From Actinopolymorpha singaporensis (GTDB lineage: Bacteria > Actinomycetota > Actinomycetes > Propionibacteriales > Actinopolymorphaceae), in contig NZ_LT629732.1 of assembly GCF_900104745.1 (NCBI RefSeq), positions 2,157,981-2,221,980 on the forward strand: a stretch of DNA of 64,000 bases. Direction: 5' to 3'. The position numbers and the translations under genes were made by a program. Within the stretch, counting starts at the first letter, position 1. The number at the start of each line of letters is the position of its first letter. The notes beneath the pieces are model-generated. The model saw nothing but the letters and a program-made list of their open reading frames with translations, did no database searches and was not told where the DNA came from. This document shows positions 1 through 64,000 of the stretch, piece by piece.

Positions 1-1826
1 GGCTGACCACCGGGTCCGGCGAGCAGCGGATCCTGTACGCCCGGGTGGGCGCCGCGACCGCCGACCCGGCCGCCCAGGAGGTGCCGGCGGCGCTGGCCGA
101 CCTGGCGGACCGTCCGCTGCTGCCCCCGCTGGTGGCCCGATGGCCGGAGTACGCCGCACTCGTGCACGAGGCGGCCGACGGGCGCCCGCTGTCCGCCGTA
201 CTCCGCGACGACCGGGTTCCCGCCCGGGTGAGGGTGCGGTTGGCGTACCGGCTCGGAACTCTGCTGGCTCGGGTGCATCTGCTGTCCGCGCCCGCTCCCA
301 GCCGGTCCGGCACCGACGTCCTGCGGAACGTCACCGGGTCGCTGCCCGCGGCCGAGCACGCCGACCCGGAGGTGGCGCGGCGGCTCGCGACCGTGCTCGA
401 CCGGCTCGGCGCCTGGATACCCGCGAGCGGTCACCTGGTCCTCGGCGCCGGCGGCCTCGCGCCCGGCCTCGTCCTCGCCGACCACAACCGGTTGACCCTG
501 CTGGACCTGCCCGAACCCGCTCGCGGCCCGGCCGAGGCCGACCTGGGCAGCGTGCTGGCCCGGATGCTGTGGCAGTGGCTCGGCCACCCGGACCAACGGC
601 CGGTGCTGGAGGCGGCCGGCCGCGCTTTCGTGGCGGGGTACGAGCGGCGCGCCGGCCGGGTCGATCCGGAGGCGTTGCTGTGGTGGCGGAGCGTGCGGCT
701 GACGGCGTTCGCTCTCCGCCGCTACACCCGGCTGGACACCGCGAGCTGGAGCCAGGTCGCCGGGCTGACCGACTGCCTGGACCGGCTGGTGTCGGCGCTG
801 CCGACGCGGGTCGCCGCGCCGCTGGCCGCCCACCTGCTGGACCGGCGGGCGGTCGATCAGGCGTTGCGCCCGCACCTCGCGAAGGCCGCCGCCGAGCCGG
901 CCGCGGTGGAGGTGACGGCCGCCCGGCTGGTGCACCACGTTCCCGGCCGCCACACCGTCGTCCGCTACACCGTGCGCGGACTGCTGTCCGGAGGCGGGCC
1001 GGCGGAGGTGGTGGGCAAACTGTTCGCCCAGCCGTTCCGCGCGGTGCTCGCCGAGGCCAACCTGCGGGCTCTCGCCGACGGGCCGTTCAAGACCGGGCCG
1101 CTGCGGGTGCCCGAACCCCTGCCGGCGCCGGTCGAGCGCGGTCTGGTCCTCTACCGGCACTGCTCCGGGACGCCGCTGGACCGGCTGGACGGAGACGCCG
1201 CCGTCGCCGGGGTACGCGCCGCGGCTCGCTGGCTGGCCCGGTTGCACGGCTCCGACGTCGTACTGCCGCGCCGGCTCGACCTCGCCGCCGAGACCGCCCG
1301 CTGCCGGCGGTGGGCCGGCGTGCTCGGCGACCGGGAGCCAGACCTGCACGCCCTCGCCTGGCGGCTCGCCGACGGCTGGGCGCTCGCGGCGGAGACCGCG
1401 CAGGCCGGTCCGGCCGCAGGGGACGCAGCGATGCAGGTGCCGGTCCACGTGCCAATCCACGTGCCGATCCACCGGGACTTCCACGCCGCGCAGGTGCTGG
1501 TGGGCGAGTCGGTCACCGTGCTGGACGTGGACGACGCCGGGATGGGCGACCCGGCGTTCGACGTGGCGCAGTTCTGCACCTACCTGGAGGCCGGCACCGA
1601 CCCGACGCGGGCGGCCGCACTGCGCCGGGCGTTCCTGCATGAGTACGCCGCGGCGGCAGGCCGGCCCTACGCGGGCCGCACCGCGTTGTTCGGTGCGTAC
1701 GCCTGGCTGCGTATCGCCCGGAACCTCGCCCTGGGAAACGGGCCGCTGCCGCTCACCGACGGCCGGGGACGCGTCCGCGCGGTGGCCCGGGCCCTGCAGC
1801 GCGGCCTCGCCTGCCTGGACACCTGA
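1..1826 (+). CDS. Tandem APH-like phosphotransferase, 5' end outside window
   Basis: The reading frame is open from base 3 and already looks coding before the first possible start (GTG at 45), so the true start lies upstream. Counting from that GTG, the second half (about residue 275 onward) resembles the aminoglycoside phosphotransferase/choline kinase fold: a catalytic loop HRDFH at 476-480, then VLDVDDAG and DPAFDVA, which fit the metal-binding region. The first half (about 1-260) has the outline of the same fold (LLDLPEP, then an ADLGSVLA helix) but no HxD loop, so it looks like a degenerate kinase domain. Three near-identical 12-bp units (1437-1472) encode PVHVPIHVPIH directly before the catalytic aspartate. 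The substrate cannot be read from sequence; a small-molecule kinase is more likely than a drug-resistance enzyme. Confidence 0.7.
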   Translation, partial: LTTGSGEQRILYARVGAATADPAAQEVPAALADLADRPLLPPLVARWPEYAALVHEAADGRPLSAVLRDDRVPARVRVRLAYRLGTLLARVHLLSAPAPSRSGTDVLRNVTGSLPAAEHADPEVARRLATVLDRLGAWIPASGHLVLGAGGLAPGLVLADHNRLTLLDLPEPARGPAEADLGSVLARMLWQWLGHPDQRPVLEAAGRAFVAGYERRAGRVDPEALLWWRSVRLTAFALRRYTRLDTASWSQVAGLTDCLDRLVSALPTRVAAPLAAHLLDRRAVDQALRPHLAKAAAEPAAVEVTAARLVHHVPGRHTVVRYTVRGLLSGGGPAEVVGKLFAQPFRAVLAEANLRALADGPFKTGPLRVPEPLPAPVERGLVLYRHCSGTPLDRLDGDAAVAGVRAAARWLARLHGSDVVLPRRLDLAAETARCRRWAGVLGDREPDLHALAWRLADGWALAAETAQAGPAAGDAAMQVPVHVPIHVPIHRDFHAAQVLVGESVTVLDVDDAGMGDPAFDVAQFCTYLEAGTDPTRAAALRRAFLHEYAAAAGRPYAGRTALFGAYAWLRIARNLALGNGPLPLTDGRGRVRAVARALQRGLACLDT

Positions 1827-1927
1827 GCCGCCTGCCACCTGAGGGTGCGTCGCCGACCCGGCCGGCGTACGGGAACACCGGCCGCCGGCAGGTGGTTGTC
1901 GCCGCAAACGAACGAAGCGGAGAACCC

Positions 1928-2383
1928 ATGACTGACACCAGCGAAACCGACGAGACGAAGGACTGGAACACCCGGATCATCGAGGAGTTCCGGGCGAACG
2001 ACGGGAAGGTCGGCGGGCCGTTCGAGGGCGCGAGCCTGCTGCTGCTCACCACCGCCGGGGCGAGGTCGGGGAAGCCCCGCATCTCGCCGCTGATGTATCT
2101 CGCCGACGGCGACCGCGTCCTCGTGTTCGGGTCGTACGCCGGCGGACCCAGGCACCCGGCGTGGTACCACAACCTGCGCGCCAACCCGCGTGCCACGGTC
2201 GAGATCGGCACCAGGTCGTACGAGGTGACCGCCGACGAAGTGAGCGGCGCCGAACGCGACGAGCTGTACGCGCGCCAGGTCGCGGTGGCCCCGGGCTTCG
2301 GTGAGTACCAGGCCAAGACCGACCGGATCATCCCGGTGGTGGCGCTGCGCCCGGTCGGTGGGGCGAGCTTCGACCTCGGCTGA
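1928..2383 (+). CDS. Deazaflavin (F420)-dependent nitroreductase family protein
   Basis: A 151-residue protein of the Ddn/split-barrel family, which uses reduced F420 (some members FMN) to reduce quinones, nitro compounds or other small molecules. Supporting features are the N-terminal FRANDGKVGGPFEG segment, the core TTAGARSGKPRISPLMYL, and PAWYHNLRANPRATVEIG, which is the typical cofactor-phosphate region. The ATG at 1928 has GGAG 7 bases upstream (1919-1922 region); an upstream GTG at 1892 in the same frame lacks this. It is transcribed alone and converges on the RlmA-like methyltransferase across a strong hairpin. The physiological substrate is unknown. Confidence 0.85.
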   Translation: MTDTSETDETKDWNTRIIEEFRANDGKVGGPFEGASLLLLTTAGARSGKPRISPLMYLADGDRVLVFGSYAGGPRHPAWYHNLRANPRATVEIGTRSYEVTADEVSGAERDELYARQVAVAPGFGEYQAKTDRIIPVVALRPVGGASFDLG

Positions 2384-2387
2384 GCGG

Positions 2388-2420
2388 CGGCGCGGCCGCG
2401 ACCGGGCCGGGGCCGCGCCG
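2388..2420. terminator. Bidirectional terminator hairpin
   Basis: A perfect 10-bp inverted repeat (CGGCGCGGCC at 2388-2397, its complement at 2411-2420) with a 13-base loop starts five bases after the reductase stop. It lies between two convergent genes, so it can serve both. There is no clear T-run, as is usual in GC-rich actinobacteria. Confidence 0.6.
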
Positions 2421-2441
2421 TTCCGGCCTCGTTGGGGAGTG

Positions 2442-3398
2442 CTACCGGTCCTTCCCGGCGCGCCGGAAGAACGACAGGACGAACGACGCGGTGGCGCGCA
2501 CCGGCTCGGTCAGCTCGGCCAGCCGGGCGCGCTGGTCACCCCGGTCGAGGTGGTGCGCGTTCGGTCCCATCGCGACGACGCGGCGTACGTCGTCGGGGGA
2601 GAGCGTCAGCTCGACCGTGCTGGTCTCGCGTACGGCCGGTTCGAACTCCCCGGCCAGCGACGAGTCCAGTTGGTCCAGCTTGCCTTCGTGCACGTCCAGC
2701 ATCGTCACCAGAGTGCGCAGCTCGGCCAGGTGCCCGGCCGTCGGCGTCACCACCGCTAGCACGCCGCCGGGACGCAGAACCCGCGCGAACTCCGCGGGGT
2801 TGCGTGGTGCGAAGACGTTCATCACCGCCGAGGCCGAACCGGTGGCCAGCGGCCACGGTTGCCAGATGTCCCAGCCGACCGCGCCCACCCGCTCGTGTGA
2901 GCGGGCGGCGCGGCGCAGCCCCGGTACGGAGGCGTCCAGGGCGAGACCGGAGGCGGCAGGTAGCCGGTCGAGTACGGCGCCGAGGTAGTAGCCCGTGCCG
3001 GCGCCGGCGTCGACCACCAGACCCTCGTGCAGGTCAGTGGGCAGCAGGGCGGCAACGCCTTCGGACAGGCGGCCCGCCAGTGGTGCGTAGTGGCCCGCGG
3101 CGAGGAACTCCGCCCGGGCGGTGGCCATGTCGCCGGAGTCCGCCAGCGGCGGCCGGGACCGCGCGCTGAGCAGGTTGACGTACCCCTGGCGGGCGACGTC
3201 GAAGCTGTGCCGCTGCGGACAACGCAGAACGCCCGGTGCGCGGGTCAGTGAACTCCCGCACACCGGGCAACGCAGTGCGCCGACGACGGCCGGCGGCGGG
3301 GTCTCGCGCGCCGGGCCGTGCTGATTCAGGCTCAGGGGGTGGGCCGGTCGACTCCGCCCCGCCAGCCGCCGGTCTCGGTCCCCCGGGACTCGATCCAT
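2442..3398 (-). CDS. RlmA-like 23S rRNA (guanine-N1) methyltransferase
   Basis: A SAM-dependent methyltransferase of the RlmA type, which modifies G745/G748 of 23S rRNA; the tylosin-resistance variant TlrB belongs to the same family. The N-terminal zinc-binding module is clear: CPVCGSSL, then LRCPQRHSFD and GYVNLL. It is followed by the SAM site VVDAGAGTGYYLG and the C-terminal AMGPNAHHL that marks the family. The start is uncertain. The only ATG upstream of the zinc module is at 3398, inside the SRPBCC gene (67-bp overlap); a CTG that overlaps the SRPBCC stop (CTGA, 3335) would give a better-sized protein of about 296 residues. Translational coupling to the SRPBCC gene is likely. Specificity for 745 or 748 cannot be decided by eye. 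Confidence 0.8.
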   Translation of the reverse strand: MDRVPGDRDRRLAGRSRPAHPLSLNQHGPARETPPPAVVGALRCPVCGSSLTRAPGVLRCPQRHSFDVARQGYVNLLSARSRPPLADSGDMATARAEFLAAGHYAPLAGRLSEGVAALLPTDLHEGLVVDAGAGTGYYLGAVLDRLPAASGLALDASVPGLRRAARSHERVGAVGWDIWQPWPLATGSASAVMNVFAPRNPAEFARVLRPGGVLAVVTPTAGHLAELRTLVTMLDVHEGKLDQLDSSLAGEFEPAVRETSTVELTLSPDDVRRVVAMGPNAHHLDRGDQRARLAELTEPVRATASFVLSFFRRAGKDR

Positions 3399-3793
3399 TC
3401 CTTGTACTTTGCCAGGTCGGCCCTGACCTGGCGTTCCACGAGTCCGAGCTTCTCCCCGGCCTTCTCCACCAGGCTCTGCGGCTCGATGTCGATCTGGACC
3501 ATCACCTTGGTGCGGTTCTCGTCCAGCCGGTGGAACGTCACGACACCCGACTGTGTGGGCGAACCGCTCTCCGTGGTCCACGCCACCCGCTCGTCCGGGA
3601 TCTGCTCGGTGATGCGGGTGTCGAACTCCCGGCGAACACCACCGATGTTGGTGACCCAGTGGTTGTGGACGTCGTCGATCTGGGTGATCTTCTCCACGCC
3701 GGACATGAACCGGGGGAAGTCCTCGAACTGAGTCCACTGGTTGTAGGCGGTCCGGATCGGAACGTCGACCACGATCGATTCTTCGCTGGACAT
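3332..3793 (-). CDS. SRPBCC family protein (polyketide cyclase/COQ10-like)
   Basis: A 153-residue START/Bet v1-like domain protein that probably binds a hydrophobic ligand. The start MSSEESIVVDVPIRTAYNQW and the following FEDFPRFMSGVEKI are typical of the cyclase/dehydrase branch of SRPBCC. The ATG at 3793 is preceded by GAGGAGG at good spacing. It is the first gene of a two-gene unit with the RlmA-like methyltransferase, whose reading frame begins around its stop. No catalytic residues can be assigned, so a carrier or sensor role is as likely as an enzyme. Confidence 0.85.
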   Translation of the reverse strand: MSSEESIVVDVPIRTAYNQWTQFEDFPRFMSGVEKITQIDDVHNHWVTNIGGVRREFDTRITEQIPDERVAWTTESGSPTQSGVVTFHRLDENRTKVMVQIDIEPQSLVEKAGEKLGLVERQVRADLAKYKEWIESRGTETGGWRGGVDRPTP

Positions 3794-4036
3794 GTCAGCC
3801 TCCTCGTTACCGCGTACGTTCAGCGCTGATCCCCGTTTCCCAGGGCCTGCCCGACTTTGGGTTGCGCAAACGCGGCCCGGCCTCGCGGCTACGGGCGTCG
3901 GCGCGCACGGCTAGGGTTCGTGCAGCGGATCAGGTACAGACCCGACTGGACCCACGCAATCGGGGCCCATGCAACCGGGCCCACGTAGTCCGGAACCGCG
4001 CGATGTCGCCACGGAGCCGATGAAGGGGAGCACGGC

Positions 4037-5740
4037 ATGAGCGAGAACGACCGGCTGATCGCTGGCCGTTACCGCCTGGAGGAGCAGATCGGCAGCGGCG
4101 GCATGGGTGTCGTCTGGCGAGGCGTCGACGAGCGCCTGCACCGACCGGTCGCGGTCAAGCGTCTGCTGCTGCCTGCCTACCTCACCGGCACCCAGGCCGA
4201 GGAGGCGAAGCTTCGCGCGATGCGGGAGAGCCGCATCGCCGCCCGCATCCAGCACCCGCACGTCATCGCCACCTACGACGTGGTCGAGGACGACGGGCAT
4301 CCCTGCCTGGTGATGGAGTACCTCCCCTCCAGGAGCCTGTCGGAGGTGCTGGAGGAGCGTGGTTCGCTCCCGGCGGCCGAGGTGGCGAGCATCGGCCGGC
4401 AGGCGGCGAGCGCGCTGGCGTCCGCGCACGCGGCCGGCGTCGTGCACCGTGACATCAAGCCCGGCAACGTCCTGCTCGGTGACAACGGCGTGGTGAAGAT
4501 CGCCGACTTCGGAATCGCCCGCGCCGTCGGCGACGTGACGGTGACCGCGACCGGGCTCATCTCCGGCACTCCCGCCTACCTCGCGCCGGAGGTGGCGAAG
4601 GGCGAGGACGCCACGTTCGCCTCCGACGTCTTCTCGCTGGGTTCCACGCTGTACGCCGCGGTAGAGGGCGGGCCGCCGTTCGGTCGCAGCGAGAACCCCA
4701 TCGCCTTGCTGCACCAGGTCGCGTCGGCGCAGGTCGCCCCGCCGCGCCGGGCGCCGCGCCCACTGGCCGACGTGCTCCAGCGCGTCCTGCGAGCCGACCC
4801 ACGTCATCGCCCGCCGGCCGGTGCTGTGGCCCGCGAGCTGGCGGCGGTCAGCGCCCGGCTGTCCGGCACTCCGGCCCAGGGTGAGGACGCCGACACGACC
4901 AGGCGGTTCGACACGCCGGTGGCGGTACCCGGCGCTGACGCCACCGGTGCTTCCCGGCCCGCCCCGTCCGAGCCTGCTTCCGGGGCCGGCGCTTCCGGGG
5001 CCGTGGGAGCCGGGGCCGCCGCCGGTGCCGGGCTAAGCGACTTCTCGCCTCGTACGCCGTCGACGCCGTTCCCGCCGGAGGACTCCGAGCCTGCGGCGGC
5101 CGGTCCTGGTGGAGCCGGTGGTGACAGCCGGCGGCGCCGGTTCGGTGCGATCGTGGCGGCGGTGGTCGCCGTCGTGCTGATCGCCGGACTAGGTGTCGCG
5201 TTCGTGCTGGACCGCCGGGACAAGCCGGACGCCGGTCCGGTCACCGGCGCCACCACCGATCCGGCGACCCCGCGCAGCACGCCGACCCCGACGTCGAAGT
5301 CGCCGAGCCCGACTCCCACGACGAAGTCGCCGACCCCGACCCCGACCCCGACCACGAAGTCGCCGAGCCCGACGCCCAAGCCCACGCCGACGAAGACGCG
5401 GAAGTCGCCCAGCCCGAAGCCCACCAAGAAGGAGCCGCGTCAGTCGCAGGGCGAGGCGGTGTCCTCCTACTACTCCATGCTGCCGGAGAACACCTCCGGG
5501 GGCTGGTCCCAGCTGACCCCTCGGTACCAACGAAGGGCCGGTGGGTACGACGGCTACCAGCGCTTCTGGGCGCGGATGAGCGACGTGTCGGCCAGTGACG
5601 TCAGCACCAGCGGCAACGTCGTCCGGGCCCGGATCACCTACCACCTCAAGAGTGGTGGGACCGACCGGGAGCGGCGCAGCTTCACGATGGTGAAGCGGAA
5701 CGGCCGGTGGCTGATCGACGAGTCCTCGGTGATCGGCTGA
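4037..5740 (+). CDS. PknB-type transmembrane serine/threonine protein kinase
   Basis: A 567-residue membrane kinase. Residues 10-275 form the kinase domain: glycine loop GSGGMG (19-24), lysine K41 in AVKRLL, catalytic HRDIKPGN (137-144), DFG at 157-159, and the SGTPAYLAPE substrate loop (177-186). A Pro/Ala/Gly-rich linker leads to one membrane helix (about 370-391). Outside follow a TP/KSP-rich stalk (about 405-460, built from short repeats) and a roughly 100-residue globular end that looks NTF2/SnoaL-like rather than PASTA. The cytoplasmic kinase therefore probably responds to an extracellular signal other than muropeptides. GGGGAG lies 6 bases before the ATG. No cognate phosphatase gene is adjacent. 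Confidence 0.92.
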   Translation: MSENDRLIAGRYRLEEQIGSGGMGVVWRGVDERLHRPVAVKRLLLPAYLTGTQAEEAKLRAMRESRIAARIQHPHVIATYDVVEDDGHPCLVMEYLPSRSLSEVLEERGSLPAAEVASIGRQAASALASAHAAGVVHRDIKPGNVLLGDNGVVKIADFGIARAVGDVTVTATGLISGTPAYLAPEVAKGEDATFASDVFSLGSTLYAAVEGGPPFGRSENPIALLHQVASAQVAPPRRAPRPLADVLQRVLRADPRHRPPAGAVARELAAVSARLSGTPAQGEDADTTRRFDTPVAVPGADATGASRPAPSEPASGAGASGAVGAGAAAGAGLSDFSPRTPSTPFPPEDSEPAAAGPGGAGGDSRRRRFGAIVAAVVAVVLIAGLGVAFVLDRRDKPDAGPVTGATTDPATPRSTPTPTSKSPSPTPTTKSPTPTPTPTTKSPSPTPKPTPTKTRKSPSPKPTKKEPRQSQGEAVSSYYSMLPENTSGGWSQLTPRYQRRAGGYDGYQRFWARMSDVSASDVSTSGNVVRARITYHLKSGGTDRERRSFTMVKRNGRWLIDESSVIG

Positions 5741-5905
5741 CGCCTCGGCGCACCCGCAGCGCGCCCGACCACCGAACGTGCGGAAACGGCGCCTCGGGAG
5801 ACCCGCTCGGTCGGCATAGGTTTGGAGGTGGGATGCGGCGCCAAGGATCTCCGAACGCGGCTCCGCACCCCCCCCGGACCCGATCGCTGAACCAGGAGGA
5901 CCCAG

Positions 5906-6151
5906 ATGACGACGACGCCGGACTCCGATCCCCGCCAGGAGCTGCAGCAGGTCGAGGAAGACCTCGCGCGACTGCGAAGGGAACTCGACGAGGTACGCGC
6001 GCTCGGTGGCACCCGTTTCGACCCTCCCAACGACGCCGGGGACGTGGCGGCCGAACTCACCGCTGAGGAGGAGCAGCAGGCGATCATCGCAACCCTGGAG
6101 AAGCGCCGCGACGACCTGCGCCGCAAGCTCGGCCTGGCCGAGGGAAGCTGA
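5906..6151 (+). CDS. Small coiled-coil hypothetical protein
   Basis: An 81-residue acidic protein with no recognised family. Residues 10-32 (QELQQVEEDLARLRRELDEV) and 50-76 have heptad-like leucines and alternating charges, suggesting a helical hairpin or coiled coil. The AGGAGG six bases before the ATG is strong, and codon third positions are GC-rich like the neighbours, so it is probably expressed. It lies between the kinase gene and the MEDS-HATPase gene without overlap. Function unknown. Confidence 0.75.
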   Translation: MTTTPDSDPRQELQQVEEDLARLRRELDEVRALGGTRFDPPNDAGDVAAELTAEEEQQAIIATLEKRRDDLRRKLGLAEGS

Positions 6152-6251
6152 GGCCGAATCTCCTGTCCCATAACGGGATCTGTGCACGCGAACGGTGTCA
6201 AGCCGCACTTGGCGCCTTGGCGTGAGGTGATCGCGGTCGCATACTGGCCGG

Positions 6252-7238
6252 GTGGGCGGCACGCCGATAAAGCCGGCCGCGGTGGATCACGCGTCGCGGG
6301 TCGGACCCCTCGTGCACGAGGCATTCTTCTACCGCGACCGGGCAGCGCTGAGCGCGGCCCTGTTGCCGCGGTTCGCCGAGGCGTTCGCGTCCGGCCAACC
6401 GGTCGCGGTGGTCGCCCGCCGGTCCCGCACCGAGCTGCTCCAGGGCGCACTGGGCAGTGACGCGGGCCGCGTGCGCTGGCTCGACATGACCCGCGAGGGA
6501 CGCAACCCCACCCGGCTGATCTCCGGTGTGCTCGGCCGGTTCGCCGACGAGTACCCCGACCGCCGGGTGCTGATCGTGGGTGAGCCGATGTGGCCCGAAC
6601 GCCCCCGGGCCGACTACGCCGCGGTGGTCGCACACGAGGCGCTGATCAACGTCGCGTTCGCCGATCGCGAGCTGTCCGTGGTCTGTCCGTACGAGGTGAG
6701 CACGCTTCCCGCGCACGTGCTGCAGGACGCGGCGCGTACGCACCCCACCGTGGTGACCAGTGAGGACACCTGGGCGAGCCTTTCCTACCGCGATCCCGTC
6801 GACCTGGCGATGTCCTTCCTGAGCGACCTGCCCGAGCCGGAGAGTGTTCCGGAGCGGTTGACGTTCGGTGCGTACGAACTGGCACAGGTGCGCCAACTCG
6901 TGTACGCCCACGCCGTGCTGGCCGGCCTGGACAGTTCCCGCCGGGACGATCTCGTCCTCGCCGTCAACGAGGTCGCCACCAACACGCTGGTGCACGCCGG
7001 GGGTCAGGGCGTCCTGCGCGTCTGGCGGGAGACCGGCCGCCTCGTCTGTGAGGTGAGTGACCAGGGCCAGGTGAACGACCCGCTGATCGGCCGCCATCCC
7101 ACGCCGGTGGCGTCGCGGGCACCGCAGCAGCAGGGCGGTCGCGGGCTCCTGCTGGTCAACGAGATCTGCGACCTGGTGCAGATCGCCACGGCATCCGGCA
7201 CGACCGTACGCATGCACATGAACGTCGCCGACGACTGA
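6252..7238 (+). CDS. MEDS-domain sensor with C-terminal HATPase (anti-sigma/kinase-like)
   Basis: A 328-residue cytoplasmic regulator. Residues 15-165 match the MEDS (DcmR-type sensory) domain: VHEAFFYRDR at the start, then WLDMTREGRNPTRLI and CPYEVSTLPA. Residues 190-328 are a GHKL ATPase of the RsbW-like, single-domain type, with N-box NEVATNTLVHAGG, G1 box SDQGQ and a GGRGLLLVN loop. No phosphoacceptor histidine box is visible, so it more likely acts on an anti-sigma antagonist or partner kinase than as an ordinary histidine kinase. The start is a GTG at 6252 with a weak ribosome site. The target is unknown and no sigma factor gene is nearby. Confidence 0.85.
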   Translation: MGGTPIKPAAVDHASRVGPLVHEAFFYRDRAALSAALLPRFAEAFASGQPVAVVARRSRTELLQGALGSDAGRVRWLDMTREGRNPTRLISGVLGRFADEYPDRRVLIVGEPMWPERPRADYAAVVAHEALINVAFADRELSVVCPYEVSTLPAHVLQDAARTHPTVVTSEDTWASLSYRDPVDLAMSFLSDLPEPESVPERLTFGAYELAQVRQLVYAHAVLAGLDSSRRDDLVLAVNEVATNTLVHAGGQGVLRVWRETGRLVCEVSDQGQVNDPLIGRHPTPVASRAPQQQGGRGLLLVNEICDLVQIATASGTTVRMHMNVADD

Positions 7239-7291
7239 CCTCTCCGGCCGGCCGCACCACGCCCGGGGCGCGGGCGACCTGGCTCGCAGAC

Positions 7292-9487
7292 TCAGCCCTT
7301 TTTCGCCAGCAGGTCGGCGACCCGGAACGCCATCGCGAAGATCGTCAGGACCGGGTTGACACCGCCGTTGGTGACGTGCAGCGACCCGTCCGCGAGGCGG
7401 AGGTTGTCGTGCCCCCACACGCGGCCCTTCGGGTCGGTCACCGACGTCGCCGGGTCGGTGCCCATCCGGCAGGTGCCGGCCTGGTGCTGGCCGCCGCTCG
7501 GGCCACGGCCCACCCCGCCGCTCGGCACCGTGCGCGTCGCGCCGCTCGCCGCGAGCCATTCCGCCGCGCGCCGCTGCAGCATCGCCGCCGTGGGCCGGTC
7601 GAGGTCGAGCACGCCGCCCGACAGCCGGGCCACGGGCATCCCGAAGACGTCGCGTACCCGCGGATCGACCGTGACCCGTGAGCGTGGGTTCGGCGTCTCC
7701 TGCAGCGGTCCCATCACCATCGTGGTGCGTTGGTACAGCTCACGCATGCCGCGCTTGCTCGCGGCACCGGACCGCGGGATGACCCCGGCGCCGGTGAGCA
7801 GGTTGTACGTCGCGAGCGGCATCGGCACGAAGTCGTTGGCCAGCATCCCGCCGCCCACCAGGCCGTCGTTGTGGTGGCGGAAGTCGTGGGTGGCGATCGT
7901 CGGGCCGGGACCGGCGCTGTTCTGCACCACGTCGTCGAAGATGCCGAGCGCACCGGCGTACACGTGCCCCTGCAGGTTGCGGCCCACCTGGTCGTGCCGG
8001 TTGCCCAGGCCGGTCGGTTCCGTGGCGGACGCGCTGTTGAGCAGCAGCCGCGCGGTCTCGATGGCTCCGGCGGCCAGGATCACCTGGTCGGCGGTGAGCG
8101 TGCGACGGCGTACCTCACCGTCGGCCGGGCCGGAGCCACCGGCGAGGGTGGCGAGCGCGACGCCGGTCACCCGGCCGCTGTCGTCGGTGACCACGCGTTC
8201 GGCGAACGTGCCGGTGACGAGGTCGCACCGGCCGGTCGCCAGCGCGCGGGGGAGAACGGTGTTGTGGCTGCCGTTCTTGGCCTCCGCCGGGCAGCCGAAG
8301 CCGACGCACTGGCCGCAGCGTACGCAGGCAGGCCGCCCGCCGTAGGGAGTGGAGTTGATCAGCAGCGGAACGTGGCCGGTGGACCAGCCGAGGTCGCGTG
8401 CGCCGGCGGCGAGCCGCGCACCGGACAGGTTGCCCGGCAACGGCGGCATCGGCAGTCCTCGCCGGCGAGGACCGGCACCGGTGAACCCGGCCGGGTCGCC
8501 GGCCACTCCGAGCTCCCATTCGGCGCGGTCGTAGTAGGGCTCCAGATCGTCGTACGACAGCGGCCAGTCGGCCAGTGAGCTGCCGTCGGGCACGCCGTAC
8601 ACGGAGGCCATCCGAAAGTCCTCCGGCACGAACCGCCAGGCCTGCGCGCCGAAAACCCGGGTGCCGCCGCCGACCGTCATCGCGTTGTTGCTCCAGCGCC
8701 CGTCGGTCGGCCCGACGACCACCTCTTCGTCGCCGTCAGGTGCCCAGACCCGCGGGTGCCCGGACGCGACCGGCCCGGCACTCTGCGCGTATCCGAACAA
8801 CGCGCGGTGGCTGCGCAGGTGGTCTCCGCGCAGGTCCTCGGTGCGCAGGAAGTCGCCGCGCTCGACGGCGAGGACGCGGTAGCCGGCCTCGGCGAGCACG
8901 CAGGCCGCGGTGCCCCCGCCGGCGCCGGCGCCGACGACGATGGCGTCGTAGTGCGGTTCCAGGTCGCCGAACGGTGTCAACGGTAACTTGACGGTGAGTG
9001 CCTCAGGTGCCGGCCACTCGGCGTCCTGCGGCGCCGCGCGGTAGCCGACCATCCGCCAGGACACGCCGTCGCGGTTGCCGCCGTTGTCCGGATCGGCGTA
9101 GAAACCCTGCACAGCAAGGGACTCCATCAGTCGGAGGAACTCCGACCGGTCCACACCGCTCCAGTCGGCGGTGGTCTGCCCGGCGCGCAGGGCGTCGAGC
9201 ACCTCGTCCCGGCCGGTGTCGGCCAGCGCGGCGAAGCCCGTGGTGCCTCCGCCGTCGCCGGACCTCGATTCCGCCCGCGCATCCGCCTCGGCGTCGAGCA
9301 GATCCAGTCCGGCCGTTAGCAACTCGACCGCGTGGGGGAGTTCGGTCCGCAGGATCCGGGCCAGGAAGTCACCGACTCCGGCGTCCCATCCGGACGGGAA
9401 GTCGTCTGCCGGCACCATTCGGTCGACGGCCGCGCGCAGGGCCGGCCGGGCCAGCAGTCCGGTGAGGGTGGCGTCGTCGGCGGGCAT
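7292..9487 (-). CDS. GMC oxidoreductase fused to gluconate-2-dehydrogenase subunit-3-like domain
   Basis: A 731-residue flavoprotein. Residues 1-165 look like the small subunit 3 of membrane gluconate/sugar dehydrogenases (the segment ending YADPDNGGNRDGVSW is diagnostic). Residues 180-731 are a GMC oxidoreductase: FAD-binding YDAIVVGAGAGGGTAA, a cysteine cluster CVRCGQCVGFGC, and the C-terminal catalytic block HQAGTCRMGTD with NGGVNPVLTIFA. Such enzymes oxidise primary or secondary hydroxyls of sugars, polyols or sterols. In many relatives the two parts are separate proteins. No Tat signal or cytochrome c partner is seen here. GGAGG lies before the ATG at 9487. The next gene upstream on the same strand is a PhyH dioxygenase. 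Confidence 0.88.
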   Translation of the reverse strand: MPADDATLTGLLARPALRAAVDRMVPADDFPSGWDAGVGDFLARILRTELPHAVELLTAGLDLLDAEADARAESRSGDGGGTTGFAALADTGRDEVLDALRAGQTTADWSGVDRSEFLRLMESLAVQGFYADPDNGGNRDGVSWRMVGYRAAPQDAEWPAPEALTVKLPLTPFGDLEPHYDAIVVGAGAGGGTAACVLAEAGYRVLAVERGDFLRTEDLRGDHLRSHRALFGYAQSAGPVASGHPRVWAPDGDEEVVVGPTDGRWSNNAMTVGGGTRVFGAQAWRFVPEDFRMASVYGVPDGSSLADWPLSYDDLEPYYDRAEWELGVAGDPAGFTGAGPRRRGLPMPPLPGNLSGARLAAGARDLGWSTGHVPLLINSTPYGGRPACVRCGQCVGFGCPAEAKNGSHNTVLPRALATGRCDLVTGTFAERVVTDDSGRVTGVALATLAGGSGPADGEVRRRTLTADQVILAAGAIETARLLLNSASATEPTGLGNRHDQVGRNLQGHVYAGALGIFDDVVQNSAGPGPTIATHDFRHHNDGLVGGGMLANDFVPMPLATYNLLTGAGVIPRSGAASKRGMRELYQRTTMVMGPLQETPNPRSRVTVDPRVRDVFGMPVARLSGGVLDLDRPTAAMLQRRAAEWLAASGATRTVPSGGVGRGPSGGQHQAGTCRMGTDPATSVTDPKGRVWGHDNLRLADGSLHVTNGGVNPVLTIFAMAFRVADLLAKKG

Positions 9488-9706
9488 GGTCGACCTCCGC
9501 GGCAGGCTCGGTGTCCCGGGGCCCCTTCCTCGCGACCCTTCTGGAACGTGTCGAGGGGCGGAACCCGAGGCCCGCCCCGCGAACGACCCTATTCCCTCCG
9601 GAACTGGCGATGGAGCCCGGCGGCCGCCTCGGCCGGCGTGACGGGCGACCGGTTTCGGCGAGGGGCGGAACACGGTGGCCGGGCCGAGCTGACCCGAGTG
9701 GCGTAC

Positions 9707-10489
9707 TCAGTCGACGTCGATCCGGCCGACGACCTCTCCGCCCGCGAGGAACTGCTCGAACTCACCCCACGGCTTGGAGCCGTCCTTGGTCATGATGACC
9801 TCCTTGGAGTACTGCGCGAGGTAGACCCGGCGCAGCCTGTCGGTGAGGTTCGGGCCGCTGCGGTGCATCACCACGCTGGAGAACACCGCGATCGACCCTG
9901 CGGGCACCGTCACCGGCATGCCGGGGTCGTCGCCGAAGTAGCAGACGAGGTCGTTCACCCGGGGGTCCGGGATGTGCTTGACGTAGGAGCGGATGCCGGA
10001 ACGCGAGTACGGCCGCAGGTAGACCGAGCCGTTCTCCTCCGTCACGTCGTCGAGCGCGATCCAGCAGGTGAGGTAGGGCGCGTGGTCCTCGTGCACGTAG
10101 CCGGAGTCCTGGTGCCAGGCGAACGCCGTGTCCGGGTCGCCGGCCTTGATGACGTACTGCTCCCAGAAGAGGTACGCCTCCTCGCCCAGCGTCGCCCGGC
10201 AGATCTCCCGCATCAGCTCGCTGAACAGGAACTGCCGAAGCTCCGGCCGGTCGCGGTAGATCATGTGGCTGAAGTAGCGCTTGCCGCGGGCGTTGATGCC
10301 GATCCGGTCGGTGCCCGCCTCCTCCATCGCGGCGTCCAGCTTGTCCATGGAGTACTGCGCACCGCCGCGAAGCAGTTCCAGTTGCTCGTCGCTCAGTGCG
10401 CGTTCGAGGATGAAGTAGCCGTCGTTCTCGTACTGCTCCCGCATCTGCGGGGTGACCAGGGCGGTCCTGGACTCCTCGGTCGAGGTCAT
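9707..10489 (-). CDS. Phytanoyl-CoA dioxygenase (PhyH) family protein
   Basis: A 260-residue Fe(II)/2-oxoglutarate-dependent dioxygenase candidate. The iron-binding facial triad is visible as HQD in AFAWHQDSGYVHED, with the distal histidine in VVMHRSGPNLT and the 2-oxoglutarate arginine probably just downstream (TDRLRRVYLAQYS). The N-terminal YENDGYFILERALSDEQ is the usual start of the fold. The ATG at 10489 has TGGAGG upstream. It is divergent from an AraC-type regulator, which probably controls it, and precedes the GMC oxidoreductase gene on the same strand after a 219-bp gap. The substrate is unknown; bacterial members hydroxylate many small molecules besides phytanoyl-CoA. Confidence 0.87.
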   Translation of the reverse strand: MTSTEESRTALVTPQMREQYENDGYFILERALSDEQLELLRGGAQYSMDKLDAAMEEAGTDRIGINARGKRYFSHMIYRDRPELRQFLFSELMREICRATLGEEAYLFWEQYVIKAGDPDTAFAWHQDSGYVHEDHAPYLTCWIALDDVTEENGSVYLRPYSRSGIRSYVKHIPDPRVNDLVCYFGDDPGMPVTVPAGSIAVFSSVVMHRSGPNLTDRLRRVYLAQYSKEVIMTKDGSKPWGEFEQFLAGGEVVGRIDVD

Positions 10490-10594
10490 GGGTCGCTGCC
10501 TCCAGCGGGTCGGTGCGGTCTGTGCGCCGTCGGTGTACGCCCGACGCTAGGCCGCGGCGCCGCCGGAGTGGAATGGTCACGTTGGCCGGGACAT

Positions 10595-10645
10595 GTACGT
10601 TCTGGCGCCCGGGTGGCCCGCCGGTCCGGACGCCCGGGTACGTTC
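10595..10645. promoter_or_regulatory. Direct repeat in the PhyH/AraC divergent region
   Basis: The 162-bp divergent gap carries two copies of GTACGTTC (10595-10602 and 10638-10645). Each is flanked by GC-rich CGCCCGGGT copies (10606 and 10631 regions). Direct repeats are the usual form of AraC-family sites, so this is a candidate site for the regulator encoded at 10652, but the 43-bp spacing is long. Confidence 0.3.
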
Positions 10646-10651
10646 GCGGGC

Positions 10652-11455
10652 ATGGACTCCGGCACCAGGATCGCCGTGTCCGCCGCACCGGTGACCAGGC
10701 TTGGCCAGCTGGTGCTGGCCGGCGAGGTGGTCGACGACGAGCCGATGATGCCGTCGCCGCTGCGGGTGATGGAGGCGTACGTCCTGTCGGTGGTGCTCGC
10801 GGGGCACGGCCGCTACCGGCACGCCGACGGCCGGGAGGAGCCGGTCACCCCGGGCGCGCACACGCTGGTCCCGCCCGGCCGGCCGCACTGGTACGGCACC
10901 CTCGGCGGGCGGACCTGGACGGAGGTGTTCGTCGTCTTCACCGGTCCGTTGTTCGACGCCCTGGCCCGGGCGGGTGTGCTGGCTGAGGCCGGCCCGCGGT
11001 ATCCGCGCCCGGCCCCGTCGGCCGCCGCGCTGCGGACCATCCTGGCCTCCACGCCGCGGTCGGTGCAGGCGGCCGAGCACCAGTTGGTGGCGTTCGCCGA
11101 CTGGCTGCTGGACGTGACCGGGCCGGAGGAGTCGGAGGGCCCGAGTCCTGCCGTGGCCGCAGCCGTCGACCGGCTCGCCGACGACCTGACCGGCCGCCTC
11201 GACATGCGGTCGGTCGCCTGCGAGGTCGGGCTGCCGTACGACACGTTCCGGCGGAGGTTCGCCGCCGAGGTCGGCCAGTCACCGCTGGCGTTCCGCAACG
11301 CTCGGCGGCTGCAGACCGCCGCGACGCTCTTGCGTGTGACAGACATGACCACCAGGGAGATCGCCCGGACCCTCGGCTACACCGACGAGTTCCATCTGTC
11401 ACGGAGGTTCCGCGCCTACTTCGGCCTGCCGCCGAGCGACTACCGCCGCTCGTGA
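10652..11455 (+). CDS. AraC family transcriptional regulator
   Basis: A 267-residue regulator. Residues 20-110 form a cupin-like sensor (VTPGAHTLVPPGRPHWYGTL) and residues 165-267 hold the double helix-turn-helix: MRSVACEVGLPYDTFRRRF, then TTREIARTLGYTDEFHLSRR and FGLPPSDYRR. The start is the ATG at 10652; the frame is open much further upstream, but that stretch overlaps the PhyH and GMC genes and is not coding-like. The divergent arrangement suggests it controls the PhyH gene, possibly in response to the substrate or product of that enzyme. Confidence 0.9.
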   Translation: MDSGTRIAVSAAPVTRLGQLVLAGEVVDDEPMMPSPLRVMEAYVLSVVLAGHGRYRHADGREEPVTPGAHTLVPPGRPHWYGTLGGRTWTEVFVVFTGPLFDALARAGVLAEAGPRYPRPAPSAAALRTILASTPRSVQAAEHQLVAFADWLLDVTGPEESEGPSPAVAAAVDRLADDLTGRLDMRSVACEVGLPYDTFRRRFAAEVGQSPLAFRNARRLQTAATLLRVTDMTTREIARTLGYTDEFHLSRRFRAYFGLPPSDYRRS

Positions 11456-11474
11456 GCAGCCCGGCCGTGCCTTT

Positions 11475-11549
11475 GCGGGCCCTTGTCTGGCGGGCCCTTG
11501 TCTGGCGGGCCCTTGTCTGGCGGGCCCTTGTCTGGCGGGCCTTGCCCGG
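11475..11549. repeat. 15-bp tandem repeat between convergent genes
   Basis: Four perfect copies of GCGGGCCCTTGTCTG (11475-11534) and a degenerate fifth (to 11549) fill the gap between the AraC stop (11455) and the TetR stop (11552). Each unit contains the palindrome GGGCCC, so alternative hairpins can form, and it may act as a terminator. It is not inside a believable gene. Confidence 0.9.
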
Positions 11550-11551
11550 GG

Positions 11552-12205
11552 TCAGGCGTTGTCGGCGAGGGCGAGAGCGGCGAGTCGTCTGGCCTGGGCG
11601 ACGGCGCGGGTGGGTACGCCGGTCCCGTAGCTGACGCTCGCGCCCTCGTGGAGGACGAGCAGGCCGGCCGCGACGGTGCCGGGCCGGCGAATGCCCGCGG
11701 CCCTCACCAGGTCCGTGAGGTAACCGAGCAGCCAGCGCTTCTGCTCCAGGATGACCCCGCGCCCGGGATGGTCGGCGTTCTCCGGGAGCTCGGCGAGGGC
11801 GTTGACGAAGGCGCAGCCGCGGGTGTTCTCCCGCCGGGACCACTGCTCGAGCGCGTCGAAGGTGGCGAGGACGCGCTCGACGCCGACCTTCCTGTCGGCG
11901 GCGCCGTCCCCGCCCCTGTCCCCGTCTCTGTCCTTGTCCGTGCTCGCCCGCCTGCCCGTGCTCGTTCGCGCGGCCGCGTGGTGGTCGACGTAGGACGTCA
12001 GCCATTCTCGCCAGCGCTCGTCGCGCGCCCGGAGATAACAGGCGACGAGGACGTCCTTGGAGCCGAAGCAGTCGTACAGCGTCTTCTTGGTCACCCCGGC
12101 GGCACGCGCCACCGCATCCACGCCCACGGCATGGATGCCCTGGTCGTAGAAGAGAGCGGAGGCCGCGTCCAGGATCCGGCGGCCGGCCGGGGTGAGCTCT
12201 CGCAT
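11552..12205 (-). CDS. TetR family transcriptional regulator
   Basis: A 217-residue repressor. The N-terminal helix-turn-helix is clear (ILDAASALFYDQGIHAVGVD, then ARAAGVTKKTLYDCFGSKD at residues 34-52). The ligand domain ends with an MftR/YxaF-like stretch (EQWSRRENTRGCAFVNALAE). Between helices about residues 82-108 is an unusual Asp/Arg/Gly-rich insert (DKDRDGDRGGDG), coded by simple repeats, that most relatives would lack. The start is the ATG at 12203-12205, with a -10 element 8 bases upstream and no ribosome site, so translation is probably leaderless. An operator-like palindrome lies further upstream, suggesting autoregulation. Confidence 0.9.
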   Translation of the reverse strand: MRELTPAGRRILDAASALFYDQGIHAVGVDAVARAAGVTKKTLYDCFGSKDVLVACYLRARDERWREWLTSYVDHHAAARTSTGRRASTDKDRDGDRGGDGAADRKVGVERVLATFDALEQWSRRENTRGCAFVNALAELPENADHPGRGVILEQKRWLLGYLTDLVRAAGIRRPGTVAAGLLVLHEGASVSYGTGVPTRAVAQARRLAALALADNA

Positions 12206-12213
12206 GCGACCCG

Positions 12214-12228
12214 ACTATACCGACCGGT
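12214..12228 (-). promoter_or_regulatory. -10 element (TATAGT) and overlapping dyad of the TetR gene
   Basis: On the minus strand TATAGT (12214-12219) ends 8 bases before the ATG. The adjoining ACCGACCGGT (12219-12228, arms ACCG/CGGT) is a small dyad that overlaps the promoter. Both the promoter and the site are inferred from sequence only. Confidence 0.45.
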
Positions 12229-12260
12229 GGGGTGACGAGGGGGCGGCCCGCGCACGGCAC

Positions 12261-12282
12261 AGGTATACCCGGCGGTATACCT
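12261..12282. promoter_or_regulatory. Probable TetR operator palindrome
   Basis: AGGTATAC (12261-12268) and GTATACCT (12275-12282) form perfect 8-bp arms around a 6-bp spacer. This is AT-rich sequence in a GC-rich region, 56 bp upstream of the TetR start. The size and symmetry are typical of TetR operators. It also lies 256 bp upstream of the divergent gene at 12539. Confidence 0.6.
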
Positions 12283-12538
12283 GCAAGCGCGCCTCTTCCA
12301 CCGCAACGGCCCGGCGCCGATGATCGGCCGCCCGCGCTCCAGCGCCACCGGGACCGCCTGTTCCCTGTCCTCGATGGCGCCCAGGGCAACGGCTGACGCC
12401 TGCGAGGTCCGGCCGCCCAGGTCGGCCGCGCAGTGGTCGCCGGATCCGCGACCGGTGCGTTCGGGGCTTTACGCCCGGGCCGGGTCCACCTACAACGGAG
12501 AGAACGCAGAGGTACGCCTCCCGTGGTAGGGGGACCCG

Positions 12539-13357
12539 ATGAGCGCACCACCGGAGGGCCCGGTTTCGGAAGATCCGAGCTCACCCGACCCGACCCAGCG
12601 GATGCGGGCGCGGCTCGGGGCCGTGCTGGCGCTGGCGTCTGCTCAGCTCCCGAGGTCGGCCGCGCCGGACGTTCGTACGCCCACTGGCCCTACGCCGACC
12701 GACCGGACGCCGGTCGGCGGGCCGCCCACCGACCGGATGCGGGAAAGCCCGGTGCGGGAGACTCCGCCCACCACGCCGGCCCCCGGAGCTCCGGCCGCGC
12801 CCGCACCGGCTGCACCCGCACCGGCTGCACCCGCACCGGCTGCACCCGCACCGGCTGCACCCGCACCGGGCGCGTCTGCTCCGGATCGGGCACCTCGTGC
12901 GAACAGTCCCACCACCCCGCTGATCACCGCCGCCGTCGGCGCCTCCGTCCGGGTCCGGGCGAGTGAACCGAACGACCTCGGTGTGGCCGAGCGCACCCGG
13001 CTGGCGGGGTTGTTCAAGCGGGTGGGTGCCTGGGCGCTCGGACTGAGCGCGGCGGGGATGTTCTTCGCAGCCCTCGCGACGCTCAAGTGGGTCGGCGGGG
13101 AGAACGTCGACGTCGGTGCCGTCGGGTGGGCCGCGGTCGGGCTGGCGCTGGTCTCGCTGACCTCGCTCGTCCTGGCCTACTTCACCGTGATGGGCTTCCG
13201 GCAGATCGAGTACGAGGCAGATCTCGGCGGTGGACAGCACGAGGTCACCCAGCAGGGGAGCAGCCAGCAGGGGAGCAGCCAGAGCCGGCCGAGCCAGGGC
13301 GGTCAGGACCGGCGTACCGGGGACGGCCGTCGGGAGGACCGGCAGCCGACCTCCTGA
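12539..13357 (+). CDS. Ala/Pro-repeat membrane protein of unknown function
   Basis: A 272-residue protein with three parts. The first is a disordered Pro/Thr-rich N-terminus containing an APAP-type repeat (about residues 80-112, from four perfect 15-bp units). The second is a core with two membrane helices (about 162-182 and 196-222, the second ending in VLAYFTVMGF). The third is a Gln/Ser/Gly-rich hydrophilic tail with GSSQQ repeats. There is no known domain. AGGGGG lies 5-10 bases before the ATG. It is convergent with the glycosyltransferase gene with 11 bp between stops. The helices suggest an inner-membrane protein with both tails on the same side. Confidence 0.75.
   Translation: MSAPPEGPVSEDPSSPDPTQRMRARLGAVLALASAQLPRSAAPDVRTPTGPTPTDRTPVGGPPTDRMRESPVRETPPTTPAPGAPAAPAPAAPAPAAPAPAAPAPAAPAPGASAPDRAPRANSPTTPLITAAVGASVRVRASEPNDLGVAERTRLAGLFKRVGAWALGLSAAGMFFAALATLKWVGGENVDVGAVGWAAVGLALVSLTSLVLAYFTVMGFRQIEYEADLGGGQHEVTQQGSSQQGSSQSRPSQGGQDRRTGDGRREDRQPTS
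12800..12870 (+). repeat. 15-bp in-frame tandem repeat
   Basis: Four perfect copies of CCCGCACCGGCTGCA plus an 11-base partial copy, encoding an Ala/Pro pentapeptide repeat inside the membrane protein gene. The unit is a multiple of three, so copy-number change would only alter linker length. Confidence 0.9.
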
Positions 13358-13368
13358 CCGCGCCGTCC

Positions 13369-14244
13369 TCACACGATCGGCGGCCGCCCGAGCAGGGTCA
13401 TCCGCCAGACGGTGCGCCAGCGGATCGGCCGCCTGCCACCGCAGGGCCTGCGCCAGCCCTCGACGAAGCCGCCCGCCCAGGCCCGCAGGCCGGCGAACGG
13501 CGGTCTGCGGACGACCGTCACCAGAACCCACACGGCCAGGTAGATCGGGACCAGCAGTCCGGGCAGGTGCCGACGGGCCAGCCAGACCCGGTTGCGGGCG
13601 TTCATCCGGTAGTAGAGCTGGTGCCGGGCGGGCGAGGTGCGCGGGTGCTGGAGGAGGATGTCGGGCCGGTAGTCGATCCGCCAGCCCGCGTCCAGCGCCC
13701 GCCAGGCCACGTCGGTCTCCTCGTGCGCCCAGAAGAACTCCGCCGGCCAGTCGCCCACCTGCTCCGTCACCGCCATCCGGACGGCGTTGCCCCCACCGAG
13801 GAACGTTGTCACCCGGGAGGCCCGAAGCGGGTCGTGGGCGCGCAGGCGCGGGACGTGCCGGCGCTGGGTCACGCCCTGCTCGTCGGCGATCCGGAAGCTG
13901 ATGATGCCGAGGTCGGCGTCGGCGGCGAACGCGTCGCGCACCTTCTGGGCGGTCCGGCGGTCGGGCAGCAGGCCGTCGTCGTCGAGGTACATCACGACGT
14001 CGACGTCGCCGTGCGCGCGCAGCCGGGCCAGCGCGACGTTGCGGCCCGCGGGCAATCCGAGGTTGACAGGGAGCTCGATGCCTTCGACCCCAGGCGGCAG
14101 CGCGGTCAGCCGGGTTCCCTGGCCGACCACCACCACCCGGTCCGGTGGGTCGGTCTGCCGGGTCAGCGAGGCCAGCAGTGCGGAAAGCTCCGCCGGGCGG
14201 TTTCCCATGGTCACCACAACGGCCCCGAGCCGAATCTCGCCCAC
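13369..14244 (-). CDS. Family 2 glycosyltransferase
   Basis: A GT-A fold glycosyltransferase of about 291 residues that should transfer a sugar from a nucleotide donor. It begins with the beta-strand GAVVVTMGNRPAELSALLAS, then VNLGLPAGRN and the metal-binding DDDG in VVMYLDDDGLLPD. Later EFFWAHEETDVAWRAL matches the catalytic ED/E region. The C-terminal part has one hydrophobic segment (LLVPIYLAVWVLVTVV) that may anchor it to the membrane. I chose the GTG at 14244 because it puts the first strand right after the start; the frame stays open to a TTG at 14379, which would add 45 unlikely residues. Acceptor unknown; it may act on a surface glycan. Confidence 0.85.
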   Translation of the reverse strand: MGEIRLGAVVVTMGNRPAELSALLASLTRQTDPPDRVVVVGQGTRLTALPPGVEGIELPVNLGLPAGRNVALARLRAHGDVDVVMYLDDDGLLPDRRTAQKVRDAFAADADLGIISFRIADEQGVTQRRHVPRLRAHDPLRASRVTTFLGGGNAVRMAVTEQVGDWPAEFFWAHEETDVAWRALDAGWRIDYRPDILLQHPRTSPARHQLYYRMNARNRVWLARRHLPGLLVPIYLAVWVLVTVVRRPPFAGLRAWAGGFVEGWRRPCGGRRPIRWRTVWRMTLLGRPPIV

Positions 14245-14379
14245 TGCCGACGGGCGGAGCGGGGCATGTACCTGTCCGCTCGTCCGCAACTGAATACCCC
14301 CACGGAGCCCGTCGCCGCGCCGAAAGGCCTCCGATCGATCGGCCGCGGCGAATGTGTCCTTGCAGCGGATCGTAACCAA

Positions 14380-14540
14380 AGCGGCCCGACGTACTGCTTA
14401 TTGCTGCTATCAGTGACCAAACCGCGTTCTGGGACGGGAGGTTTCGGTGGATCGAACATGATTGTTTACAAAGTTTCCGGAACTGTACCCTCACAAGCCC
14501 TTGTCACGGTTAGCTTGTGGGTTCCTTTTCGTACCGTCGG
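14380..14540. other. AT-richer intergenic island with inverted repeat
   Basis: Between the glycosyltransferase and the next gene, base composition drops to roughly half GC with runs such as GATTGTTTACAAAG, unlike the surrounding 70+ percent. It contains arms CACAAGC (14492-14498) and GCTTGTG (14513-14519) around a 14-base loop, shortly before the ribosome site at 14541. It probably holds divergent promoters and perhaps a leader structure or operator. I recognise no known RNA family. Confidence 0.5.
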
Positions 14541-14548
14541 GGGAGGTC

Positions 14549-16057
14549 ATGGCGACATCGGCAGGTACCCGCCTGGCTGCCTGGCGCACCGGTTGGGCGC
14601 GCCGGGAGAACGCCCGCCGTCGACGCGAGCACGAGCGGGCGAGTTCGGTCTGGGCGCGCGCCGACGCCGAACTCCGGTCGCTGGCGGCGACGGCGCGTAC
14701 GCCGCGCCCGGTGGCTGCCGACCAGGTGCCCTGGCTGGACCTGCGGCCCGGCGAACGGGTCTGGTGGCATTCGCCGTCGGTCAGGCTGGTCCGCGCGGCC
14801 GGTCCCGTGCCCACCCTGCGGCGCCCGCGGTTCCACGACTTCACGCCGTCGCAGCTCGCCGGGCCGTTCGACGACCGGGTGCCTGCCGAGCTTCGGTTGG
14901 TGGACACCGGACCGCTCGCGATCACCGACCGGCGGGTGGTGTTCGGCGGCGCCGAGCGACGCGAATGGGCGCTTGTCCGCATCGCTTCGCTCGCCCACGA
15001 CCCCGACCGCGCACTCACCTGGCTGTCCGCCGGCGGCCCCCACGACGGCCCGGGGTCAGGGCTGATGCTCGACCCGTACGCCGTCGCCGGTTTCCGCTTC
15101 CACCTCATCCGCGCACTGGCCGAGATCGCCGGCCGGAGGACCGTGTTCGCCGCGCACCTGGAGCGGCTGCGCGCGGCACACCAGCGGGAGCGTCCGCTGC
15201 CACCGTCGACAGCCCGTCCGGCTGACGCGCCGAATCCCCTGACGCTGCCGCTGGCCGCACTCGCCAGGCTGTACGCCGGCCCTTCCGGCGCCTCCGCGGC
15301 GCGGCGCGTCACCCAGTGCGTGGCGGGGGTGGCCGTCACGCTCGCGCTCGCCTCCATGGCGTTGCCGGCGCTCCCGGCGTTCCCTCGACCGTCGACGACG
15401 CCGGCCGGAACGCTCGCCGCGGCCGGCCTCGGCGGCGCCGAGGTGGACACCGAAAACCTGGGCCCACACGGGCCGGACCAGGTGAACGCCGATTCCGATG
15501 CTCAGGGGCTCGGCCCGGACGCCGGCCGCACCTCCGACCCGTCCCCGCGGGCCTCCCGCACGCGGCCGAACGGCGCCGTGACCCCGCGGCAGCCGACGCC
15601 GGCGACCCGCGAACCATCCCCCTCGGCCGGCGGCGGGCAGGGTCGCGGCCGTGATCTGCCGGCCCAGGACCCCGCGAATTCGGCCGGCTCGTCGAGGGCC
15701 GGGCACTCGGCCGGACTGTCAGGGTCGGCAGGGTCGGCCAGGTCGTCGGGCTCGGCCAGGTCGTCCGGCTCGGCCGGGTCGTCTGGCTCAGGAGCGGCCG
15801 GCCCGTCCGGCGAGGCGGACCGGTGCGGAGCGCCGGCCAATCCGTACGGCTACCACTTCTGCACCACCGGCCGGCCGATCGCGAGTCCGGAGCCCGGGAT
15901 CTGCGGGTACTTCCGCTGCACGACGGACTTCTGGGCAGGGACCGGCTTCCTGGTGCAGTGCCGGGACGACGCGATCAGCATGGACGGCGGACACCGCGGC
16001 GCCTGCGCCGGTCACCGGGGCGTGCTCCGCATGCTGCGGGCCGCACCGGGGCGATGA
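14549..16057 (+). CDS. Membrane-anchored protein with extracellular Cys-rich DUF3761-like tail
   Basis: A 502-residue protein. The cytoplasmic N-terminus is Arg-rich with a PH/GRAM-like body (about 45-190; RLVDTGPLAITDRRVVFGG resembles the bacterial short PH-like region). One membrane helix follows at about 255-280 (GVAVTLALASMALPALPAF). Beyond it lie a long Ser/Gly/Arg-rich stalk with GSARSSGSA repeats (about 380-420) and a C-terminal module with six cysteines (CGAPANPYGYHFC, CGYFRC, QCRDD, GACAGHRG). The last part resembles DUF3761, found on secreted actinobacterial proteins. The ATG at 14549 follows GGGAGG; an upstream ATG in the same frame at 14462 is less likely. Function unknown. Confidence 0.75.
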   Translation: MATSAGTRLAAWRTGWARRENARRRREHERASSVWARADAELRSLAATARTPRPVAADQVPWLDLRPGERVWWHSPSVRLVRAAGPVPTLRRPRFHDFTPSQLAGPFDDRVPAELRLVDTGPLAITDRRVVFGGAERREWALVRIASLAHDPDRALTWLSAGGPHDGPGSGLMLDPYAVAGFRFHLIRALAEIAGRRTVFAAHLERLRAAHQRERPLPPSTARPADAPNPLTLPLAALARLYAGPSGASAARRVTQCVAGVAVTLALASMALPALPAFPRPSTTPAGTLAAAGLGGAEVDTENLGPHGPDQVNADSDAQGLGPDAGRTSDPSPRASRTRPNGAVTPRQPTPATREPSPSAGGGQGRGRDLPAQDPANSAGSSRAGHSAGLSGSAGSARSSGSARSSGSAGSSGSGAAGPSGEADRCGAPANPYGYHFCTTGRPIASPEPGICGYFRCTTDFWAGTGFLVQCRDDAISMDGGHRGACAGHRGVLRMLRAAPGR

Positions 16058-16127
16058 CACCCGTGGGACGTCTCATCGACCCGCCCTCGCCTCCCTCCGG
16101 TGTGCGCGTAGCTGACAGCATGACCGC

Positions 16128-16784
16128 ATGAGTGGCGCGAGCGGCATGGACGGCGCGGGATGGGACGAGCGGTACGCCGCGGTCGAACTCGTCTGGGGTG
16201 CCGAGCCCAACCGGTGGCTGGCCGCCGAGACCGCCGACCTGCCGCCCGGACACGCCCTGGATCTCGCGGCCGGTGAGGGCCGGAACGCGATCTGGCTGGC
16301 CCGACGCGGCTGGGAGGTCACCGCCGTGGACTTCTCCGGCGTCGCCGTCGAGCGAGGCCGTCGGCTGGCCGGGTCCGAGGCTGCGGACGTCGCCGACCGG
16401 ATCACCTGGAAGGTGGCCGACGTACGGGACGAGGTGGGGCCGGCCGGGGCGTACTCCCTGGTGTGTGTGATCTACCTGCACCTGGTCGCCGACGAGCGGC
16501 GCCGGGCCTTGTGGCACGCGGCGAACGCGGTCGCGCCGGGCGGCGTACTGCTGGTCGTCGGGCACGACACCACGAACCTCACCGAGGGCGTCGGCGGTCC
16601 GCAGGACCCGCGGGTGCTGTTCACGCCCGACGACATCCTGGGCGACCTGAACGCCGGGGCAGACGGCGCGGCGGCGGACTGGATCGTGGAGCGGGCCGAG
16701 CGGGTACGGCGTCCGGTGCACACCACCGGCGGTGAGACCCGGGACGCCATCGACGCCCTGGTCCGGCTGCAGCGGAGCCGTTGA
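16128..16784 (+). CDS. Class I SAM-dependent methyltransferase
   Basis: A 218-residue methyltransferase similar to TehB/thiopurine-methyltransferase-like proteins. It starts WDERYAAVELVWGAEPNRWL. Motif I is ALDLAAGEGRNAIWLARRGW, with the adenine-binding AVDFSG after it, then ADVRDE and VCVIYLHLV. Proteins with this pattern methylate small nucleophiles such as thiols, metalloids or halides; the substrate cannot be told. An ATG at 16119 in another frame was ignored. The RidA gene follows 20 bp downstream and may be co-transcribed. Confidence 0.85.
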   Translation: MSGASGMDGAGWDERYAAVELVWGAEPNRWLAAETADLPPGHALDLAAGEGRNAIWLARRGWEVTAVDFSGVAVERGRRLAGSEAADVADRITWKVADVRDEVGPAGAYSLVCVIYLHLVADERRRALWHAANAVAPGGVLLVVGHDTTNLTEGVGGPQDPRVLFTPDDILGDLNAGADGAAADWIVERAERVRRPVHTTGGETRDAIDALVRLQRSR

Positions 16785-16804
16785 ACCCTCGGGATACTCA
16801 CGGC

Positions 16805-17215
16805 ATGTCCAGACTGATCACCCGAACCAACCCCGACGACCTGCACCCGACTCCGGGCTATCACCACGTGACCGTGGTGGAGGCCGGCCGGACGGCCTAT
16901 CTCGCCGGCCAGTGCCCGCTGGACCGGACCGGCGCCGTGGTGGCGCCCGGCGAACTCGAACCCCAGGTCGACCAGATCGTGGCCAACGCCTTGGTCGTAC
17001 TGGAGGTGGTCGGCGCAGTTCCCGAGGACGTAGTGCGTTCGGTGATCTACGTCGTGAGTTCGCGCAACGACGAGCTCGGCTCGGTCTGGCAGTGGTTCAA
17101 CGCCTCGGAGCTGGCTCCGGCGTTCACGACCGCGAGCACGCTGCTCGGGGTGGCTCAGCTGGGCTACGCCGGTCAGCGGGTCGAACTCGACCTGACCGCC
17201 GCGCTGCCCTGCTGA
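16805..17215 (+). CDS. RidA family protein (enamine/imine deaminase-like)
   Basis: A 136-residue member of the RidA/YjgF trimeric family, which hydrolyses reactive enamine/imine intermediates or related small molecules. Family features are AGRTAYLAGQCPLDRTG near the N-terminus, the QVDQIVANALVVLE helix and the end LGYAGQRVELDLTAAL. The strictly conserved arginine of true RidA (usually in an R-V/A-C/E segment about residue 105) is not seen at the expected place. That fits a divergent Rid subgroup rather than the archetypal deaminase. The ATG at 16805 was chosen over a TTG at 16781 that overlaps the upstream stop. Confidence 0.85.
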   Translation: MSRLITRTNPDDLHPTPGYHHVTVVEAGRTAYLAGQCPLDRTGAVVAPGELEPQVDQIVANALVVLEVVGAVPEDVVRSVIYVVSSRNDELGSVWQWFNASELAPAFTTASTLLGVAQLGYAGQRVELDLTAALPC

Positions 17216-17220
17216 GCACC

Positions 17221-17247
17221 GTCCAGTTGAGCACCGCTCAACTGGAC
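17221..17247. terminator. Perfect 12-bp hairpin between convergent genes
   Basis: GTCCAGTTGAGC and its exact complement surround a 3-base loop, five bases after the RidA stop and 23 bp before the convergent DUF5302 stop. It is a likely bidirectional terminator. It is noticeably AT-richer than most terminators in the window. Confidence 0.65.
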
Positions 17248-17269
17248 GCTGCTCAACCGAACGCTGGCG

Positions 17270-17545
17270 TCAGCCGCTCTTGCGCCGGAAGGACCGCCGA
17301 CCGGTGGTCGGAGCGAGCCCTTCCTGGATCTTCTGCGACGCCTTGCCGGTCCCTTCGGCGAGCTGGTCCCGGTGCTGGTGACGCTTCCGCTCCAGGCTCT
17401 CGCGGAACTTACGGCGTACGTCGTCCTCGCTGTCGCCGTTGGTTGCCTCGGGTGCCTCGGCGCCGTCCTGGGTGTCGGGCACCTCTGCGGCGTCTGGCGC
17501 CGGGGTGGACGCGGATTCGGGCTTACCCCGCTGTTTGCTGGCCAT
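17270..17545 (-). CDS. DUF5302 family small protein
   Basis: A 91-residue protein. An acidic Pro/Ala-rich start is followed by the DUF5302 core DDVRRKFRESLERKRHQH (about residues 41-58) and a basic end SFRRKSG. The family is short, actinobacterial and uncharacterised; the charged helix could bind nucleic acid or a partner. The ATG at 17545 has no strong ribosome site. It stands alone between the RidA gene (convergent) and an SRPBCC gene (divergent). Confidence 0.75.
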   Translation of the reverse strand: MASKQRGKPESASTPAPDAAEVPDTQDGAEAPEATNGDSEDDVRRKFRESLERKRHQHRDQLAEGTGKASQKIQEGLAPTTGRRSFRRKSG

Positions 17546-17673
17546 GGGGCAAAGCCTCGCACGCCCGCCCGCGAGGACGCGAGTGGATTGGCCGTGGCGT
17601 CCCGGCGGACGCCCACAGGCACGGGCGGGTCACCGAGCGGTGCTGGCGGACACCGCCGGGTGAGCGGGGTCGG

Positions 17674-17679
17674 TAGGGT
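17674..17679 (+). promoter_or_regulatory. -10 element TAGGGT of a leaderless gene
   Basis: TAGGGT ends exactly 6 bases before the ATG at 17686, and no ribosome-binding sequence is present. That is the standard spacing for a leaderless actinobacterial transcript starting on the A of the ATG. Confidence 0.5.
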
Positions 17680-17685
17680 CGCGGA

Positions 17686-18120
17686 ATGGACATCAGCGCG
17701 TCGCGGGAGATCGCCGCCCCGGCGCGGCGGGTCTGGGACCTGCTGGTCGACTGGGAACGCCAGGGTGAGTGGATGCCCCTCACGAAGGTCCGGGTCCTGC
17801 CCGGCCCCCGCGAAGGACTCGGCACCCGGTTGGAGGCGGTCACCGGGGTCGGGCCGGCCGGCGTGACCGACCCGATGGAGGTGGTCGACTGGGCGCCGCC
17901 GGGCCGCTGCGTCGTCCGGCACGACGGCCGGGTGCTGCGGGGGACCGGGACGTTCGAGATCGAGCCCCTCGCGGCGGACCGGTGCCGCTTCACCTGGCGG
18001 GAGGATCTCCCCGCGCCCGGCGGACCAATCGGGGAAGCCGTGCTCGCCGGGCTCGGGCGGGTGTCCACGCCGTTCTTCGGGCACGCACTGGCGCGGCTCG
18101 CCAAGCTCGCCGAACGCTGA
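17686..18120 (+). CDS. SRPBCC family protein (polyketide cyclase type)
   Basis: A 144-residue lipid- or ligand-binding fold protein. The start SASREIAAPARRVWDLLVDW, the EWMPLTKVRVL stretch and the end GRVSTPFFGHALARLAKLAE are typical of actinobacterial polyketide-cyclase-like SRPBCC proteins. It is a second, distant SRPBCC gene in this window and not a recent duplicate of the one at 3332. It is probably leaderless. Ligand unknown. Confidence 0.85.
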   Translation: MDISASREIAAPARRVWDLLVDWERQGEWMPLTKVRVLPGPREGLGTRLEAVTGVGPAGVTDPMEVVDWAPPGRCVVRHDGRVLRGTGTFEIEPLAADRCRFTWREDLPAPGGPIGEAVLAGLGRVSTPFFGHALARLAKLAER

Positions 18121-18247
18121 GCGAACGCTGTCCGGACACCAGCGGACAACTGGTGCCGAACGAGGCGTTGGCCGAACCCGGTCGCGGCCGGCGCGGGTCG
18201 CCACTGGAAGATGGACGACGCTGAACGCCGAACACCCGGGGGCTCAC

Positions 18248-19030
18248 ATGCCGCACTCGCCGACCGATCCTCCCGCTGCGCCGACGAACGCCGTCGACCA
18301 GGACGAACCGCGCGACAGCGCACCCGACCTGGCCGATCCGGACGACGCGGAACTCGACGACGAGTTCGACGACGAATTCGACGACGAGGAACTCGAGGCG
18401 GCGGCCCGTCCGCGCGCCTGGGCGAGGGTGCCCGGGTCGGAGGGGCCGTTTCCCCGGCTGCTTCCGCTGTTGTACGTCATCGGCGGTGTGATCGGCCTGG
18501 CCGCGGCGTTCGTGCTGATGGTCGAGAAGGTCGAGCTGCTGATCAACCCGAAGTACGTCCCGAGCTGCAACCTGAACCCGATCATCTCCTGCGGTTCGGT
18601 GATGAAGACCGAGCAGGCGGCGGCGTTCGGGTTCCCGAACCCGCTGCTCGGGGTGGCCGGGTTCGCGGTGGTTCTCACCATCGGCGCCGCGCTGCTGGCC
18701 GGCGCCACCTTCCGGCGGTGGTTCTGGCTGGGCCTGCAGGCCGGCACGGTGCTCGGGGTGATCTTCGTGCACTGGCTGATGTACCAGACGCTCTACCGGA
18801 TCGGTGCGGTGTGCCCGTACTGCGTCGTGGTGTGGTTCGTGACCATCCCGATGTTCCTCTACACCACGCTGCACAACCTCGACCGCGGCCACCTGCCCGT
18901 CGGCGCCGCCGGCCGGAAGGTCGCGGGAGTGCTGACCCGCTACCACGCGACGATCCTGACCGCGTGGATCATGGTGATCCTGGTGCTGGTCGGGGGCCGG
19001 TTCTGGTCATACTGGAGCACCCTCCTCTGA
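18248..19030 (+). CDS. Vitamin K epoxide reductase (VKOR) family protein
   Basis: A 260-residue integral membrane oxidoreductase. An acidic cytoplasmic tail (with a DDEFDDE-type repeat at about 34-50) precedes four to five membrane helices. The loop cysteines CNLNPIISCGSV and the active-site CPYC in AVCPYCVVVWFV are both present. In actinobacteria VKOR reoxidises a DsbA-like partner and passes electrons to menaquinone, supporting disulfide formation in secreted proteins. No DsbA gene is adjacent. The long acidic N-terminus is characteristic of the actinobacterial type. The ATG at 18248 was chosen from context; it follows GGGGGC at short spacing. Confidence 0.93.
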   Translation: MPHSPTDPPAAPTNAVDQDEPRDSAPDLADPDDAELDDEFDDEFDDEELEAAARPRAWARVPGSEGPFPRLLPLLYVIGGVIGLAAAFVLMVEKVELLINPKYVPSCNLNPIISCGSVMKTEQAAAFGFPNPLLGVAGFAVVLTIGAALLAGATFRRWFWLGLQAGTVLGVIFVHWLMYQTLYRIGAVCPYCVVVWFVTIPMFLYTTLHNLDRGHLPVGAAGRKVAGVLTRYHATILTAWIMVILVLVGGRFWSYWSTLL

Positions 19031-19141
19031 CAGGGACTCCCCGTGCCCCACTCCCCGGGACAGCCGGTACGCCCCACGGCGTAGGCAGGAGTCGTCCGCA
19101 TGGGCGATTGCCGGTGCCCGGTGCGCGAGCGACTATGAGGC

Positions 19142-19576
19142 ATGAGCACCGAGCACCAGCCGATGAGGGCGTCGGACCAGGAACGCGACGAGGTGGCGCG
19201 GCGGATCCAGGAGGCCACCGCCGAGGGCCGGTTGACGCTCGAGGAATCCGACGAGCGGCTCACCGGTGTGTTCGCCAGCAGGTACCGCCACGAGCTGGCA
19301 GCCCTGGTCGCCGACCTTCCCGTGAGCAGCCCGGCGGTGCCGGTGCGGACAGGGGCCCCGGCCAGACCGGCGCTGGCGTCCGACGGCCGGCGGTGGGCCG
19401 ATCCCGGCCTGCTGATCCACACCCTCATCGTGGTGCTGTTGTCGGCCGTGATGCTCGGACACTGGGTGGCCACCAGCAACCACGACCATCACCCCTGGCC
19501 GGTCTTTCCGCTGGTCTGGCTATGGGTCAGCGTCGCCATCCACGCGCGCAGGCGAAACGAGCGGGCTCGTCGATAA
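19142..19576 (+). CDS. DUF1707 domain membrane protein
   Basis: A 144-residue protein. The DUF1707 module (residues 8-60; RASDQERDEVARRIQEATAE, ending ELAALVADLP) is followed by a linker and two predicted membrane helices (about 98-116 and 120-136). DUF1707 is a short actinobacterial domain often placed before membrane segments; its role is unknown. Two further DUF1707 proteins occur at 52399 and 53378. This one lacks the DUF4190 part. It is transcribed alone. Confidence 0.85.
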   Translation: MSTEHQPMRASDQERDEVARRIQEATAEGRLTLEESDERLTGVFASRYRHELAALVADLPVSSPAVPVRTGAPARPALASDGRRWADPGLLIHTLIVVLLSAVMLGHWVATSNHDHHPWPVFPLVWLWVSVAIHARRRNERARR

Positions 19577-19588
19577 CGCGACCATGAG

Positions 19589-19625
19589 AGAGTTCTCGCC
19601 GAACGCCGACGGGTGAGAGAACTCT
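19589..19625 (+). terminator. Inverted repeat after the DUF1707 gene
   Basis: AGAGTTCTC (19589-19597) and GAGAACTCT (19617-19625) pair perfectly around a 19-base loop, 12 bp past the stop and 120 bp before ctaD. It may be a terminator, or an operator in the ctaD promoter region. Confidence 0.4.
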
Positions 19626-19745
19626 TCGAACAACGGTCCTCGCGACCGATGTCTCGCAGTGCCGCACAATCGGTCCACCGGCCTTACGTTTCGGTTTTTG
19701 TGGCCCGGGCAACGATCCATGTTGGATCGCAGTCCGGGGGACTTG

Positions 19746-21434
19746 ATGGCTACTCAAGTGCGGGGTGTGTCGCGGCCTGGGCCGGTGGTACGCCGCAGTA
19801 TCGGAACTCTCGTCGTCCATTGGCTGACGACGACCGATCACAAAGTCGTCGGCAAGCTGTACCTCGTCACGTCCTTCGTCTTCTTCCTGGCCGCCGGCGT
19901 GATGGCGATGTTCATGCGCGCGGAACTCGCCCGCCCCGGACAGCAGGTCTTTCGCGGCGACCGAGGCGTGCTGCTCTACAACGAGTTCTTCACCATCCAC
20001 GGCACCGTCATGTTGTTGTTGTTCGCGACCCCGTTGTTCGTCGGTTTCGCGAACGTCATCATGCCGTTGCAGATCGGGGCGCCGGACGTCGCGTTCCCGC
20101 GGATGAACATGCTGAGCTACTGGATGTTCCTGTTCGGCGGACTGATCGTGCTGTCGTCGTTCGCCGACCCCGACGGCGCGGCGGCCTTCGGCTGGACGGC
20201 GTACACCACGCTGAGCGGACCGACCTACTCGCCGACCTTCGGTGGCGACCTGTGGGTGATGGGTCTCTACCTCGCCGGGCTGGGCACCATCCTCGGTGGG
20301 GTCAACTTCATCGCCACGATCGTGTGCCTGCGCGCGCCGGGCATGACGATGTTCCGGATGCCCATCTTCACTTGGAACGTGTTGCTCACCAGCATCATGG
20401 TCATCGTGGCGTTCCCGGTGCTCGCCGGAGCGTTGCTCATGTTGGAGGCCGACCGCAGGCTGGGCGCGAAGGTCTATGACGCCACGTCGCACGGGCCGCT
20501 GCTGTGGCAGCACCTGTTCTGGTTCTTCGGCCATCCCGAGGTCTACATCATCGCTATTCCCTTCTTCGGGATCATCACCGAGATCATTCCGGTCTTCAGC
20601 CGCAAGCCGCTGTTCGGGTACGTCGGGATGGTGGCTGCCACGATCGCCATCTCGGCGCTGTCGATGGCGGTGTGGGCGCACCACATGTTCGCCACGGGCA
20701 GCGTCGAACTGCCGTTCTTCTCGTTGATGACGTACTTCATCGCGATCCCGACGGGGGTGAAGTTCTTCAACTGGATCGGGACGATGTGGCGGGGCTCGGT
20801 GACGTTCGAGACGCCGATGCTGTGGTCGATCGGTTTCCTCGTGACGTTCCTCTTCGGCGGGCTGACCGGGGTGATCCTCGCGTCGCCGCCGCTGGACTTC
20901 CAGGTCACCGACACCTACTTCGTGGTGGCCCACTTCCACTACGTCGTGTTCGGGACCGTGGTGTTCGCGATGTTCGGCGGCTTCTACTTCTGGTGGCCGA
21001 AGATGACGGGCCGGATGCTGGACGAACGACTGGGGAAGATCCATTTCTGGACGCTGTTCGTCGGATTCCAGTTGACCTTCATGGTGCAGCACTGGCTCGG
21101 CGTGGAGGGAATGCCGCGCCGTTACGTGGACTACCACCAGGAGGACGGGTTCACCACCCTCAACACCGTGTCCACCATCGGTGCGTTCCTGCTCGGCATG
21201 TCCACGTTGCCGTTCCTTCTCAACGTCTTCGTCTCGCGCAACCACCCGAAAGTGGAGCTCGACGACCCCTGGGGTTGGGGTCGCTCGCTGGAGTGGGCGA
21301 CGGCGTCACCCGCACCGCGCCACAACTTCACCTCCATGCCCCGGATCCGGTCCGACAGTCCGGCATTTGATCTGCATCATCCCGAGATCGCGAGATTGGA
21401 GATCGAGGACAACACCCCCGCAACAACACCCTGA
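19746..21434 (+). CDS. ctaD: Cytochrome c oxidase subunit I
   Basis: The 562-residue catalytic subunit of an aa3-type haem-copper oxidase, with twelve membrane helices. The copper/haem ligands and cross-linked His-Tyr pair are visible in [19 protein letters not shown] and [11 protein letters not shown], and the K- and D-pathway regions look intact. The start is the ATG at 19746 (MATQVRGV) after GGGGGA; an in-frame ATG at 19659 would add an unlikely 29 residues. No ctaC, ctaE, ctaF or bc1 genes lie nearby, so this is either the main subunit encoded apart from its partners, as in several actinobacteria, or a second copy. Confidence 0.96.
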
Positions 21435-21578
21435 GAATCCGAACGGGACGAAGTTCGCCGGCGTACGCGCCCTTGTCGGGGGGCGAGGCCGCAGGTGCTC
21501 GGCGTTTCGATCGGAGGATGTGATCACTTCCCCGTGCATCACACATTTTCCGATTACCTGCGAAGGAGGAGGGTCGGG

Positions 21579-21878
21579 ATGACCGAGAATTCCACGCTGG
21601 ACGTGGGCACCGGCGTAAGGCTCGTATCCGAGGAACGGGGCGAGTACGGTGCCGGGCACATTCCGGCACCGCGCGTGGAGCCCGAGGGCGCGAGGGGCCG
21701 GGGCCGGCCGTCGCTGGGTGGGCAGGGTCGCTCGCCACAGGTGACGTTCCGTGCTCCGCCTGCCCTTCGGGCGATGGCCGAGGAGCAGGCTGCGCGGGAC
21801 GGCAAGACCGTGTCCCAGCTCGCTCGCGAGGCGTTCGAGATGTACCTCGCCAGCAAGGGCGGCGCCGGGCTCGGCTGA
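21579..21878 (+). CDS. Small ribbon-helix-helix-like DNA-binding protein
   Basis: A 99-residue protein. The first 50 residues are disordered (Gly/Arg-rich). The last 45 look like a CopG/Arc ribbon-helix-helix: QVTFRAPPALRAMAEEQAAR, then GKTVSQLAREAFEMYL. Such proteins usually autoregulate or act as antitoxins; no toxin gene is next to it. AAGGAGGAGG gives one of the strongest ribosome sites in the window, 7-9 bases before the ATG. The AT-richer 100 bp upstream (around 21520-21560) probably holds its promoter. Confidence 0.75.
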   Translation: MTENSTLDVGTGVRLVSEERGEYGAGHIPAPRVEPEGARGRGRPSLGGQGRSPQVTFRAPPALRAMAEEQAARDGKTVSQLAREAFEMYLASKGGAGLG

Positions 21879-21890
21879 GCCCGGTGACGG

Positions 21891-21926
21891 GCGGGCAGCG
21901 CCCGGGAGTTCCCGGGCGCTGCCCGC
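21891..21926. terminator. 17-bp perfect terminator hairpin
   Basis: Arms 21891-21907 and 21910-21926 are exact complements separated by 2 bases (effective loop about four). It lies 13 bp past the RHH gene stop and 75 bp before the convergent acetyltransferase stop. A very stable stem, likely used in both directions. Confidence 0.8.
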
Positions 21927-22000
21927 TGCTGTCGACCGCCGGTGAGCCAGAACGGTGAACCGGAGCCGCGAGTCACCAGCCGCGAATCACCAACGGCGAA

Positions 22001-23305
22001 TCAGAAGCCGGAGAAGAGGTACGGCGCGGCGGGCGGGAACATCGTGCGCAGTTCCTGGGCAGTCTCGGCGTCGACGGTGCCGTAGCCCTGCAGCGCCAGC
22101 TCTGCCGGGTCGATGACGCCGTAGACCAGGGCGGCCAACCCGTGCGAGGTCAGCCGCGCCGTGGCTCCGGTGCCCGCGCCGTTGCCGCCGGACGCGCTGC
22201 CGGAAGTGACCTCGAGCGTCCCGCCGCGTCCGTCCAGCGTCCAGGTGCCGGCCACGAACGGGTCGTCCACCACCTCGATCGTCGCCCGGGCGGTGCCCGT
22301 CGTGATCCCGGCCAGCCCGGGCACCGACAGGACCCGGCCCATCGGTGAGCTGTGGTTGGGGCCGCTGACCTTGGTCTCGTCGTCGTAGGCGAGGTCGACG
22401 TACCACAGGTCGGGGCGCTCGTCCGGCGGCAGCTCGAACGTGAACGAGCTGTACTGGTCGTGATGCCGGGCCAGCCACTGCAGCAGGAGCGTCCGCCCGA
22501 TCGGGCCGCGGGTGAGCAGCTGCCGGCCCTGGAGCTCCTCGCCGAAACCGTTGGTGCGGTACAGCAGCGCGCCGACGATCTCACCCTCGTGGCGGGCGAG
22601 GGCGATCCAGTGCTTGTTCTCCTTCGCCACTCCCACGGTGCCGGCCCGGTTGAAGACCGAGAACCCGTGGCGCTCGCCGAGCAGCGTCTCCAGCAGCGCG
22701 TAGTAGTCGTCGAACACCTCGCCGATGCGGTGGACGCTCACCTCGCCGGGCACCTCGACCCGCAGCATCCGCTCCAGGCCGCCGGCCTCCAGCCGGATGT
22801 TGCGCGGCTTGGGGAACCCGACGTAGCCGAAGCGTTCGTAGAACGACTGCCGGAACGGGTAGAGCGTGCTCAGCACGTGCCCGCTGTCGCGCATCTGCTC
22901 GTGCATCCGGGTGAGCAGAGTGCGGACGTGACCGCGCCGGCGGGCCTTCGGGTGGGTCGCCACCCCGCTGATCCCGACCATCGGAAACACCGAGCCGCGG
23001 ACGTTGTGCCGCATGGAGATCCCGCCCACGACGGCCTCCGCCTCGCCGCCGCCGAACGCGACCAGGTTGACCCGGGAGTCGTCCTCACCCTCGCCGGAGG
23101 CGAGCTCGGTCCGCCAGCGGTCGACCGTCTCGTCGGAGACAGGTGAGCCCTGGAAGGCGTACGCCCACAGCGGGTAGGCGGTGGTGAGGAGCTCCTCCCC
23201 GCTCACCGCACGGATCGTGGGGGCTGCGTCGGCTGGGACGTCCTGGGCCGCGACAGCGGGCGAGGCGGCAGTCGGGGTGGTGGCCGGGTCCGGGATGGTG
23301 TTCAC
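22001..23305 (-). CDS. Eis-like GNAT N-acetyltransferase
   Basis: A 434-residue enzyme of the Eis/enhanced intracellular survival family: two GNAT folds followed by an SCP2-like domain and a free C-terminal aromatic carboxylate (ending FSGF) that serves catalysis in this family. The acetyl-CoA site is GVATHPKARRRGHVRTLL (about residues 113-130), followed by STLYPFRQSFYERFGY, another Eis hallmark. Such enzymes acetylate amines, including aminoglycosides, polyamines or proteins. The start is a GTG at 23305 with TAGGGT 8 bases upstream and no ribosome site, so it is probably leaderless. The first 20 codons and the promoter lie in the first copy of a 213-bp tandem repeat. Confidence 0.9.
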   Translation of the reverse strand: MNTIPDPATTPTAASPAVAAQDVPADAAPTIRAVSGEELLTTAYPLWAYAFQGSPVSDETVDRWRTELASGEGEDDSRVNLVAFGGGEAEAVVGGISMRHNVRGSVFPMVGISGVATHPKARRRGHVRTLLTRMHEQMRDSGHVLSTLYPFRQSFYERFGYVGFPKPRNIRLEAGGLERMLRVEVPGEVSVHRIGEVFDDYYALLETLLGERHGFSVFNRAGTVGVAKENKHWIALARHEGEIVGALLYRTNGFGEELQGRQLLTRGPIGRTLLLQWLARHHDQYSSFTFELPPDERPDLWYVDLAYDDETKVSGPNHSSPMGRVLSVPGLAGITTGTARATIEVVDDPFVAGTWTLDGRGGTLEVTSGSASGGNGAGTGATARLTSHGLAALVYGVIDPAELALQGYGTVDAETAQELRTMFPPAAPYLFSGF

Positions 23306-23395
23306 AGTCGGCGACCCTAACGGCCGCCACCCCCGATGGCCCAGAGGGGCGACCGCTCGCAGGGGCCGGGGACGTTCGCCAGAGCGAGGCGCTGC

Positions 23396-23518
23396 TCACC
23401 AGGAGGTGTCGCTCACCGAGAACGCCTGCTCACCGAGTGGTGTGGGCGCCGCCGTTCGGGCCGCGACAGCGGGCGAGGCGGCAGTCGGGGTGGTGGCCGG
23501 GTCCGGGATGGTGTTCAC
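23396..23518 (-). CDS. 40-residue peptide from duplicated acetyltransferase 5' end (copy 2)
   Basis: In the second repeat copy the same GTG start and 20 codons run into the end of the first copy and stop after 20 new residues (ending SVSDTSW). Its promoter element is identical to that of the intact gene. It may be translated only by accident, or act as a leader peptide. The third copy repeats it at 23609-23731. Functional status is unknown. Confidence 0.3.
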   Translation of the reverse strand: MNTIPDPATTPTAASPAVAARTAAPTPLGEQAFSVSDTSW

Positions 23519-23608
23519 AGTCGGCGACCCTAACGGCCGCCACCCCCGATGGCCCAGAGGGGAGACCGCTCGCAGGGGCCGGGGACGTTCGCCAGAGCGA
23601 GGCGCTGC

Positions 23609-23731
23609 TCACCAGGAGGTGTCGCTCACCGAGAACGCCTGCTCACCGAGTGGTGTGGGCGCCGCCGTTCGGGCCGCGACAGCGGGCGAGGCGGCAGTCG
23701 GGGTGGTGGCCGGGTCCGGGATGGTGTTCAC
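23609..23731 (-). CDS. 40-residue peptide from duplicated acetyltransferase 5' end (copy 3)
   Basis: Same reading frame as the peptide at 23396-23518, produced by the outermost repeat copy. It shares the TAGGGT-N8-GTG start region with the real gene. Probably a by-product of the duplication. Confidence 0.3.
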   Translation of the reverse strand: MNTIPDPATTPTAASPAVAARTAAPTPLGEQAFSVSDTSW

Positions 23732-23881
23732 AGTCGGCGACCCTAACGGCCGCCACCCCCGATGGCCCAGAGGGGAGACCGCTCGCAGGGGCCGGGGACG
23801 TTCGCCAGAGCGAGGCGCTGCTCACCAGGAGGTGTCGCTCACCGAGAACGCCTGCTCACCGAGTGGTGTGGGCGCCGCCGT

Positions 23882-24164
23882 TCACGGCAGCACCTGGCCG
23901 GTGATGTGCCGCGCGCCGTGATCCCCCGCGTGCCGAGCTCGGCGGCGGCGCCGAGATTCCAGTTGGCCGAAGGCCGCCTTGGCCGCGCCGTACGCCCCGG
24001 CGCCCTTCTCCGCCGCGATCGACGTTGGCGGTGCAGTTCGTGCGCCACTGCTCGGAGAGAGACTCCAGGCTGTCCGGCTCGTCGAGGTCGAAGTCCGGCG
24101 GCCTCGAACCGCAGGGCGACGGCGCGGTCGATGCCGGTGCCCCCGCCGGTGACCACCGGGACAT
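23882..24164 (-). pseudogene. Remnant of a short-chain dehydrogenase/reductase gene
   Basis: Pieces of a classical SDR occur in order but in three different frames. The cofactor loop VVTGGGTGIDRAVALRFEA (with ID where intact enzymes have IG) is followed, in another frame, by SLSEQWRTNCTANV, the usual NLTGV-type strand. In a third frame come GAYGAAKAAFGQL (active-site YxxxK region) and GITARHITGQVLP near the C-terminal GG. The total is only about 280 bp against roughly 750 for a whole gene, so large deletions and frameshifts have occurred. The stop (23882-23884) coincides with the end of the 213-bp repeat array, suggesting that rearrangement and decay are linked. Confidence 0.7.
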
Positions 24165-24334
24165 GGTGGCTCCTTCGGACGGGAGCGGGTGCGCGTCCCA
24201 ACGTACCGAGGGGTTTGGCCGAGTGTGGCCCAGCGAACCGGCAGCGGGTGGCACCTGCCCGTACTCGTGCCAGGATCATCGCCAGACGCCAAGCACGCCA
24301 GTACCGGCGACCACCCACGAGGGGGCGGCATCCC

Positions 24335-25126
24335 ATGACGACGAGCGGCGTACTCGAATGGCGCAGCGACGTCGACAGCACAGGTCGGCTCGAACCCGAA
24401 CTCGTCGAGCGCTACCGTCGCGACGGCTTCGTCCGGGTGCGAGGCGTACTCGATCGTGCGGAGGTCGAGCATTTCCGTGACGCGGCCGAGCGCTTCCTGG
24501 AGGCGCACCGGTCGGAGAGTCTCGCGAAGGACCGGGTGTTCACCCAGCTGGTTAACGTCTGGCGCCAGGACCCGACGATGAGCGAGCTCACCCTGCACCC
24601 GCGACTGGCGGGGGTGGCCGAACAGCTCGCCGGAATTCCGTTGCGCATCTGGCACGACCACATGCTGGTGAAGGAGCCGCACAACGAGGCGCCCACGGAG
24701 TTCCACCAGGACCGGCCGTACTGGCCGCACACCGGTGACCGCCATTCGCTGTCGGCCTGGATCGCGCTGGTCGACGTGCCACCCGAGCGCGGATGCATGA
24801 CCTTCCTGCCCGGCACGCAGGAGCTGACCGGGTTCCGCCCGCAGAACCTCCGCGACGAGGAGGACCTCTTCGACCTCGACCCGTCGCTTCGCTGGGTGCC
24901 GCGGGTGACCGTTCCCCTGCGGGCCGGCGACTGCACCTTCCACTGCAGCTACACCGGCCACATGGCGACCCCCAACCGCACCGACCAGGCGCGGCTGGCG
25001 CACGTGGCCATCTACATGGACGCCGAGACGAAGTTCTCCGGTGCACCGCACCCGGTGACCGAGCCGCTCGATATGACCCCTGGAGAACCGCTGGCCGGGG
25101 AGATGTTCCCCCGGCCCGGCCGCTGA
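24335..25126 (+). CDS. Phytanoyl-CoA dioxygenase (PhyH) family protein
   Basis: A 263-residue Fe(II)/2-oxoglutarate dioxygenase candidate, only distantly like the one at 9707. The fold start VERYRRDGFVRVRGVLDRAE, the iron motif FHQDRPYW (HxD), a distal histidine in CSYTGHMATPN and the following RTDQARLAHVAIYM all fit. The ATG at 24335 follows GGGGGCGG. The frame is open far upstream (to 23762) because of the repeat array, but that part is not coding-like. It is a single gene; the SDR remnant on the opposite strand directly upstream may once have been a partner. Substrate unknown. Confidence 0.87.
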   Translation: MTTSGVLEWRSDVDSTGRLEPELVERYRRDGFVRVRGVLDRAEVEHFRDAAERFLEAHRSESLAKDRVFTQLVNVWRQDPTMSELTLHPRLAGVAEQLAGIPLRIWHDHMLVKEPHNEAPTEFHQDRPYWPHTGDRHSLSAWIALVDVPPERGCMTFLPGTQELTGFRPQNLRDEEDLFDLDPSLRWVPRVTVPLRAGDCTFHCSYTGHMATPNRTDQARLAHVAIYMDAETKFSGAPHPVTEPLDMTPGEPLAGEMFPRPGR

Positions 25127-25457
25127 CGAATTCTTATGCCGGTTGGCTTCTGCCCGGCCCGCCGAGCGAGAGTTCGGTCGTACAAAGGCTTTCTGCCGGG
25201 CACGGTCTTTGTGTCGTAGGAAGCCTTCTGTGGCAGGTGTTCCGGGAGCTTTCGCTGTCGCGAGGTCGGCCCATCCCCGAATGCCGGTGACACGGGCTTC
25301 CGCGGGTTTCCTGCGTCTTTTCACCACCGTGACCGGACTGGCCAACCTTGACGGGGCAAAGGCGTTTCGCGGCCTCCTTCTGATAGGTACGTTCCGAGCG
25401 GCAGGTGTTGGTTGTTCTCTGGCGGGCGTCGTCCCCGCCCGCGAGGAGGCGATCGCC
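25127..25457 (+). other. 331-bp leader region without a gene
   Basis: It precedes the NlpC/P60 gene and is somewhat AT-richer than its flanks. A 7-bp inverted pair AAGGCTT/AAGCCTT (about 25185 and 25221) could form a hairpin. A c-di-AMP (ydaO) riboswitch often precedes such genes in actinobacteria; I looked for its conserved segments and did not find them. Promoter likely, details unclear. Confidence 0.4.
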
Positions 25458-26825
25458 GTGGAGCCACCCGACGTGGACTCGTCCGGCCCGTGCTCGTCAC
25501 GGCCGGGCCGGGGCGCGCGGGAAACGCTCGCCCTGCTGATCGGTGTGGCGGTGGTGACCACCGCTGGTCCCGCGGCGGCGGAACCCCCTGACCCGCCGAG
25601 CATTCCGAGCCGGCACCAGGTGGAGGTCGCGCGCGGGCGGGCCGCGGACGCGGCGGCCGACGTCGGCCAGGTGCAGGCCCGGCTCGCCGAAGCCGATGCC
25701 CGGCTGCGCGCCCTCGACGTCGCCGCGCAGACGGCCGTGGAGGCCTACGACACCGCTGTCTACGGACGTACGAAAGCCGGCCGGGCCGCGCGTGCCGCGG
25801 CCGCACGGGCGGACCGGGCACGTCGCCAGGTGGAGGAACGCCGACGTGAGGTGGCTCGCCTGGCAGTCGCCGACTACAGCCAGGACGGCCGGCTGACCGA
25901 GATCGTCGCCTACCTGGACGCCGAGGGCCCGCGGACCATGCTGGACCGTGCGTCGACGGCCTCGATGGTGTCCACCTCCGCCAACAACGCGTACCAACGA
26001 CTGCGCGCCGGCCAGGCGGTCTCGCACGTGCTCGCGCAGGAGGCCGCCGCCTCCGCGGGCGTCGTCCGCCGACGGGCAGCGGAGGCGGACCGGGCCAGGC
26101 AGCAGGCCGTGGCGGCGCTGAGCACGCAGACCCGGGCCGTCGATTCGATCGAGGCCGAGAAGGCCGCTCTCGTCGCCCGGCTCGCCGACCTGCAGAACAT
26201 CTCCACCGACCTGGCGGCGAAACGTCAGGCAGGGCTGGCCGAGCAGGCACGCCGTGGCGCGGAAGCGGCGCGCCGACGTGCCGAACAGGCCGAACGCGCG
26301 CGCCGCAACGCCGACCGCGGGCAGGATCGGGCCAACAACAACGGCAACGACGACAACGGCCACAAGGACCACAAGGGCCACGAGAGCAAGAACGACAACG
26401 ATGGCGGCCGCAAGCATGGCGGCAGGCCCTCGCCGGGCAGGGGCGGCGGGTCGTCGCGTCAAGGCGAGCTTGCGGTGGCGTACGCGCTGGGACAGCTCGG
26501 CGAGCCGTACGTCTTCGGCGCCGACGGCCCGGGTAGCTGGGACTGCTCGGGACTGACCATGCGGGCGTGGGAGAACGCCGGCATCTCGATGCCGCACTTC
26601 GCCCGCGGACAGTACTGGCAGTCGCAGCGGATCGGGCTGGGCGAAGTACGTCCGGGCGACCTGTTGTTCTGGGCGAGCAACCCCCGTGACTCCAACACGA
26701 TCTACCACGTGGCGATGTACATCGGGAACGGCAAGATGGTGCAGGCGCCGCGCCCCGGCCGCGACGTCGAGGTCAGGTCGATGTTCTACATGGGCAGGCC
26801 CACCCACTTCGCCCGGCCGCGCTGA
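25458..26825 (+). CDS. Secreted NlpC/P60 peptidoglycan endopeptidase (RipA-like)
   Basis: A 455-residue exported hydrolase that should cut the stem peptide of peptidoglycan. A signal peptide ends near TTAGPAAAEPP (about residue 40). Residues 50-300 are an Ala/Arg/Glu-rich coiled coil like the autoinhibitory or scaffold region of RipA. A flexible Asn/Asp/His/Lys stretch follows (300-330; NNNGNDDNGHKDHKGH). The NlpC/P60 domain occupies 336-455, with catalytic C363 in WDCSGL and H417 in YHVAMYIG. The start is a GTG with GAGGAGG 9 bases upstream; earlier in-frame starts would bury the signal peptide. Probably involved in cell division or wall turnover. Confidence 0.9.
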   Translation: MEPPDVDSSGPCSSRPGRGARETLALLIGVAVVTTAGPAAAEPPDPPSIPSRHQVEVARGRAADAAADVGQVQARLAEADARLRALDVAAQTAVEAYDTAVYGRTKAGRAARAAAARADRARRQVEERRREVARLAVADYSQDGRLTEIVAYLDAEGPRTMLDRASTASMVSTSANNAYQRLRAGQAVSHVLAQEAAASAGVVRRRAAEADRARQQAVAALSTQTRAVDSIEAEKAALVARLADLQNISTDLAAKRQAGLAEQARRGAEAARRRAEQAERARRNADRGQDRANNNGNDDNGHKDHKGHESKNDNDGGRKHGGRPSPGRGGGSSRQGELAVAYALGQLGEPYVFGADGPGSWDCSGLTMRAWENAGISMPHFARGQYWQSQRIGLGEVRPGDLLFWASNPRDSNTIYHVAMYIGNGKMVQAPRPGRDVEVRSMFYMGRPTHFARPR

Positions 26826-26846
26826 GTCCCGGCACAATCGGCGAGC

Positions 26847-27707
26847 ATGCCGGACCTGATCGCCTTCCTCACCGACTACGGCACGCGGGACGGTTTCGCC
26901 GCCGTCTGCCACGGGGTCGCCGCGACCCGGGCACCGTCGGCGAGGGTGCTCGACCTCACCCACGACGTGCCGCCACAGGACGTACGCCATGGCGCGACCG
27001 TGCTGGCGCGGGTCGCCCGCCACCTGCCACCGGCGGTCTACGTCGCGGTCGTCGATCCCGGAGTCGGGACGGCCCGCCGGGGACTGGCCCTGCGGGCCGG
27101 ATCGAGTGTGCTGGTCGGTCCGGACAACGGACTGCTGCCACCGGCGGCGGACGTGCTCGGCGGAGTGTCCGACGCGTACGCGCTCACCAATGGCGAGTTG
27201 TGGCTGCCGGAGGTGGACCGGACGTTCCACGGACGGGACGTGTTCATGCCGGTCGGGGCGTTCCTCGCCGGCGGCGGATCCCTCGGCGACGTGGGTGAGC
27301 AGGTGGCCGTCGACTCGCTGGTGCGGTTGCCCGCGCCCGCAAGGACCAGAACGGCCGCCTCGCTGACGTGCGAGGTGACGTACGTCGACCACTACGGCAA
27401 CGTGCAGTTGGCGGGGGACGCTGCCGACCTCGCGGTGCTGGGCGAGTGGGCAGCGCAAGGCTGGGTTGACGTTGCCACGGCCGGACCGGAGGAGGCGCGC
27501 GAGCCGGGCGCACCGGGTGAGGGGGAGGGCGTACGGGATCGAGCCCGGGTCGGCCGGGCGTTCGGCGACGTGCCGGCCGGTGAGCTCCTCACCTATCTCG
27601 ACTCCGACCGGCGGCTCGCGCTGGCGGTCAACGAGGGCTCGGCGGCTGCCCGGCTGCGGGTTCGAGGCGGCTCGCTGGTCACCGTCGGCGCGCCGGCGGA
27701 AGGGTGA
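26847..27707 (+). CDS. SAM hydroxide adenosyltransferase (DUF62 family)
   Basis: A 286-residue enzyme of the fluorinase/chlorinase fold family. The common bacterial members hydrolyse S-adenosylmethionine to adenosine and methionine. Matching segments are FLTDYGTRDGF at the N-terminus, VVDPGVGTARRG, GPDNGLLPPAAD, RTFHGRDVFMPVGAFLA and VTYVDHYGNVQL. The halogenase-specific loop insert (about 20 residues) is not seen, so hydroxide rather than halide chemistry is expected. It lies 21 bp after the NlpC gene and may share its transcript. A CACAAT element 8 bases before the ATG might allow its own start. Confidence 0.9.
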   Translation: MPDLIAFLTDYGTRDGFAAVCHGVAATRAPSARVLDLTHDVPPQDVRHGATVLARVARHLPPAVYVAVVDPGVGTARRGLALRAGSSVLVGPDNGLLPPAADVLGGVSDAYALTNGELWLPEVDRTFHGRDVFMPVGAFLAGGGSLGDVGEQVAVDSLVRLPAPARTRTAASLTCEVTYVDHYGNVQLAGDAADLAVLGEWAAQGWVDVATAGPEEAREPGAPGEGEGVRDRARVGRAFGDVPAGELLTYLDSDRRLALAVNEGSAAARLRVRGGSLVTVGAPAEG

Positions 27708-27812
27708 TCGGCCGGCCCCGAACCGTCACCTGGTCACCGTTCGGAGCTGACGACACCACCGACGGTCAGCAGTGCGGTCCGCGCAGAACCAGCGGCCGGG
27801 CCAGAGGATGGA

Positions 27813-28304
27813 TCAGTGGCTCCCGTTGTCCTTCGCGCGCTGGATCGAGGCGAGGATCTCCTGCTCGGCCTCGGCCCGGCCCACCCAGGTGGCACCCTCG
27901 ACCGACTTGCCGGGCTCGAGTTCCTTGTAGACCTCGAAGAAGTGCTGGATCTCCAACCGGTCGAACTCCGGCACGTCGTTGATGTCCTGCAGGTGGGCCA
28001 GCCGCGGGTCCTTGGAGGGGACGCACAGAACCTTGTCGTCGCGGCCCTTCTCGTCGCGCATCCGGAACATCGCGATCGGCCGGGCACAGATCAGGCAGCC
28101 CGGGAAGGTCGGTTCCTGGAGCAGGACGAGGGCGTCGAGCGGGTCGCCGTCCTGGCCGAGGGTGTCGTCGATGAACCCGTAGTCGGCCGGATACTGCGTG
28201 GCGGTGAACAGCGTCCGGTCCAGCCGAATCCGGCCGGTCACGTGATCCATCTCGTACTTGTTGCGCTGACCCTTGGGGATCTCGATCGTCACGTCGACGT
28301 CCAC
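27813..28304 (-). CDS. ppa: Inorganic pyrophosphatase (family I)
   Basis: A 163-residue soluble enzyme that hydrolyses pyrophosphate and so drives biosynthetic reactions. The substrate-binding start [12 protein letters not shown], the ADYGFID segment and the metal motif [10 protein letters not shown] are all intact, and the length is typical of bacterial hexameric family I enzymes. The start is a GTG at 28304 with GAAAGGCAGG upstream. It is divergent from dacB, an arrangement also known in mycobacteria. Confidence 0.97.
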
Positions 28305-28621
28305 AACGCCTGCCTTTCGTCTCCAGAACCTGCCCGCACAGTGTCCCGCACGTACGGAGTTGGCGGTGGCGGGGCGTTCGGCGATCGGCCGCGGCGAACG
28401 TCCGAACGGTGAGGTCTGAACGGCCCTGGACGCCCCCCGGACGGATGCAGCCGGGGGGAGGGCCGCGGCAGGTCGGTGCTGTCCAACACGTAAGGTCACC
28501 CGGCAGGTCGGGGTATCTGGACGGTGGGCTTTCCGGGGTGAGCCCTCCGGTGCTGTCGCACGTTTCGTGCCGCGCCGGGGAATCACCCACCCGCCGCCGG
28601 CGGATCGGGGAGGGACGACAG

Positions 28622-30361
28622 GTGCCGGATCGACGAGACGACAGGCATGCCCACGGCGGCGAACCCGAGGGGACCGGCCGCGAGGGGACCGGTCGCGAGG
28701 AACTCGGGCGGGAGGGCGCCGGGCGCGAACCCAGCGCCGGCTGGTGGGCGGACGAGCGCCGGCGGCGCCAGGCCGAACGCGCACACGACGCCGAGAACCA
28801 CGCGTCCGTGGACGACAACCTGTCCACGCCATCCGCGGAGGACCACCCGCCCACGCCATCCGCGGAGGCCCACCCGCCGACCCCGGCCGGGAAGTCTCTG
28901 ATGGAGACCGGCATCCCCGGGCCCCGGCGGCGCCTGACCGGGGTTGGGGTGGCGATCCTGGTGGTCTGTGCCCTGGTGGTCGCCGGCGTCACCGTGGTGG
29001 CGACCGGCGCGGTCCGCCTGGGCGGTTCCGGAGCCGGCGTCGCGCAGTCGCCCGGCCCGGGGCGTACCTCCGTCTCTTCGCCGGCGGCGAGTCCGTCGCC
29101 CACCAGAGCGGCGGCGCGGGCCGTCCTCCTGCCACCCGGTGAGGTGCTGCCGACCGCCACCGGCCTGGCGGCGGCCCTGAAGTCCGCGCTCGGCGTACCC
29201 GAACTCGCCAAGCAGCCCACCTCGGTCGCCATCCGGGACGTCACCTCGGGCCGCCTGCTCTACGGCAAGGACCAGTCGACCGGTTTCATCCCGGCGTCCA
29301 CCACGAAGCTGCTCACCAGCACCGCGGCGCTCGGTCTGCTCGGTCCGGACCACCGGTTCACCACCAAGGTGGTCCGCGGCGCCAAGGCGGGACAGGTCGT
29401 CCTGGTCGGCGGCGGCGACCCGTCCCTGGCGACCGCGGCCGCGAGGAGCCGGATCGTCGATCCCGCGCGCAGCTTCCGCGACGCCCCGACGGTGGACGGC
29501 CTCGCGGCGCGGACCGCCAGGGCGCTGCGGGCCGCCGGCACCACGTCGGTGGGCGTACTCGTCGACGACTCGTTGTTCTCCGAGCAGGTCAATCCCAACT
29601 GGGAGGAGCAGTACGTCCCGACCGGCGTGGTGGCCCGGATCTCCGCGCTGTGGGTGGACGAGAACAAACTGTCCTGGCCTTCCCAGCTGCCGCGGGCGAA
29701 GGACCCGGCGCTGGCGGCCGGTGACGCGTTCGTGGCCGCCCTGAGCAAGAACGGCATCACCGTCACCGGCGGACCAAGCCACGGCCGGGCACCGGCGAAG
29801 GCTGCCACCATCGCGTCGGTCCAGTCGCCGCCGCTGTCCGACCTCGTCGAACACGTCCTGCTGGTCAGCGACAACGACGGCGCGGAGATCCTCGCCCGGC
29901 AGGTGGCGGTGGCCTCGGGAAAGCCGGCGACCTTCGCCGGAGCGGCTGCGGCCGTCAAGGGCGAGCTCACCCGTCTCGGCGTCGCCGGGGCCGACAAGAT
30001 CTCGTTGTACGACGGAAGCGGGCTGTCCCGGCACAACCGGATCAGCGCCGACGTGCTCAGCAAGGTTCTCGTGGTGGCGTCCCGGTCGCAGAATCCGAAG
30101 CTGCGCCCGCTGCTCACCGGCCTGCCGATCGCCGGCTTCACCGGAAGCCTCGCCCGGCGCTTCGGCGACTCGGAGGGAGTGGGCCTGGTCCGGGCCAAGA
30201 CCGGCACGCTGAGCGGAGTGTCCTCGCTGGCCGGCCTGGCGACCACCAAGGACGGCGCCACGCTGGCCTTCGCCGTGATGTCGGACAAGGCCACCAAATA
30301 CGACCCCCATGGGGCGATCGACAACCTCGCGGCCAAGCTCGCCACCTGCGGTTGCCGTTGA
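28622..30361 (+). CDS. dacB: D-alanyl-D-alanine carboxypeptidase/endopeptidase (PBP4 type)
   Basis: A 579-residue class C low-molecular-weight penicillin-binding protein that trims peptidoglycan cross-links. A long charged cytoplasmic tail (1-100, GTGREG repeats and a THPPTPSAE repeat) is followed by one membrane helix (about 110-132) and the enzyme outside. Active-site motifs are S226-x-x-K229 (STTK), SDN at 416-418 and KTG at 526-528. The start is a GTG with GGGAGGG 8 bases upstream; the frame is open to 28409, but that stretch overlaps the ppa promoter side. It begins the conserved run dacB, metalloprotease, tilS, hpt, ftsH. Confidence 0.93.
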
Positions 30362-30528
30362 GCGGTACCGGTCCGGGGGCGGGCGCTTGCGGCGCCGGCC
30401 CCGGTCCCGGACCGACCCCGGGGACCCACCCCGGGACCTGCCCGGGAAGCCCCCGGGCACCTTCAAGGACCTGCCCTGGTCCGGCCCGGAGCTTTCGCAT
30501 CGCTCGCTGGAGCGTCGGCGGGAGCGCG

Positions 30529-30534
30529 TACGGT
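30529..30534 (+). promoter_or_regulatory. -10 element TACGGT before the metalloprotease gene
   Basis: TACGGT ends 6 bases before the ATG at 30541, with a G-run between that could alternatively serve as a weak ribosome site. It may provide an internal, leaderless start in the dacB-tilS transcript. Confidence 0.35.
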
Positions 30535-30540
30535 GGGGGA

Positions 30541-31755
30541 ATGAGTCAAACCGAGGCAGCTGACGGCATCGACTCCATGGTCGACTGGGACCTCGCTCTC
30601 ACGACCGCGCGCCGTCTTCTCCGACCCGGACCCGACGTCAGCGTCGACGAGGCGCGACGGGTGGTCGCCGACCTTCGTGAGTTCGCCCAGCAGGCCGAGG
30701 GACACGTTCGCGCCTTCACCGGACTCCGGGCCACCGGCGCCCGGGCTCCGGTCGTGGTGGTGGACCGTGCCGGCTGGACCCAGGCCAATGTCGACGCGTT
30801 CCGCCAGATCCTCCAGCCGCTGGCCGAGAAGCTGGCCGAGCGGCGTGGGCTCGACTCGCCGATGGGCGCCCTGGGGTCGCGGGTGACCGGCGTCGAGACC
30901 GGCGCCCTGCTGGCGTTCCTGTCCAGCAAGGTGCTCGGGCAGTTCGACCCGTTCTGGTCCGACGACACCCCGGCGACGGTGCCCGAGCCTCGGCACAGCG
31001 CGGAGCAGCCGCACGGCGCCGGACCCGGCACGTTCGTCGAGCCGGTCGGTGGCCCGGACGGGCACTCCGCGGAAGTGGCGGCGACGGTGCCCCCGGTGGG
31101 CCGGTTGCTGCTGGTCGCTCCCAACGTCGCCCACATCGAACGAGAGCTCGAGGTCGACCCGCGCGACTTCCGTCTGTGGGTCTGCCTGCACGAGGAGACC
31201 CACCGCGTGCAGTTCACCGCCGTACCGTGGCTGCGTGACCACCTGCGTGGCCAGATCAGGTCGTTCCTGGAGCACACCGACCTCGACCCGAGTGCGGTGT
31301 TCGGCCAGCTCCGTCAGGCTCTGGAGCAGGTCGGCCGGATGGCGCGTGGCGGCGGCGACCAGGGCATGTCGTTCCTCGACCTGGTGCAGACCCCGGAACA
31401 GCGGGAGGTGCTCGACCGGGTCACCGCCGTCATGTCCCTGCTGGAGGGCCACGCCGACGTCGTGATGGACGGCGTCGGACCGGAGGTCATCCCGTCGGTG
31501 GCCACCATCCGCGACCGCTTCCAGCAGCGCCGGGGCGGCGGCAACTGGCTCGACCAGCTGCTCAAGCGACTGCTCGGCCTGGACGCGAAACTTCGGCAGT
31601 ACCGCGACGGCGCGGCGTTCGTGCGCACCGTCGTCAGCCGGGTCGGCCAGGACGGCTTCAACCAGGTCTGGTCCGGTCCGGACGCTCTTCCGACCAAGGC
31701 GGAGATCACCGACCCCGACGCATGGGTGCGGCGGGTGCACGGCTTCCCCAACTGA
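30541..31755 (+). CDS. Zinc-dependent metalloprotease, DUF2342 / F420-associated family
   Basis: A 404-residue protein of the family sometimes named coenzyme F420 biosynthesis-associated. The zincin motif H217-EET-H221 (LHEETHRVQF) is present, with a likely third ligand in the EGHADVVMDGVG region. No signal peptide or membrane helix is seen, so it is cytoplasmic. It sits between dacB and tilS as in many actinobacteria (matching the position of Rv3626c in Mycobacterium tuberculosis, from memory). Substrate unknown. Confidence 0.87.
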   Translation: MSQTEAADGIDSMVDWDLALTTARRLLRPGPDVSVDEARRVVADLREFAQQAEGHVRAFTGLRATGARAPVVVVDRAGWTQANVDAFRQILQPLAEKLAERRGLDSPMGALGSRVTGVETGALLAFLSSKVLGQFDPFWSDDTPATVPEPRHSAEQPHGAGPGTFVEPVGGPDGHSAEVAATVPPVGRLLLVAPNVAHIERELEVDPRDFRLWVCLHEETHRVQFTAVPWLRDHLRGQIRSFLEHTDLDPSAVFGQLRQALEQVGRMARGGGDQGMSFLDLVQTPEQREVLDRVTAVMSLLEGHADVVMDGVGPEVIPSVATIRDRFQQRRGGGNWLDQLLKRLLGLDAKLRQYRDGAAFVRTVVSRVGQDGFNQVWSGPDALPTKAEITDPDAWVRRVHGFPN

Positions 31756-31832
31756 CCGGCGTCCAGACACGACCGAACCAGCTACCGAAACACCAACCGA
31801 ACCAGCAACCGAACCGGAGCGAAGGCTGATCC

Positions 31833-32849
31833 ATGGGGCCGCACCCCGCCGTCGCCTCGGTCCGGCTGGCGGTCCGGCGGGCACTCGCCGACCTCCCACC
31901 AGGGGCGCGGGTGCTGGTGGCCTGCTCCGGCGGTGCGGACTCCACCGCTCTGGCCGCTGCCACGGCGTTCGAGGCCGCGCGGGCGGACTGGTCCGCCGGT
32001 GCGGTGACCGTCGACCACGGGCTGCAGGCCGGGTCGGCCGAGCGCGCCGCCGAGGTCGAGGCGTTCCTCCTCGACCTCGGCCTGTCGCCGGTGGAGACGG
32101 CGACCGTACGCGTCGAGGGGGGCGGCGGACCCGAGGCGGCCGCCCGGCGAGCCCGATACACCGCGCTGGACGCGGTGGCCGACCGGCACGGCGCTGCCGC
32201 CGTCCTGCTCGGGCACACCCTCGACGACCAGGCCGAGACCGTGCTGCTCGGACTGGCCCGCGGCTCCGGTACGCGTTCGCTGGCGGGGATGTCGCCCGGC
32301 GGCACCGCGGCCGGGCGCTACCGCCGCCCTCTGCTCGGCCTGACCCGTGCCACCACCGAGGCGGCCTGTACGGCGGAGGGCCTGCGGTTCTGGTCCGACC
32401 CCCACAACCTCGACCCGGCGTACACCCGCTCCCGGGTGCGCCACCACGTGCTGCCGGTGCTCGAGCGCGAACTCGGGCCCGGCGTCACGGCCGCCCTGGC
32501 CCGCACCGGTGACCTGCTCCGCGACGACGCCGACGCACTGGACGAGTGGGCCGGCGAGGCGTACGCGAAATGTCGTACCCCCTGGCCGGCCGACGGGCCG
32601 GCCCATGACGAAGGTGCGGTGGTGCTCGGGGTGGAGGCGCTGGCGGCGCTGCCGGCGGCGATCCGGCGCCGGGTACTGAGGCGGGCGGCCCTGGCCGCCG
32701 GTTCCCCCGGCACCGACCTCACCGCCGGCCACCTCGCCGCACTCGACGCCCTGGTCACCGACTGGCACGGCCAGGCGTGGGTTGAGGTGCCCGGCGACGT
32801 CCGGGTCACCCGGCGTGACGGAGAGATTCGCCTGCGCCGGGAGCGGTGA
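31833..32849 (+). CDS. tilS: tRNA(Ile)-lysidine synthase
   Basis: A 338-residue ATP-pyrophosphatase that converts the wobble cytidine of the CAU-anticodon isoleucine tRNA to lysidine, an essential step for reading AUA codons. The PP-loop [10 protein letters not shown] (about residues 32-41), the VDHGLQ strand and [12 protein letters not shown] are diagnostic, followed by [19 protein letters not shown]. The 77-bp upstream gap has short ACCGAACCAG-type repeats. AAGG lies 8 bases before the ATG. It is followed by hpt as in most Gram-positive bacteria. Confidence 0.96.
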
Positions 32850-32934
32850 CGCGGGCGCGGGGTGCGGGTCCGCACGCCCGGGAAGGTGTGGGACGCTGAC
32901 GCCAGATGCCCGGTTCGAGATGCGGAGCTGCGCG

Positions 32935-33489
<555 letters not shown>

Positions 33490-33923
33490 ACGGCTCGGCC
33501 CGAACCACCCGGATCGGTCCGGACCACCCGGATCGGTCCGGACTGAGCAGTCGGCCGGGCGGGCATCCGGACAGGAGAGGCGCCGTAAGGGAGGTCGATC
33601 GGGGAGCAGTCGCCACGACCGCACGAGGTCGGCGCGTCGCTCGGCGTGCCGGTTCGGGGTGTTTCGCCCAGATCCGCACCACTAACGGATCGCTGGTGGG
33701 AACACTCGACCTGACCTGCGACGTTGCGTCTGTTGAGATAGGCGGGCCAGAGTACGCCGTGGTGTGTCGGCCGAGCGGCCGGTGTACCGTCGTACTCTCC
33801 TCACGTCGTGGGGCAAGAGCGGTGCGATCACCGTTCGAGGGACGGTCGTTCTGAAGCACCGCAGCGCCCACCTGGCGATGCGGAACGATGAGCAGGAGGG
33901 ACGGGGCCGAAAGCCCCGGGAGT
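33490..33923 (+). promoter_or_regulatory. hpt-ftsH gap with direct repeat and looped ribosome site
   Basis: A 434-bp region with no believable gene. Two tandem copies of ACCACCCGGATCGGTCCGG (33504-33522, 33523-33541) follow the hpt stop. At the far end a strong AGGAGGG (33894-33900) lies 23 bases from the ftsH ATG, separated by a hairpin with stem CGGGGC/GCCCCG (33902-33918). Folding of the hairpin would bring AGGAGG to an ideal 7-base spacing. The ftsH promoter should lie within this stretch. Confidence 0.5.
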
Positions 33924-35948
33924 ATGGACGTCAAGCGATTCTTCCGCGGGCCGATCTTCTGGATCGCCGTACTCATCATCGCGATCCTGTTCGTCGGCGA
34001 ACTCGCCTCACGGTCGGGTGGGTTCCAGGCCACCGACACCTACAAGGTCGTCGACCAGATCCGGTCCAATCGCGTCGCCTCCGCCGTCATCGTCGGCGGC
34101 ACCGACCAGGAGATCCGGATCACCACCAAGGACGGCAAGAAGCTGCAGGCCGCCTGGGTGAACGGCCAGGATCTCGAGCTGCAGAAGCTCCTCCAGCAGA
34201 AGGCCGACCAAAAGCAGCTGCCCCAGGGCTACAACGTCGAGATCGCCCAGCCCAGCCTGTTCGGGTCGCTGCTGTCGACCCTGTTGCCGTTCGTGCTGAT
34301 CGCCTTGCTGTTCCTGTTCCTGATGAACCAGTTCCAGGGCGGCGGCAGCCGGGTGATGAACTTCGGCAAGTCCAAGGCCAAGCTGATCAGCAAGGACACC
34401 CCGAAGTCCACGTTCAACGACGTCGCCGGCTGCGACGAGGCGATCGAGGAGCTCGGCGAGATCAAGGAGTTCCTGCAGGAGCCGGCCAAGTTCCAGGCCG
34501 TGGGAGCGAAGATCCCCAAGGGCGTCCTCCTCTACGGCCAGCCCGGCACCGGTAAGACCCTGCTGGCCCGCGCGGTCGCGGGTGAGGCCGGCGTCCCCTT
34601 CTACTCCATCTCCGGTTCGGACTTCGTGGAGATGTTCGTCGGCGTCGGTGCCTCCCGGGTGCGCGACCTGTTCGAGCAGGCCAAGGCCAACGCGCCCGCC
34701 ATCGTCTTCATCGACGAGATCGACGCGGTGGGGCGGCACCGCGGTGCCGGTCTCGGCGGCGGCCACGACGAGCGCGAGCAGACCCTCAACCAGCTGCTGG
34801 TCGAGATGGACGGTTTCGACGTACGCGGCGGCGTCATCCTGATCGCGGCGACCAACCGTCCCGACATCCTCGACCCGGCACTGCTGCGTCCGGGCCGCTT
34901 CGACCGGCAGATCAGCGTGGAGGCCCCCGACCTGATCGGCCGGCACAAGATCCTCCAGGTGCACGCGCGCGGCAAGCCCGTCCAGCCCGACGTCGACCTG
35001 ATGGCGGTGGCCCGGCGCACCCCCGGCTTCAGCGGTGCCGACCTGGCCAACGTGCTGAACGAGGCGGCGCTGCTCACCGCCCGGCAGAACAAGAAGCTCA
35101 TCGACGACGACGCGCTCGACGAGGCCATCGACCGCGTGATCGCCGGGCCGCAGAAGCGCACCCGCCTGATGAGCGACAAAGAGAAGAAGATCACGGCCTA
35201 CCACGAGGGCGGACACGCCCTGGTGGCGGCGGCGCTGCCGGGCACCGACCCGGTGCACAAGGTCACGATCCTTCCGCGCGGCCGGGCACTCGGCTACACC
35301 ATGGTGCTGCCGGACGAGGACAAGTACTCCACCACCCGGTCGGAGATGCTGGACAAGCTCGCCTACATGATGGGTGGCCGGGCCGCGGAGGAGCTCGTCT
35401 TCCACGACCCGACGACCGGCGCGGCCAACGACATCGAGAAGGCGAGCGCGCTGGCCCGGGCGATGGTCACGCAGTACGGCATGACCGAGCGTCTCGGCGC
35501 CATCCGGTTCGGCGAGAACAACGGCGAGCCGTTCCTCGGCCGCGACATCGGCCACCAGCGCAACTACTCCGAAGAGGTCGCCGCGCTGGTCGACGAGGAG
35601 GTCCGCCGCCTGGTCGACACCGCGCACCAGGAGGCGTTCGACATCCTGGTCGAGAACCGCGACGTCCTGGACAACCTCGTGCTGGAGCTGTTCGAGCACG
35701 AGACCCTGGACAAGGGCGAGATCGAGGCCATCTTCCAGCCGATCCGCCGGCGCCCGATCCGGCCCGCCTGGACCGGGTCGCCGACCCGCCGTCCGTCCGA
35801 CATCCCGCCGGTCGACGCGCCGAAGGTCGCGCTGTCGCCCAACGGCAACCAGCCCGAGGGCGGGCTGGTGATCGCGCCGTCGCCGGAGGGCGAGTCGGAC
35901 GTGCAGGGCGGACGCCCCACTCCGGGGGACCACGCCGAGCCGTCGTGA
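33924..35948 (+). CDS. ftsH: ATP-dependent zinc metalloprotease FtsH
   Basis: A 674-residue membrane AAA+ protease that degrades misfolded membrane proteins and some regulators. Two membrane helices (about 11-30 and 117-137) flank a small external domain. The AAA module has Walker A GQPGTGKT (205-212), Walker [12 protein letters not shown] and the pore motif [14 protein letters not shown]. The protease motif is H427-EGG-H431. The last 60 residues are Pro-rich and disordered, as in other actinobacterial FtsH proteins. The start [10 protein letters not shown] matches relatives; an in-frame ATG at 33888 would add 12 residues. It heads the fol gene region. Confidence 0.97.
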
Positions 35949-36038
35949 CGCCCTGGCGGGGTCGACGGGCGACGACGACCGGCGACGACCGACCACCGGG
36001 AATTCCACGAGGCACAAGGGACCGACGACAGGACTGCC

Positions 36039-36665
36039 GTGACCGCAAAGGCGACAGGCGTGACTGACGTGAGAGATCTGCACGAAGCTGCCGAGATTCC
36101 GCCGTTCGACCACGGCCGGGCCGAGCGGGCGATCCGTGAGCTGTTGCTCGCCGTGGGGGAGGACCCCGACCGCGAGGGGCTGCACGACACCCCGGCCCGG
36201 GTGGCCCGGGCGTACGCCGAGATGTTCGCCGGCCTGCGGATGACGCCGGAGTCGGTGCTGACCACGACGTTCGACCTCGGCCACGACGAGATGGTGCTGG
36301 TCAAGGACATCGAGGTGTGGTCGGTGTGCGAGCACCACCTGGTGCCGTTCACCGGCAGCGCGCACATCGGCTACATCCCGAACGCCGAGGGCCAGATCAC
36401 CGGGCTGTCCAAGCTGGCGCGGCTGGTCGACGTGTACGCGAAGCGGCCACAGGTGCAGGAGCGGCTCACCACCCAGGTGGCGGACGCGCTGCTGCGCATC
36501 CTGTCTCCCCGAGGCGTCATCGTGGTGATCGAGTGCGAGCACCTGTGCATGACCATGCGGGGCGTACGCAAGCCGGGCGCGAAGACCGTGACCTCGGCGG
36601 TGCGCGGTCAACTGCGGGACCCGACCACCAGGGCCGAGGCGATGAGCCTCATCATCGGCGCCTGA
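36039..36665 (+). CDS. folE: GTP cyclohydrolase I
   Basis: A 208-residue enzyme that opens GTP to form dihydroneopterin triphosphate, the first step of folate synthesis. The zinc and active-site residues are seen in [12 protein letters not shown] and in [32 protein letters not shown] is another family hallmark. The start is a GTG at 36039 (an alternative GTG lies at 36060). It follows ftsH by 90 bp; folP, folB and folK come later, after two genes on the other strand. Confidence 0.97.
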
Positions 36666-36714
36666 GCAGACCGGACAGCCTGAGTTCGAAACCCAGCGGA
36701 CAGCTGAGACCGAG

Positions 36715-36756
36715 CGGTGCCGGCGGCGCTCCTGGCAGGGAGAGCCGCCGGCACCG
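36715..36756 (+). terminator. folE terminator hairpin
   Basis: Perfect 13-bp arms CGGTGCCGGCGGC (36715-36727) and complement (36744-36756) with a 16-base loop, followed by TCGT. It lies 50 bp past the folE stop. Confidence 0.65.
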
Positions 36757-36795
36757 TCGTACTGCTCAGAGGGATTCGTACCGGAGGGACTCGAA

Positions 36796-36823
36796 CTGCG
36801 CAGGGGGGACCCCGCCTGCGCAG
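36796..36823. terminator. Second hairpin between folE and the DUF2795 gene
   Basis: CTGCGCAGG (36796-36804) pairs with CCTGCGCAG (36815-36823) around a 10-base loop. It lies 38 bp beyond the stop of the convergent DUF2795 gene and so may terminate that gene, with the first hairpin serving folE. Confidence 0.5.
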
Positions 36824-36861
36824 AGTGATTCGGGTGGTGCCTCGAGGCCGCTGACCTCGCC

Positions 36862-37125
36862 CTACAACCCGACCGGGACCTGCGGCATGTGTACCCACAG
36901 CTGGCGCTGGTGGATGTAGTGCCGGTCGGGGATCTGCTCCAGCAGCGAGACGACTTCCCGTCGGGCGCCCTGGGCACGTGCCGCCTGGACGAGCTGGCCG
37001 CGGGAGGCGGGGCCGGTCGCGAACGCGTCGTCGAGGATCTCGAGGATTTCGACCCGGGTGACGGGCTCGGCGGGCACGACGTCGGCCGTGGGGGTGACGG
37101 TGACGTCGGCGGTGGCGGGGCTCAT
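36862..37125 (-). CDS. DUF2795-like small protein
   Basis: An 87-residue protein whose C-terminal 60 residues resemble DUF2795: ILDDAFATGPASRGQLVQAA, then LLEQIPDRHYIHQRQLWVHM. Proteins with this domain are short and uncharacterised. AAAGGAG six bases before the ATG at 37125 is very strong, suggesting high expression. Together with the esterase it interrupts the fol genes on the opposite strand. Function unknown. Confidence 0.65.
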   Translation of the reverse strand: MSPATADVTVTPTADVVPAEPVTRVEILEILDDAFATGPASRGQLVQAARAQGARREVVSLLEQIPDRHYIHQRQLWVHMPQVPVGL

Positions 37126-37272
37126 GACTCTCCTTTCACGTGGGCGGCCGGAATCTCCGCCGCCATTTCGAGCTGTGACCCATCCCTCACCCGCAGTCAA
37201 CGTACCAAAGGTCCTCGGCCTTCGGGCCCTTCCCCCGCGAATCCGTGGCATTCCCCGGGAATCCCCGGACGA

Positions 37273-38364
37273 TCAGCGCAGGGCGTCGAGCAGCATGGGC
37301 AGCGAGCGGTGGAGTTCGCGTTGCCAGTAAGGCCAGCTGTGGGTTCCGGGCCCGTAGAAGTGGGTCTCCAGGCGAGGTGCTCCGGCCTGCCGCAGCCGGT
37401 CGGCCAGCACCCGATTCTCGGACTCGAAGAGCGTCTCGTACGCGCTCGTTCTCCCCGGCGGGTCGAGCGGCCCCGCCTGGCCGTTGCCGCAGGACAGGTA
37501 GAGCGGGATGCGCCGCAGTTGGCGCACCAGGTCAGCCGGGTTGTGCGCTGCCCACACGCTCGCCTGGGCGGTTGGGTCGCCCCACAACTTCAGCGGGTCG
37601 TCGACGTAGCCGCCCACCAGGTCGAGGACGAACTGCGTCGCCCCCGGCGTGTGCCGGGTGTCGACGACGCCGCTGTACGACGCGGCGGCGCGGAACATCC
37701 CCGGATGCCGGCCGGCGTACGACAGCGCGCCGAAGCCGCCCATGGACAGGCCGGCGACCACCCGGCGGTGACCGGCGCCGTAGTCGCGTTCGACGATCCG
37801 GCGTACCTCGGTCAGGTGGAACCGCTCCCAGGCGGGCGGACCGGCCTGCCCGGCGTTGTACCAGTCGCTGTAGAAGCCGACGTTGCCCGCCTCCGGCATC
37901 ACCACGAGGACGTTCCGCAGTGAGGGGATGCCGGCCACGTCGGTGAGCGCAGTCCAGCTGGTGTAGTCGCCGCAGCACCCGTGCAGCAGGTAGAGCACCG
38001 GCCAGTGCCGGCCCGGCCGCCGGCGCTCCCAGCCGTCCGGCGTCAGCAACCTCACCTTGGCGGTCGTACCGAGCGCCGGTGAGTCGATCGTCAGGTCGAC
38101 CTGGCGGGGCGCGACCTGCTCCTCCTCGACGACCCGGGCACCGCCGGCCGCCGCGGTGGCGTCGGCGGCGGTGGCCTTCGGAGTAGTACCCGGTGTGGCC
38201 GCTCGGGCTGCCCGGACCGGCAGCGCCACGGTGACGAGGGCGGACAGGGCGAGCAGGAACGCGGCGAGGAGGACGGCGACGCGACGGGTGTCGGAGCGAG
38301 GCTCTACGATCGCCGCGCGGGCGACGCCAGACGGCGCCGCGGATCTGGTGGGGTCGAGGGGCAT
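37273..38364 (-). CDS. Secreted alpha/beta-hydrolase esterase (antigen 85/esterase D-like)
   Basis: A 363-residue exported hydrolase. A basic N-terminus and hydrophobic segment (about 30-54, VLLAAFLLALSALVTVALPV ending in ARAA) form a signal peptide. The catalytic domain (90-363) has the oxyanion loop YLLHGCCGDYTSW, the nucleophile in GLSMGGFGAL and a likely catalytic histidine in YGPGTHSWPYW. This is the putative esterase family that includes mycolyltransferases and S-formylglutathione hydrolases; here a carbohydrate-ester or lipid target is likely. GGGAGG precedes the ATG at 38364. Confidence 0.9.
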   Translation of the reverse strand: MPLDPTRSAAPSGVARAAIVEPRSDTRRVAVLLAAFLLALSALVTVALPVRAARAATPGTTPKATAADATAAAGGARVVEEEQVAPRQVDLTIDSPALGTTAKVRLLTPDGWERRRPGRHWPVLYLLHGCCGDYTSWTALTDVAGIPSLRNVLVVMPEAGNVGFYSDWYNAGQAGPPAWERFHLTEVRRIVERDYGAGHRRVVAGLSMGGFGALSYAGRHPGMFRAAASYSGVVDTRHTPGATQFVLDLVGGYVDDPLKLWGDPTAQASVWAAHNPADLVRQLRRIPLYLSCGNGQAGPLDPPGRTSAYETLFESENRVLADRLRQAGAPRLETHFYGPGTHSWPYWQRELHRSLPMLLDALR

Positions 38365-38538
38365 CCGGTGACCTCCCGGTTCGGGTGGCAGGGCTGGCGG
38401 CCGGCCGACGTTGGGCTGATGGGGTCGATGTCGAGCTGGTGTCGGCCTGAAGGTCGTGGTGGCCTGACCGTGCGTCAAGGCCCGCCGCCGACGTTGGCCA
38501 CCGGCGCCGGGCGCCACGAGACGAAGTGAGGTGAGGTC

Positions 38539-39447
38539 GTGCGGGTGAGCGGTGTACCCACGGCGTACCTCCCTGGCCTGCCCCAGCCCCGCCGTGCGCT
38601 GGTGATGGGGGTGCTCAACGTCACGCCCGACTCGTTCTCCGACGGCGGCCAGTGGCTGGAGCCCGACAAGGCCATCGCCCACGGCCACGAGTTGCTCGCC
38701 GAAGGCGCCGACCTGCTCGACGTGGGCGGTGAGTCGACTCGTCCCGGAGCGGACCGGCCCTCGGAGGAGGAGGAGCTGGCCCGGGTCCTGCCGGTCGTCC
38801 GGGCGCTGGCCGGCGCCGGGGCGCTGGTCTCGGTCGACACCATGCGCTCCCGGGTCGCCCAGGAGACTGTCGAGGCCGGTGCGGTGATGGTCAACGACGT
38901 GTCCGGTGGCCTGGCCGATCCACGGATGCTGCCCTTCGTCGCGGCCGCGGGCGTTCCGTACATCTGCATGCACTGGCGGGCGCACGCGGCGCAGATGCAG
39001 CGGCACGCGACCTACGACGACGTGGTCGAGACCGTGGTCAGTGAGCTGAGCGACCGGTTGGCCGCCGCCGAGGCCGCCGGGGTCGCTCCGGAGCTGCTGG
39101 CGGTCGACCCGGGTCTGGGGTTCGCGAAGACGGGCGAGCACAACTGGGCACTGCTGGCCGGGTTCGACCGGCTCGCCTCGCTCGGCCGTCCGGTGCTGAT
39201 CGCCGCCTCCCGCAAGACGTTTCTGGGAAACCTGCTGGCCGACCCCGAGACCGGCCAACGGCGACGCACAGTCGACCGGGACGACGCCAGTGCGGCGGTC
39301 GCGGTGCTGGCGGCGGCGGCCGGTGCGTGGTGTGTCCGATCCCATGCCGTCCGGCCAACTCTGGACGGCGTCAAGGTGGCCGCCGCCTGGGGCGCGGCTC
39401 CGGCGGGACACGAGACCGGCCGCGACCGACCGGAATCCCACCCGTGA
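38539..39447 (+). CDS. folP: Dihydropteroate synthase
   Basis: A 302-residue TIM-barrel enzyme that joins p-aminobenzoate to the pterin pyrophosphate; the target of sulfonamides. Key segments are MGVLNVTPDSFSDGG, DLLDVGGESTRPGA, VSVDTMRS and NDVSGG, with the pterin-binding DPGLGFAKTGEHN and ASRKTFLG. The start is a GTG at 38539 behind GAGGTGAGG. It is 191 bp upstream of folB, which has its own ribosome site. Confidence 0.97.
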   Translation: MRVSGVPTAYLPGLPQPRRALVMGVLNVTPDSFSDGGQWLEPDKAIAHGHELLAEGADLLDVGGESTRPGADRPSEEEELARVLPVVRALAGAGALVSVDTMRSRVAQETVEAGAVMVNDVSGGLADPRMLPFVAAAGVPYICMHWRAHAAQMQRHATYDDVVETVVSELSDRLAAAEAAGVAPELLAVDPGLGFAKTGEHNWALLAGFDRLASLGRPVLIAASRKTFLGNLLADPETGQRRRTVDRDDASAAVAVLAAAAGAWCVRSHAVRPTLDGVKVAAAWGAAPAGHETGRDRPESHP

Positions 39448-39638
39448 TCACCGCCGGGCGACGTCCGCGAACACGCTGTGACCTGGCCATGAGCAGGTGG
39501 TGAACACTGTGAAGGTCGCTTCCTCGCCCTGCCGTGAGCCGTGCGACGGACGAAACAAACAGGCCCCTCGGGTTGTCGTTATGACAGGGCACGCCGGTAC
39601 TGTCTGGCCAGGGATGTTTCGACCGGGAGGAGGACATA

Positions 39639-40001
39639 GTGGCTGATCTGATCACCCTGCGTGGGCTCCGCGTGTTCGGCCACCATGGTGTCCACCCGGA
39701 AGAGCGCGCACAGGGTCAGACCTTCGTGGTCGACGTGGCACTCGGCGTCGACACCCGGCCGGCGGCCCTGGCCGACGACCTTTCCCAGACGCTCGACTAC
39801 TCACTGCTGGCGACCCAGGTCGCCGACGCCGTGGGCAGGCAACCCGTCGACCTCATCGAGACGGTGGCGCAGCGCGTCGCCGATCTGTGCCTCGACCACC
39901 CCCGGGTGGAGCACGTAGAGGTCACCCTGCACAAGCCCGAGGCGCCGGTCGGGCTTCCGCTCGACGACGTCGCCGTGACCATCCACCGGAGCCGTACGTG
40001 A
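39639..40001 (+). CDS. folB: Dihydroneopterin aldolase
   Basis: A 120-residue enzyme that cleaves dihydroneopterin to 6-hydroxymethyldihydropterin. It has LITLRGLRVFGHHGVHPEE at the start, a DYSLLA segment, PVDLIETVAQRVADLCL (with the conserved Glu) and the VTLHKPEAPVGL end with the catalytic Lys. The GTG start has GGAGGAGG upstream. Its TGA overlaps the folK GTG by four bases, so the two are translationally coupled. Confidence 0.96.
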   Translation: MADLITLRGLRVFGHHGVHPEERAQGQTFVVDVALGVDTRPAALADDLSQTLDYSLLATQVADAVGRQPVDLIETVAQRVADLCLDHPRVEHVEVTLHKPEAPVGLPLDDVAVTIHRSRT

Positions 40002-40564
40002 ACGAGACCCCCAACCCGCACATCATCGACGCCGACACGTTGACCGGTGGGTTCCGCCCGATCCGGCGGGTCGTGGTCGCACTGGGCAGCAACCTGGGCG
40101 ATCGGGTGGCCAATCTGCAGGGTGCCCTGAACGCGGTGGCCGACACCCCGGACGTCGAGGTCGTCGGGGTCTCGCCGGTCTACGAGAGCGCGGCCGTCGG
40201 CGGCCCCGAGGGGTCGCCCGACTTCCTGAACGCCGTGGTGGTGGTCGACTCGACGCTGCACGCCCGCACCCTGCTGGAGCGGGCACTGGCGATCGAGGAC
40301 GCCTTCGGCCGGGTCCGCACCGAGCCGGGCGCTCCCCGCACCCTCGACGTCGACCTGGTGGTGGTCGGCGACAAGGTGATCCAGGAGGACGACTTCGTGC
40401 TCCCGCATCCCCGCGCCCACGAGCGGGCGTTCGTGGTCCTCCCATGGGCGTCGGTCGACGCCGACGGCGTGATCCCCGGCCAGGGACGGGTCGGCGACCT
40501 CGCCGGCCAGGTGGACACCACGACGATCACCCGCGTGGACGGCCTCGAGTTGCGCATCGAGTGA
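39998..40564 (+). CDS. folK: 2-amino-4-hydroxy-6-hydroxymethyldihydropteridine pyrophosphokinase
   Basis: A 188-residue kinase that transfers pyrophosphate from ATP to the pterin before FolP. VVVALGSNLGDR is the ATP/pterin start signature, followed by VYESAAVGGPEGSPDFLNAV and RTLDVDLVVVGD with the metal-binding aspartates, and LPHPRAHERAFVV. It starts with the GTG inside the folB stop and ends in a GAGTGA that contains the start of the next gene: a tight three-gene operon folB-folK-DUF3180. Confidence 0.97.
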   Translation: MNETPNPHIIDADTLTGGFRPIRRVVVALGSNLGDRVANLQGALNAVADTPDVEVVGVSPVYESAAVGGPEGSPDFLNAVVVVDSTLHARTLLERALAIEDAFGRVRTEPGAPRTLDVDLVVVGDKVIQEDDFVLPHPRAHERAFVVLPWASVDADGVIPGQGRVGDLAGQVDTTTITRVDGLELRIE

Positions 40565-41058
40565 GACCGGTGCGTACGACGCGGCCAGCGGTACTGGTCG
40601 CCCTGATCCTGATCGGTGGTGCGGTCGCCTGGAGCGGCGTCGCCATCCTGCAGGCGATGGGTCAGACGGTAGGGCGAACCCCATGGTCCGCGCCCGGCGG
40701 ACTGGCGTTCTTCGCCGCCCTGCTGCTGCTCGGCGCGTGGTACATGTACGACCGGATCCACCGCAAGCAGCGCTCGGTCGACGGGCTGACCGCCGTCCGA
40801 CTGCTCGCCCTGGCCAAGGCCAGCGCGCTGGTGGGCGCGCTTGCCACCGGCGTCTACGCCGGGATCGCGATCCGGTTCCTTCCCAGCGCCGACATCCCCG
40901 ACGTCCGCACCCGGGTGATCCGGGCGGTGGTGACCGTCGTCGCCGCCGTGGCCGTCATGGTCGGCGGGCTGTTGCTCGAACGCGCCTGCAAGGTGCCGGA
41001 GGACCCCGACCAGGAAGAGCGCGCTGCGCGGCGCGGCGGGAACGGCCGCCAGTCGTGA
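40561..41058 (+). CDS. DUF3180 family membrane protein
   Basis: A 165-residue protein with four predicted membrane helices (about 10-30, 40-60, 85-108 and 120-142) and a charged tail. DUF3180 genes follow folK throughout actinobacteria (the Rv3605c position in M. tuberculosis, from memory), but no function is known. It starts by GTGA overlap with the folK stop. A role connected to folate is suggested only by this constant position. Confidence 0.88.
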   Translation: MRPVRTTRPAVLVALILIGGAVAWSGVAILQAMGQTVGRTPWSAPGGLAFFAALLLLGAWYMYDRIHRKQRSVDGLTAVRLLALAKASALVGALATGVYAGIAIRFLPSADIPDVRTRVIRAVVTVVAAVAVMVGGLLLERACKVPEDPDQEERAARRGGNGRQS

Positions 41059-41215
41059 GGCGCAGGCGTCGTATGTGTGCGGCGCCGCATCGGACCCCGT
41101 GCTCCAGATGGCGTGAGCCATGCCAGTTCGTCCTGGTTTGGTATCGCCAGCATGACGTAAGGTAGCCGACACTCGGGTAATTCGGGATATGCCACACATC
41201 GGCTGCCACAAACCG

Positions 41216-41221
41216 TAACCT
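41216..41221 (+). promoter_or_regulatory. -10 element TAACCT of a leaderless gene
   Basis: TAACCT ends exactly 6 bases before the ATG at 41228; no ribosome site is present. The surrounding 41140-41221 is AT-richer, as expected of a promoter. Confidence 0.5.
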
Positions 41222-41227
41222 CTCCCC

Positions 41228-42208
41228 ATGCCACGTCAGGGGGATCACCGCGTACGTCATCTCGCCAGGTGGGTGGCGACTCCGGTGCTGGCGCTGAGCG
41301 CCGCACTGGTGTTGTTCGCTCTCACCCAGGGCGCTCCGGCGCTGCTGGCAGGTGCTGCCATCACCACGCTCGTGTCCGGAGTCGTCGCGGTGGCCGTCTA
41401 CGACGTCGAACTACTACGTGCCCGGCGCACGCACGGCGCCGACCGGGCCGCGCAGGCGCGTTCCTACGCCGCGATGTACGCCGCACACGTCCGGGTGATG
41501 GCGCAGGGCTTCACGCTCGCCAACAACCGCCAGCGGCTCGAGGTCCCCGTCAAGTCCGCAGGGGACGAGGCCGCCGGGACGCCTGAGGCCGAGTCGGCTG
41601 CGAAGGTCGGGCAGGCCACCCCGGTGGCGCGCGCGGTGACGCAGGTACGCACCCAGCGGCGAGCTGCCGGCAGCGGAGGCCAGGTTGAGTGGGACACCCT
41701 CGCCGGCCCCGGCGAGGACGTCCGGTCCGAGGCGCCTGCCGAGAAGGTCGAGCCGGCGAAGAAGACCGAGCCCGCCGAGAAGACCGAGCCCGCCGAGAAG
41801 GCCGAGCCTGCCGAGAAGGTCGAGCCTGCCGAGAAGGTCGAGCCTGCCGAGAAGGTCGAGCCCGCCGAGAAGGTCGAGCCCGCCGAGAAGGTCGAGCCCG
41901 CCGAGAAGGTCGAGCCCGCAGACGGGGCCAAGGCGCAGGAGGGGAAGTCGGCGGCGCCGGAGCTGTGGAAGAGCCTCCCCGAGGCCCCGACGGTCGTCGA
42001 TCTCAAGGCGTGGGAGGTACGCGCCCGGATCGCCGAGGAAGAACGCGCCGCCCGGCAGAAGACGCAGGGCAAGTCCGAGGACGCCAAGCAGGACGCCAAC
42101 CGCAACCAGCCCGCCGACGGCACCCCGGCCAAGAACGCCGCGCCGGCGAAGGCCGTCGAGGCCGACGGCCACGAGGAGTCCCCGGCCCAGGAGCGCAAGG
42201 GCGCCTGA
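41228..42208 (+). CDS. Membrane protein with EPAEKV repeats
   Basis: A 326-residue protein. Two membrane helices form a hairpin near the N-terminus (about 12-33 and 38-58). Residues 70-150 are a soluble part, residues 175-235 a repeat of EPAEKV/EPAEKT hexapeptides, and residues 236-326 a charged Lys/Glu/Ala-rich tail. The position right after DUF3180 matches an alanine/proline-rich transmembrane protein in mycobacteria (Rv3604c, from memory), so it may be a diverged counterpart. The repeat probably forms an extended charged helix on the cytoplasmic side. Function unknown. Confidence 0.75.
   Translation: MPRQGDHRVRHLARWVATPVLALSAALVLFALTQGAPALLAGAAITTLVSGVVAVAVYDVELLRARRTHGADRAAQARSYAAMYAAHVRVMAQGFTLANNRQRLEVPVKSAGDEAAGTPEAESAAKVGQATPVARAVTQVRTQRRAAGSGGQVEWDTLAGPGEDVRSEAPAEKVEPAKKTEPAEKTEPAEKAEPAEKVEPAEKVEPAEKVEPAEKVEPAEKVEPAEKVEPADGAKAQEGKSAAPELWKSLPEAPTVVDLKAWEVRARIAEEERAARQKTQGKSEDAKQDANRNQPADGTPAKNAAPAKAVEADGHEESPAQERKGA
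41752..41922 (+). repeat. 18-bp in-frame tandem repeat
   Basis: About ten units of GAGCCCGCCGAGAAGGTC with few changes encode the EPAEKV repeats. Units near the centre are identical or differ only at one silent site (GCC/GCT context). Replication slippage would change the copy number without a frameshift. Confidence 0.85.
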
Positions 42209-42254
42209 CCGCCGCTGGCTGCAGTTGACCCGCCCGACAGCCCGAACGACAGCC

Positions 42255-42299
42255 CAGGAAGCGGGCCGGCCGAGCCAGTCTCGGCCGGCCCGCTTCCTG
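42255..42299. terminator. 20-bp perfect bidirectional terminator
   Basis: Arms 42255-42274 and 42280-42299 are exact complements with a 5-base loop (CCAGT). They lie between the convergent repeat protein gene (stop 42208) and the NuoD2 gene (stop 42345). It is the longest perfect stem in the window. Confidence 0.85.
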
Positions 42300-42344
42300 C
42301 GCAGGCCGACGTGCAGGCCCTGCCGCTCGAGCTACTTGTCCGAC

Positions 42345-43562
42345 CTACTTGTCGATGTCGCCGACCACGAAGAACAGCGACCCGAGGATCGCCACCAGGT
42401 CGGCGACGACGCAGCCGGGCACGAGTTCGGGCAGCACGGCGATGTTGTTGAACGACGCCGAGCGCAGCTTCAGCCGCCACGGCGTCTTCTCACCGCGGGA
42501 CACGAGGTAGTAGCCGTTCAGGCCGAGGGGGCTCTCGGTCCAGGCGTACGTCTGTCCCTCCGGCGCCTTGAGGATCTTCGGCAGCCGGACGTTGACCGGC
42601 CCGGGCGGGAGTGAGCGCAGCCGGTCCACGCAGGCGCGCGCCAGGTCGAGGGAGACGTGGATCTGGTCCCGCAACACGTCGAACCTCGCGAACGAGTCAC
42701 CCTCGGTGCGGGTGACCACCCGGCCTGGGCCGCCCGGCCCGAAGAGTTCGCCGTAGCCGAGGTACGGCTCGTCCCGGCGCAGGTCGAAGTCGACGCCGCT
42801 GGCCCGGGCGATCGGTCCGGAGACACCGTAGGAGTGCACCAGGTCCGCCGACAGGACCCCGACACCGCGGGTACGGGCCCGGAAGATCTCGTTCCCGAAG
42901 ATCAGGTCCTCGACCTCGGGCAGTCGGCGAGCCACCGCTTCGATCGCGGCGTCCACCCGCCCCAGCCAGCCGGCGGGCAGGTCCTCCTTCAGGCCGCCGA
43001 CCCGGTTGAACATGTAGTGCATCCGGCCGCCGGAGATCTCCTCCATCACCTGCTGCAGCGTCTCCCGCTCGCGGAAGGCGTAGAAGATCGGCGTGATCGC
43101 GCCGACCTCCAGCGGATAGCTGCCGAGGAACATCAGGTGGTTCAGGACGCGGTTGAGTTCGGCCAGCAGGGTCCGTGCCCACACCGCGCGGACCGGCACC
43201 TCGATGCCGGTCATCCGCTCGACGGCGAGGACCACGCCGAGTTCGTTGGCGAACGCCGACAGCCAGTCGTGCCGGTTGGCGAGCATGATGATCTGGCGGT
43301 AGTCGCGTACTTCGAACAGTTTCTCCGCGCCGCGGTGCATGTAGCCGACGACGGGTTCGCACGAGACGATCCGCTCGCCGTCGAGAGTGATCCGCAGCCG
43401 CAGCACGCCGTGGGTGGCCGGGTGCTGGGGGCCGATGTTGAGGATCATGTCCTGGGTGGCGAGCTCGTCACCACCGCCCCGCTCGTAGCGTTCCGTCCCA
43501 CCGGACAGGCCGGCGGCTCCCGCGCCGAGGCTCACGATCCGTTCGGTCGTCACGTCGCCCAT
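42345..43562 (-). CDS. nuoD2: Orphan NADH-quinone oxidoreductase subunit D (NuoD2 type)
   Basis: A 405-residue homologue of the 49-kDa complex I subunit, found without other nuo genes. It keeps [12 protein letters not shown] (quinone-site H51) and [12 protein letters not shown] (R77, the counterpart of the arginine methylated in mitochondrial NDUFS2). It differs from respiratory NuoD at the quinone-binding tyrosine, replaced by W100 in [13 protein letters not shown], and at the C-terminus (FFVVGDIDK instead of the usual VFGEVDR). The same features occur in the second NuoD of Streptomyces (from memory). The role is unclear: an alternative complex I module or a regulatory paralogue. The start is the ATG at 43562. 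It is divergent from the bPH2 genes. Confidence 0.9.
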
Positions 43563-43669
43563 GCTCGCACGCGGGCGGCCGGTCGATCCGCACGGCTCGG
43601 CCGTCGCTCCGGCAGCCTGCCCCGGCAACCCCCTCGGCCGCACGGCTCGGCCGGCCTTGTTCGCTCAGC

Positions 43670-43675
43670 TAATCT
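43670..43675 (+). promoter_or_regulatory. -10 element TAATCT of the bPH2 operon
   Basis: TAATCT lies 8 bases before the ATG at 43684 and only 2 bases before the earlier ATG at 43678. That makes 43684 the likely first codon of a leaderless transcript. Confidence 0.45.
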
Positions 43676-43683
43676 CCATGGCT

Positions 43684-44172
43684 ATGGACACGTTGTTCGC
43701 GCCGCCGGGGGAGCGGTGGCAACCGGTGTCCCCTCGTCTTTGCCAGCTACGGCGGGTGATCCTGGCGTTCTGGACCTGCCTGCTGGGCCTGGCCGGAGCG
43801 CTGGCGGTGGGCCTGGTGCTGGGCTGGGGTTACGCCGCGGCCGTGGTGGCGGTGGCTGCCGCCGTCCTCGGCTGGGGCTGGTGGGTGATCGGGCGCAACT
43901 GGCGTTCGTGGGGGTACGCCGAGCGGGGCGACGACCTGCTGGTCACCCACGGTGTGCTGTTCCGCACGCTGGTGGTGGTGCCGTACGGCCGGATGCAGTT
44001 CGTCGACGTCACGGCGGGCCCGGCCGAGCGGAAGTTCGGGATCGCCAAGGTGCAGTTGCACACCGCCACCCCGGCCACCGACGCCGAGATCCCCGGCCTG
44101 CCGCCGGAGGAGGCCGAACGCCTGCGCGACCGGCTGGCCGCGCTCGGCGAGGCGCGGGCAGCGGGCCTGTGA
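43684..44172 (+). CDS. bPH2 (YdbS-like) membrane protein
   Basis: A 162-residue protein with two membrane helices (about 22-42 and 45-65) and a bacterial PH-like domain (70-150; DDLLVTHGVLFRTLVVVPYG, then AGPAERKFGIAKVQLHTA). YdbS/YdbT pairs in Bacillus protect against certain antimicrobial peptides; the role in actinobacteria is not known. It overlaps the next gene by four bases (GTGA), so the two proteins are probably made together and may form a complex. Confidence 0.88.
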   Translation: MDTLFAPPGERWQPVSPRLCQLRRVILAFWTCLLGLAGALAVGLVLGWGYAAAVVAVAAAVLGWGWWVIGRNWRSWGYAERGDDLLVTHGVLFRTLVVVPYGRMQFVDVTAGPAERKFGIAKVQLHTATPATDAEIPGLPPEEAERLRDRLAALGEARAAGL

Positions 44173-45683
44173 GCGAGCAGGCGCACCGCGAACCCCTCGC
44201 CGCCGGGGAACCGTTGCCGGACGGTGGCGACCAGGCCGCGGTGACCGCACTGCGCCGGCTGCACCCGGCGACGCCGGTACTGAACGGCTGGAAGTGGTTC
44301 GCACTCGCGGTCGCGGCGATCGGCCAGAACGCCGTCCGGGACCTGAACTACAAGCTGTTCGGCCTGCAGGTGCTGGCCGCCCTGGTCCTCGGCGTGGTGC
44401 TGGGGATGTTCTCGTGGTGGTTCACGAAGTACCGCATCGAGGGCGAGGAACTGCGGATCGAGAGCGGCTTCCTGTTCCGGCGTTCGCGGCGGATCCGGAT
44501 CGACCGGCTGCAGGCGGTGGACATCGTGCGGCCGGTGCTGGCGCGGTTCCTCGGGGTGGCCGAACTCCGGCTGGAGGTCGCCGGCGGCGGCAAGACCGAG
44601 GCCCCGCTGGCGTACCTGAACGAGCCCGGCGCCCAGCAACTGCGGGCAGAGTTGCTGGCTCGCGCGGCCGGGCTGGACGCGGACACCCCGGAGGCGCCCG
44701 AGCACCAGCTGGTCGCCGTACCACCGGGTGTCCTGCTGGCGTCCACCGTGGTGAGCGCGCCGTTCCTCACCGCGGTGCTGGGGTTCGTGGTGGTGGCGAT
44801 CGCGTCGGTGGTCGTCGGCGAGATCGTCGGCCTGGCGTTCCTGCTGCCGTGGGCGCTCGGTGGGCTCGGGGTGGTGTGGCGGCAGTTCGTCGGCGAGTTC
44901 GGCTTCACCGTGAGCGAGTCGCCGGACGGCCTGCGGATCCGCAAGGGGCTGCTGGACACCTGGGCGCAGACGGTGCCGCCGGGCCGGGTGCAGGGGGTGG
45001 AGATCGAGCAGCAGTTCCTGTGGCGGCCGAAGGGCTGGGTGAAGCTGTCGGTCGACGTGGCGGGGTACGGCGGGAAGGGCTCGGAGGGCCAGACGTCGTC
45101 CACCCTGCTGCCGGTCGCGCCCTGGCCGGTGGCCCGGGCGTTGCTGGAACGCGTCCTGCCGGGAGTGGACGTCGACGGCGTGGCCCGGGTCCGTGCGCCG
45201 CGGCGAGCCCGCTGGCTGCGCCCGATCGGCTGGCGCTACCTACGGCACGGTGTGGACGACCGGGTTTTCGTCAGCGACGCCGGCTGGCTGACCCGGCGTA
45301 CCGCGGTCGTGCCGCACGTCAAGATGCAGAGCGTGCGGGTCACCCAGGGGCCGTACCAACGGCTGCTCGGCCTGGCCAGCGTGCACGTCGACACCCCCGT
45401 CGGTCCGGTGAACGCGGTCGCGCTGCACCGTGCTCCGGAAGTCGCCCGCGACCTGGTGCGCGACCAGGCCGAGCGCTCCCGGCTGGCCAGGCGCACCGCC
45501 GGGCCCGAGCGCTGGATGCAACGCCGGATGGCGGTCGCCGCGGTCCCGCCGGACGCGGTTGCCGCGCCTCGGTCCGCGGAGCACGCCGAGGGTGCCGTAC
45601 GACAGGACTACCCGGAGGGTGGCATACGACCGGACGGCGACGGGGACAGCGCCGTCGGCGGATCCGGCTCGCCCAGCGCCTGA
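44169..45683 (+). CDS. bPH2 (YdbT-like) multi-domain membrane protein
   Basis: A 504-residue protein with three PH-like repeats separated by hydrophobic segments. Repeat 1 is at about 78-170 (EELRIESGFLFRRSRRIRID), followed by helices at 178-240. Repeat 2 is at about 245-335 (GLRIRKGLLDTWAQTVPPGR) and repeat 3 at about 355-440 (DAGWLTRRTAVVPHVKMQSV). The tail is disordered. It is the partner of the YdbS-like protein encoded just upstream. The last 76 bp overlap the 3' end of the convergent methyltransferase gene. Confidence 0.88.
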   Translation: MSEQAHREPLAAGEPLPDGGDQAAVTALRRLHPATPVLNGWKWFALAVAAIGQNAVRDLNYKLFGLQVLAALVLGVVLGMFSWWFTKYRIEGEELRIESGFLFRRSRRIRIDRLQAVDIVRPVLARFLGVAELRLEVAGGGKTEAPLAYLNEPGAQQLRAELLARAAGLDADTPEAPEHQLVAVPPGVLLASTVVSAPFLTAVLGFVVVAIASVVVGEIVGLAFLLPWALGGLGVVWRQFVGEFGFTVSESPDGLRIRKGLLDTWAQTVPPGRVQGVEIEQQFLWRPKGWVKLSVDVAGYGGKGSEGQTSSTLLPVAPWPVARALLERVLPGVDVDGVARVRAPRRARWLRPIGWRYLRHGVDDRVFVSDAGWLTRRTAVVPHVKMQSVRVTQGPYQRLLGLASVHVDTPVGPVNAVALHRAPEVARDLVRDQAERSRLARRTAGPERWMQRRMAVAAVPPDAVAAPRSAEHAEGAVRQDYPEGGIRPDGDGDSAVGGSGSPSA

Positions 45684-46672
45684 CACAGGTCGACCGCCCC
45701 GGTGCCCGCGCTGCCGGCCTTCGCCTGGGCCAGCCACCAGAAGTCGCCGAGCCCGCCGGGCGCGACGAGTTCGGCAGCCTCGCCGGCCCGGGACAGAGCA
45801 CCCAGATAGCCGACCGGGTCCGAGCCGGCCAGCGCGAGCGGGGGCCGGGCGCCGTCCACGCCGAGAGCGGTCAGCGCCGCGCGCTGGGAGGTGAGCAGCG
45901 TCTCGTCGGCGCCGGCTCGTTCGCCCGCCCGGGCGACCGCGTCCACCGCGACATGGGCGGTGATGTCGCAGGACCGGTCGGGTACCGGCGCGACCGGCCG
46001 ACCGGATCGGTAGCCCCGCAGGGTGCCGGCCGGTGGGCGCCGCCACCGCACGTGGCCGTAGTCGACGGCGAGCGCGAGCCCCGACCGCAGCCGGCGTACG
46101 ACATCGGCCCAGGCCAGGTCTCGCGGCCGGCCGATCTCCGCGCGGGCGCCGGGCGGCCCGTCGGTCAGCGGCCACCACTCGGCCAGCCAGGCGAGGTCCT
46201 CCTCGCCCGCGGGGGCGCCCAGGCGTTCGTCGCCGGTGGCGGCGTCGACCTCCACCAGCCGGGTCACCCGGGCGTCGTCGAGTTCGGCGACGTCGACGGC
46301 GATGTTGTCCAGCCACTCGTTGGCGACCAGCAGCCCGTCCACCTCGTCGGGAAGGTCGGCCGACCACCGTACGGACGCGGGCAGGCCGGCCGGCCGCTCG
46401 GCCACCTCGATGCCGACCAGCCCGAGGTCCGGGTCGAGGTCGTGCAGAGCGCGCAGGAGTTCGCCCCGCCCGGCGCCGACGTCGACCACGGTCCGCGCGC
46501 CGACGGTCCGGGCCAGCCGCAGCAGAGCGGCGGCGAAGGCGGGGGAGACGTGCACGGACGTACGAAAGTGCGCGGCCGGCGCCTGCGTACGGAAGAAACC
46601 CTCCGCGCCGTACAACGCCTCCTCGGTCGCGGCCCGCCACGTCCGCCAGTGCCGCCCGTTCGCGTCCCCCAT
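45608..46672 (-). CDS. MidA/NDUFAF7-type SAM-dependent methyltransferase
   Basis: A 354-residue methyltransferase of the DUF185 family. HVSPAFAAALLRLARTVGAR leads into motif I VVDVGAGRGELLRALHDL; LLVANEWLDNIAVDV and CDITAHVAVDAV are further family marks. The mitochondrial member NDUFAF7 dimethylates an arginine of NDUFS2, the NuoD homologue, early in complex I assembly. Here the gene lies about 2 kb from an orphan NuoD2 that keeps that arginine, which suggests NuoD2 as substrate (inference). The start ATG at 46672 has TAGGGT 7 bases upstream. Its last 76 bp overlap the end of the bPH2 gene. Confidence 0.82.
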   Translation of the reverse strand: MGDANGRHWRTWRAATEEALYGAEGFFRTQAPAAHFRTSVHVSPAFAAALLRLARTVGARTVVDVGAGRGELLRALHDLDPDLGLVGIEVAERPAGLPASVRWSADLPDEVDGLLVANEWLDNIAVDVAELDDARVTRLVEVDAATGDERLGAPAGEEDLAWLAEWWPLTDGPPGARAEIGRPRDLAWADVVRRLRSGLALAVDYGHVRWRRPPAGTLRGYRSGRPVAPVPDRSCDITAHVAVDAVARAGERAGADETLLTSQRAALTALGVDGARPPLALAGSDPVGYLGALSRAGEAAELVAPGGLGDFWWLAQAKAGSAGTGAVDLCQALGEPDPPTALSPSPSGRMPPSG

Positions 46673-46679
46673 GGCCGCG

Positions 46680-46685
46680 ACCCTA
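46680..46685 (-). promoter_or_regulatory. -10 element TAGGGT of the MidA-like gene
   Basis: On the minus strand TAGGGT ends 7 bases before the ATG at 46672. No ribosome site is present, so a leaderless start is likely. Confidence 0.45.
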
Positions 46686-46775
46686 TGCGGTCAACTCTCC
46701 GTTCGGCGGGATGCTCGTGCCCGCGGACGGTGCCGCGTCCTACCCAGGGCGGACGCCCGCCGACAGGGTGCGACG

Positions 46776-46781
46776 TACGCT
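46776..46781 (+). promoter_or_regulatory. -10 element TACGCT of the histidine kinase gene
   Basis: TACGCT ends 7 bases before the GTG at 46789. It supports that GTG over in-frame upstream candidates (ATG 46711, GTG 46768), which would lie outside or at the edge of such a transcript. Confidence 0.4.
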
Positions 46782-46788
46782 CAGGCAC

Positions 46789-48237
46789 GTGCGCCTCCAC
46801 CAGCTCTACGACTGGCCGCGCCGCCGGCCCTACCTCGTGGACGGTGCGCTGGCCGGCTCGCTCGCGTTGTTCGGGCTGCCGATCGGGTACGCCGTGGACA
46901 ACGTGATCGGCCTCCTCGTCAGCACGGCGCTGATCGTGCCCCTGGTCTGGCGGCGCCGCTACCCGATGTGGGTGTTCCTCGTGGTCACCCTGGCCTGCCT
47001 GGCCCAGGTGGTGTTCATGAGGTCGCCGATAGGTGCCGACGTCGCGTTCCTGTTCGCGCTGTACTCCGCCAGCGCCTACTCCCGGCAGACGGCGGCCCGG
47101 ATCGGCGCGCTCCTGGTCGGTGCGGTCGGATCGTTCCTCGGCCCGGTCGACTGGGGTCTGCTGGACTACTCCCCACGTGGCCTGGTGACCCTGCTGCTGC
47201 CCGGCTTCGTCCTGCTGGCGATCGTGGCGTTCGTGTGGACGTTCGGCGACCTCATGCGCACCCGCCGGGCGTACGTCGGGGAGCTGGAGGAACGCGCCCG
47301 CCGACTGGAGATCGAACGAGACCAGCAGGCCAGGCTGGCCCGGTCGGCCGAGCGGGCCAGGATCGCCCGCGAGCTGCACGACGTGATCGCGCACTCGTTG
47401 TCGGTGGTGGTCGCCCAGGCCGACGGAGGGCTGTACGCCGGGGCCAAGGACGCCGAGGCGGCCCGGACCGCCCTGGCGACCATCGGCAAGACCGGCCGGC
47501 AGGCGCTGGCGGAGATGCGCCGGCTTCTCGGCGTGCTGCGAACCGACTCCGCGCCGTCGATCGTCTCCGCCGAGCCGGCGGCCGGACCCGGCGAGCTGCC
47601 GTACGCCCGATCGGACACGACCCGCTCGGAAAGCCTGTCGGGCACCTGGCCGCAGCTGCGTCCGGATGTCGAATCGGATCCGCGCTCGGACCGGCTCTCG
47701 GACCCGCGCTCGGACCGGCTCTCGGACCGGCTCTCGGACCCGCGCCCGGCCCCGCGTCGGCACGTCGGCCCGGGCAGAACCATCGGGGAGCCGGTCGCCT
47801 CGGAGCGAACCGGTCCCGAGCTCGCCCCCCAGCCGAGCCTGGCCCAGCTTCCGGACCTGATCGAGCAGGTGCGTGCCAGCGGCCTGCCGATCGAGGTGGA
47901 GGTCGGTGGCGACGAGCGCCCACTCGCCGGCGGCACCGAACTCGCGGCGTACCGCGTCGTACAGGAGGCGCTGACGAACACCCTCAAGCACGGCGGGCCG
48001 CACACCAGCGCCAGCGTCCGGCTGCGCTACGGCCGGGACCGGCTGCGGATCCACGTCCTCGACGACGGCCGCGGCGGTGCGGCGCGCGGCGACGGCAACG
48101 GGCACGGCATTCTTGGCATGCGTGAACGCGTCGCGGTCTACGGCGGCCTCCTGCGGGCCGGCCCGCGGATCGGCGGCGGCTTCGAGGTGCTGGCGGAGAT
48201 CCCGCTCAGCGGAGACGAGACGAGGGTGGGCACGTGA
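46789..48237 (+). CDS. NarL-type sensor histidine kinase
   Basis: A 482-residue kinase with four to five membrane helices (about 15-150) and little external sequence, so it may sense membrane state. The HisKA_3 box is RIARELHDVIAHSLSVVVAQ (about 200-220). A disordered linker of SDRLSDPRSD repeats (about 295-330) separates it from the ATPase domain (370-475; RVVQEALTNTLKHGG, DDGRG, GHGILGMRERV). The linker is unusual: it sits between the phosphoacceptor and ATPase parts. The stop overlaps the response regulator start (GTGA). Probably leaderless. Confidence 0.93.
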   Translation: MRLHQLYDWPRRRPYLVDGALAGSLALFGLPIGYAVDNVIGLLVSTALIVPLVWRRRYPMWVFLVVTLACLAQVVFMRSPIGADVAFLFALYSASAYSRQTAARIGALLVGAVGSFLGPVDWGLLDYSPRGLVTLLLPGFVLLAIVAFVWTFGDLMRTRRAYVGELEERARRLEIERDQQARLARSAERARIARELHDVIAHSLSVVVAQADGGLYAGAKDAEAARTALATIGKTGRQALAEMRRLLGVLRTDSAPSIVSAEPAAGPGELPYARSDTTRSESLSGTWPQLRPDVESDPRSDRLSDPRSDRLSDRLSDPRPAPRRHVGPGRTIGEPVASERTGPELAPQPSLAQLPDLIEQVRASGLPIEVEVGGDERPLAGGTELAAYRVVQEALTNTLKHGGPHTSASVRLRYGRDRLRIHVLDDGRGGAARGDGNGHGILGMRERVAVYGGLLRAGPRIGGGFEVLAEIPLSGDETRVGT

Positions 48238-48899
48238 AGATCCGGGTCTTCCTGGTCGACGACCAGGTGCTCGTACGCACCGGCTTCACGATGGTGGTCG
48301 ACTCCCAGCCCGACATGGAGGTCGTCGGTCAGGCGGGCAACGGTGCCGAGGCCCTCGAACGCCTCGGGGCGGTCGGTTCCGATGTCGTTCTGATGGACGT
48401 CCGGATGCCCAGGATGGACGGCGTGGAGGCGACCCGCCGGCTGCGGGCGCGCGGCGGGGACGCGCCCCGGGTGATCGTCCTCACCACCTTCGACCTGGAC
48501 GAGTACGCCTTCACCGCGCTCAAGGCCGGTGCGGCGGGGTTCCTGCTGAAGGACGCGCCACCGGACGACCTGCTGTCGGCCATCCGGGCGGTGCACTCCG
48601 GTGACTCGGTGGTCGCGCCGAGCACGACCCGGCGGCTGCTGGAACGCTTCGCCCCCCATCTGCCCGACCAGGAGGAACGCCCCGACGAGCGGGTCACCGG
48701 TCTCACCGACCGCGAACGCGAGGTGTTGCTGGAGGTGGCCCGCGGCCTGTCCAACGCGGAGATCGGCGCCCGGCTGTATCTCGCCGAGGCGACCGTGAAG
48801 ACACACGTGGGACGGATCCTCGCCAAGCTGGGGTTGCGTGACCGGGTGCAGCTGGTGGTCTTCGCGTACGAGAACGGCCTGGTTCGCGCCGGCCGCTGA
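48234..48899 (+). CDS. NarL/FixJ family response regulator
   Basis: A 221-residue regulator. The receiver domain (1-120) has the acidic pocket at D9-D10 and the phosphorylation site D55 in VVLMDVRMPRMDG; K105 lies in GFLLKDAPP. The LuxR helix-turn-helix (about 155-215) reads LTDREREVLLEVARGLSNAE, then EATVKTHVGRILAKLGL. Translated by overlap with the kinase gene. The ABC exporter that follows is the probable target, as in many actinobacterial kinase-regulator-MacB sets. Confidence 0.95.
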   Translation: MKIRVFLVDDQVLVRTGFTMVVDSQPDMEVVGQAGNGAEALERLGAVGSDVVLMDVRMPRMDGVEATRRLRARGGDAPRVIVLTTFDLDEYAFTALKAGAAGFLLKDAPPDDLLSAIRAVHSGDSVVAPSTTRRLLERFAPHLPDQEERPDERVTGLTDREREVLLEVARGLSNAEIGARLYLAEATVKTHVGRILAKLGLRDRVQLVVFAYENGLVRAGR

Positions 48900-49109
48900 G
48901 CCACCTGCGGTCGTGGTCCGGGAGGTCGGACAGCGGTGCCCCTAGGGGTGTGCCGTACGCCGCAGGTCGTACCCGCCACACCCCAGGCCGTACCGACGAG
49001 CCATCATCAACCATCATCGCGGCGGACGCTCGGCGACGGCCCCGGAGCCTAGGCTCGGCGATGGTTGGTCTGCCGAGGGCAGACCCCCTGCCCACGAAGG
49101 AGTTCGCGC
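48900..49109 (+). promoter_or_regulatory. Promoter region of the ABC exporter
   Basis: It contains the perfect palindrome CCCCTAGGGG (about 48940-48949) and a direct repeat CCATCATC (about 49001 and 49011). Either could bind the NarL-type regulator encoded just upstream. No -10 element is obvious. Confidence 0.35.
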
Positions 49110-49862
49110 ATGACATCCGCGCCATCGACGGTCGGCGTCCAACCGGCCGCCAGCGCCGTCGACCTGGTCAAGACCTACGGCTCCGGCCCCACCGCGGTCC
49201 GGGCGCTGGACGGCGTTTCCCTGGAGTTCGGCACGGGGCAGTTCACCGCGATCATGGGGCCGTCCGGGTCGGGCAAGTCGACGTTGATGCACTGTCTGGC
49301 CGGGCTGGACGCCGCGACGTCGGGCTCGGTCGTGCTCGGTGGCACCGACCTCACGAAGCTCTCCGACCGGCAGCTCACGGTGCTGCGCCGGGAGCGGGTC
49401 GGTTTCGTCTTCCAGGCGTTCAACCTGATGCCCACCCTGACAGCCGAGCAGAACATCACGCTTCCCCTGGAGCTGGCCGGCCGCCGCCCGGACGCGGACT
49501 GGCTGGCGACGCTGGTCGACGTCCTCGGTCTCGGCGACCGCCTGCGCCACCGTCCTTCCGAACTCTCCGGCGGCCAGCAGCAGCGGGTGGCGATCGCCCG
49601 CGCGCTGGCGTCCCGTCCGGACGTGGTCTTCGCCGACGAGCCGACCGGAAACCTCGACTCCCGTACCGGCGCGGAGGTGCTGTCGTTCCTGCGCCAGTCG
49701 GTACGCGAGTTCGGGCAGACCGTCGTCATGGTCACCCACGACCCGGTGGCCGCGTCCTACGCCGACCGGGTGGTGCTCGTCGCCGACGGCCGGGTGGTCG
49801 GCGAGATCGACCGGCCCTCCGCGGGCGCGGTGCTGGACGCCATGCGTGAGCTGGGGGCCTGA
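49110..49862 (+). CDS. ABC transporter ATP-binding protein (MacB/LolD type)
   Basis: A 250-residue ATPase. Walker A is GPSGSGKST, the Q-loop region VFQAFNLMPTLTAEQN, the signature LSGGQQQRVAIARAL, Walker B VVFADEPTGNLDS and the switch histidine MVTHDP. This subfamily powers FtsX-like permeases that export peptides, lipids or antibiotics rather than import nutrients. The start ATG at 49110 has GAAGGAG 7 bases upstream. The permease gene follows after three bases. Confidence 0.96.
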   Translation: MTSAPSTVGVQPAASAVDLVKTYGSGPTAVRALDGVSLEFGTGQFTAIMGPSGSGKSTLMHCLAGLDAATSGSVVLGGTDLTKLSDRQLTVLRRERVGFVFQAFNLMPTLTAEQNITLPLELAGRRPDADWLATLVDVLGLGDRLRHRPSELSGGQQQRVAIARALASRPDVVFADEPTGNLDSRTGAEVLSFLRQSVREFGQTVVMVTHDPVAASYADRVVLVADGRVVGEIDRPSAGAVLDAMRELGA

Positions 49863-49865
49863 CCG

Positions 49866-52364
49866 ATGCGCCGGATGATCCTCGCCGCCCTTCGCGGGCA
49901 CGCCGGCCGGTACGTCGCCGGTGGCCTGGCCATCATGCTCGGCGTCGCGTTCGTGGCCACCGCGCTGATGGTGCTCAGCTCGGCCCAGGCCGCGATGGCA
50001 CAGGCGGCGGGCGCACAGTACGCCCGCGCCGACCTCGTGGTCACCGGCTCCGCGGAGCCGATCACCCCCGCGGCGGTCGACCGGCTCGGCCGCCTCGACG
50101 GAGTGGCAGGCGTCGCTGGTCTGGCCGCGTCGGGTGCGCGGGTGACCTTTCCCGGCTCGTCCCGGCCGGCCGCGGTAGGCGTTTCCGGGTTGCCCGCCGA
50201 CCCGTCCTTCCGCTGGCACCGGGTCGACGCCGGCCGGCTGCCGTCCGGACCTTCGGAGGCGGCGGTTCCCCGCGACCTCGCCCGCGACCGGGACCTGAAG
50301 GTCGGCTCGGTGCTGCGGGTCCACCCGGAGAAGGGGCCCGCCCGAGCGGTCCGGGTGGTCGGCGTGGTCAGCGGTGGAACGCTGCTGGACAGTTCCTCGC
50401 TGGTTGCCGACGACCGGGCGATCGCCGCCTGGTCTGGCGAGGTGACCTACGGCGAGGTGCTCGTCCGCGCCGCCTCCGGTGCGGACCGGTCCGCCGTGAC
50501 CGACCGGCTGCGCAAGGACCTCGCGGGCGCGACGGTGCAGACCGCGGAGCAGCGCACCGACGACCAGGTCAGGTCGTTCACCAACGGTGTCGACGTGCTC
50601 GGCGGTTTCCTGCTCGGGTTCGCGGGCATCGCGGTCTTCGTGGCCACCCTCGTGGTGGCCAACACGTTCACCATCCTGCTCGCCCAGCGCACCCGTGAGC
50701 TTGCGCTGCTGCGCTGCGTCGGCGCCCTTCGCCGGCAGATCTTCGGGTCGGTGGTGGCCGAGTCGCTGCTGCTCGGACTCGCCGCCTCGATCGCCGGGCT
50801 CGGTGTGGGCACCGGGCTGGCCGGACTCGCGGTGATCCTGCTGGGCCGGTCACCGCTCGGCATCCCGACCGGCGGGCTGGTGGTGACCCCGGCCGGCATC
50901 CTCGTACCCCTCGTGGTCGGTCTGGTCACCACCGTGCTGGCCGCGCTCGCCCCCGCCCGCCGGGCGACCAGGGTGTCGCCGCTGGCGGCGCTGCGACCGG
51001 AGCTCGCGGCCGGTGCCCGCTCGCGAGCCGGAATCGTCCGGACCACGCTTGCGGTGCTGTGCGTGCTGGCCGGTGCCGCCACGTTGTTCGGCGCCATGAC
51101 GCTGACCGGGTTCCTGGCCGCGCTCGCCCTCGGGATCGGCGGCGGACTGTTGTCGTTCGTCGGGATCCTGCTCGGTGCGCCCCTGCTGGTTCCCGCGCTC
51201 GTACGCCTCCTGGGCGGGCTGACCGGACGGCTCGGCGGCCCGCCGGCCCGGCTGGCCGTCGGCAACGCGGTCCGCAACCCGCGGCGCACCGCGGCCACCG
51301 CCGCGGCCCTGCTGGTCGGCGTGACCCTGATCGCGATGATGAGCGTCGGCGCGGCGTCGGTGCAGAAGTCCTTCCACGCCTCGCTGGACAGCAGGTACCC
51401 GCTCGACCTGAGCGTGGACGTCCAGACCGGCGCCCTGCCCGACGCGGTGGTGAAGGGCGTGCCCAGGGTCGAGGGCATATCGCGTACGGCAACGCTCACC
51501 AGCGCGCAGGTTCGGCTCGCCGCCGCGGCCCGGTCGGCGTCGGGCCGGCCGATCGAGACGACCGTCTTAGCGGTGGACCCCTCGGCGGCGCACTCGGTGC
51601 TGCGCAACCCGAAACTGCTCGACGGCCTCGGCGACCGTACGGCGATCATGGGACCGTCAACGGCGAGCTCGATCGGCGTCCACCACGGCGACCGGATCGT
51701 GCTCGGTTCCGGGAAGTCCCGGGTCGACCTGCGGGCACAGGTGGTGCGAAGCGACGCGCTCCCACAGGTGCTGGTGAGTTCGGCCGACCTGGCCCGGGTG
51801 GCGCCGAAGGCGCCGGTCAGCGCGGTCTGGGCCCGCGTCGCCGACACCGCCGACGGCACCCAGGTGGTCAGCCGGGCCCAGGAAATCGTCGGGAACGACG
51901 ACACGATCCACCTCGGCGGCGCCGCGCCAGAACGCGCGGTCTACGACAAGGTGCTGAACATCCTGCTGCTGGTGGCCACCGGGCTGCTTGCAGTGGCCGT
52001 GGTGATCGCCCTGGTCGGCGTGGGCAACACGCTCAGCCTGTCGGTGCTCGAGCGCACCCGCGAACAGGCGATGCTGCGTGCCCTCGGGCTCACCCGCGGC
52101 CAGCTGCGGGCGATGCTCGCCGGCGAGGCGTTGCTGATCGCCGCGGCCGCGGTGGTCGCCGGGCTGGTGCTCGGCACCGCGTACGGCTTCGCCGGTACCC
52201 GGATTCTGCTGGGCGAGGTGACCTCGCACATCGAGCTCGGCGTACCGGTTGCCCGGCTGGTGCTGGTGGCGGCGGTCGCCCTCGCCGCCGGGCTGGCAGC
52301 GTCGGTGCTGCCGGCGCGGCGAGCGGTACGGGTACCCCCGGCCGCCGCGATCGGCACCGAGTGA
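49866..52364 (+). CDS. FtsX-like ABC transporter permease
   Basis: An 832-residue permease with duplicated FtsX domains. It has an N-terminal helix, an external MacB-like periplasmic region (about 45-235), three helices (about 250-365), further helices at about 390-450, a second external region (480-690) and a final three-helix FtsX domain (700-820; ARLVLVAAVALAAGLAASVL at the end). It works with the ATPase upstream. No separate accessory protein is encoded. The two-component system directly upstream suggests induction by a cell-envelope stress or antimicrobial compound. Confidence 0.95.
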   Translation: MRRMILAALRGHAGRYVAGGLAIMLGVAFVATALMVLSSAQAAMAQAAGAQYARADLVVTGSAEPITPAAVDRLGRLDGVAGVAGLAASGARVTFPGSSRPAAVGVSGLPADPSFRWHRVDAGRLPSGPSEAAVPRDLARDRDLKVGSVLRVHPEKGPARAVRVVGVVSGGTLLDSSSLVADDRAIAAWSGEVTYGEVLVRAASGADRSAVTDRLRKDLAGATVQTAEQRTDDQVRSFTNGVDVLGGFLLGFAGIAVFVATLVVANTFTILLAQRTRELALLRCVGALRRQIFGSVVAESLLLGLAASIAGLGVGTGLAGLAVILLGRSPLGIPTGGLVVTPAGILVPLVVGLVTTVLAALAPARRATRVSPLAALRPELAAGARSRAGIVRTTLAVLCVLAGAATLFGAMTLTGFLAALALGIGGGLLSFVGILLGAPLLVPALVRLLGGLTGRLGGPPARLAVGNAVRNPRRTAATAAALLVGVTLIAMMSVGAASVQKSFHASLDSRYPLDLSVDVQTGALPDAVVKGVPRVEGISRTATLTSAQVRLAAAARSASGRPIETTVLAVDPSAAHSVLRNPKLLDGLGDRTAIMGPSTASSIGVHHGDRIVLGSGKSRVDLRAQVVRSDALPQVLVSSADLARVAPKAPVSAVWARVADTADGTQVVSRAQEIVGNDDTIHLGGAAPERAVYDKVLNILLLVATGLLAVAVVIALVGVGNTLSLSVLERTREQAMLRALGLTRGQLRAMLAGEALLIAAAAVVAGLVLGTAYGFAGTRILLGEVTSHIELGVPVARLVLVAAVALAAGLAASVLPARRAVRVPPAAAIGTE

Positions 52365-52398
52365 GGCTGCGACGCTGAGGGCCGTGGCTCGAGTGGGC

Positions 52399-53115
52399 TC
52401 AGCGGCCGAGCCCCAGCACCACCGACAGCACGAACACGAGCGCCACGACGGCGAGTTCGAGGTAGCCGAGGATCAGGCCGGTCACCGCGAGCCCGATGCC
52501 GTCACCGTTGGTCCGCCGGATGCGAGCCAGCGCCAGGTGCCCGGTGACGATGGCGGGTACGGCGCTCATGCCGGTGGTGCACAGCCCGAGCACCGCGCAG
52601 GCGACGGACACCTTGGCCAGCGGCTCGGTCGCGCGTACCGGCGCGGGCACGTAGTTGGCCCACGGGTTGGCCAGCGGTGCGGGCGGCGCGGGCGGCGCGG
52701 GCGGCGCGGGCGGCAACCGGTTCGAGGGATAGCCGGGGTCGGCCGGATGCGTGCCGGGGAGTGCCCCTGGAAGCGCACCGGGAAAGATGCCGCGTACGCC
52801 CGGCAGCCGGGGCTGGCCGGGGTGCTGGGCGATCCCACCGATCGGCATCGTCGGCGGGATCACCTGGGCCGGCTGCCCGGTCGGCAGCTGCTCCGGCGAC
52901 TGCTGCTGGGGAATCGGGAAGGGAGTGGGACCGACGGGGAGGTCGGCGATGATCTCGGCGAGTTCGCCGTACGTACGGGCTTCCATCACGGCATCTACGC
53001 GGTCGTGGTGTTCGCCCCAGTCCAGCCGTCCTTCCGCGAGGGCTGCCTTGAGCACGTCGGCCGCGCGTTCCCGGTCGGCGTCGGACGCCCGCATCGAGTG
53101 CCAGTCGGTGCCCAT
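52399..53115 (-). CDS. DUF1707-DUF4190 membrane protein
   Basis: A 238-residue protein. The DUF1707 module lies at residues 4-60 (MRASDADRERAADVLKAALA, then DLPVGPTPFP). A Pro-rich linker has a PPAPPAP repeat (about 125-155), and a DUF4190 domain with two membrane helices follows (165-235; SAVPAIVTGHLALARI, then LILGYLELAVVALVFVL). DUF4190 proteins are small actinobacterial membrane proteins of unknown role. It is a close paralogue of the frameshifted gene upstream on the same strand. GGGGG precedes the ATG at 53115. Confidence 0.88.
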   Translation of the reverse strand: MGTDWHSMRASDADRERAADVLKAALAEGRLDWGEHHDRVDAVMEARTYGELAEIIADLPVGPTPFPIPQQQSPEQLPTGQPAQVIPPTMPIGGIAQHPGQPRLPGVRGIFPGALPGALPGTHPADPGYPSNRLPPAPPAPPAPPAPLANPWANYVPAPVRATEPLAKVSVACAVLGLCTTGMSAVPAIVTGHLALARIRRTNGDGIGLAVTGLILGYLELAVVALVFVLSVVLGLGR

Positions 53116-53304
53116 GTCACCCCCAGCCGCTGGGAGCCGGCCCACGCTGGAGGCGGCCCGGCGTACCTTCCCCTCTCGCCATTGTGCCGCCGGATCCGGG
53201 GAATGACCGCTCTCTCATCCAGGCCGCCCGTGAGGTCGGTAGTTCCCCCTGGGTTCTCGAATGCCCCGGATGCGCGGTGTCGCGGGAGTGATCCGAACGG
53301 ATTG

Positions 53305-53362
53305 AGACCGGTCTGGACCGGTTGGGAACCGGTTGGAACCGGTTGGGACGGTTGCGACCGGT
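53305..53362. repeat. Cluster of imperfect ACCGGTT repeats
   Basis: Six copies of a roughly 10-bp unit (GACCGGTCTG, GACCGGTTGG, AACCGGTTGG and so on) lie in the 262-bp gap between the two DUF1707-DUF4190 genes, just past the stop of the upstream one. Several are palindromic (AACCGGTT). It could be a repeated protein site or a decayed simple repeat. Confidence 0.6.
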
Positions 53363-53377
53363 GGCCTCGGCAGGTCG

Positions 53378-53883
53378 TCAGTGGCTCAGGCCGGCGATGA
53401 TCCCCGCCAGGATGAACAACGTGCCGCCGACGACGTGGAGGTAGCCGAGGACCAGGCCGCCGATGGCCATCCCGCGGCCCTCGTCGCCGGTGTTGCTGAC
53501 GCGGCCCAGCGCGAGGTGGCCGGTGACGATGGCCGGGATGGCGGACAGGCCACAGGTCAGCGGCGCGACCGCCCCATGATCAGGGACGCCTTGGCCAGCG
53601 GCTCGGTCCGCCGCGTCGGGACCATTGCATGCGTCCCCCACGGGTTCGCCTGGAGCGCTCGGTTGGCCGCGTCGAAGGAGGGTGGCGTGAACGGCACCGG
53701 CCCGGCCGGCAGGTCGGCCACCTGACGCTGGATCTCGCCGTAGGTCTGCGACCGCAGGACCGCGTCCAGCCGGACGCGGTGCTCGGTGGGATTGAGCCGC
53801 CCTTCGGCGAACGCCGCCTTCAGGATGTCCGCCGCGCGCTCCCGGTCGGCGTCGGACGCGCGCATCGAGTGCCAGTGGTTCAT
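53378..53883 (-). pseudogene. Frameshifted DUF1707-DUF4190 gene
   Basis: The first frame (53883 down to about 53570) encodes a DUF1707 module (MRASDADRERAADILKAAFA) and the linker to TEPLAKASLIMG. A second frame (to 53378) continues with VAPLTCGLSAIPAIVTGHLA and the last helix. Alignment with the neighbour paralogue shows that exactly one residue is disturbed, so a single base is missing near the G-run GGGGCGG at 53568-53575. This is a recent loss, a sequencing error, or less likely a programmed shift. The intact protein would be about 168 residues with two membrane helices. Confidence 0.8.
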
Positions 53884-54170
53884 GCGTCCCCCTCGGCGGC
53901 GTCGATCCCCGCTGCCCGTGCGGGGAGATCTTGGATCAGGTTACGTCGCTCCCGGCCGTTCGGCAGGGGCATGGGTGACCACCACGGAGACGGGCCGGGA
54001 TGAGTAACGGATGAGTACGGATCCGCCTGCGCAGCCACCAGTACGCTGGCCACGCCGCGGAACCGGTCGCGGACGAACTCCTCCGACGCCCCGGAACCAT
54101 CGATGCGGAATCATCGCAGACGCATTCGAGACGTGTTCCAGACGGATTCGAGAACGGAAAGGCCCGGCCC

Positions 54171-54953
54171 ATGCTGCTCGCCGTCGACGTGGGCAACACC
54201 CACACCGTGCTCGGCCTGTTCGACCGAACCCGGCTGGTCGAGCACTGGCGGGTGTCGACCGAGGACCGGCGGACCGCCGACGAACTCGCCGTGCTGGTCG
54301 CCGGGTTGCTCGCCGGGCACACCGGCGCGGAGGGCGTGACGGGGGTCGCGGTCTGTTCCACCGTGCCGACGGTCCTGCACGAGCTCCGGGAGATGGTGGC
54401 GCGCTACTACGGCGAGGTGCCGAGCGTCATCGTCGAGCCGGGTGTGCGTACGGGCGTTCCCGTCCTGATGGACAACCCCCGCGAGGTGGGCGCGGACCGG
54501 ATCGTGAACGCGCTCGCGGTGTACGAGCAGTTCGGGACGGCCGCGATCGTGGTCGACTTCGGTACGGCCACGACGTTCGACGTGGTGAGCGAACGCGGGG
54601 AGTACGTCGGCGGGGCGATCTCCCCGGGGATCGAGATCTCGCTGGAGGCGCTGGGCCGCCGGGGCGCGCAGCTGCGCAGGGTCGAACTCCTTCGCCCGCG
54701 TACGGTCATCGCCAAGAACACCGTCGAGGCCCTCCAGTCCGGTGCCGTCTACGGCTTCGCCGGCCAGGTCGACGGGCTGGTGACCCGGATGATCGACGAG
54801 CTCGGTCTCGACCCGGCCGCCGTCACGGTGGTGGCCACCGGCGGCCTGGCCCCGGTGGTCGTCGAGGAGTGCCGCACGGTGAACGCGCACGAGCCGTGGC
54901 TCACGCTGCACGGGCTGAGACTGGTCTTCACCCGAAACCAGCCCGCCGGCTGA
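54171..54953 (+). CDS. coaX: Type III pantothenate kinase
   Basis: A 260-residue enzyme that phosphorylates pantothenate in the first step of coenzyme A synthesis; this type needs a monovalent cation and is insensitive to CoA. The ASKHA signatures are LLAVDVGNTHTVLGLFD at the start, NPREVGADRIVNALAVYE, VVDFGTATTFDVV and VVATGGLAPVV. GAAAGG lies 8 bases before the ATG. In many actinobacteria it follows panC and panD; here both are missing from the neighbourhood. It is convergent with a STAS protein gene. Confidence 0.96.
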   Translation: MLLAVDVGNTHTVLGLFDRTRLVEHWRVSTEDRRTADELAVLVAGLLAGHTGAEGVTGVAVCSTVPTVLHELREMVARYYGEVPSVIVEPGVRTGVPVLMDNPREVGADRIVNALAVYEQFGTAAIVVDFGTATTFDVVSERGEYVGGAISPGIEISLEALGRRGAQLRRVELLRPRTVIAKNTVEALQSGAVYGFAGQVDGLVTRMIDELGLDPAAVTVVATGGLAPVVVEECRTVNAHEPWLTLHGLRLVFTRNQPAG

Positions 54954-54989
54954 CGGGTCAGACGGGGTCCAGACTGGCCCAGGCGGGGT

Positions 54990-55319
54990 TCACATGGAGC
55001 CGGAAAGGATGGGCCCGTGCGGCCAGTGCGCGGCCTCCAGCGCCCGTCTGGCCTGCTCGCTGACCATGGCCAGGGCCACGTCGTGGCCGCGCAGCTGACC
55101 CTGCCGGACCAGGGCGGACAGGAAGCACAGGCCGGCGTACTCCAGCGTCGTCACCTCCCGGACGTCGACGACCACCCGGTCGCGGCCGTCGATGTCGTCG
55201 AGCATCGCGATCTGCTCCACCGCCGCGTCCAGTCGCGGGCGCAGCGCCTCGTCGATCCGGCCACGCAGGTGGACCAGGATCTCCCGGTCTCCGTGGTCGA
55301 CCACCTCGACGTCACCCAT
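54990..55319 (-). CDS. STAS domain protein lacking the phosphorylatable serine
   Basis: A 109-residue protein of the anti-sigma-factor antagonist (SpoIIAA/RsbV) fold. ILVHLRGRIDEALRPRLDAA and VVVDVREVTTLEYAGLCFL give the two core segments. At the end of the second, where active antagonists carry a D-S-S-G type serine, this protein reads EYAG. It therefore probably cannot be switched by phosphorylation in the usual way. The ATG at 55319 follows GGGAGG. It may bind a kinase such as the MEDS-HATPase protein, but no linked partner is seen. Confidence 0.8.
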   Translation of the reverse strand: MGDVEVVDHGDREILVHLRGRIDEALRPRLDAAVEQIAMLDDIDGRDRVVVDVREVTTLEYAGLCFLSALVRQGQLRGHDVALAMVSEQARRALEAAHWPHGPILSGSM

Positions 55320-55406
55320 GGGTCGTACCTCCCCGTCGTCGGCAGGCACCCTGCCCACCACGCTACGGCGAGGTCGGGTCCTCAGGTGGTCGACGCCCGC
55401 GCGAAG

Positions 55407-56132
55407 TCAGCGACCGGCCGGGCGCGCGGCGAGGAGTTCGCCCAGCTCAGGAACTTCGGTGAGGGACGTACGGAGCAGGTCGGGAAAGTCGGAGGTGACG
55501 CCGGCGACCCCGATTCGCAGTGCGTGCAGAAGGCGGTCGGCGTCGTTGGCCGGCCAGCCGATGACCTCGAGTCCCTGCCGGTCGCACTCGCCGACGAATT
55601 CCGCGTCGAGGTGGGCCAGGCCCAGACAGAGCACGTCGACACCGAGTTCGCGGGCCTTGTCGAGGAAATCCTGTGGTGCGCGGGAGGAGATGAGTCCGGT
55701 ACGTACGCCGGAAAAGTACTGCCGGGTGTCGGCGATGACGTCGACGGAGAATGAGGTGACGGTAACCCGGTCCAGCAGTTTCCGGTCGCGAATTGTGTCC
55801 ACGGCGGCACGGCCCGCTGCGAACGCCTTGATCTCGGCCTGAATCGGTATGTCCACCGCGTCGAGGACCTCGTCGAAGGTCGGGATGGTTTCTCCCTGGC
55901 CGGCGTCGAGTTGCTTCAGTTCGGCCAATGTCAGGTCGGCGACGTCGCCCTTTCCGTCGGTGGTCCGGCTCACGTCGCCGTCGTGCAGGATCACCAGGTG
56001 ACCGTCGCGGCTGACCCGCAGGTCGAGTTCGATGGCGTCGGCGCCTTCGGCGACCGCGCGGCGAAATGATCGCAGGGTGTTCTCGGGCTCGAGGCCCATG
56101 GCCCCGCGGTGTCCGATGAGCGTGAAGGTCAC
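55407..56132 (-). CDS. Glycerophosphodiester phosphodiesterase
   Basis: A 241-residue enzyme that hydrolyses glycerophosphodiesters to glycerol-3-phosphate and an alcohol. IGHRGAMGLEPENTLRSF carries the catalytic HR and EPENT motif, IELDLRVSRDGHLVILHD the metal-binding E-x-D and the second histidine, and IQAEIK the lysine. It has no signal peptide, so it is cytoplasmic. The GTG at 56132 follows AGGACGG; the frame is open further upstream but overlaps the lysS promoter. It is divergent from lysS. Confidence 0.93.
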   Translation of the reverse strand: MTFTLIGHRGAMGLEPENTLRSFRRAVAEGADAIELDLRVSRDGHLVILHDGDVSRTTDGKGDVADLTLAELKQLDAGQGETIPTFDEVLDAVDIPIQAEIKAFAAGRAAVDTIRDRKLLDRVTVTSFSVDVIADTRQYFSGVRTGLISSRAPQDFLDKARELGVDVLCLGLAHLDAEFVGECDRQGLEVIGWPANDADRLLHALRIGVAGVTSDFPDLLRTSLTEVPELGELLAARPAGR

Positions 56133-56182
56133 TGCGTCCGTCCTGTCCGTTCGGATTCGTTCGGGCGTTCGGTGGTCGGTGA

Positions 56183-56212
56183 GGTGAGGTGCGGTGAGGT
56201 GCGGTGAGGTGC
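56183..56212. repeat. Three 10-bp tandem repeats in the divergent region
   Basis: Three perfect copies of GGTGAGGTGC in the 241-bp gap between the phosphodiesterase and lysS. The gap also contains the lysS -10 element at its far end. Role unknown. Confidence 0.7.
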
Positions 56213-56359
56213 GTACGAGCGGTGTACTGGCGGTGTGGCTGGGTGTATCGGAGCCTCTCACGGAACGTCGCGACGGGACCGGAAGGCCCGCGGGCGATCC
56301 GCCGTCGGAGGCGAAGTTTTTGCCGGTACCCCAACAAAGGAGAGAACCCCCGCACCCCA

Positions 56360-56365
56360 TAATCT
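56360..56365 (+). promoter_or_regulatory. -10 element TAATCT of lysS
   Basis: TAATCT ends 8 bases before the lysS ATG. An AAAGGAGAG purine run (about 56335-56344) lies about 30 bases from the ATG, too far to act as a ribosome site, so lysS is probably leaderless. Confidence 0.45.
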
Positions 56366-56373
56366 TGTGAGCC

Positions 56374-57888
56374 ATGACCGAGACACCGGCGACAAACCCC
56401 GCCCGAGAGGAAGACGATCTTCCCGAGCAGATGCGGATTAGGCGGGAGAAGCGTGAGCGCCTGATCGGTCGCGGGGTCGACCCTTATCCGGTCTCGGTAA
56501 CCAGAAGCCACACCCTGGCCGAGCTGCGTTCGGCCTACCCCGACCTGCCGGCCGACCATGCCACCGGTGACACGGTGACGGTCGTGGGCCGGGTCATTTT
56601 CTCGCGGATCGCCGGCAAGTTGTGTTTCGCCAGACTGCGCGACGGCGACGGAACCGAGGTCCAGGCGATGATCTCCCTGGACCGGGTGGGCGAGGACTCC
56701 CTTGCAGACTGGAAGGCCACCGTCGACATCGGCGACCACATAGGCGTCGAGGGCGAGGTCGTCACCAGCCGCCGGGGTGAGCTCTCGGTCGCGGCCACCC
56801 GGTGGTTCGTGGTTTCCAAGGCACTGCGCCCCCTTCCGGTCGAACACAAGGACCTTTCCGACGAGTCCCGGGTTCGCCAGCGTTATCTCGACCTCATCCA
56901 GCGCCCGCGTGCCCGTGACCTGATGCTGGCCCGCTCGACCGTTGTCTCCTCGATCCGGCGCACTTTGCTGAACCGCGGTTATCTCGAGGTCGAAACCCCG
57001 ATCCTGCAGGCGATCCACGGCGGTGCGGCCGCGCGCCCGTTCGCCACCCACTTCAACGCGTTCGACCGGGAGTACTACCTCCGTATCGCGATCGAGCTCT
57101 ACCTCAAGCGGCTCGTGGTGGGCGGCGCCCACAAGGTGTTCGAGATCGGCCGCAATTTCCGGAACGAAGGGATCGATTCCACTCACTCCCCGGAGTTCAC
57201 GATGCTGGAGGCCTACGAGGCCTACGGCGATTACCACACGATGGCCGAGCTCGTTCGCACTCTCGTCGTGGACGCGGCCAGGGCGCTGGGGTCGACCGTC
57301 GTGCCGGACGGACGCGGCGGTGAGATCGACCTGGAAGCCCAGTGGCACTGGCTGCCCATTCACGAGGCGGTCTCCGCGGCGGTCGGAGCAGAAGTGACTC
57401 CCGACACCACCGAAATGGAACTCCGCGGCCACGCCGCTCGTTTCGACGTCGAGTTGCAGCCGGGCTGGGGCGCAGGTGAGGTCGTGCTCGAACTCTTCGA
57501 GAAGCTGGTCGAGCACACGCTGATCGAGCCCACATTTGTCTGCGACTATCCCGCCGAGGTCCGTCCGCTGGCCCGTCCGCACCGCAAGGATCCCCGATTG
57601 GCGGAGGCGTTCGACCTCATCGCCGCCGGGGTCGAGTTGTCCCCGGCCTATTCGGAGTTGGTCGATCCGGTCGAACAACGCGAGCGGCTGGTGGAGCAGT
57701 CCGTACGCGCGGCCGGCGGGGACGTCGACGCGATGCAACTCGATGAGGATTTCCTCCGTGCCCTCGAATACGGCATGCCGCCGACCGGCGGGATGGGCAT
57801 GGGAATCGACCGTCTGGTCATGCTCCTCACCGGTGTCCGCTCCATTCGCGACACCATCCTCTTCCCTCTGGTGAAGCCGGACGTGTGA
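56374..57888 (+). CDS. lysS: Lysyl-tRNA synthetase, class II
   Basis: A 504-residue enzyme that charges tRNA-Lys. The OB-fold anticodon-binding domain (about 65-155; VTVVGRVIFSRIAGKLCFAR) is followed by the class II core: motif 1 with GYLEVETPILQAIHGGAAA, motif 2 in FEIGRNFRNEGIDSTHSPEF, and motif 3 GGMGMGIDRLVMLLTG. IAAGVELSPAYSELVDPVEQ corresponds to the lysine-recognition region and is the actinobacterial variant. It has no N-terminal membrane part, so it is plain LysS rather than LysX. It is followed by lsr2 and clpC in the conserved order. Confidence 0.96.
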   Translation: MTETPATNPAREEDDLPEQMRIRREKRERLIGRGVDPYPVSVTRSHTLAELRSAYPDLPADHATGDTVTVVGRVIFSRIAGKLCFARLRDGDGTEVQAMISLDRVGEDSLADWKATVDIGDHIGVEGEVVTSRRGELSVAATRWFVVSKALRPLPVEHKDLSDESRVRQRYLDLIQRPRARDLMLARSTVVSSIRRTLLNRGYLEVETPILQAIHGGAAARPFATHFNAFDREYYLRIAIELYLKRLVVGGAHKVFEIGRNFRNEGIDSTHSPEFTMLEAYEAYGDYHTMAELVRTLVVDAARALGSTVVPDGRGGEIDLEAQWHWLPIHEAVSAAVGAEVTPDTTEMELRGHAARFDVELQPGWGAGEVVLELFEKLVEHTLIEPTFVCDYPAEVRPLARPHRKDPRLAEAFDLIAAGVELSPAYSELVDPVEQRERLVEQSVRAAGGDVDAMQLDEDFLRALEYGMPPTGGMGMGIDRLVMLLTGVRSIRDTILFPLVKPDV

Positions 57889-58196
57889 GTAGCGGGGCCG
57901 ACCGTGCAGGGCAATACGCAAGACGCGGTTGGCAGTCCGGTCGAGCCCTTGGCCGCAGCCCCGGGGCGGCGTACTGGTCGTGCTGCGCTCGTACTCTGCG
58001 CGTACTCCGTCCGGTCTTCTGCCGGTCTTCTGGCCGGTCTTCTCGGACTCCATTGGCGGTGCCCGCTGCGATTGCGGCGTGGCGCGGCGTGAGCAACGGA
58101 GATTTGCGCACTTGGCGCTTATTCCATGTTTGCCCGGGCCGGTCGCTTGGCTCTATTGTTGTCACCGGCCCCCTAAATTCTGAGAAGGGAACAGCA
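57889..58196 (+). other. 308-bp lsr2 upstream region without a gene
   Basis: No believable gene. The last 60 bp (from about 58130) are less GC-rich and should contain the lsr2 promoter, ending in the ribosome site GAAGGGA. Reading frames here carry mixed codon use. No terminator stem for lysS is obvious. Confidence 0.4.
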
Positions 58197-58535
58197 GTGG
58201 CGACGAAGACCAACGTCGTTCTCATCGACGACCTCGATGGTTCCGAGGCCGAGGAGAGCGTGAAGTTCGGCTTGGACGGTGTGTCCTACGAAATTGACCT
58301 GTCCGCCAAGAATGCGACCAAGTTGCGTAACGCCTTCGCGACCTATGTGGGTTCGGCTCGTCGGGTCGGTGGTCGCGCCGCCCGCGGTCGGGCCGGCCGG
58401 CCGGCCGGCGGATCGGCCCGCAAGCCGGAGACCGCCGAGATCCGGGCGTGGGCGCGCGACCAGGGATACGACGTCAGCGACCGGGGCCGCATCCCGGCCG
58501 AGATCATCGAGGCTTACCAGAAGGGCCGGCGCTAG
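58197..58535 (+). CDS. lsr2: Lsr2-family histone-like nucleoid protein
   Basis: A 112-residue DNA-bridging protein that silences AT-rich and foreign DNA, the actinobacterial counterpart of H-NS. The dimerisation domain is at 1-60 (VVLIDDLDGSEAEESVKFGL, then YEIDLSAKNATKLRNAF). An Ala/Gly/Arg linker with two AARGRAGRP-type segments leads to the C-terminal domain (80-112; IRAWARDQGYDVSDRGRIP). The usual RGR AT-hook is present as DRGRIPAE. The start is a GTG after GAAGGGAACAGCA. Confidence 0.95.
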   Translation: MATKTNVVLIDDLDGSEAEESVKFGLDGVSYEIDLSAKNATKLRNAFATYVGSARRVGGRAARGRAGRPAGGSARKPETAEIRAWARDQGYDVSDRGRIPAEIIEAYQKGRR

Positions 58536-58699
58536 TCCGGCCGTGACGGCTCTCGCCGGCCGGGGCCGTTCGGGCCCGGCGCGCCGACTTGATCCGCCGC
58601 CGGCCGGGCGCACCACACCGACGATGACCATGTCGCCACGGTCCTCAGGTACGCCGTCGGTGTAGGTGGCCACACCGGCCCTCAACTGGTCTCGGTGCA

Positions 58700-58728
58700 G
58701 ACCCCCGGGGATTCGTTCCCCGGGGGTC
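58700..58728 (+). terminator. 12-bp terminator hairpin after lsr2
   Basis: Perfect arms 58700-58711 and 58717-58728 around the loop TTCGT, 165 bp after the lsr2 stop. It is a strong candidate for the end of the lsr2 transcript, which would then have a long 3' region (58536-58699) in which I see no gene. Confidence 0.7.
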
Positions 58729-58986
58729 TCGTCGTGTGTTTCGCCCCGAGTCGTCTCGTTCGGCCAGCTTCGGAGAGTGATTGGTCGTCACGCAACGTCG
58801 GCCATCCGGTGATCTCCCGGCCGCCGTCCGGGATTCCTCCCGAGTGCTTGTTCGGGGTACTGCCGCGCGTGTTCGGTGCCGCGGCCCGGGTAGGGTCCGT
58901 CCGAGCCCGGCCACGAAGATGGCCATGTCCGGGCTGGACCAGCTCCAGACACGCGCGGTATTGGGTGGTCCGCCCGCATTCCCGGC

Positions 58987-59004
58987 GTTCGCTTCCGGCG
59001 TAAC
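58987..59004 (+). promoter_or_regulatory. Candidate ClgR box upstream of clpC
   Basis: GTTCGCTTCCGGCGTAAC contains GTTCGC, five bases, then GCG. That is the motif described for ClgR, the activator of clp genes in Streptomyces (recalled, not looked up). The outer bases (GTT/AAC) also form a dyad. It lies 201 bp before the clpC ATG, leaving room for a promoter and leader. Confidence 0.55.
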
Positions 59005-59204
59005 GCCTCGCCAGCGGGCCCGGCATGGAACACAGTGGTAGGTCGACGAGTTACACAGTTACGTACTGCTCACCGCTCGCCGGCAGTTCGATCCCCACTC
59101 GCAACATGGTGGGAGGAGGCTGTGTCGGGAGCGGGGACTAGCATGAAATGCAGGGGCCGGGTAGATCCGGACTCCCACGCCGTCTCCAGCCCGGGGAGCG
59201 AAAG

Positions 59205-61706
59205 ATGTTCGAAAGGTTCACCGACCGCGCGAGGCGGGTTGTCGTCCTGGCCCAAGAAGAGGCCCGGATGCTCAGCCACAACTACATCGGGACCGAGCAC
59301 ATCCTCTTGGGCCTCATCCACGAGGGTGAGGGCGTCGCCGCCAAGGCGCTCGAGAGCCTCGGTATCTCGCTGGAGGCTGTGCGCGCCCAGGTCGAAGAGA
59401 TCATCGGCCAGGGTCAGCAGGCACCCAGTGGGCACATCCCGTTCACGCCGCGGGCCAAGAAGGTCCTCGAGCTGTCGTTGCGTGAGGCCCTCCAGCTCGG
59501 TCACAACTACATCGGCACCGAACACATCCTGCTCGGTCTCATCCGCGAGGGTGAGGGCGTGGCTGCCCAGGTGCTGGTGAAGCTCGGCGCCGACCTCGGC
59601 CGGGTCCGGCAGCAGGTGATCCAGCTGCTGTCCGGTTACCAGGGCAAGGAGACCGCAGGCGCGGCCGCCGGTGCCAGTGGCGAGAGTTCCCCGCAGGGGT
59701 CGCTCGTTCTCGACCAGTTCGGGCGCAACCTCACCCAGGGTGCGCGCGAAGGCAAGCTCGACCCGGTGATCGGGCGCGAGAAGGAGATCGAGCGGGTCAT
59801 GCAGGTGCTGTCCCGCCGCACCAAGAACAACCCTGTGCTCATCGGCGAGCCCGGCGTCGGCAAGACCGCCATCGTCGAGGGTCTCGCCCAGGCGATCGTG
59901 CGCGGAGACGTGCCCGAGACGCTCAAGGACAAGCAGATCTACACCCTCGACCTGGGTGCCCTGGTCGCGGGCTCGCGCTACCGCGGTGACTTCGAGGAAC
60001 GCCTGAAGAAGGTGCTCAAGGAGATCCGCACCCGCGGTGACATCGTGCTCTTCATCGACGAGCTGCACACCCTGGTGGGTGCCGGCGCGGCCGAGGGCGC
60101 GATCGACGCGGCGAGCATCCTCAAGCCGATGCTGGCCCGGGGTGAGCTGCAGACCGTCGGCGCCACCACGCTCGACGAGTACCGGAAGTACCTCGAGAAG
60201 GACGCCGCGCTGGAACGCCGCTTCCAGCCGATCCACGTCCAGGAGCCCTCGATGGCGCTCACCATCGAGATGCTCAAGGGCCAGCGCGACCGTTACGAGG
60301 CACACCACCGCGTGACGATCACCGACCAGGCGATCGTGGCGGCCGCCCAGCTTTCCGACCGCTACATCTCCGACCGGTTCCTGCCCGACAAGGCCATCGA
60401 CCTGATCGACGAGGCCGGTTCGCGGCTGCGCATCCGCCGGATGACCGCGCCGCCGGACCTTCGGGAGTTCGACGAGCGGATCGCCAACGTCCGCCGCGAC
60501 AAGGAAGCGGCCATCGACGCGCAGGACTTCGAGCGTGCCGCGTCGCTGCGCGACGAGGAGAAGAAGCTCATCGCGCAGAAGGCCGAGCGGGAGAAGCAGT
60601 GGAAGGCCGGCGACATGGATGTCGTCGCCGAGGTCGACGAGGAGCTGATCGCGGAGGTCCTGTCCACCGCGACCGGCATCCCGGTCTTCAAGCTGACCGA
60701 GGAGGAGTCGCAGCGTCTGCTCCGCATGGAGGACGAGCTGCACAAGCGCTACGTCGGCCAGGAGGACGCGGTCCGCGCGCTCGCCAAGGCGATCCGGCGC
60801 ACCCGTGCCGGCCTGAAGGACCCGAAGCGTCCAGGTGGCTCGTTCATCTTCGCCGGCCCGTCCGGTGTCGGTAAGACCGAGCTGTCGAAGGCCCTGACGG
60901 AGTTCCTGTTCGGCGACGAGGACGCGCTCATCCAGCTGGACATGAGCGAGTACTCCGAGAAGCACACCGTCTCGCGGCTGTTCGGCTCCCCGCCTGGCTA
61001 CGTCGGCTACGACGAGGGCGGACAGCTCACCGAGAAGGTGCGCCGCAAGCCGTTCTCCGTCGTGCTCTTCGACGAGGTGGAGAAGGCCCACCCGGAGATC
61101 TTCAACTCCCTGTTGCAGATCCTCGAGGAAGGCCGGCTCACCGACGCACAGGGTCGGGTGGTCGACTTCAAGAACACCGTGATCATCATGACCACCAACC
61201 TCGGCACCCGCGACATCGCCAAGGGCGTCAACCTCGGCTTCACACAGTCGAAGGACGCCGGTGGCTCCTACGAGCGGATGAAGTCGAAGGTCCAGGAGGA
61301 GCTCAAGCAGCACTTCCGGCCGGAGTTCCTCAACCGCGTCGACGACATCATCGTCTTCCCGCCGCTGACCGAGGAGCAGCTCGTCGACATCGTGGACCTG
61401 CTGGTGGCGAAGGTCGAGGAGCGGCTGCGCGACAAGGACATGGGCATCGAGCTGACGCAGAACGCCAAGCTCCTGCTCGCCAAGCGCGGCTACGACCCGG
61501 TGCTCGGCGCCCGGCCGCTGCGGCGGACGCTGCAGCGCGAGATCGAGGACACGCTGGCGGAGAAGCTGCTGTACGGCGAGCTCACTCCCGGCCAGATCGT
61601 GCTCGTCGACGTCCAGGGCGAGGGCAAGGAGGCGACGTTCACCTTCACGGGTACGTCCAAGGCTCCGGTGCCCGACCTGCCGACGATCGAGGCCAGCACC
61701 GAGTAG
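59205..61706 (+). CDS. clpC: ATP-dependent Clp protease ATP-binding subunit ClpC
   Basis: An 833-residue AAA+ unfoldase that feeds substrates to ClpP. Two Clp-N repeats (about 1-145) carry the TEHILLGLI segment twice. The first ATPase has Walker A GEPGVGKT (214-221), and a UVR-type coiled coil lies near residues 425-460. The second ATPase has GPSGVGKT (551-558) and [12 protein letters not shown]. The ClpP-binding loop LGF is seen in GVNLGFTQ. The start [13 protein letters not shown] matches relatives; GGGGAG lies 6-8 bases before it. In-frame codons upstream to 59148 are not part of the protein. It is monocistronic, ended by a strong terminator. Confidence 0.97.
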
Positions 61707-61737
61707 GCAGTAGCACCACCGAGCTCCACGGGCATCG

Positions 61738-61768
61738 AAGGGGGCGGCCGCACAGCGGTCGCCCCCTT
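61738..61768. terminator. Terminator between clpC and the lyase gene
   Basis: Arms 61738-61750 and 61756-61768 pair over 13 bp (one G-T pair) with a 5-base loop. The stem ends AAG...CTT and is followed by TCGTGTGT. It lies between convergent genes and fits termination in either direction. Confidence 0.8.
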
Positions 61769-61802
61769 CGTGTGTCCGGAGATCAGGCCGGAGCCTGGCC
61801 GA

Positions 61803-64000
61803 TCAGGGTCGCAGGCGGGCGAACAGCCGCTGCGTGCCGTCGTCCAGGACGGCGGCCGCCTCCGGGCTGAGGCCGTGGCCCCGCAGCGCGGCGATCCTGC
61901 GCCGCAGGGCCCACAGCTGGGCGTGGGCCGGGCGCCCGCGTTCGGCCAGGTCGGCGAGGGTGTCCAGGGCCTGGCTCAGCGCCTGTCGGGCGTTCGGGCT
62001 CACCTCTGCCGGCCCCAGTCCGGCCAGTACCCGCTGCAGGTCCGGAACGCTCCAGGGGCGGTAGGTGGCCCGCAGGCCGCGGCTGGTGCCGTTGGCTCCG
62101 CCGAGATCCACCTCGACGGTCAGCGGATCCAGCGTGATCACCCGGAGGCCCTCGTCCGCGGCCAGCACCCTGTTCGCCGGCACCCCGACGCTGATCCACA
62201 CCTTCCCCGCGGCCCGGGTCGGATCGGACACCGCGAGCGCGACCTCCTCGTCACCTTCCTGCACCACCACACCGGCCGGCGCTCTGGTGGACACGATCGA
62301 CGCCGCACCGAGAGCCCACAGGTTCACGCCGAGCACACCGGCGTTCAGCGCTCGTACGGCCTGGACGCGGGAGGTGTTCGCGACCACCGCGGTCCCGGGC
62401 CGTTCGGCGTACCGTCTGGTCGTCTCCGCGTCGGCGGTCGGCAGCAGGACGTAGGAGTACGCCGCCTGGTCGGGATCCACGCCGTGGTCGAGCCAGAGGG
62501 TGAAGTAGTCGCGGGGGAGCGGGGTGTCGTCCTTCCAGGATGGGTGCTGGGTGATGTCGGACCAGCGGCCCACCCGGTGCTCGCGTTTCAGGTGCGCCTT
62601 GACGCCATGGGGGAAGACGTACCCGCCCGTCCCGGCGAGGTGGACCCACCGGGCGGCCGGCACGGTGGTCTGCTCGCCGAGCCCGGGCACCGCGGTCGTG
62701 CCGTTCACCACCACCGCCTCGGTCCCGGTCGCCAGCCGGCGGTTCTCCACCACCGTCTCCACCCGGCGGCCGTCGTGCGCGGTGATGCCGGTGCCCAGCG
62801 CGACCACCTCGTCGTCGAAGCAGAACCATGACCTTCGCGACACCAGCGAACAGCCCTGCGACGCGAGCCACATCCCCACCGCGGTGTAGCGGTCGGCGAG
62901 CGTGGTGCCGCCCACCCAGTCCTGCGGGTTGAGGTAGCCGCGGCCCTCCATCGGCCGGCGTTCACGCACGTCCACCGTCGTGCCGGGAATCCGGTAGGGG
63001 TCCACCGTGGGCCAGAACCCGTCGTTGTAGTGGTCGATCTGGTGGTCGTAGAGGTAGGTGGCGCCGTCCGCGGTGAGCCAGCCGCGGAGGTTCTCGTCGT
63101 TGATGGACTCGAAGTTCGCGATCCGCCGGGAGCACATCGAGATGCCGTACGCCCAGTTCGTACGCCGGTGCACCACCCGGTCCATGGCGGCGAAGACGTG
63201 GCTGGTCACCAGAGGTCCACGCCGGGGTACGGACTCGTCGGCGAGGAGCGTGCGCGCCTGCAGGAGAGCCGGGACGCTGCGACCGGCCAGCGGGTCGTCC
63301 TGGGTGTCGGCCAGGATCCACTCCTTGAGCATCGGCCCGAGCCAGGCGCTGGTCTCCGCCGGCGCGGCCACCCACAGGCCGAGGGCGGCGTCGACCGCGG
63401 CGTGCCCGGCGTGGTGGTCCTGTTCGTTGTGGCGGGCGATGACCCGGCCGCTGGCCATGTCCATCAGCCCGCCGTGCCAGATCAGCGGGTCGTAGGCGTC
63501 CCGGATCCACTCGTAGACGATGGGGTCGCTGACCGCGAACGGCGTCCCCGCGACCCGCTGGAAGATCCCCGGCAGCGTCGCCAGCAGGCTGACGCCGTAG
63601 GAGCCGTTGTAGGGGTAGTAGTCGTGCTGGATGAACGACCCGTCGCGGTGGAAGCCGTCGCCTGAGTCGGCGTACGACATCACCGGTGCCAACCCGTCCA
63701 CCCCTAGCCGCACCGCGGCGGCGTCCCCGGCGAGGATGCCGCGGCCGACGACCACGTCGGCGGTGAGCACCCGGTTGGCCGCGGTGGCGATGGGCTCGGG
63801 CGTGTAGTTGGCCACCGCCCGGGTGTAGGCCCCGATCCGGTCCGCGCTCAGGTCGTCGTACACCAGCATCGCGGCGAGGTTGAAGCTCTGCGGCCCCGAG
63901 ATCATCCACTCGTACCAGTTGCCGATGATCTGCCCGTCCTCGCGGTAGTAGTGCGCGACCATCCAGTCCATCGCGGCGATCACGTCGGCGAGCAGCTTCG
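61803..64000 (-). CDS. Polysaccharide lyase family 8 (hyaluronate/chondroitin/xanthan lyase type), 5' end outside window
   Basis: At least 732 residues; the frame is open to the last base and reads KLLADVIAAMDW before the GTG at 63983, so the start lies beyond the window. PL8 enzymes cleave uronic-acid polysaccharides by beta-elimination. The (alpha/alpha) toroid part shows NWYEWMISGPQ and the active-site segment DGSFIQHDYYPYNGSYGVSLL region (His and Tyr), followed by SGRVIARHNEQD, where the catalytic Arg and later Glu sit. The C-terminal half is the beta-sandwich. A Tat or Sec signal would lie in the missing part. Whether the substrate is hyaluronan, chondroitin or xanthan cannot be told; its isolated position gives no clue. 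Confidence 0.9.
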   Translation of the reverse strand, partial: KLLADVIAAMDWMVAHYYREDGQIIGNWYEWMISGPQSFNLAAMLVYDDLSADRIGAYTRAVANYTPEPIATAANRVLTADVVVGRGILAGDAAAVRLGVDGLAPVMSYADSGDGFHRDGSFIQHDYYPYNGSYGVSLLATLPGIFQRVAGTPFAVSDPIVYEWIRDAYDPLIWHGGLMDMASGRVIARHNEQDHHAGHAAVDAALGLWVAAPAETSAWLGPMLKEWILADTQDDPLAGRSVPALLQARTLLADESVPRRGPLVTSHVFAAMDRVVHRRTNWAYGISMCSRRIANFESINDENLRGWLTADGATYLYDHQIDHYNDGFWPTVDPYRIPGTTVDVRERRPMEGRGYLNPQDWVGGTTLADRYTAVGMWLASQGCSLVSRRSWFCFDDEVVALGTGITAHDGRRVETVVENRRLATGTEAVVVNGTTAVPGLGEQTTVPAARWVHLAGTGGYVFPHGVKAHLKREHRVGRWSDITQHPSWKDDTPLPRDYFTLWLDHGVDPDQAAYSYVLLPTADAETTRRYAERPGTAVVANTSRVQAVRALNAGVLGVNLWALGAASIVSTRAPAGVVVQEGDEEVALAVSDPTRAAGKVWISVGVPANRVLAADEGLRVITLDPLTVEVDLGGANGTSRGLRATYRPWSVPDLQRVLAGLGPAEVSPNARQALSQALDTLADLAERGRPAHAQLWALRRRIAALRGHGLSPEAAAVLDDGTQRLFARLRP

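What the first reader, a model, noticed from the sequence alone, without database searches (positions are those of the whole stretch)
23245..23883. Near-identical triple 213-bp repeat multiplies the promoter and first 20 codons of an Eis-like acetyltransferase
Three head-to-tail copies differ at one base that I can see. Each contains the TAGGGT-N8-GTG leaderless start and the N-terminal codons of the gene. The unit is 71 codons, so frames persist. The array ends precisely at the stop of a decayed SDR gene. A tandem promoter array in front of an acetyltransferase that can inactivate drugs is a plausible route to higher or variable expression; copy number may change by recombination.
Basis: partly seen in the sequence, partly recalled or inferred. 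Interest (0 to 1): 0.72.

Follow-up and report, generated by a model that had tools for sequence, protein, structure and literature searches.

The report
Tripled promoter before an acetyltransferase gene
A soil actinobacterium appears to carry a recent head-to-tail triplication of a 213-base piece that holds the end of a dead gene plus the start signal and first codons of an acetyltransferase gene; it looks like an ordinary spontaneous tandem duplication, and the extra start signals probably give mainly short dead-end messages.

Summary
The repeat is in the sequence as described: three 213-bp head-to-tail copies at 23245-23883, differing at one base, in a single-contig 6.40 Mb genome of the genus Actinopolymorpha. 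Three relatives match the unit at one place each, so it is a lineage-specific tandem triplication. Each unit holds the last 28 bases of a decayed SDR gene (stop codon included), the intergenic region, a leaderless promoter (TAGGGT-N8-GTG) and 61 bases (20 codons plus one base) of a GNAT acetyltransferase. The array edge thus lies 28 bases inside the SDR, not at its stop. The junction shows no microhomology. The promoter reading is well supported: TAnnnT lies 6 or 8 bases before GTG in 8 of 8 family genomes, against 147 of 67,858 GTGs in sampled own DNA. 'Higher expression' is not: messages from the distal promoters would read a 40-codon ORF that stops 90 or 303 bases before the real start. Drug inactivation is untested; the protein is far below NCBI's Eis cut-offs. 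A lead: GTGAGC boxes at 17-bp period lie upstream of the promoter here, in A. rutila and in G005 (3 of 8 genomes), rising from 3 to 9 in the array.

The parts
23245..23457 (-). Unit copy 1 (gene-proximal): SDR tail, intergenic region, promoter P1, 61 bases of the GNAT gene; has the base seen in A. rutila (C at 23350)
23458..23670 (-). Unit copy 2, A at 23563
23671..23883 (-). Unit copy 3 (distal), identical to copy 2, A at 23776
23314..23319 (-). -10 element TAGGGT of P1, 8 bases before the GTG at 23305
   Evidence: TAnnnT at 6 or 8 bases in 8 of 8 family genomes
23527..23532 (-). -10 element of P2 (GTG at 23518)
23740..23745 (-). -10 element of P3 (GTG at 23731)
23396..23518 (-). 40-codon dead-end ORF that a leaderless P2 transcript would read first; ends 90 bases before the GNAT start
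23609..23731 (-). The same 40-codon ORF from P3; ends 303 bases before the GNAT start
23394..23433 (-). Three GTGAGC boxes at 17-bp period, copy 1
23607..23646 (-). Three GTGAGC boxes, copy 2
23820..23859 (-). Three GTGAGC boxes, copy 3; the first overlaps the SDR stop codon
   Evidence: overlap read from the sequence
22001..23305 (-). Intact GNAT acetyltransferase gene, 434 aa, Acetyltransf_9 plus SCP2_2 domains (Eis-type architecture)
23856..24164 (-). Remnant of an SDR gene, about 309 bases against about 726 in the intact G004 copy, matched only by short pieces in different frames; its last 28 bases lie inside the array
   Evidence: the 5' end at 24164 was placed by eye
24335..25126 (+). 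PhyH-family dioxygenase gene, neighbour in 7 of 7 genomes compared
21495..21878 (+). Small conserved protein gene just downstream of GNAT, weakly like ribbon-helix-helix DNA-binding proteins (below Pfam cut-offs); possible regulator, no link to the boxes shown

Best explanation
A recent, lineage-specific tandem triplication in an Actinopolymorpha chromosome. Shown: a 213-bp segment running from 28 bases inside the SDR remnant to just past codon 20 of the GNAT gene is present three times head to tail in the assembly, and three relatives match it at one place each. Inferred: the first duplication arose by illegitimate joining, since the junction has no shared bases; one base changed in the distal copy; that copy was then duplicated by recombination between the 213-bp repeats. 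Inferred function: P1, next to the intact gene, makes the working leaderless message as before. P2 and P3 may also fire, but mainly give messages that start with a 40-codon dead-end ORF, so GNAT output changes little. The array is probably near-neutral and prone to copy-number change.
For: Three copies with one difference. The unit matches one place each in A. rutila (G003), G004 and G001, in a search of 8 family genomes that scored 40 of 50-151 first-look candidates in each. Against A. rutila 34 of 203 aligned unit columns differ, against G004 33 of 196, against G001 35 of 192, while copies differ at 0 or 1 of 213: the copies are far younger than the species splits or have been homogenised. 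The proximal copy shares the A. rutila base at 23350; G004 and G001 are gapped there and do not help. No shared base at the junction on either side. TAnnnT 6 or 8 bases before GTG in 8 of 8 genomes, against 147 of 67,858 GTGs in 1.664 Mb of own DNA (0.2%). The 40-codon ORF and the distances to the GNAT start are computed. No Rfam match and no terminator-like site; the unit RNA does not fold better than shuffles (z 0.29). Published two-step model (non-homologous duplication, then RecA-dependent amplification): PMC11721125, passages seen.
Against: No expression data. In E. coli, tandem core-tac promoters raise transcription stepwise up to five copies (PMC3293061, abstract), so output could rise. 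The AGGG inside TAGGGT could act as a weak ribosome site on the longer messages (own reading, not computed), and reinitiation after the 40-codon ORF cannot be excluded. GTGAGC boxes in the unit hint at regulation, and a small gene for a weakly DNA-binding-like protein lies just downstream of GNAT. The order of events rests on one outgroup base.
Confidence: 0.66

Rival explanations
1. Adaptive promoter amplification: extra promoter copies recruit more RNA polymerase and raise GNAT expression, and copy number is tuned by recombination.
For: The three promoters are identical in the -10 element and GTG. Engineered tandem promoters raise transcription in E. coli (PMC3293061, abstract).
Against: Distal transcripts would begin with a leaderless 40-codon ORF and a gap of 90 or 303 bases before the GNAT GTG. 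No sister strain of the same species could be compared. Nothing here shows selection.
Confidence: 0.2
2. Operator amplification: GTGAGC boxes at 17-bp period upstream of this promoter bind a regulator, and the array raises them from 3 to 9, changing control rather than basal strength.
For: In 57 genomes the triple-box pattern occurs in 4: the window array, G005 at the same locus, and one site each in G016 and G033 where the 17 bases are simply repeated. A. rutila has a pair at the same locus. The cores are identical while the spacers differ. 0 of 3000 random 300-bp pieces of own DNA had 3 or fewer mismatches to the triple. Candidate regulators exist: an AraC-type gene directly upstream in G005, and a conserved small protein with weak ribbon-helix-helix likeness just downstream of GNAT in own, G001, G003 and G004.
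Against: 5 of 8 family genomes have no exact box within 300 bases of the start, including G004, G001 and G002, whose GNAT proteins are closer to the window's than that of G005. Box pairs alone are not rare: 2-4 per genome in the 7 other family genomes and 3 outside the array in the own genome. Controls with reversed patterns gave 1 hit for the triple (G004), 1 for the GG-pair (own) and 0-2 per genome for the pair. The G005 boxes are a perfect 17-bp tandem repeat that could be independent. The small protein is below Pfam cut-offs (15.7 against 27 bits; 14.4 against 27.2) and is also kept in G001 and G004, which lack the boxes.
Confidence: 0.11
3. Assembly artefact: the true copy number is one or two.
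For: The same contig has odd ends: a 9.46-kb palindrome at its start and a direct overlap of its two ends. Copies 2 and 3 are identical.
Against: Copy 1 differs at one base and there agrees with A. rutila, so at least two copies are likely real. The odd ends look like untrimmed long-read ends (inference), and long reads would span 639 bases. Reads were not available.
Confidence: 0.06
4. The array is a coding repeat: one of the two plus-strand frames open through it (the 246-aa ORF 23181-23921, or the other) is a real gene with 71-residue repeats.
For: Two plus-strand frames are open across the array and the unit is a multiple of 3.
Against: The 246-aa ORF has G+C of 0.73, 0.70 and 0.78 at codon positions 1-3, against 0.70, 0.51 and 0.94 for GNAT. 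In the single-copy region of G004 and G001 all three frames of that strand hold stops; in A. rutila two of three are open.
Confidence: 0.02

Closest known systems
Short-junction tandem duplication followed by RecA-dependent amplification in bacteria (reviewed in PMC11721125; passages seen)
   Same: Head-to-tail copies, non-homologous first junction, later expansion through the homology created
   Different: The unit is far smaller (213 bp against kilobases in the cases whose passages I saw) and holds no whole gene, only a gene end, a promoter and a gene start
Engineered tandem promoter clusters (MCPtacs, PMC3293061; abstract seen)
   Same: Repeated promoters in the same direction in front of one gene
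   Different: Here each promoter carries its own leaderless start and 20 codons, so distal messages enter a dead-end ORF first
Eis-type GNAT acetyltransferases (PDB 3ryo, 5ebv, 4jd6; PMC5799202, abstract seen)
   Same: Acetyltransf_9 plus SCP2_2 architecture; phmmer matches to Eis chains over the GNAT core
   Different: 24.8-35.1 bits to the chains named Eis or Eis2, over 60-106 residues of 434, and far under NCBI's Eis equivalog cut-offs; substrate unknown

Membership tests
Tandem duplication/amplification | Head-to-tail near-identical copies, single copy in relatives | tested here: met
   three copies here, one matching place in each of G001, G003 and G004; no match in the 4 other family genomes
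Tandem duplication/amplification | Non-homologous (short) first junction | tested here: met
   zero shared bases at the junction
Leaderless actinobacterial gene | TAnnnT about 10-12 bases upstream of the start codon (PMC3160421, passages seen) | tested here: met
   8 of 8 genomes, 6 or 8 bases between the element and GTG (first T 12 or 14 bases before the start); where several starts were possible (G001, G002, G003, G007) I took the one with the motif; background 147 of 67,858 GTGs
Leaderless actinobacterial gene | RNA 5' end at the start codon | not testable with these tools
   no RNA data
Eis (NCBIfam equivalog) | Score above the curated cut-off (576 or 701 bits) | tested here: not met
   42 and 37.4 bits
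Eis-like GNAT superfamily | Acetyltransf_9 and SCP2_2 domains | tested here: met
   90.6 bits (cut-off 25) and 25.6 bits (cut-off 23.2)
Drug-modifying acetyltransferase | Acetylates aminoglycosides or other drugs | not testable with these tools
   needs an enzyme assay
Phase-variable promoter VNTR | Copy number differs between strains and changes expression | not tested
   the genome collection holds one genome per species; no sister strain of this species was compared

The most novel reading that the evidence does not exclude
The unit is a modular regulatory cassette: a bank of GTGAGC boxes at 17-bp period plus a leaderless promoter, whose amplification from 3 to 9 boxes and 1 to 3 promoters retunes an acetyltransferase through a copy-number switch, with the distal leaderless 40-codon ORFs acting as decoys that couple promoter firing to translation.
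Probability: 0.07. Interest if true: 0.55.

Novelty: new member of a known kind. Interest (0 to 1): 0.3.

Why it matters
It is a neat natural example of a very small tandem amplification that multiplies a leaderless promoter together with its start codon. If distal leaderless starts are dead ends, it shows why promoter duplication need not raise expression in actinobacteria, where about a fifth of genes are leaderless (PMC3160421, passages seen). If expression does rise, it is a natural copy-number dial.

Tried and rejected
Rfam search of 22900-24400 found nothing up to E=1. RNA folding of the unit was no better than shuffles (119 of 200 shuffles fold at least as well). The consensus scan of 23000-24400 found no sigma-70-type promoter and no terminator; the -10-only leaderless signal is outside that scan. 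The plus-strand ORFs through the array were rejected as genes on codon-position G+C. A regulon for the paired box GGTGAGC-N10-GGTGAGC was rejected: in the own genome all 6 matches lie in the array, and among the 5 other genus genomes only G003 (2, one at this locus) and G004 (2, elsewhere) have any. Paper searches for naturally duplicated promoters listed no precedent that I recognised for a unit holding promoter plus first codons; I saw listings, plus the outline and abstract of PMC11111574, the abstract of PMC3293061 and passages of PMC11721125, so absence from print is not claimed. A search for papers on the likely species gave 2 papers, of which I saw only the listing. The genome-contig scan gave only two named relatives. 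The alignment of the SDR remnant is poor at its 3' end; the SDR end was placed.

Full report
WHAT IS THERE. The window lies at 2157981-2221980 of a single-contig genome of 6,403,569 bases. The genus is Actinopolymorpha: the two named loci found are A. rutila and A. pittospori, whose contigs match G003 and G002 of the same genus by length and position. I suspect A. singaporensis from recall of its genome size; no call shows the species. TRF finds 23245-23883 as 3.0 copies of 213 bp at 99%. Copies 2 and 3 are identical; copy 1 differs at 23350. The repeat does not extend by a single base on either side. A search of the whole genome with the unit returned only these three places (which scored 40 of 117 first-look candidates).

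ANATOMY. On the minus (gene) strand each unit holds, in order: 28 bases that are the 3' end of an SDR gene, including its stop; a bank of three GTGAGC boxes, the first overlapping that stop; a stretch ending in TAGGGT; 8 bases; and 61 bases of the GNAT gene from its GTG. The intact relatives of the SDR are in G004 and G002, immediately upstream of the same gene. In the window the SDR is a remnant of about 309 bases, matched by tblastn only as pieces of 25 and 21 residues in different frames (for the DNA).

NEIGHBOURHOOD AND RELATIVES. A GNAT relative of 57-93% identity was found in all 7 other family genomes. PhyH was found beside it in 7 of 7 genomes compared (own included; G007 was not compared), and COX1 on the other side in 4 of 7 (the fetched stretches may not reach it in the rest). 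The SDR is present in G004 and G002, decayed in the window, and not found in the fetched stretches of G001, G003, G005 and G006. A small protein gene (21495-21878) lies just downstream of GNAT in own, G001, G003 and G004 at 96% identity or more; G002, G005 and G006 have a relative within about 4 to 11 kb by position, and G007 none. It is weakly like NikA and ribbon-helix-helix antitoxins, below Pfam's cut-offs (15.7 against 27 and 14.4 against 27.2 bits). A DNA search with the unit matched one place each in G001, G003 and G004, three in the own genome, and none in G002, G005, G006 and G007. The triplication is therefore particular to this lineage as far as these 8 genomes show.

AGE AND ORIGIN. 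Across the unit the window and A. rutila differ at 34 of 203 aligned columns, the window and G004 at 33 of 196, the window and G001 at 35 of 192; the copies differ at 0 or 1 of 213. The copies are young or homogenised. At 23350 the proximal copy agrees with A. rutila, so the state in copies 2 and 3 is most simply derived; G004 and G001 are gapped there, so this rests on one relative. The junction between copies shares no base with either edge. The simplest history is a non-homologous first duplication, one base change in the distal copy, and a second duplication of that copy by recombination. This matches the two-step model reviewed in PMC11721125 (passages seen).

HOW UNUSUAL. In 81 pieces totalling 1.664 Mb (the window, chosen because of the array, plus 80 sampled stretches of 20 kb) TRF at minimum score 100 lists 12 distinct arrays with period 60 or more. 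The window array has the highest identity (99%; next 93%), and the longest exact direct repeat within 5 kb (320 bp; next 144 bp). Of the other 11 arrays, 10 have a period divisible by three, as coding repeats would.

PROMOTER. TAnnnT lies 8 bases (6 genomes) or 6 bases (G006, G007) before GTG in 8 of 8 family genomes. Where several starts were possible (G001, G002, G003, G007) I took the one with the motif. Only 147 of 67,858 GTGs in the 1.664 Mb, both strands, have it at 6-8 bases. TAnnnT close to the start marks leaderless genes, about 20% of genes in Actinobacteria (PMC3160421, passages seen). RNA ends were not available.

WHAT THE EXTRA COPIES WOULD DO. A leaderless message from 23518 or 23731 reads 20 GNAT codons, runs into the SDR tail out of its frame, and stops after 40 codons, 90 or 303 bases before the GNAT GTG. 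The unit being 71 codons does not help, because the GNAT frame has a stop in each unit. I therefore expect little gain in GNAT protein. Two points stand against this: tandem tac promoters raise transcription stepwise up to five copies in E. coli (PMC3293061, abstract), and the AGGG within TAGGGT might serve as a weak ribosome site on longer messages (own reading).

THE PROTEIN. PF13527 (90.6 bits) and PF13530 (25.6 bits) give an Eis-type architecture. Of 11 PDB sequences matched, the best is a GNAT-family protein (3n7z, 39.3 bits); chains named Eis (enhanced intracellular survival protein) score 31.6-35.1 bits (E 7.7e-8 to 8.6e-7) over the GNAT core, and Eis2 24.8 bits. NCBI's Eis equivalogs are missed by a wide margin (42 against 576; 37.4 against 701). 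Eis homologues are widespread in Gram-positive bacteria and acetylate arylalkylamines too (PMC5799202, abstract). Drug inactivation is one possibility among several and is untested.

A LEAD BEYOND THE FINDING. The boxes GTGAGC-N11-GTGAGC-N11-GTGAGC occur in 4 of 57 genomes searched: three times in the window array, once in G005 at the same locus, and once each in G016 and G033, where the 17 bases are simply repeated; the reversed control pattern gave one hit, in G004. A. rutila has a pair at the same locus. Five of 8 family genomes have no exact box within 300 bases of the start. Pairs alone are commoner: 2-4 in each of the 7 other family genomes, 9 in the own genome of which 6 lie in the array, with 0-2 for the reversed control. 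In random 300-bp pieces of own DNA 0 of 3000 came within three mismatches of the triple. The G005 copies are a perfect 17-bp tandem repeat with different spacers, beside an AraC-type regulator gene. The small gene downstream of GNAT could encode a DNA-binding protein, but it is also kept in G001 and G004, which lack the boxes. This may be an operator bank, or two independent short tandem duplications; I put the operator reading at about 0.11.

VERDICT. Well supported in the assembly, recent and neat, but of a known kind. The coordinates and promoter reading hold; the edge claim is wrong; the expression and drug claims remain open, and the anatomy argues against a simple dose effect.

Noticed in passing
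L046:1-12754 and L125:11926-20000 (own genome, contig ends): The first 9463 bases of the contig match their own reverse complement at 98.3%, and 4672-12754 repeats directly near the contig's end at 99.7%. This looks like an untrimmed long-read end with a missed adapter (inference).
   Followed up: partly
G005:C95:61970-62009 (L134): A 17-bp tandem repeat with GTGAGC in each copy sits just upstream of the GNAT leaderless promoter, beside an AraC-type regulator gene.
   Followed up: partly
21495-21878: Small protein gene convergent with GNAT, 96% or more identical in G001, G003 and G004, weakly like ribbon-helix-helix proteins and below Pfam cut-offs.
   Followed up: partly
L095:1660-1880: A 92-bp, 2.4-copy repeat (93% matches), the only sampled array of period 60 or more whose period is not a multiple of three.
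   Followed up: no
41734-41919: An 18-bp, 10.3-copy repeat (92% matches), period a multiple of three.
   Followed up: no
L098:14648-16799: A 276-bp array of 7.6 copies, open in one frame on each strand, probably a repeat protein gene.
   Followed up: no
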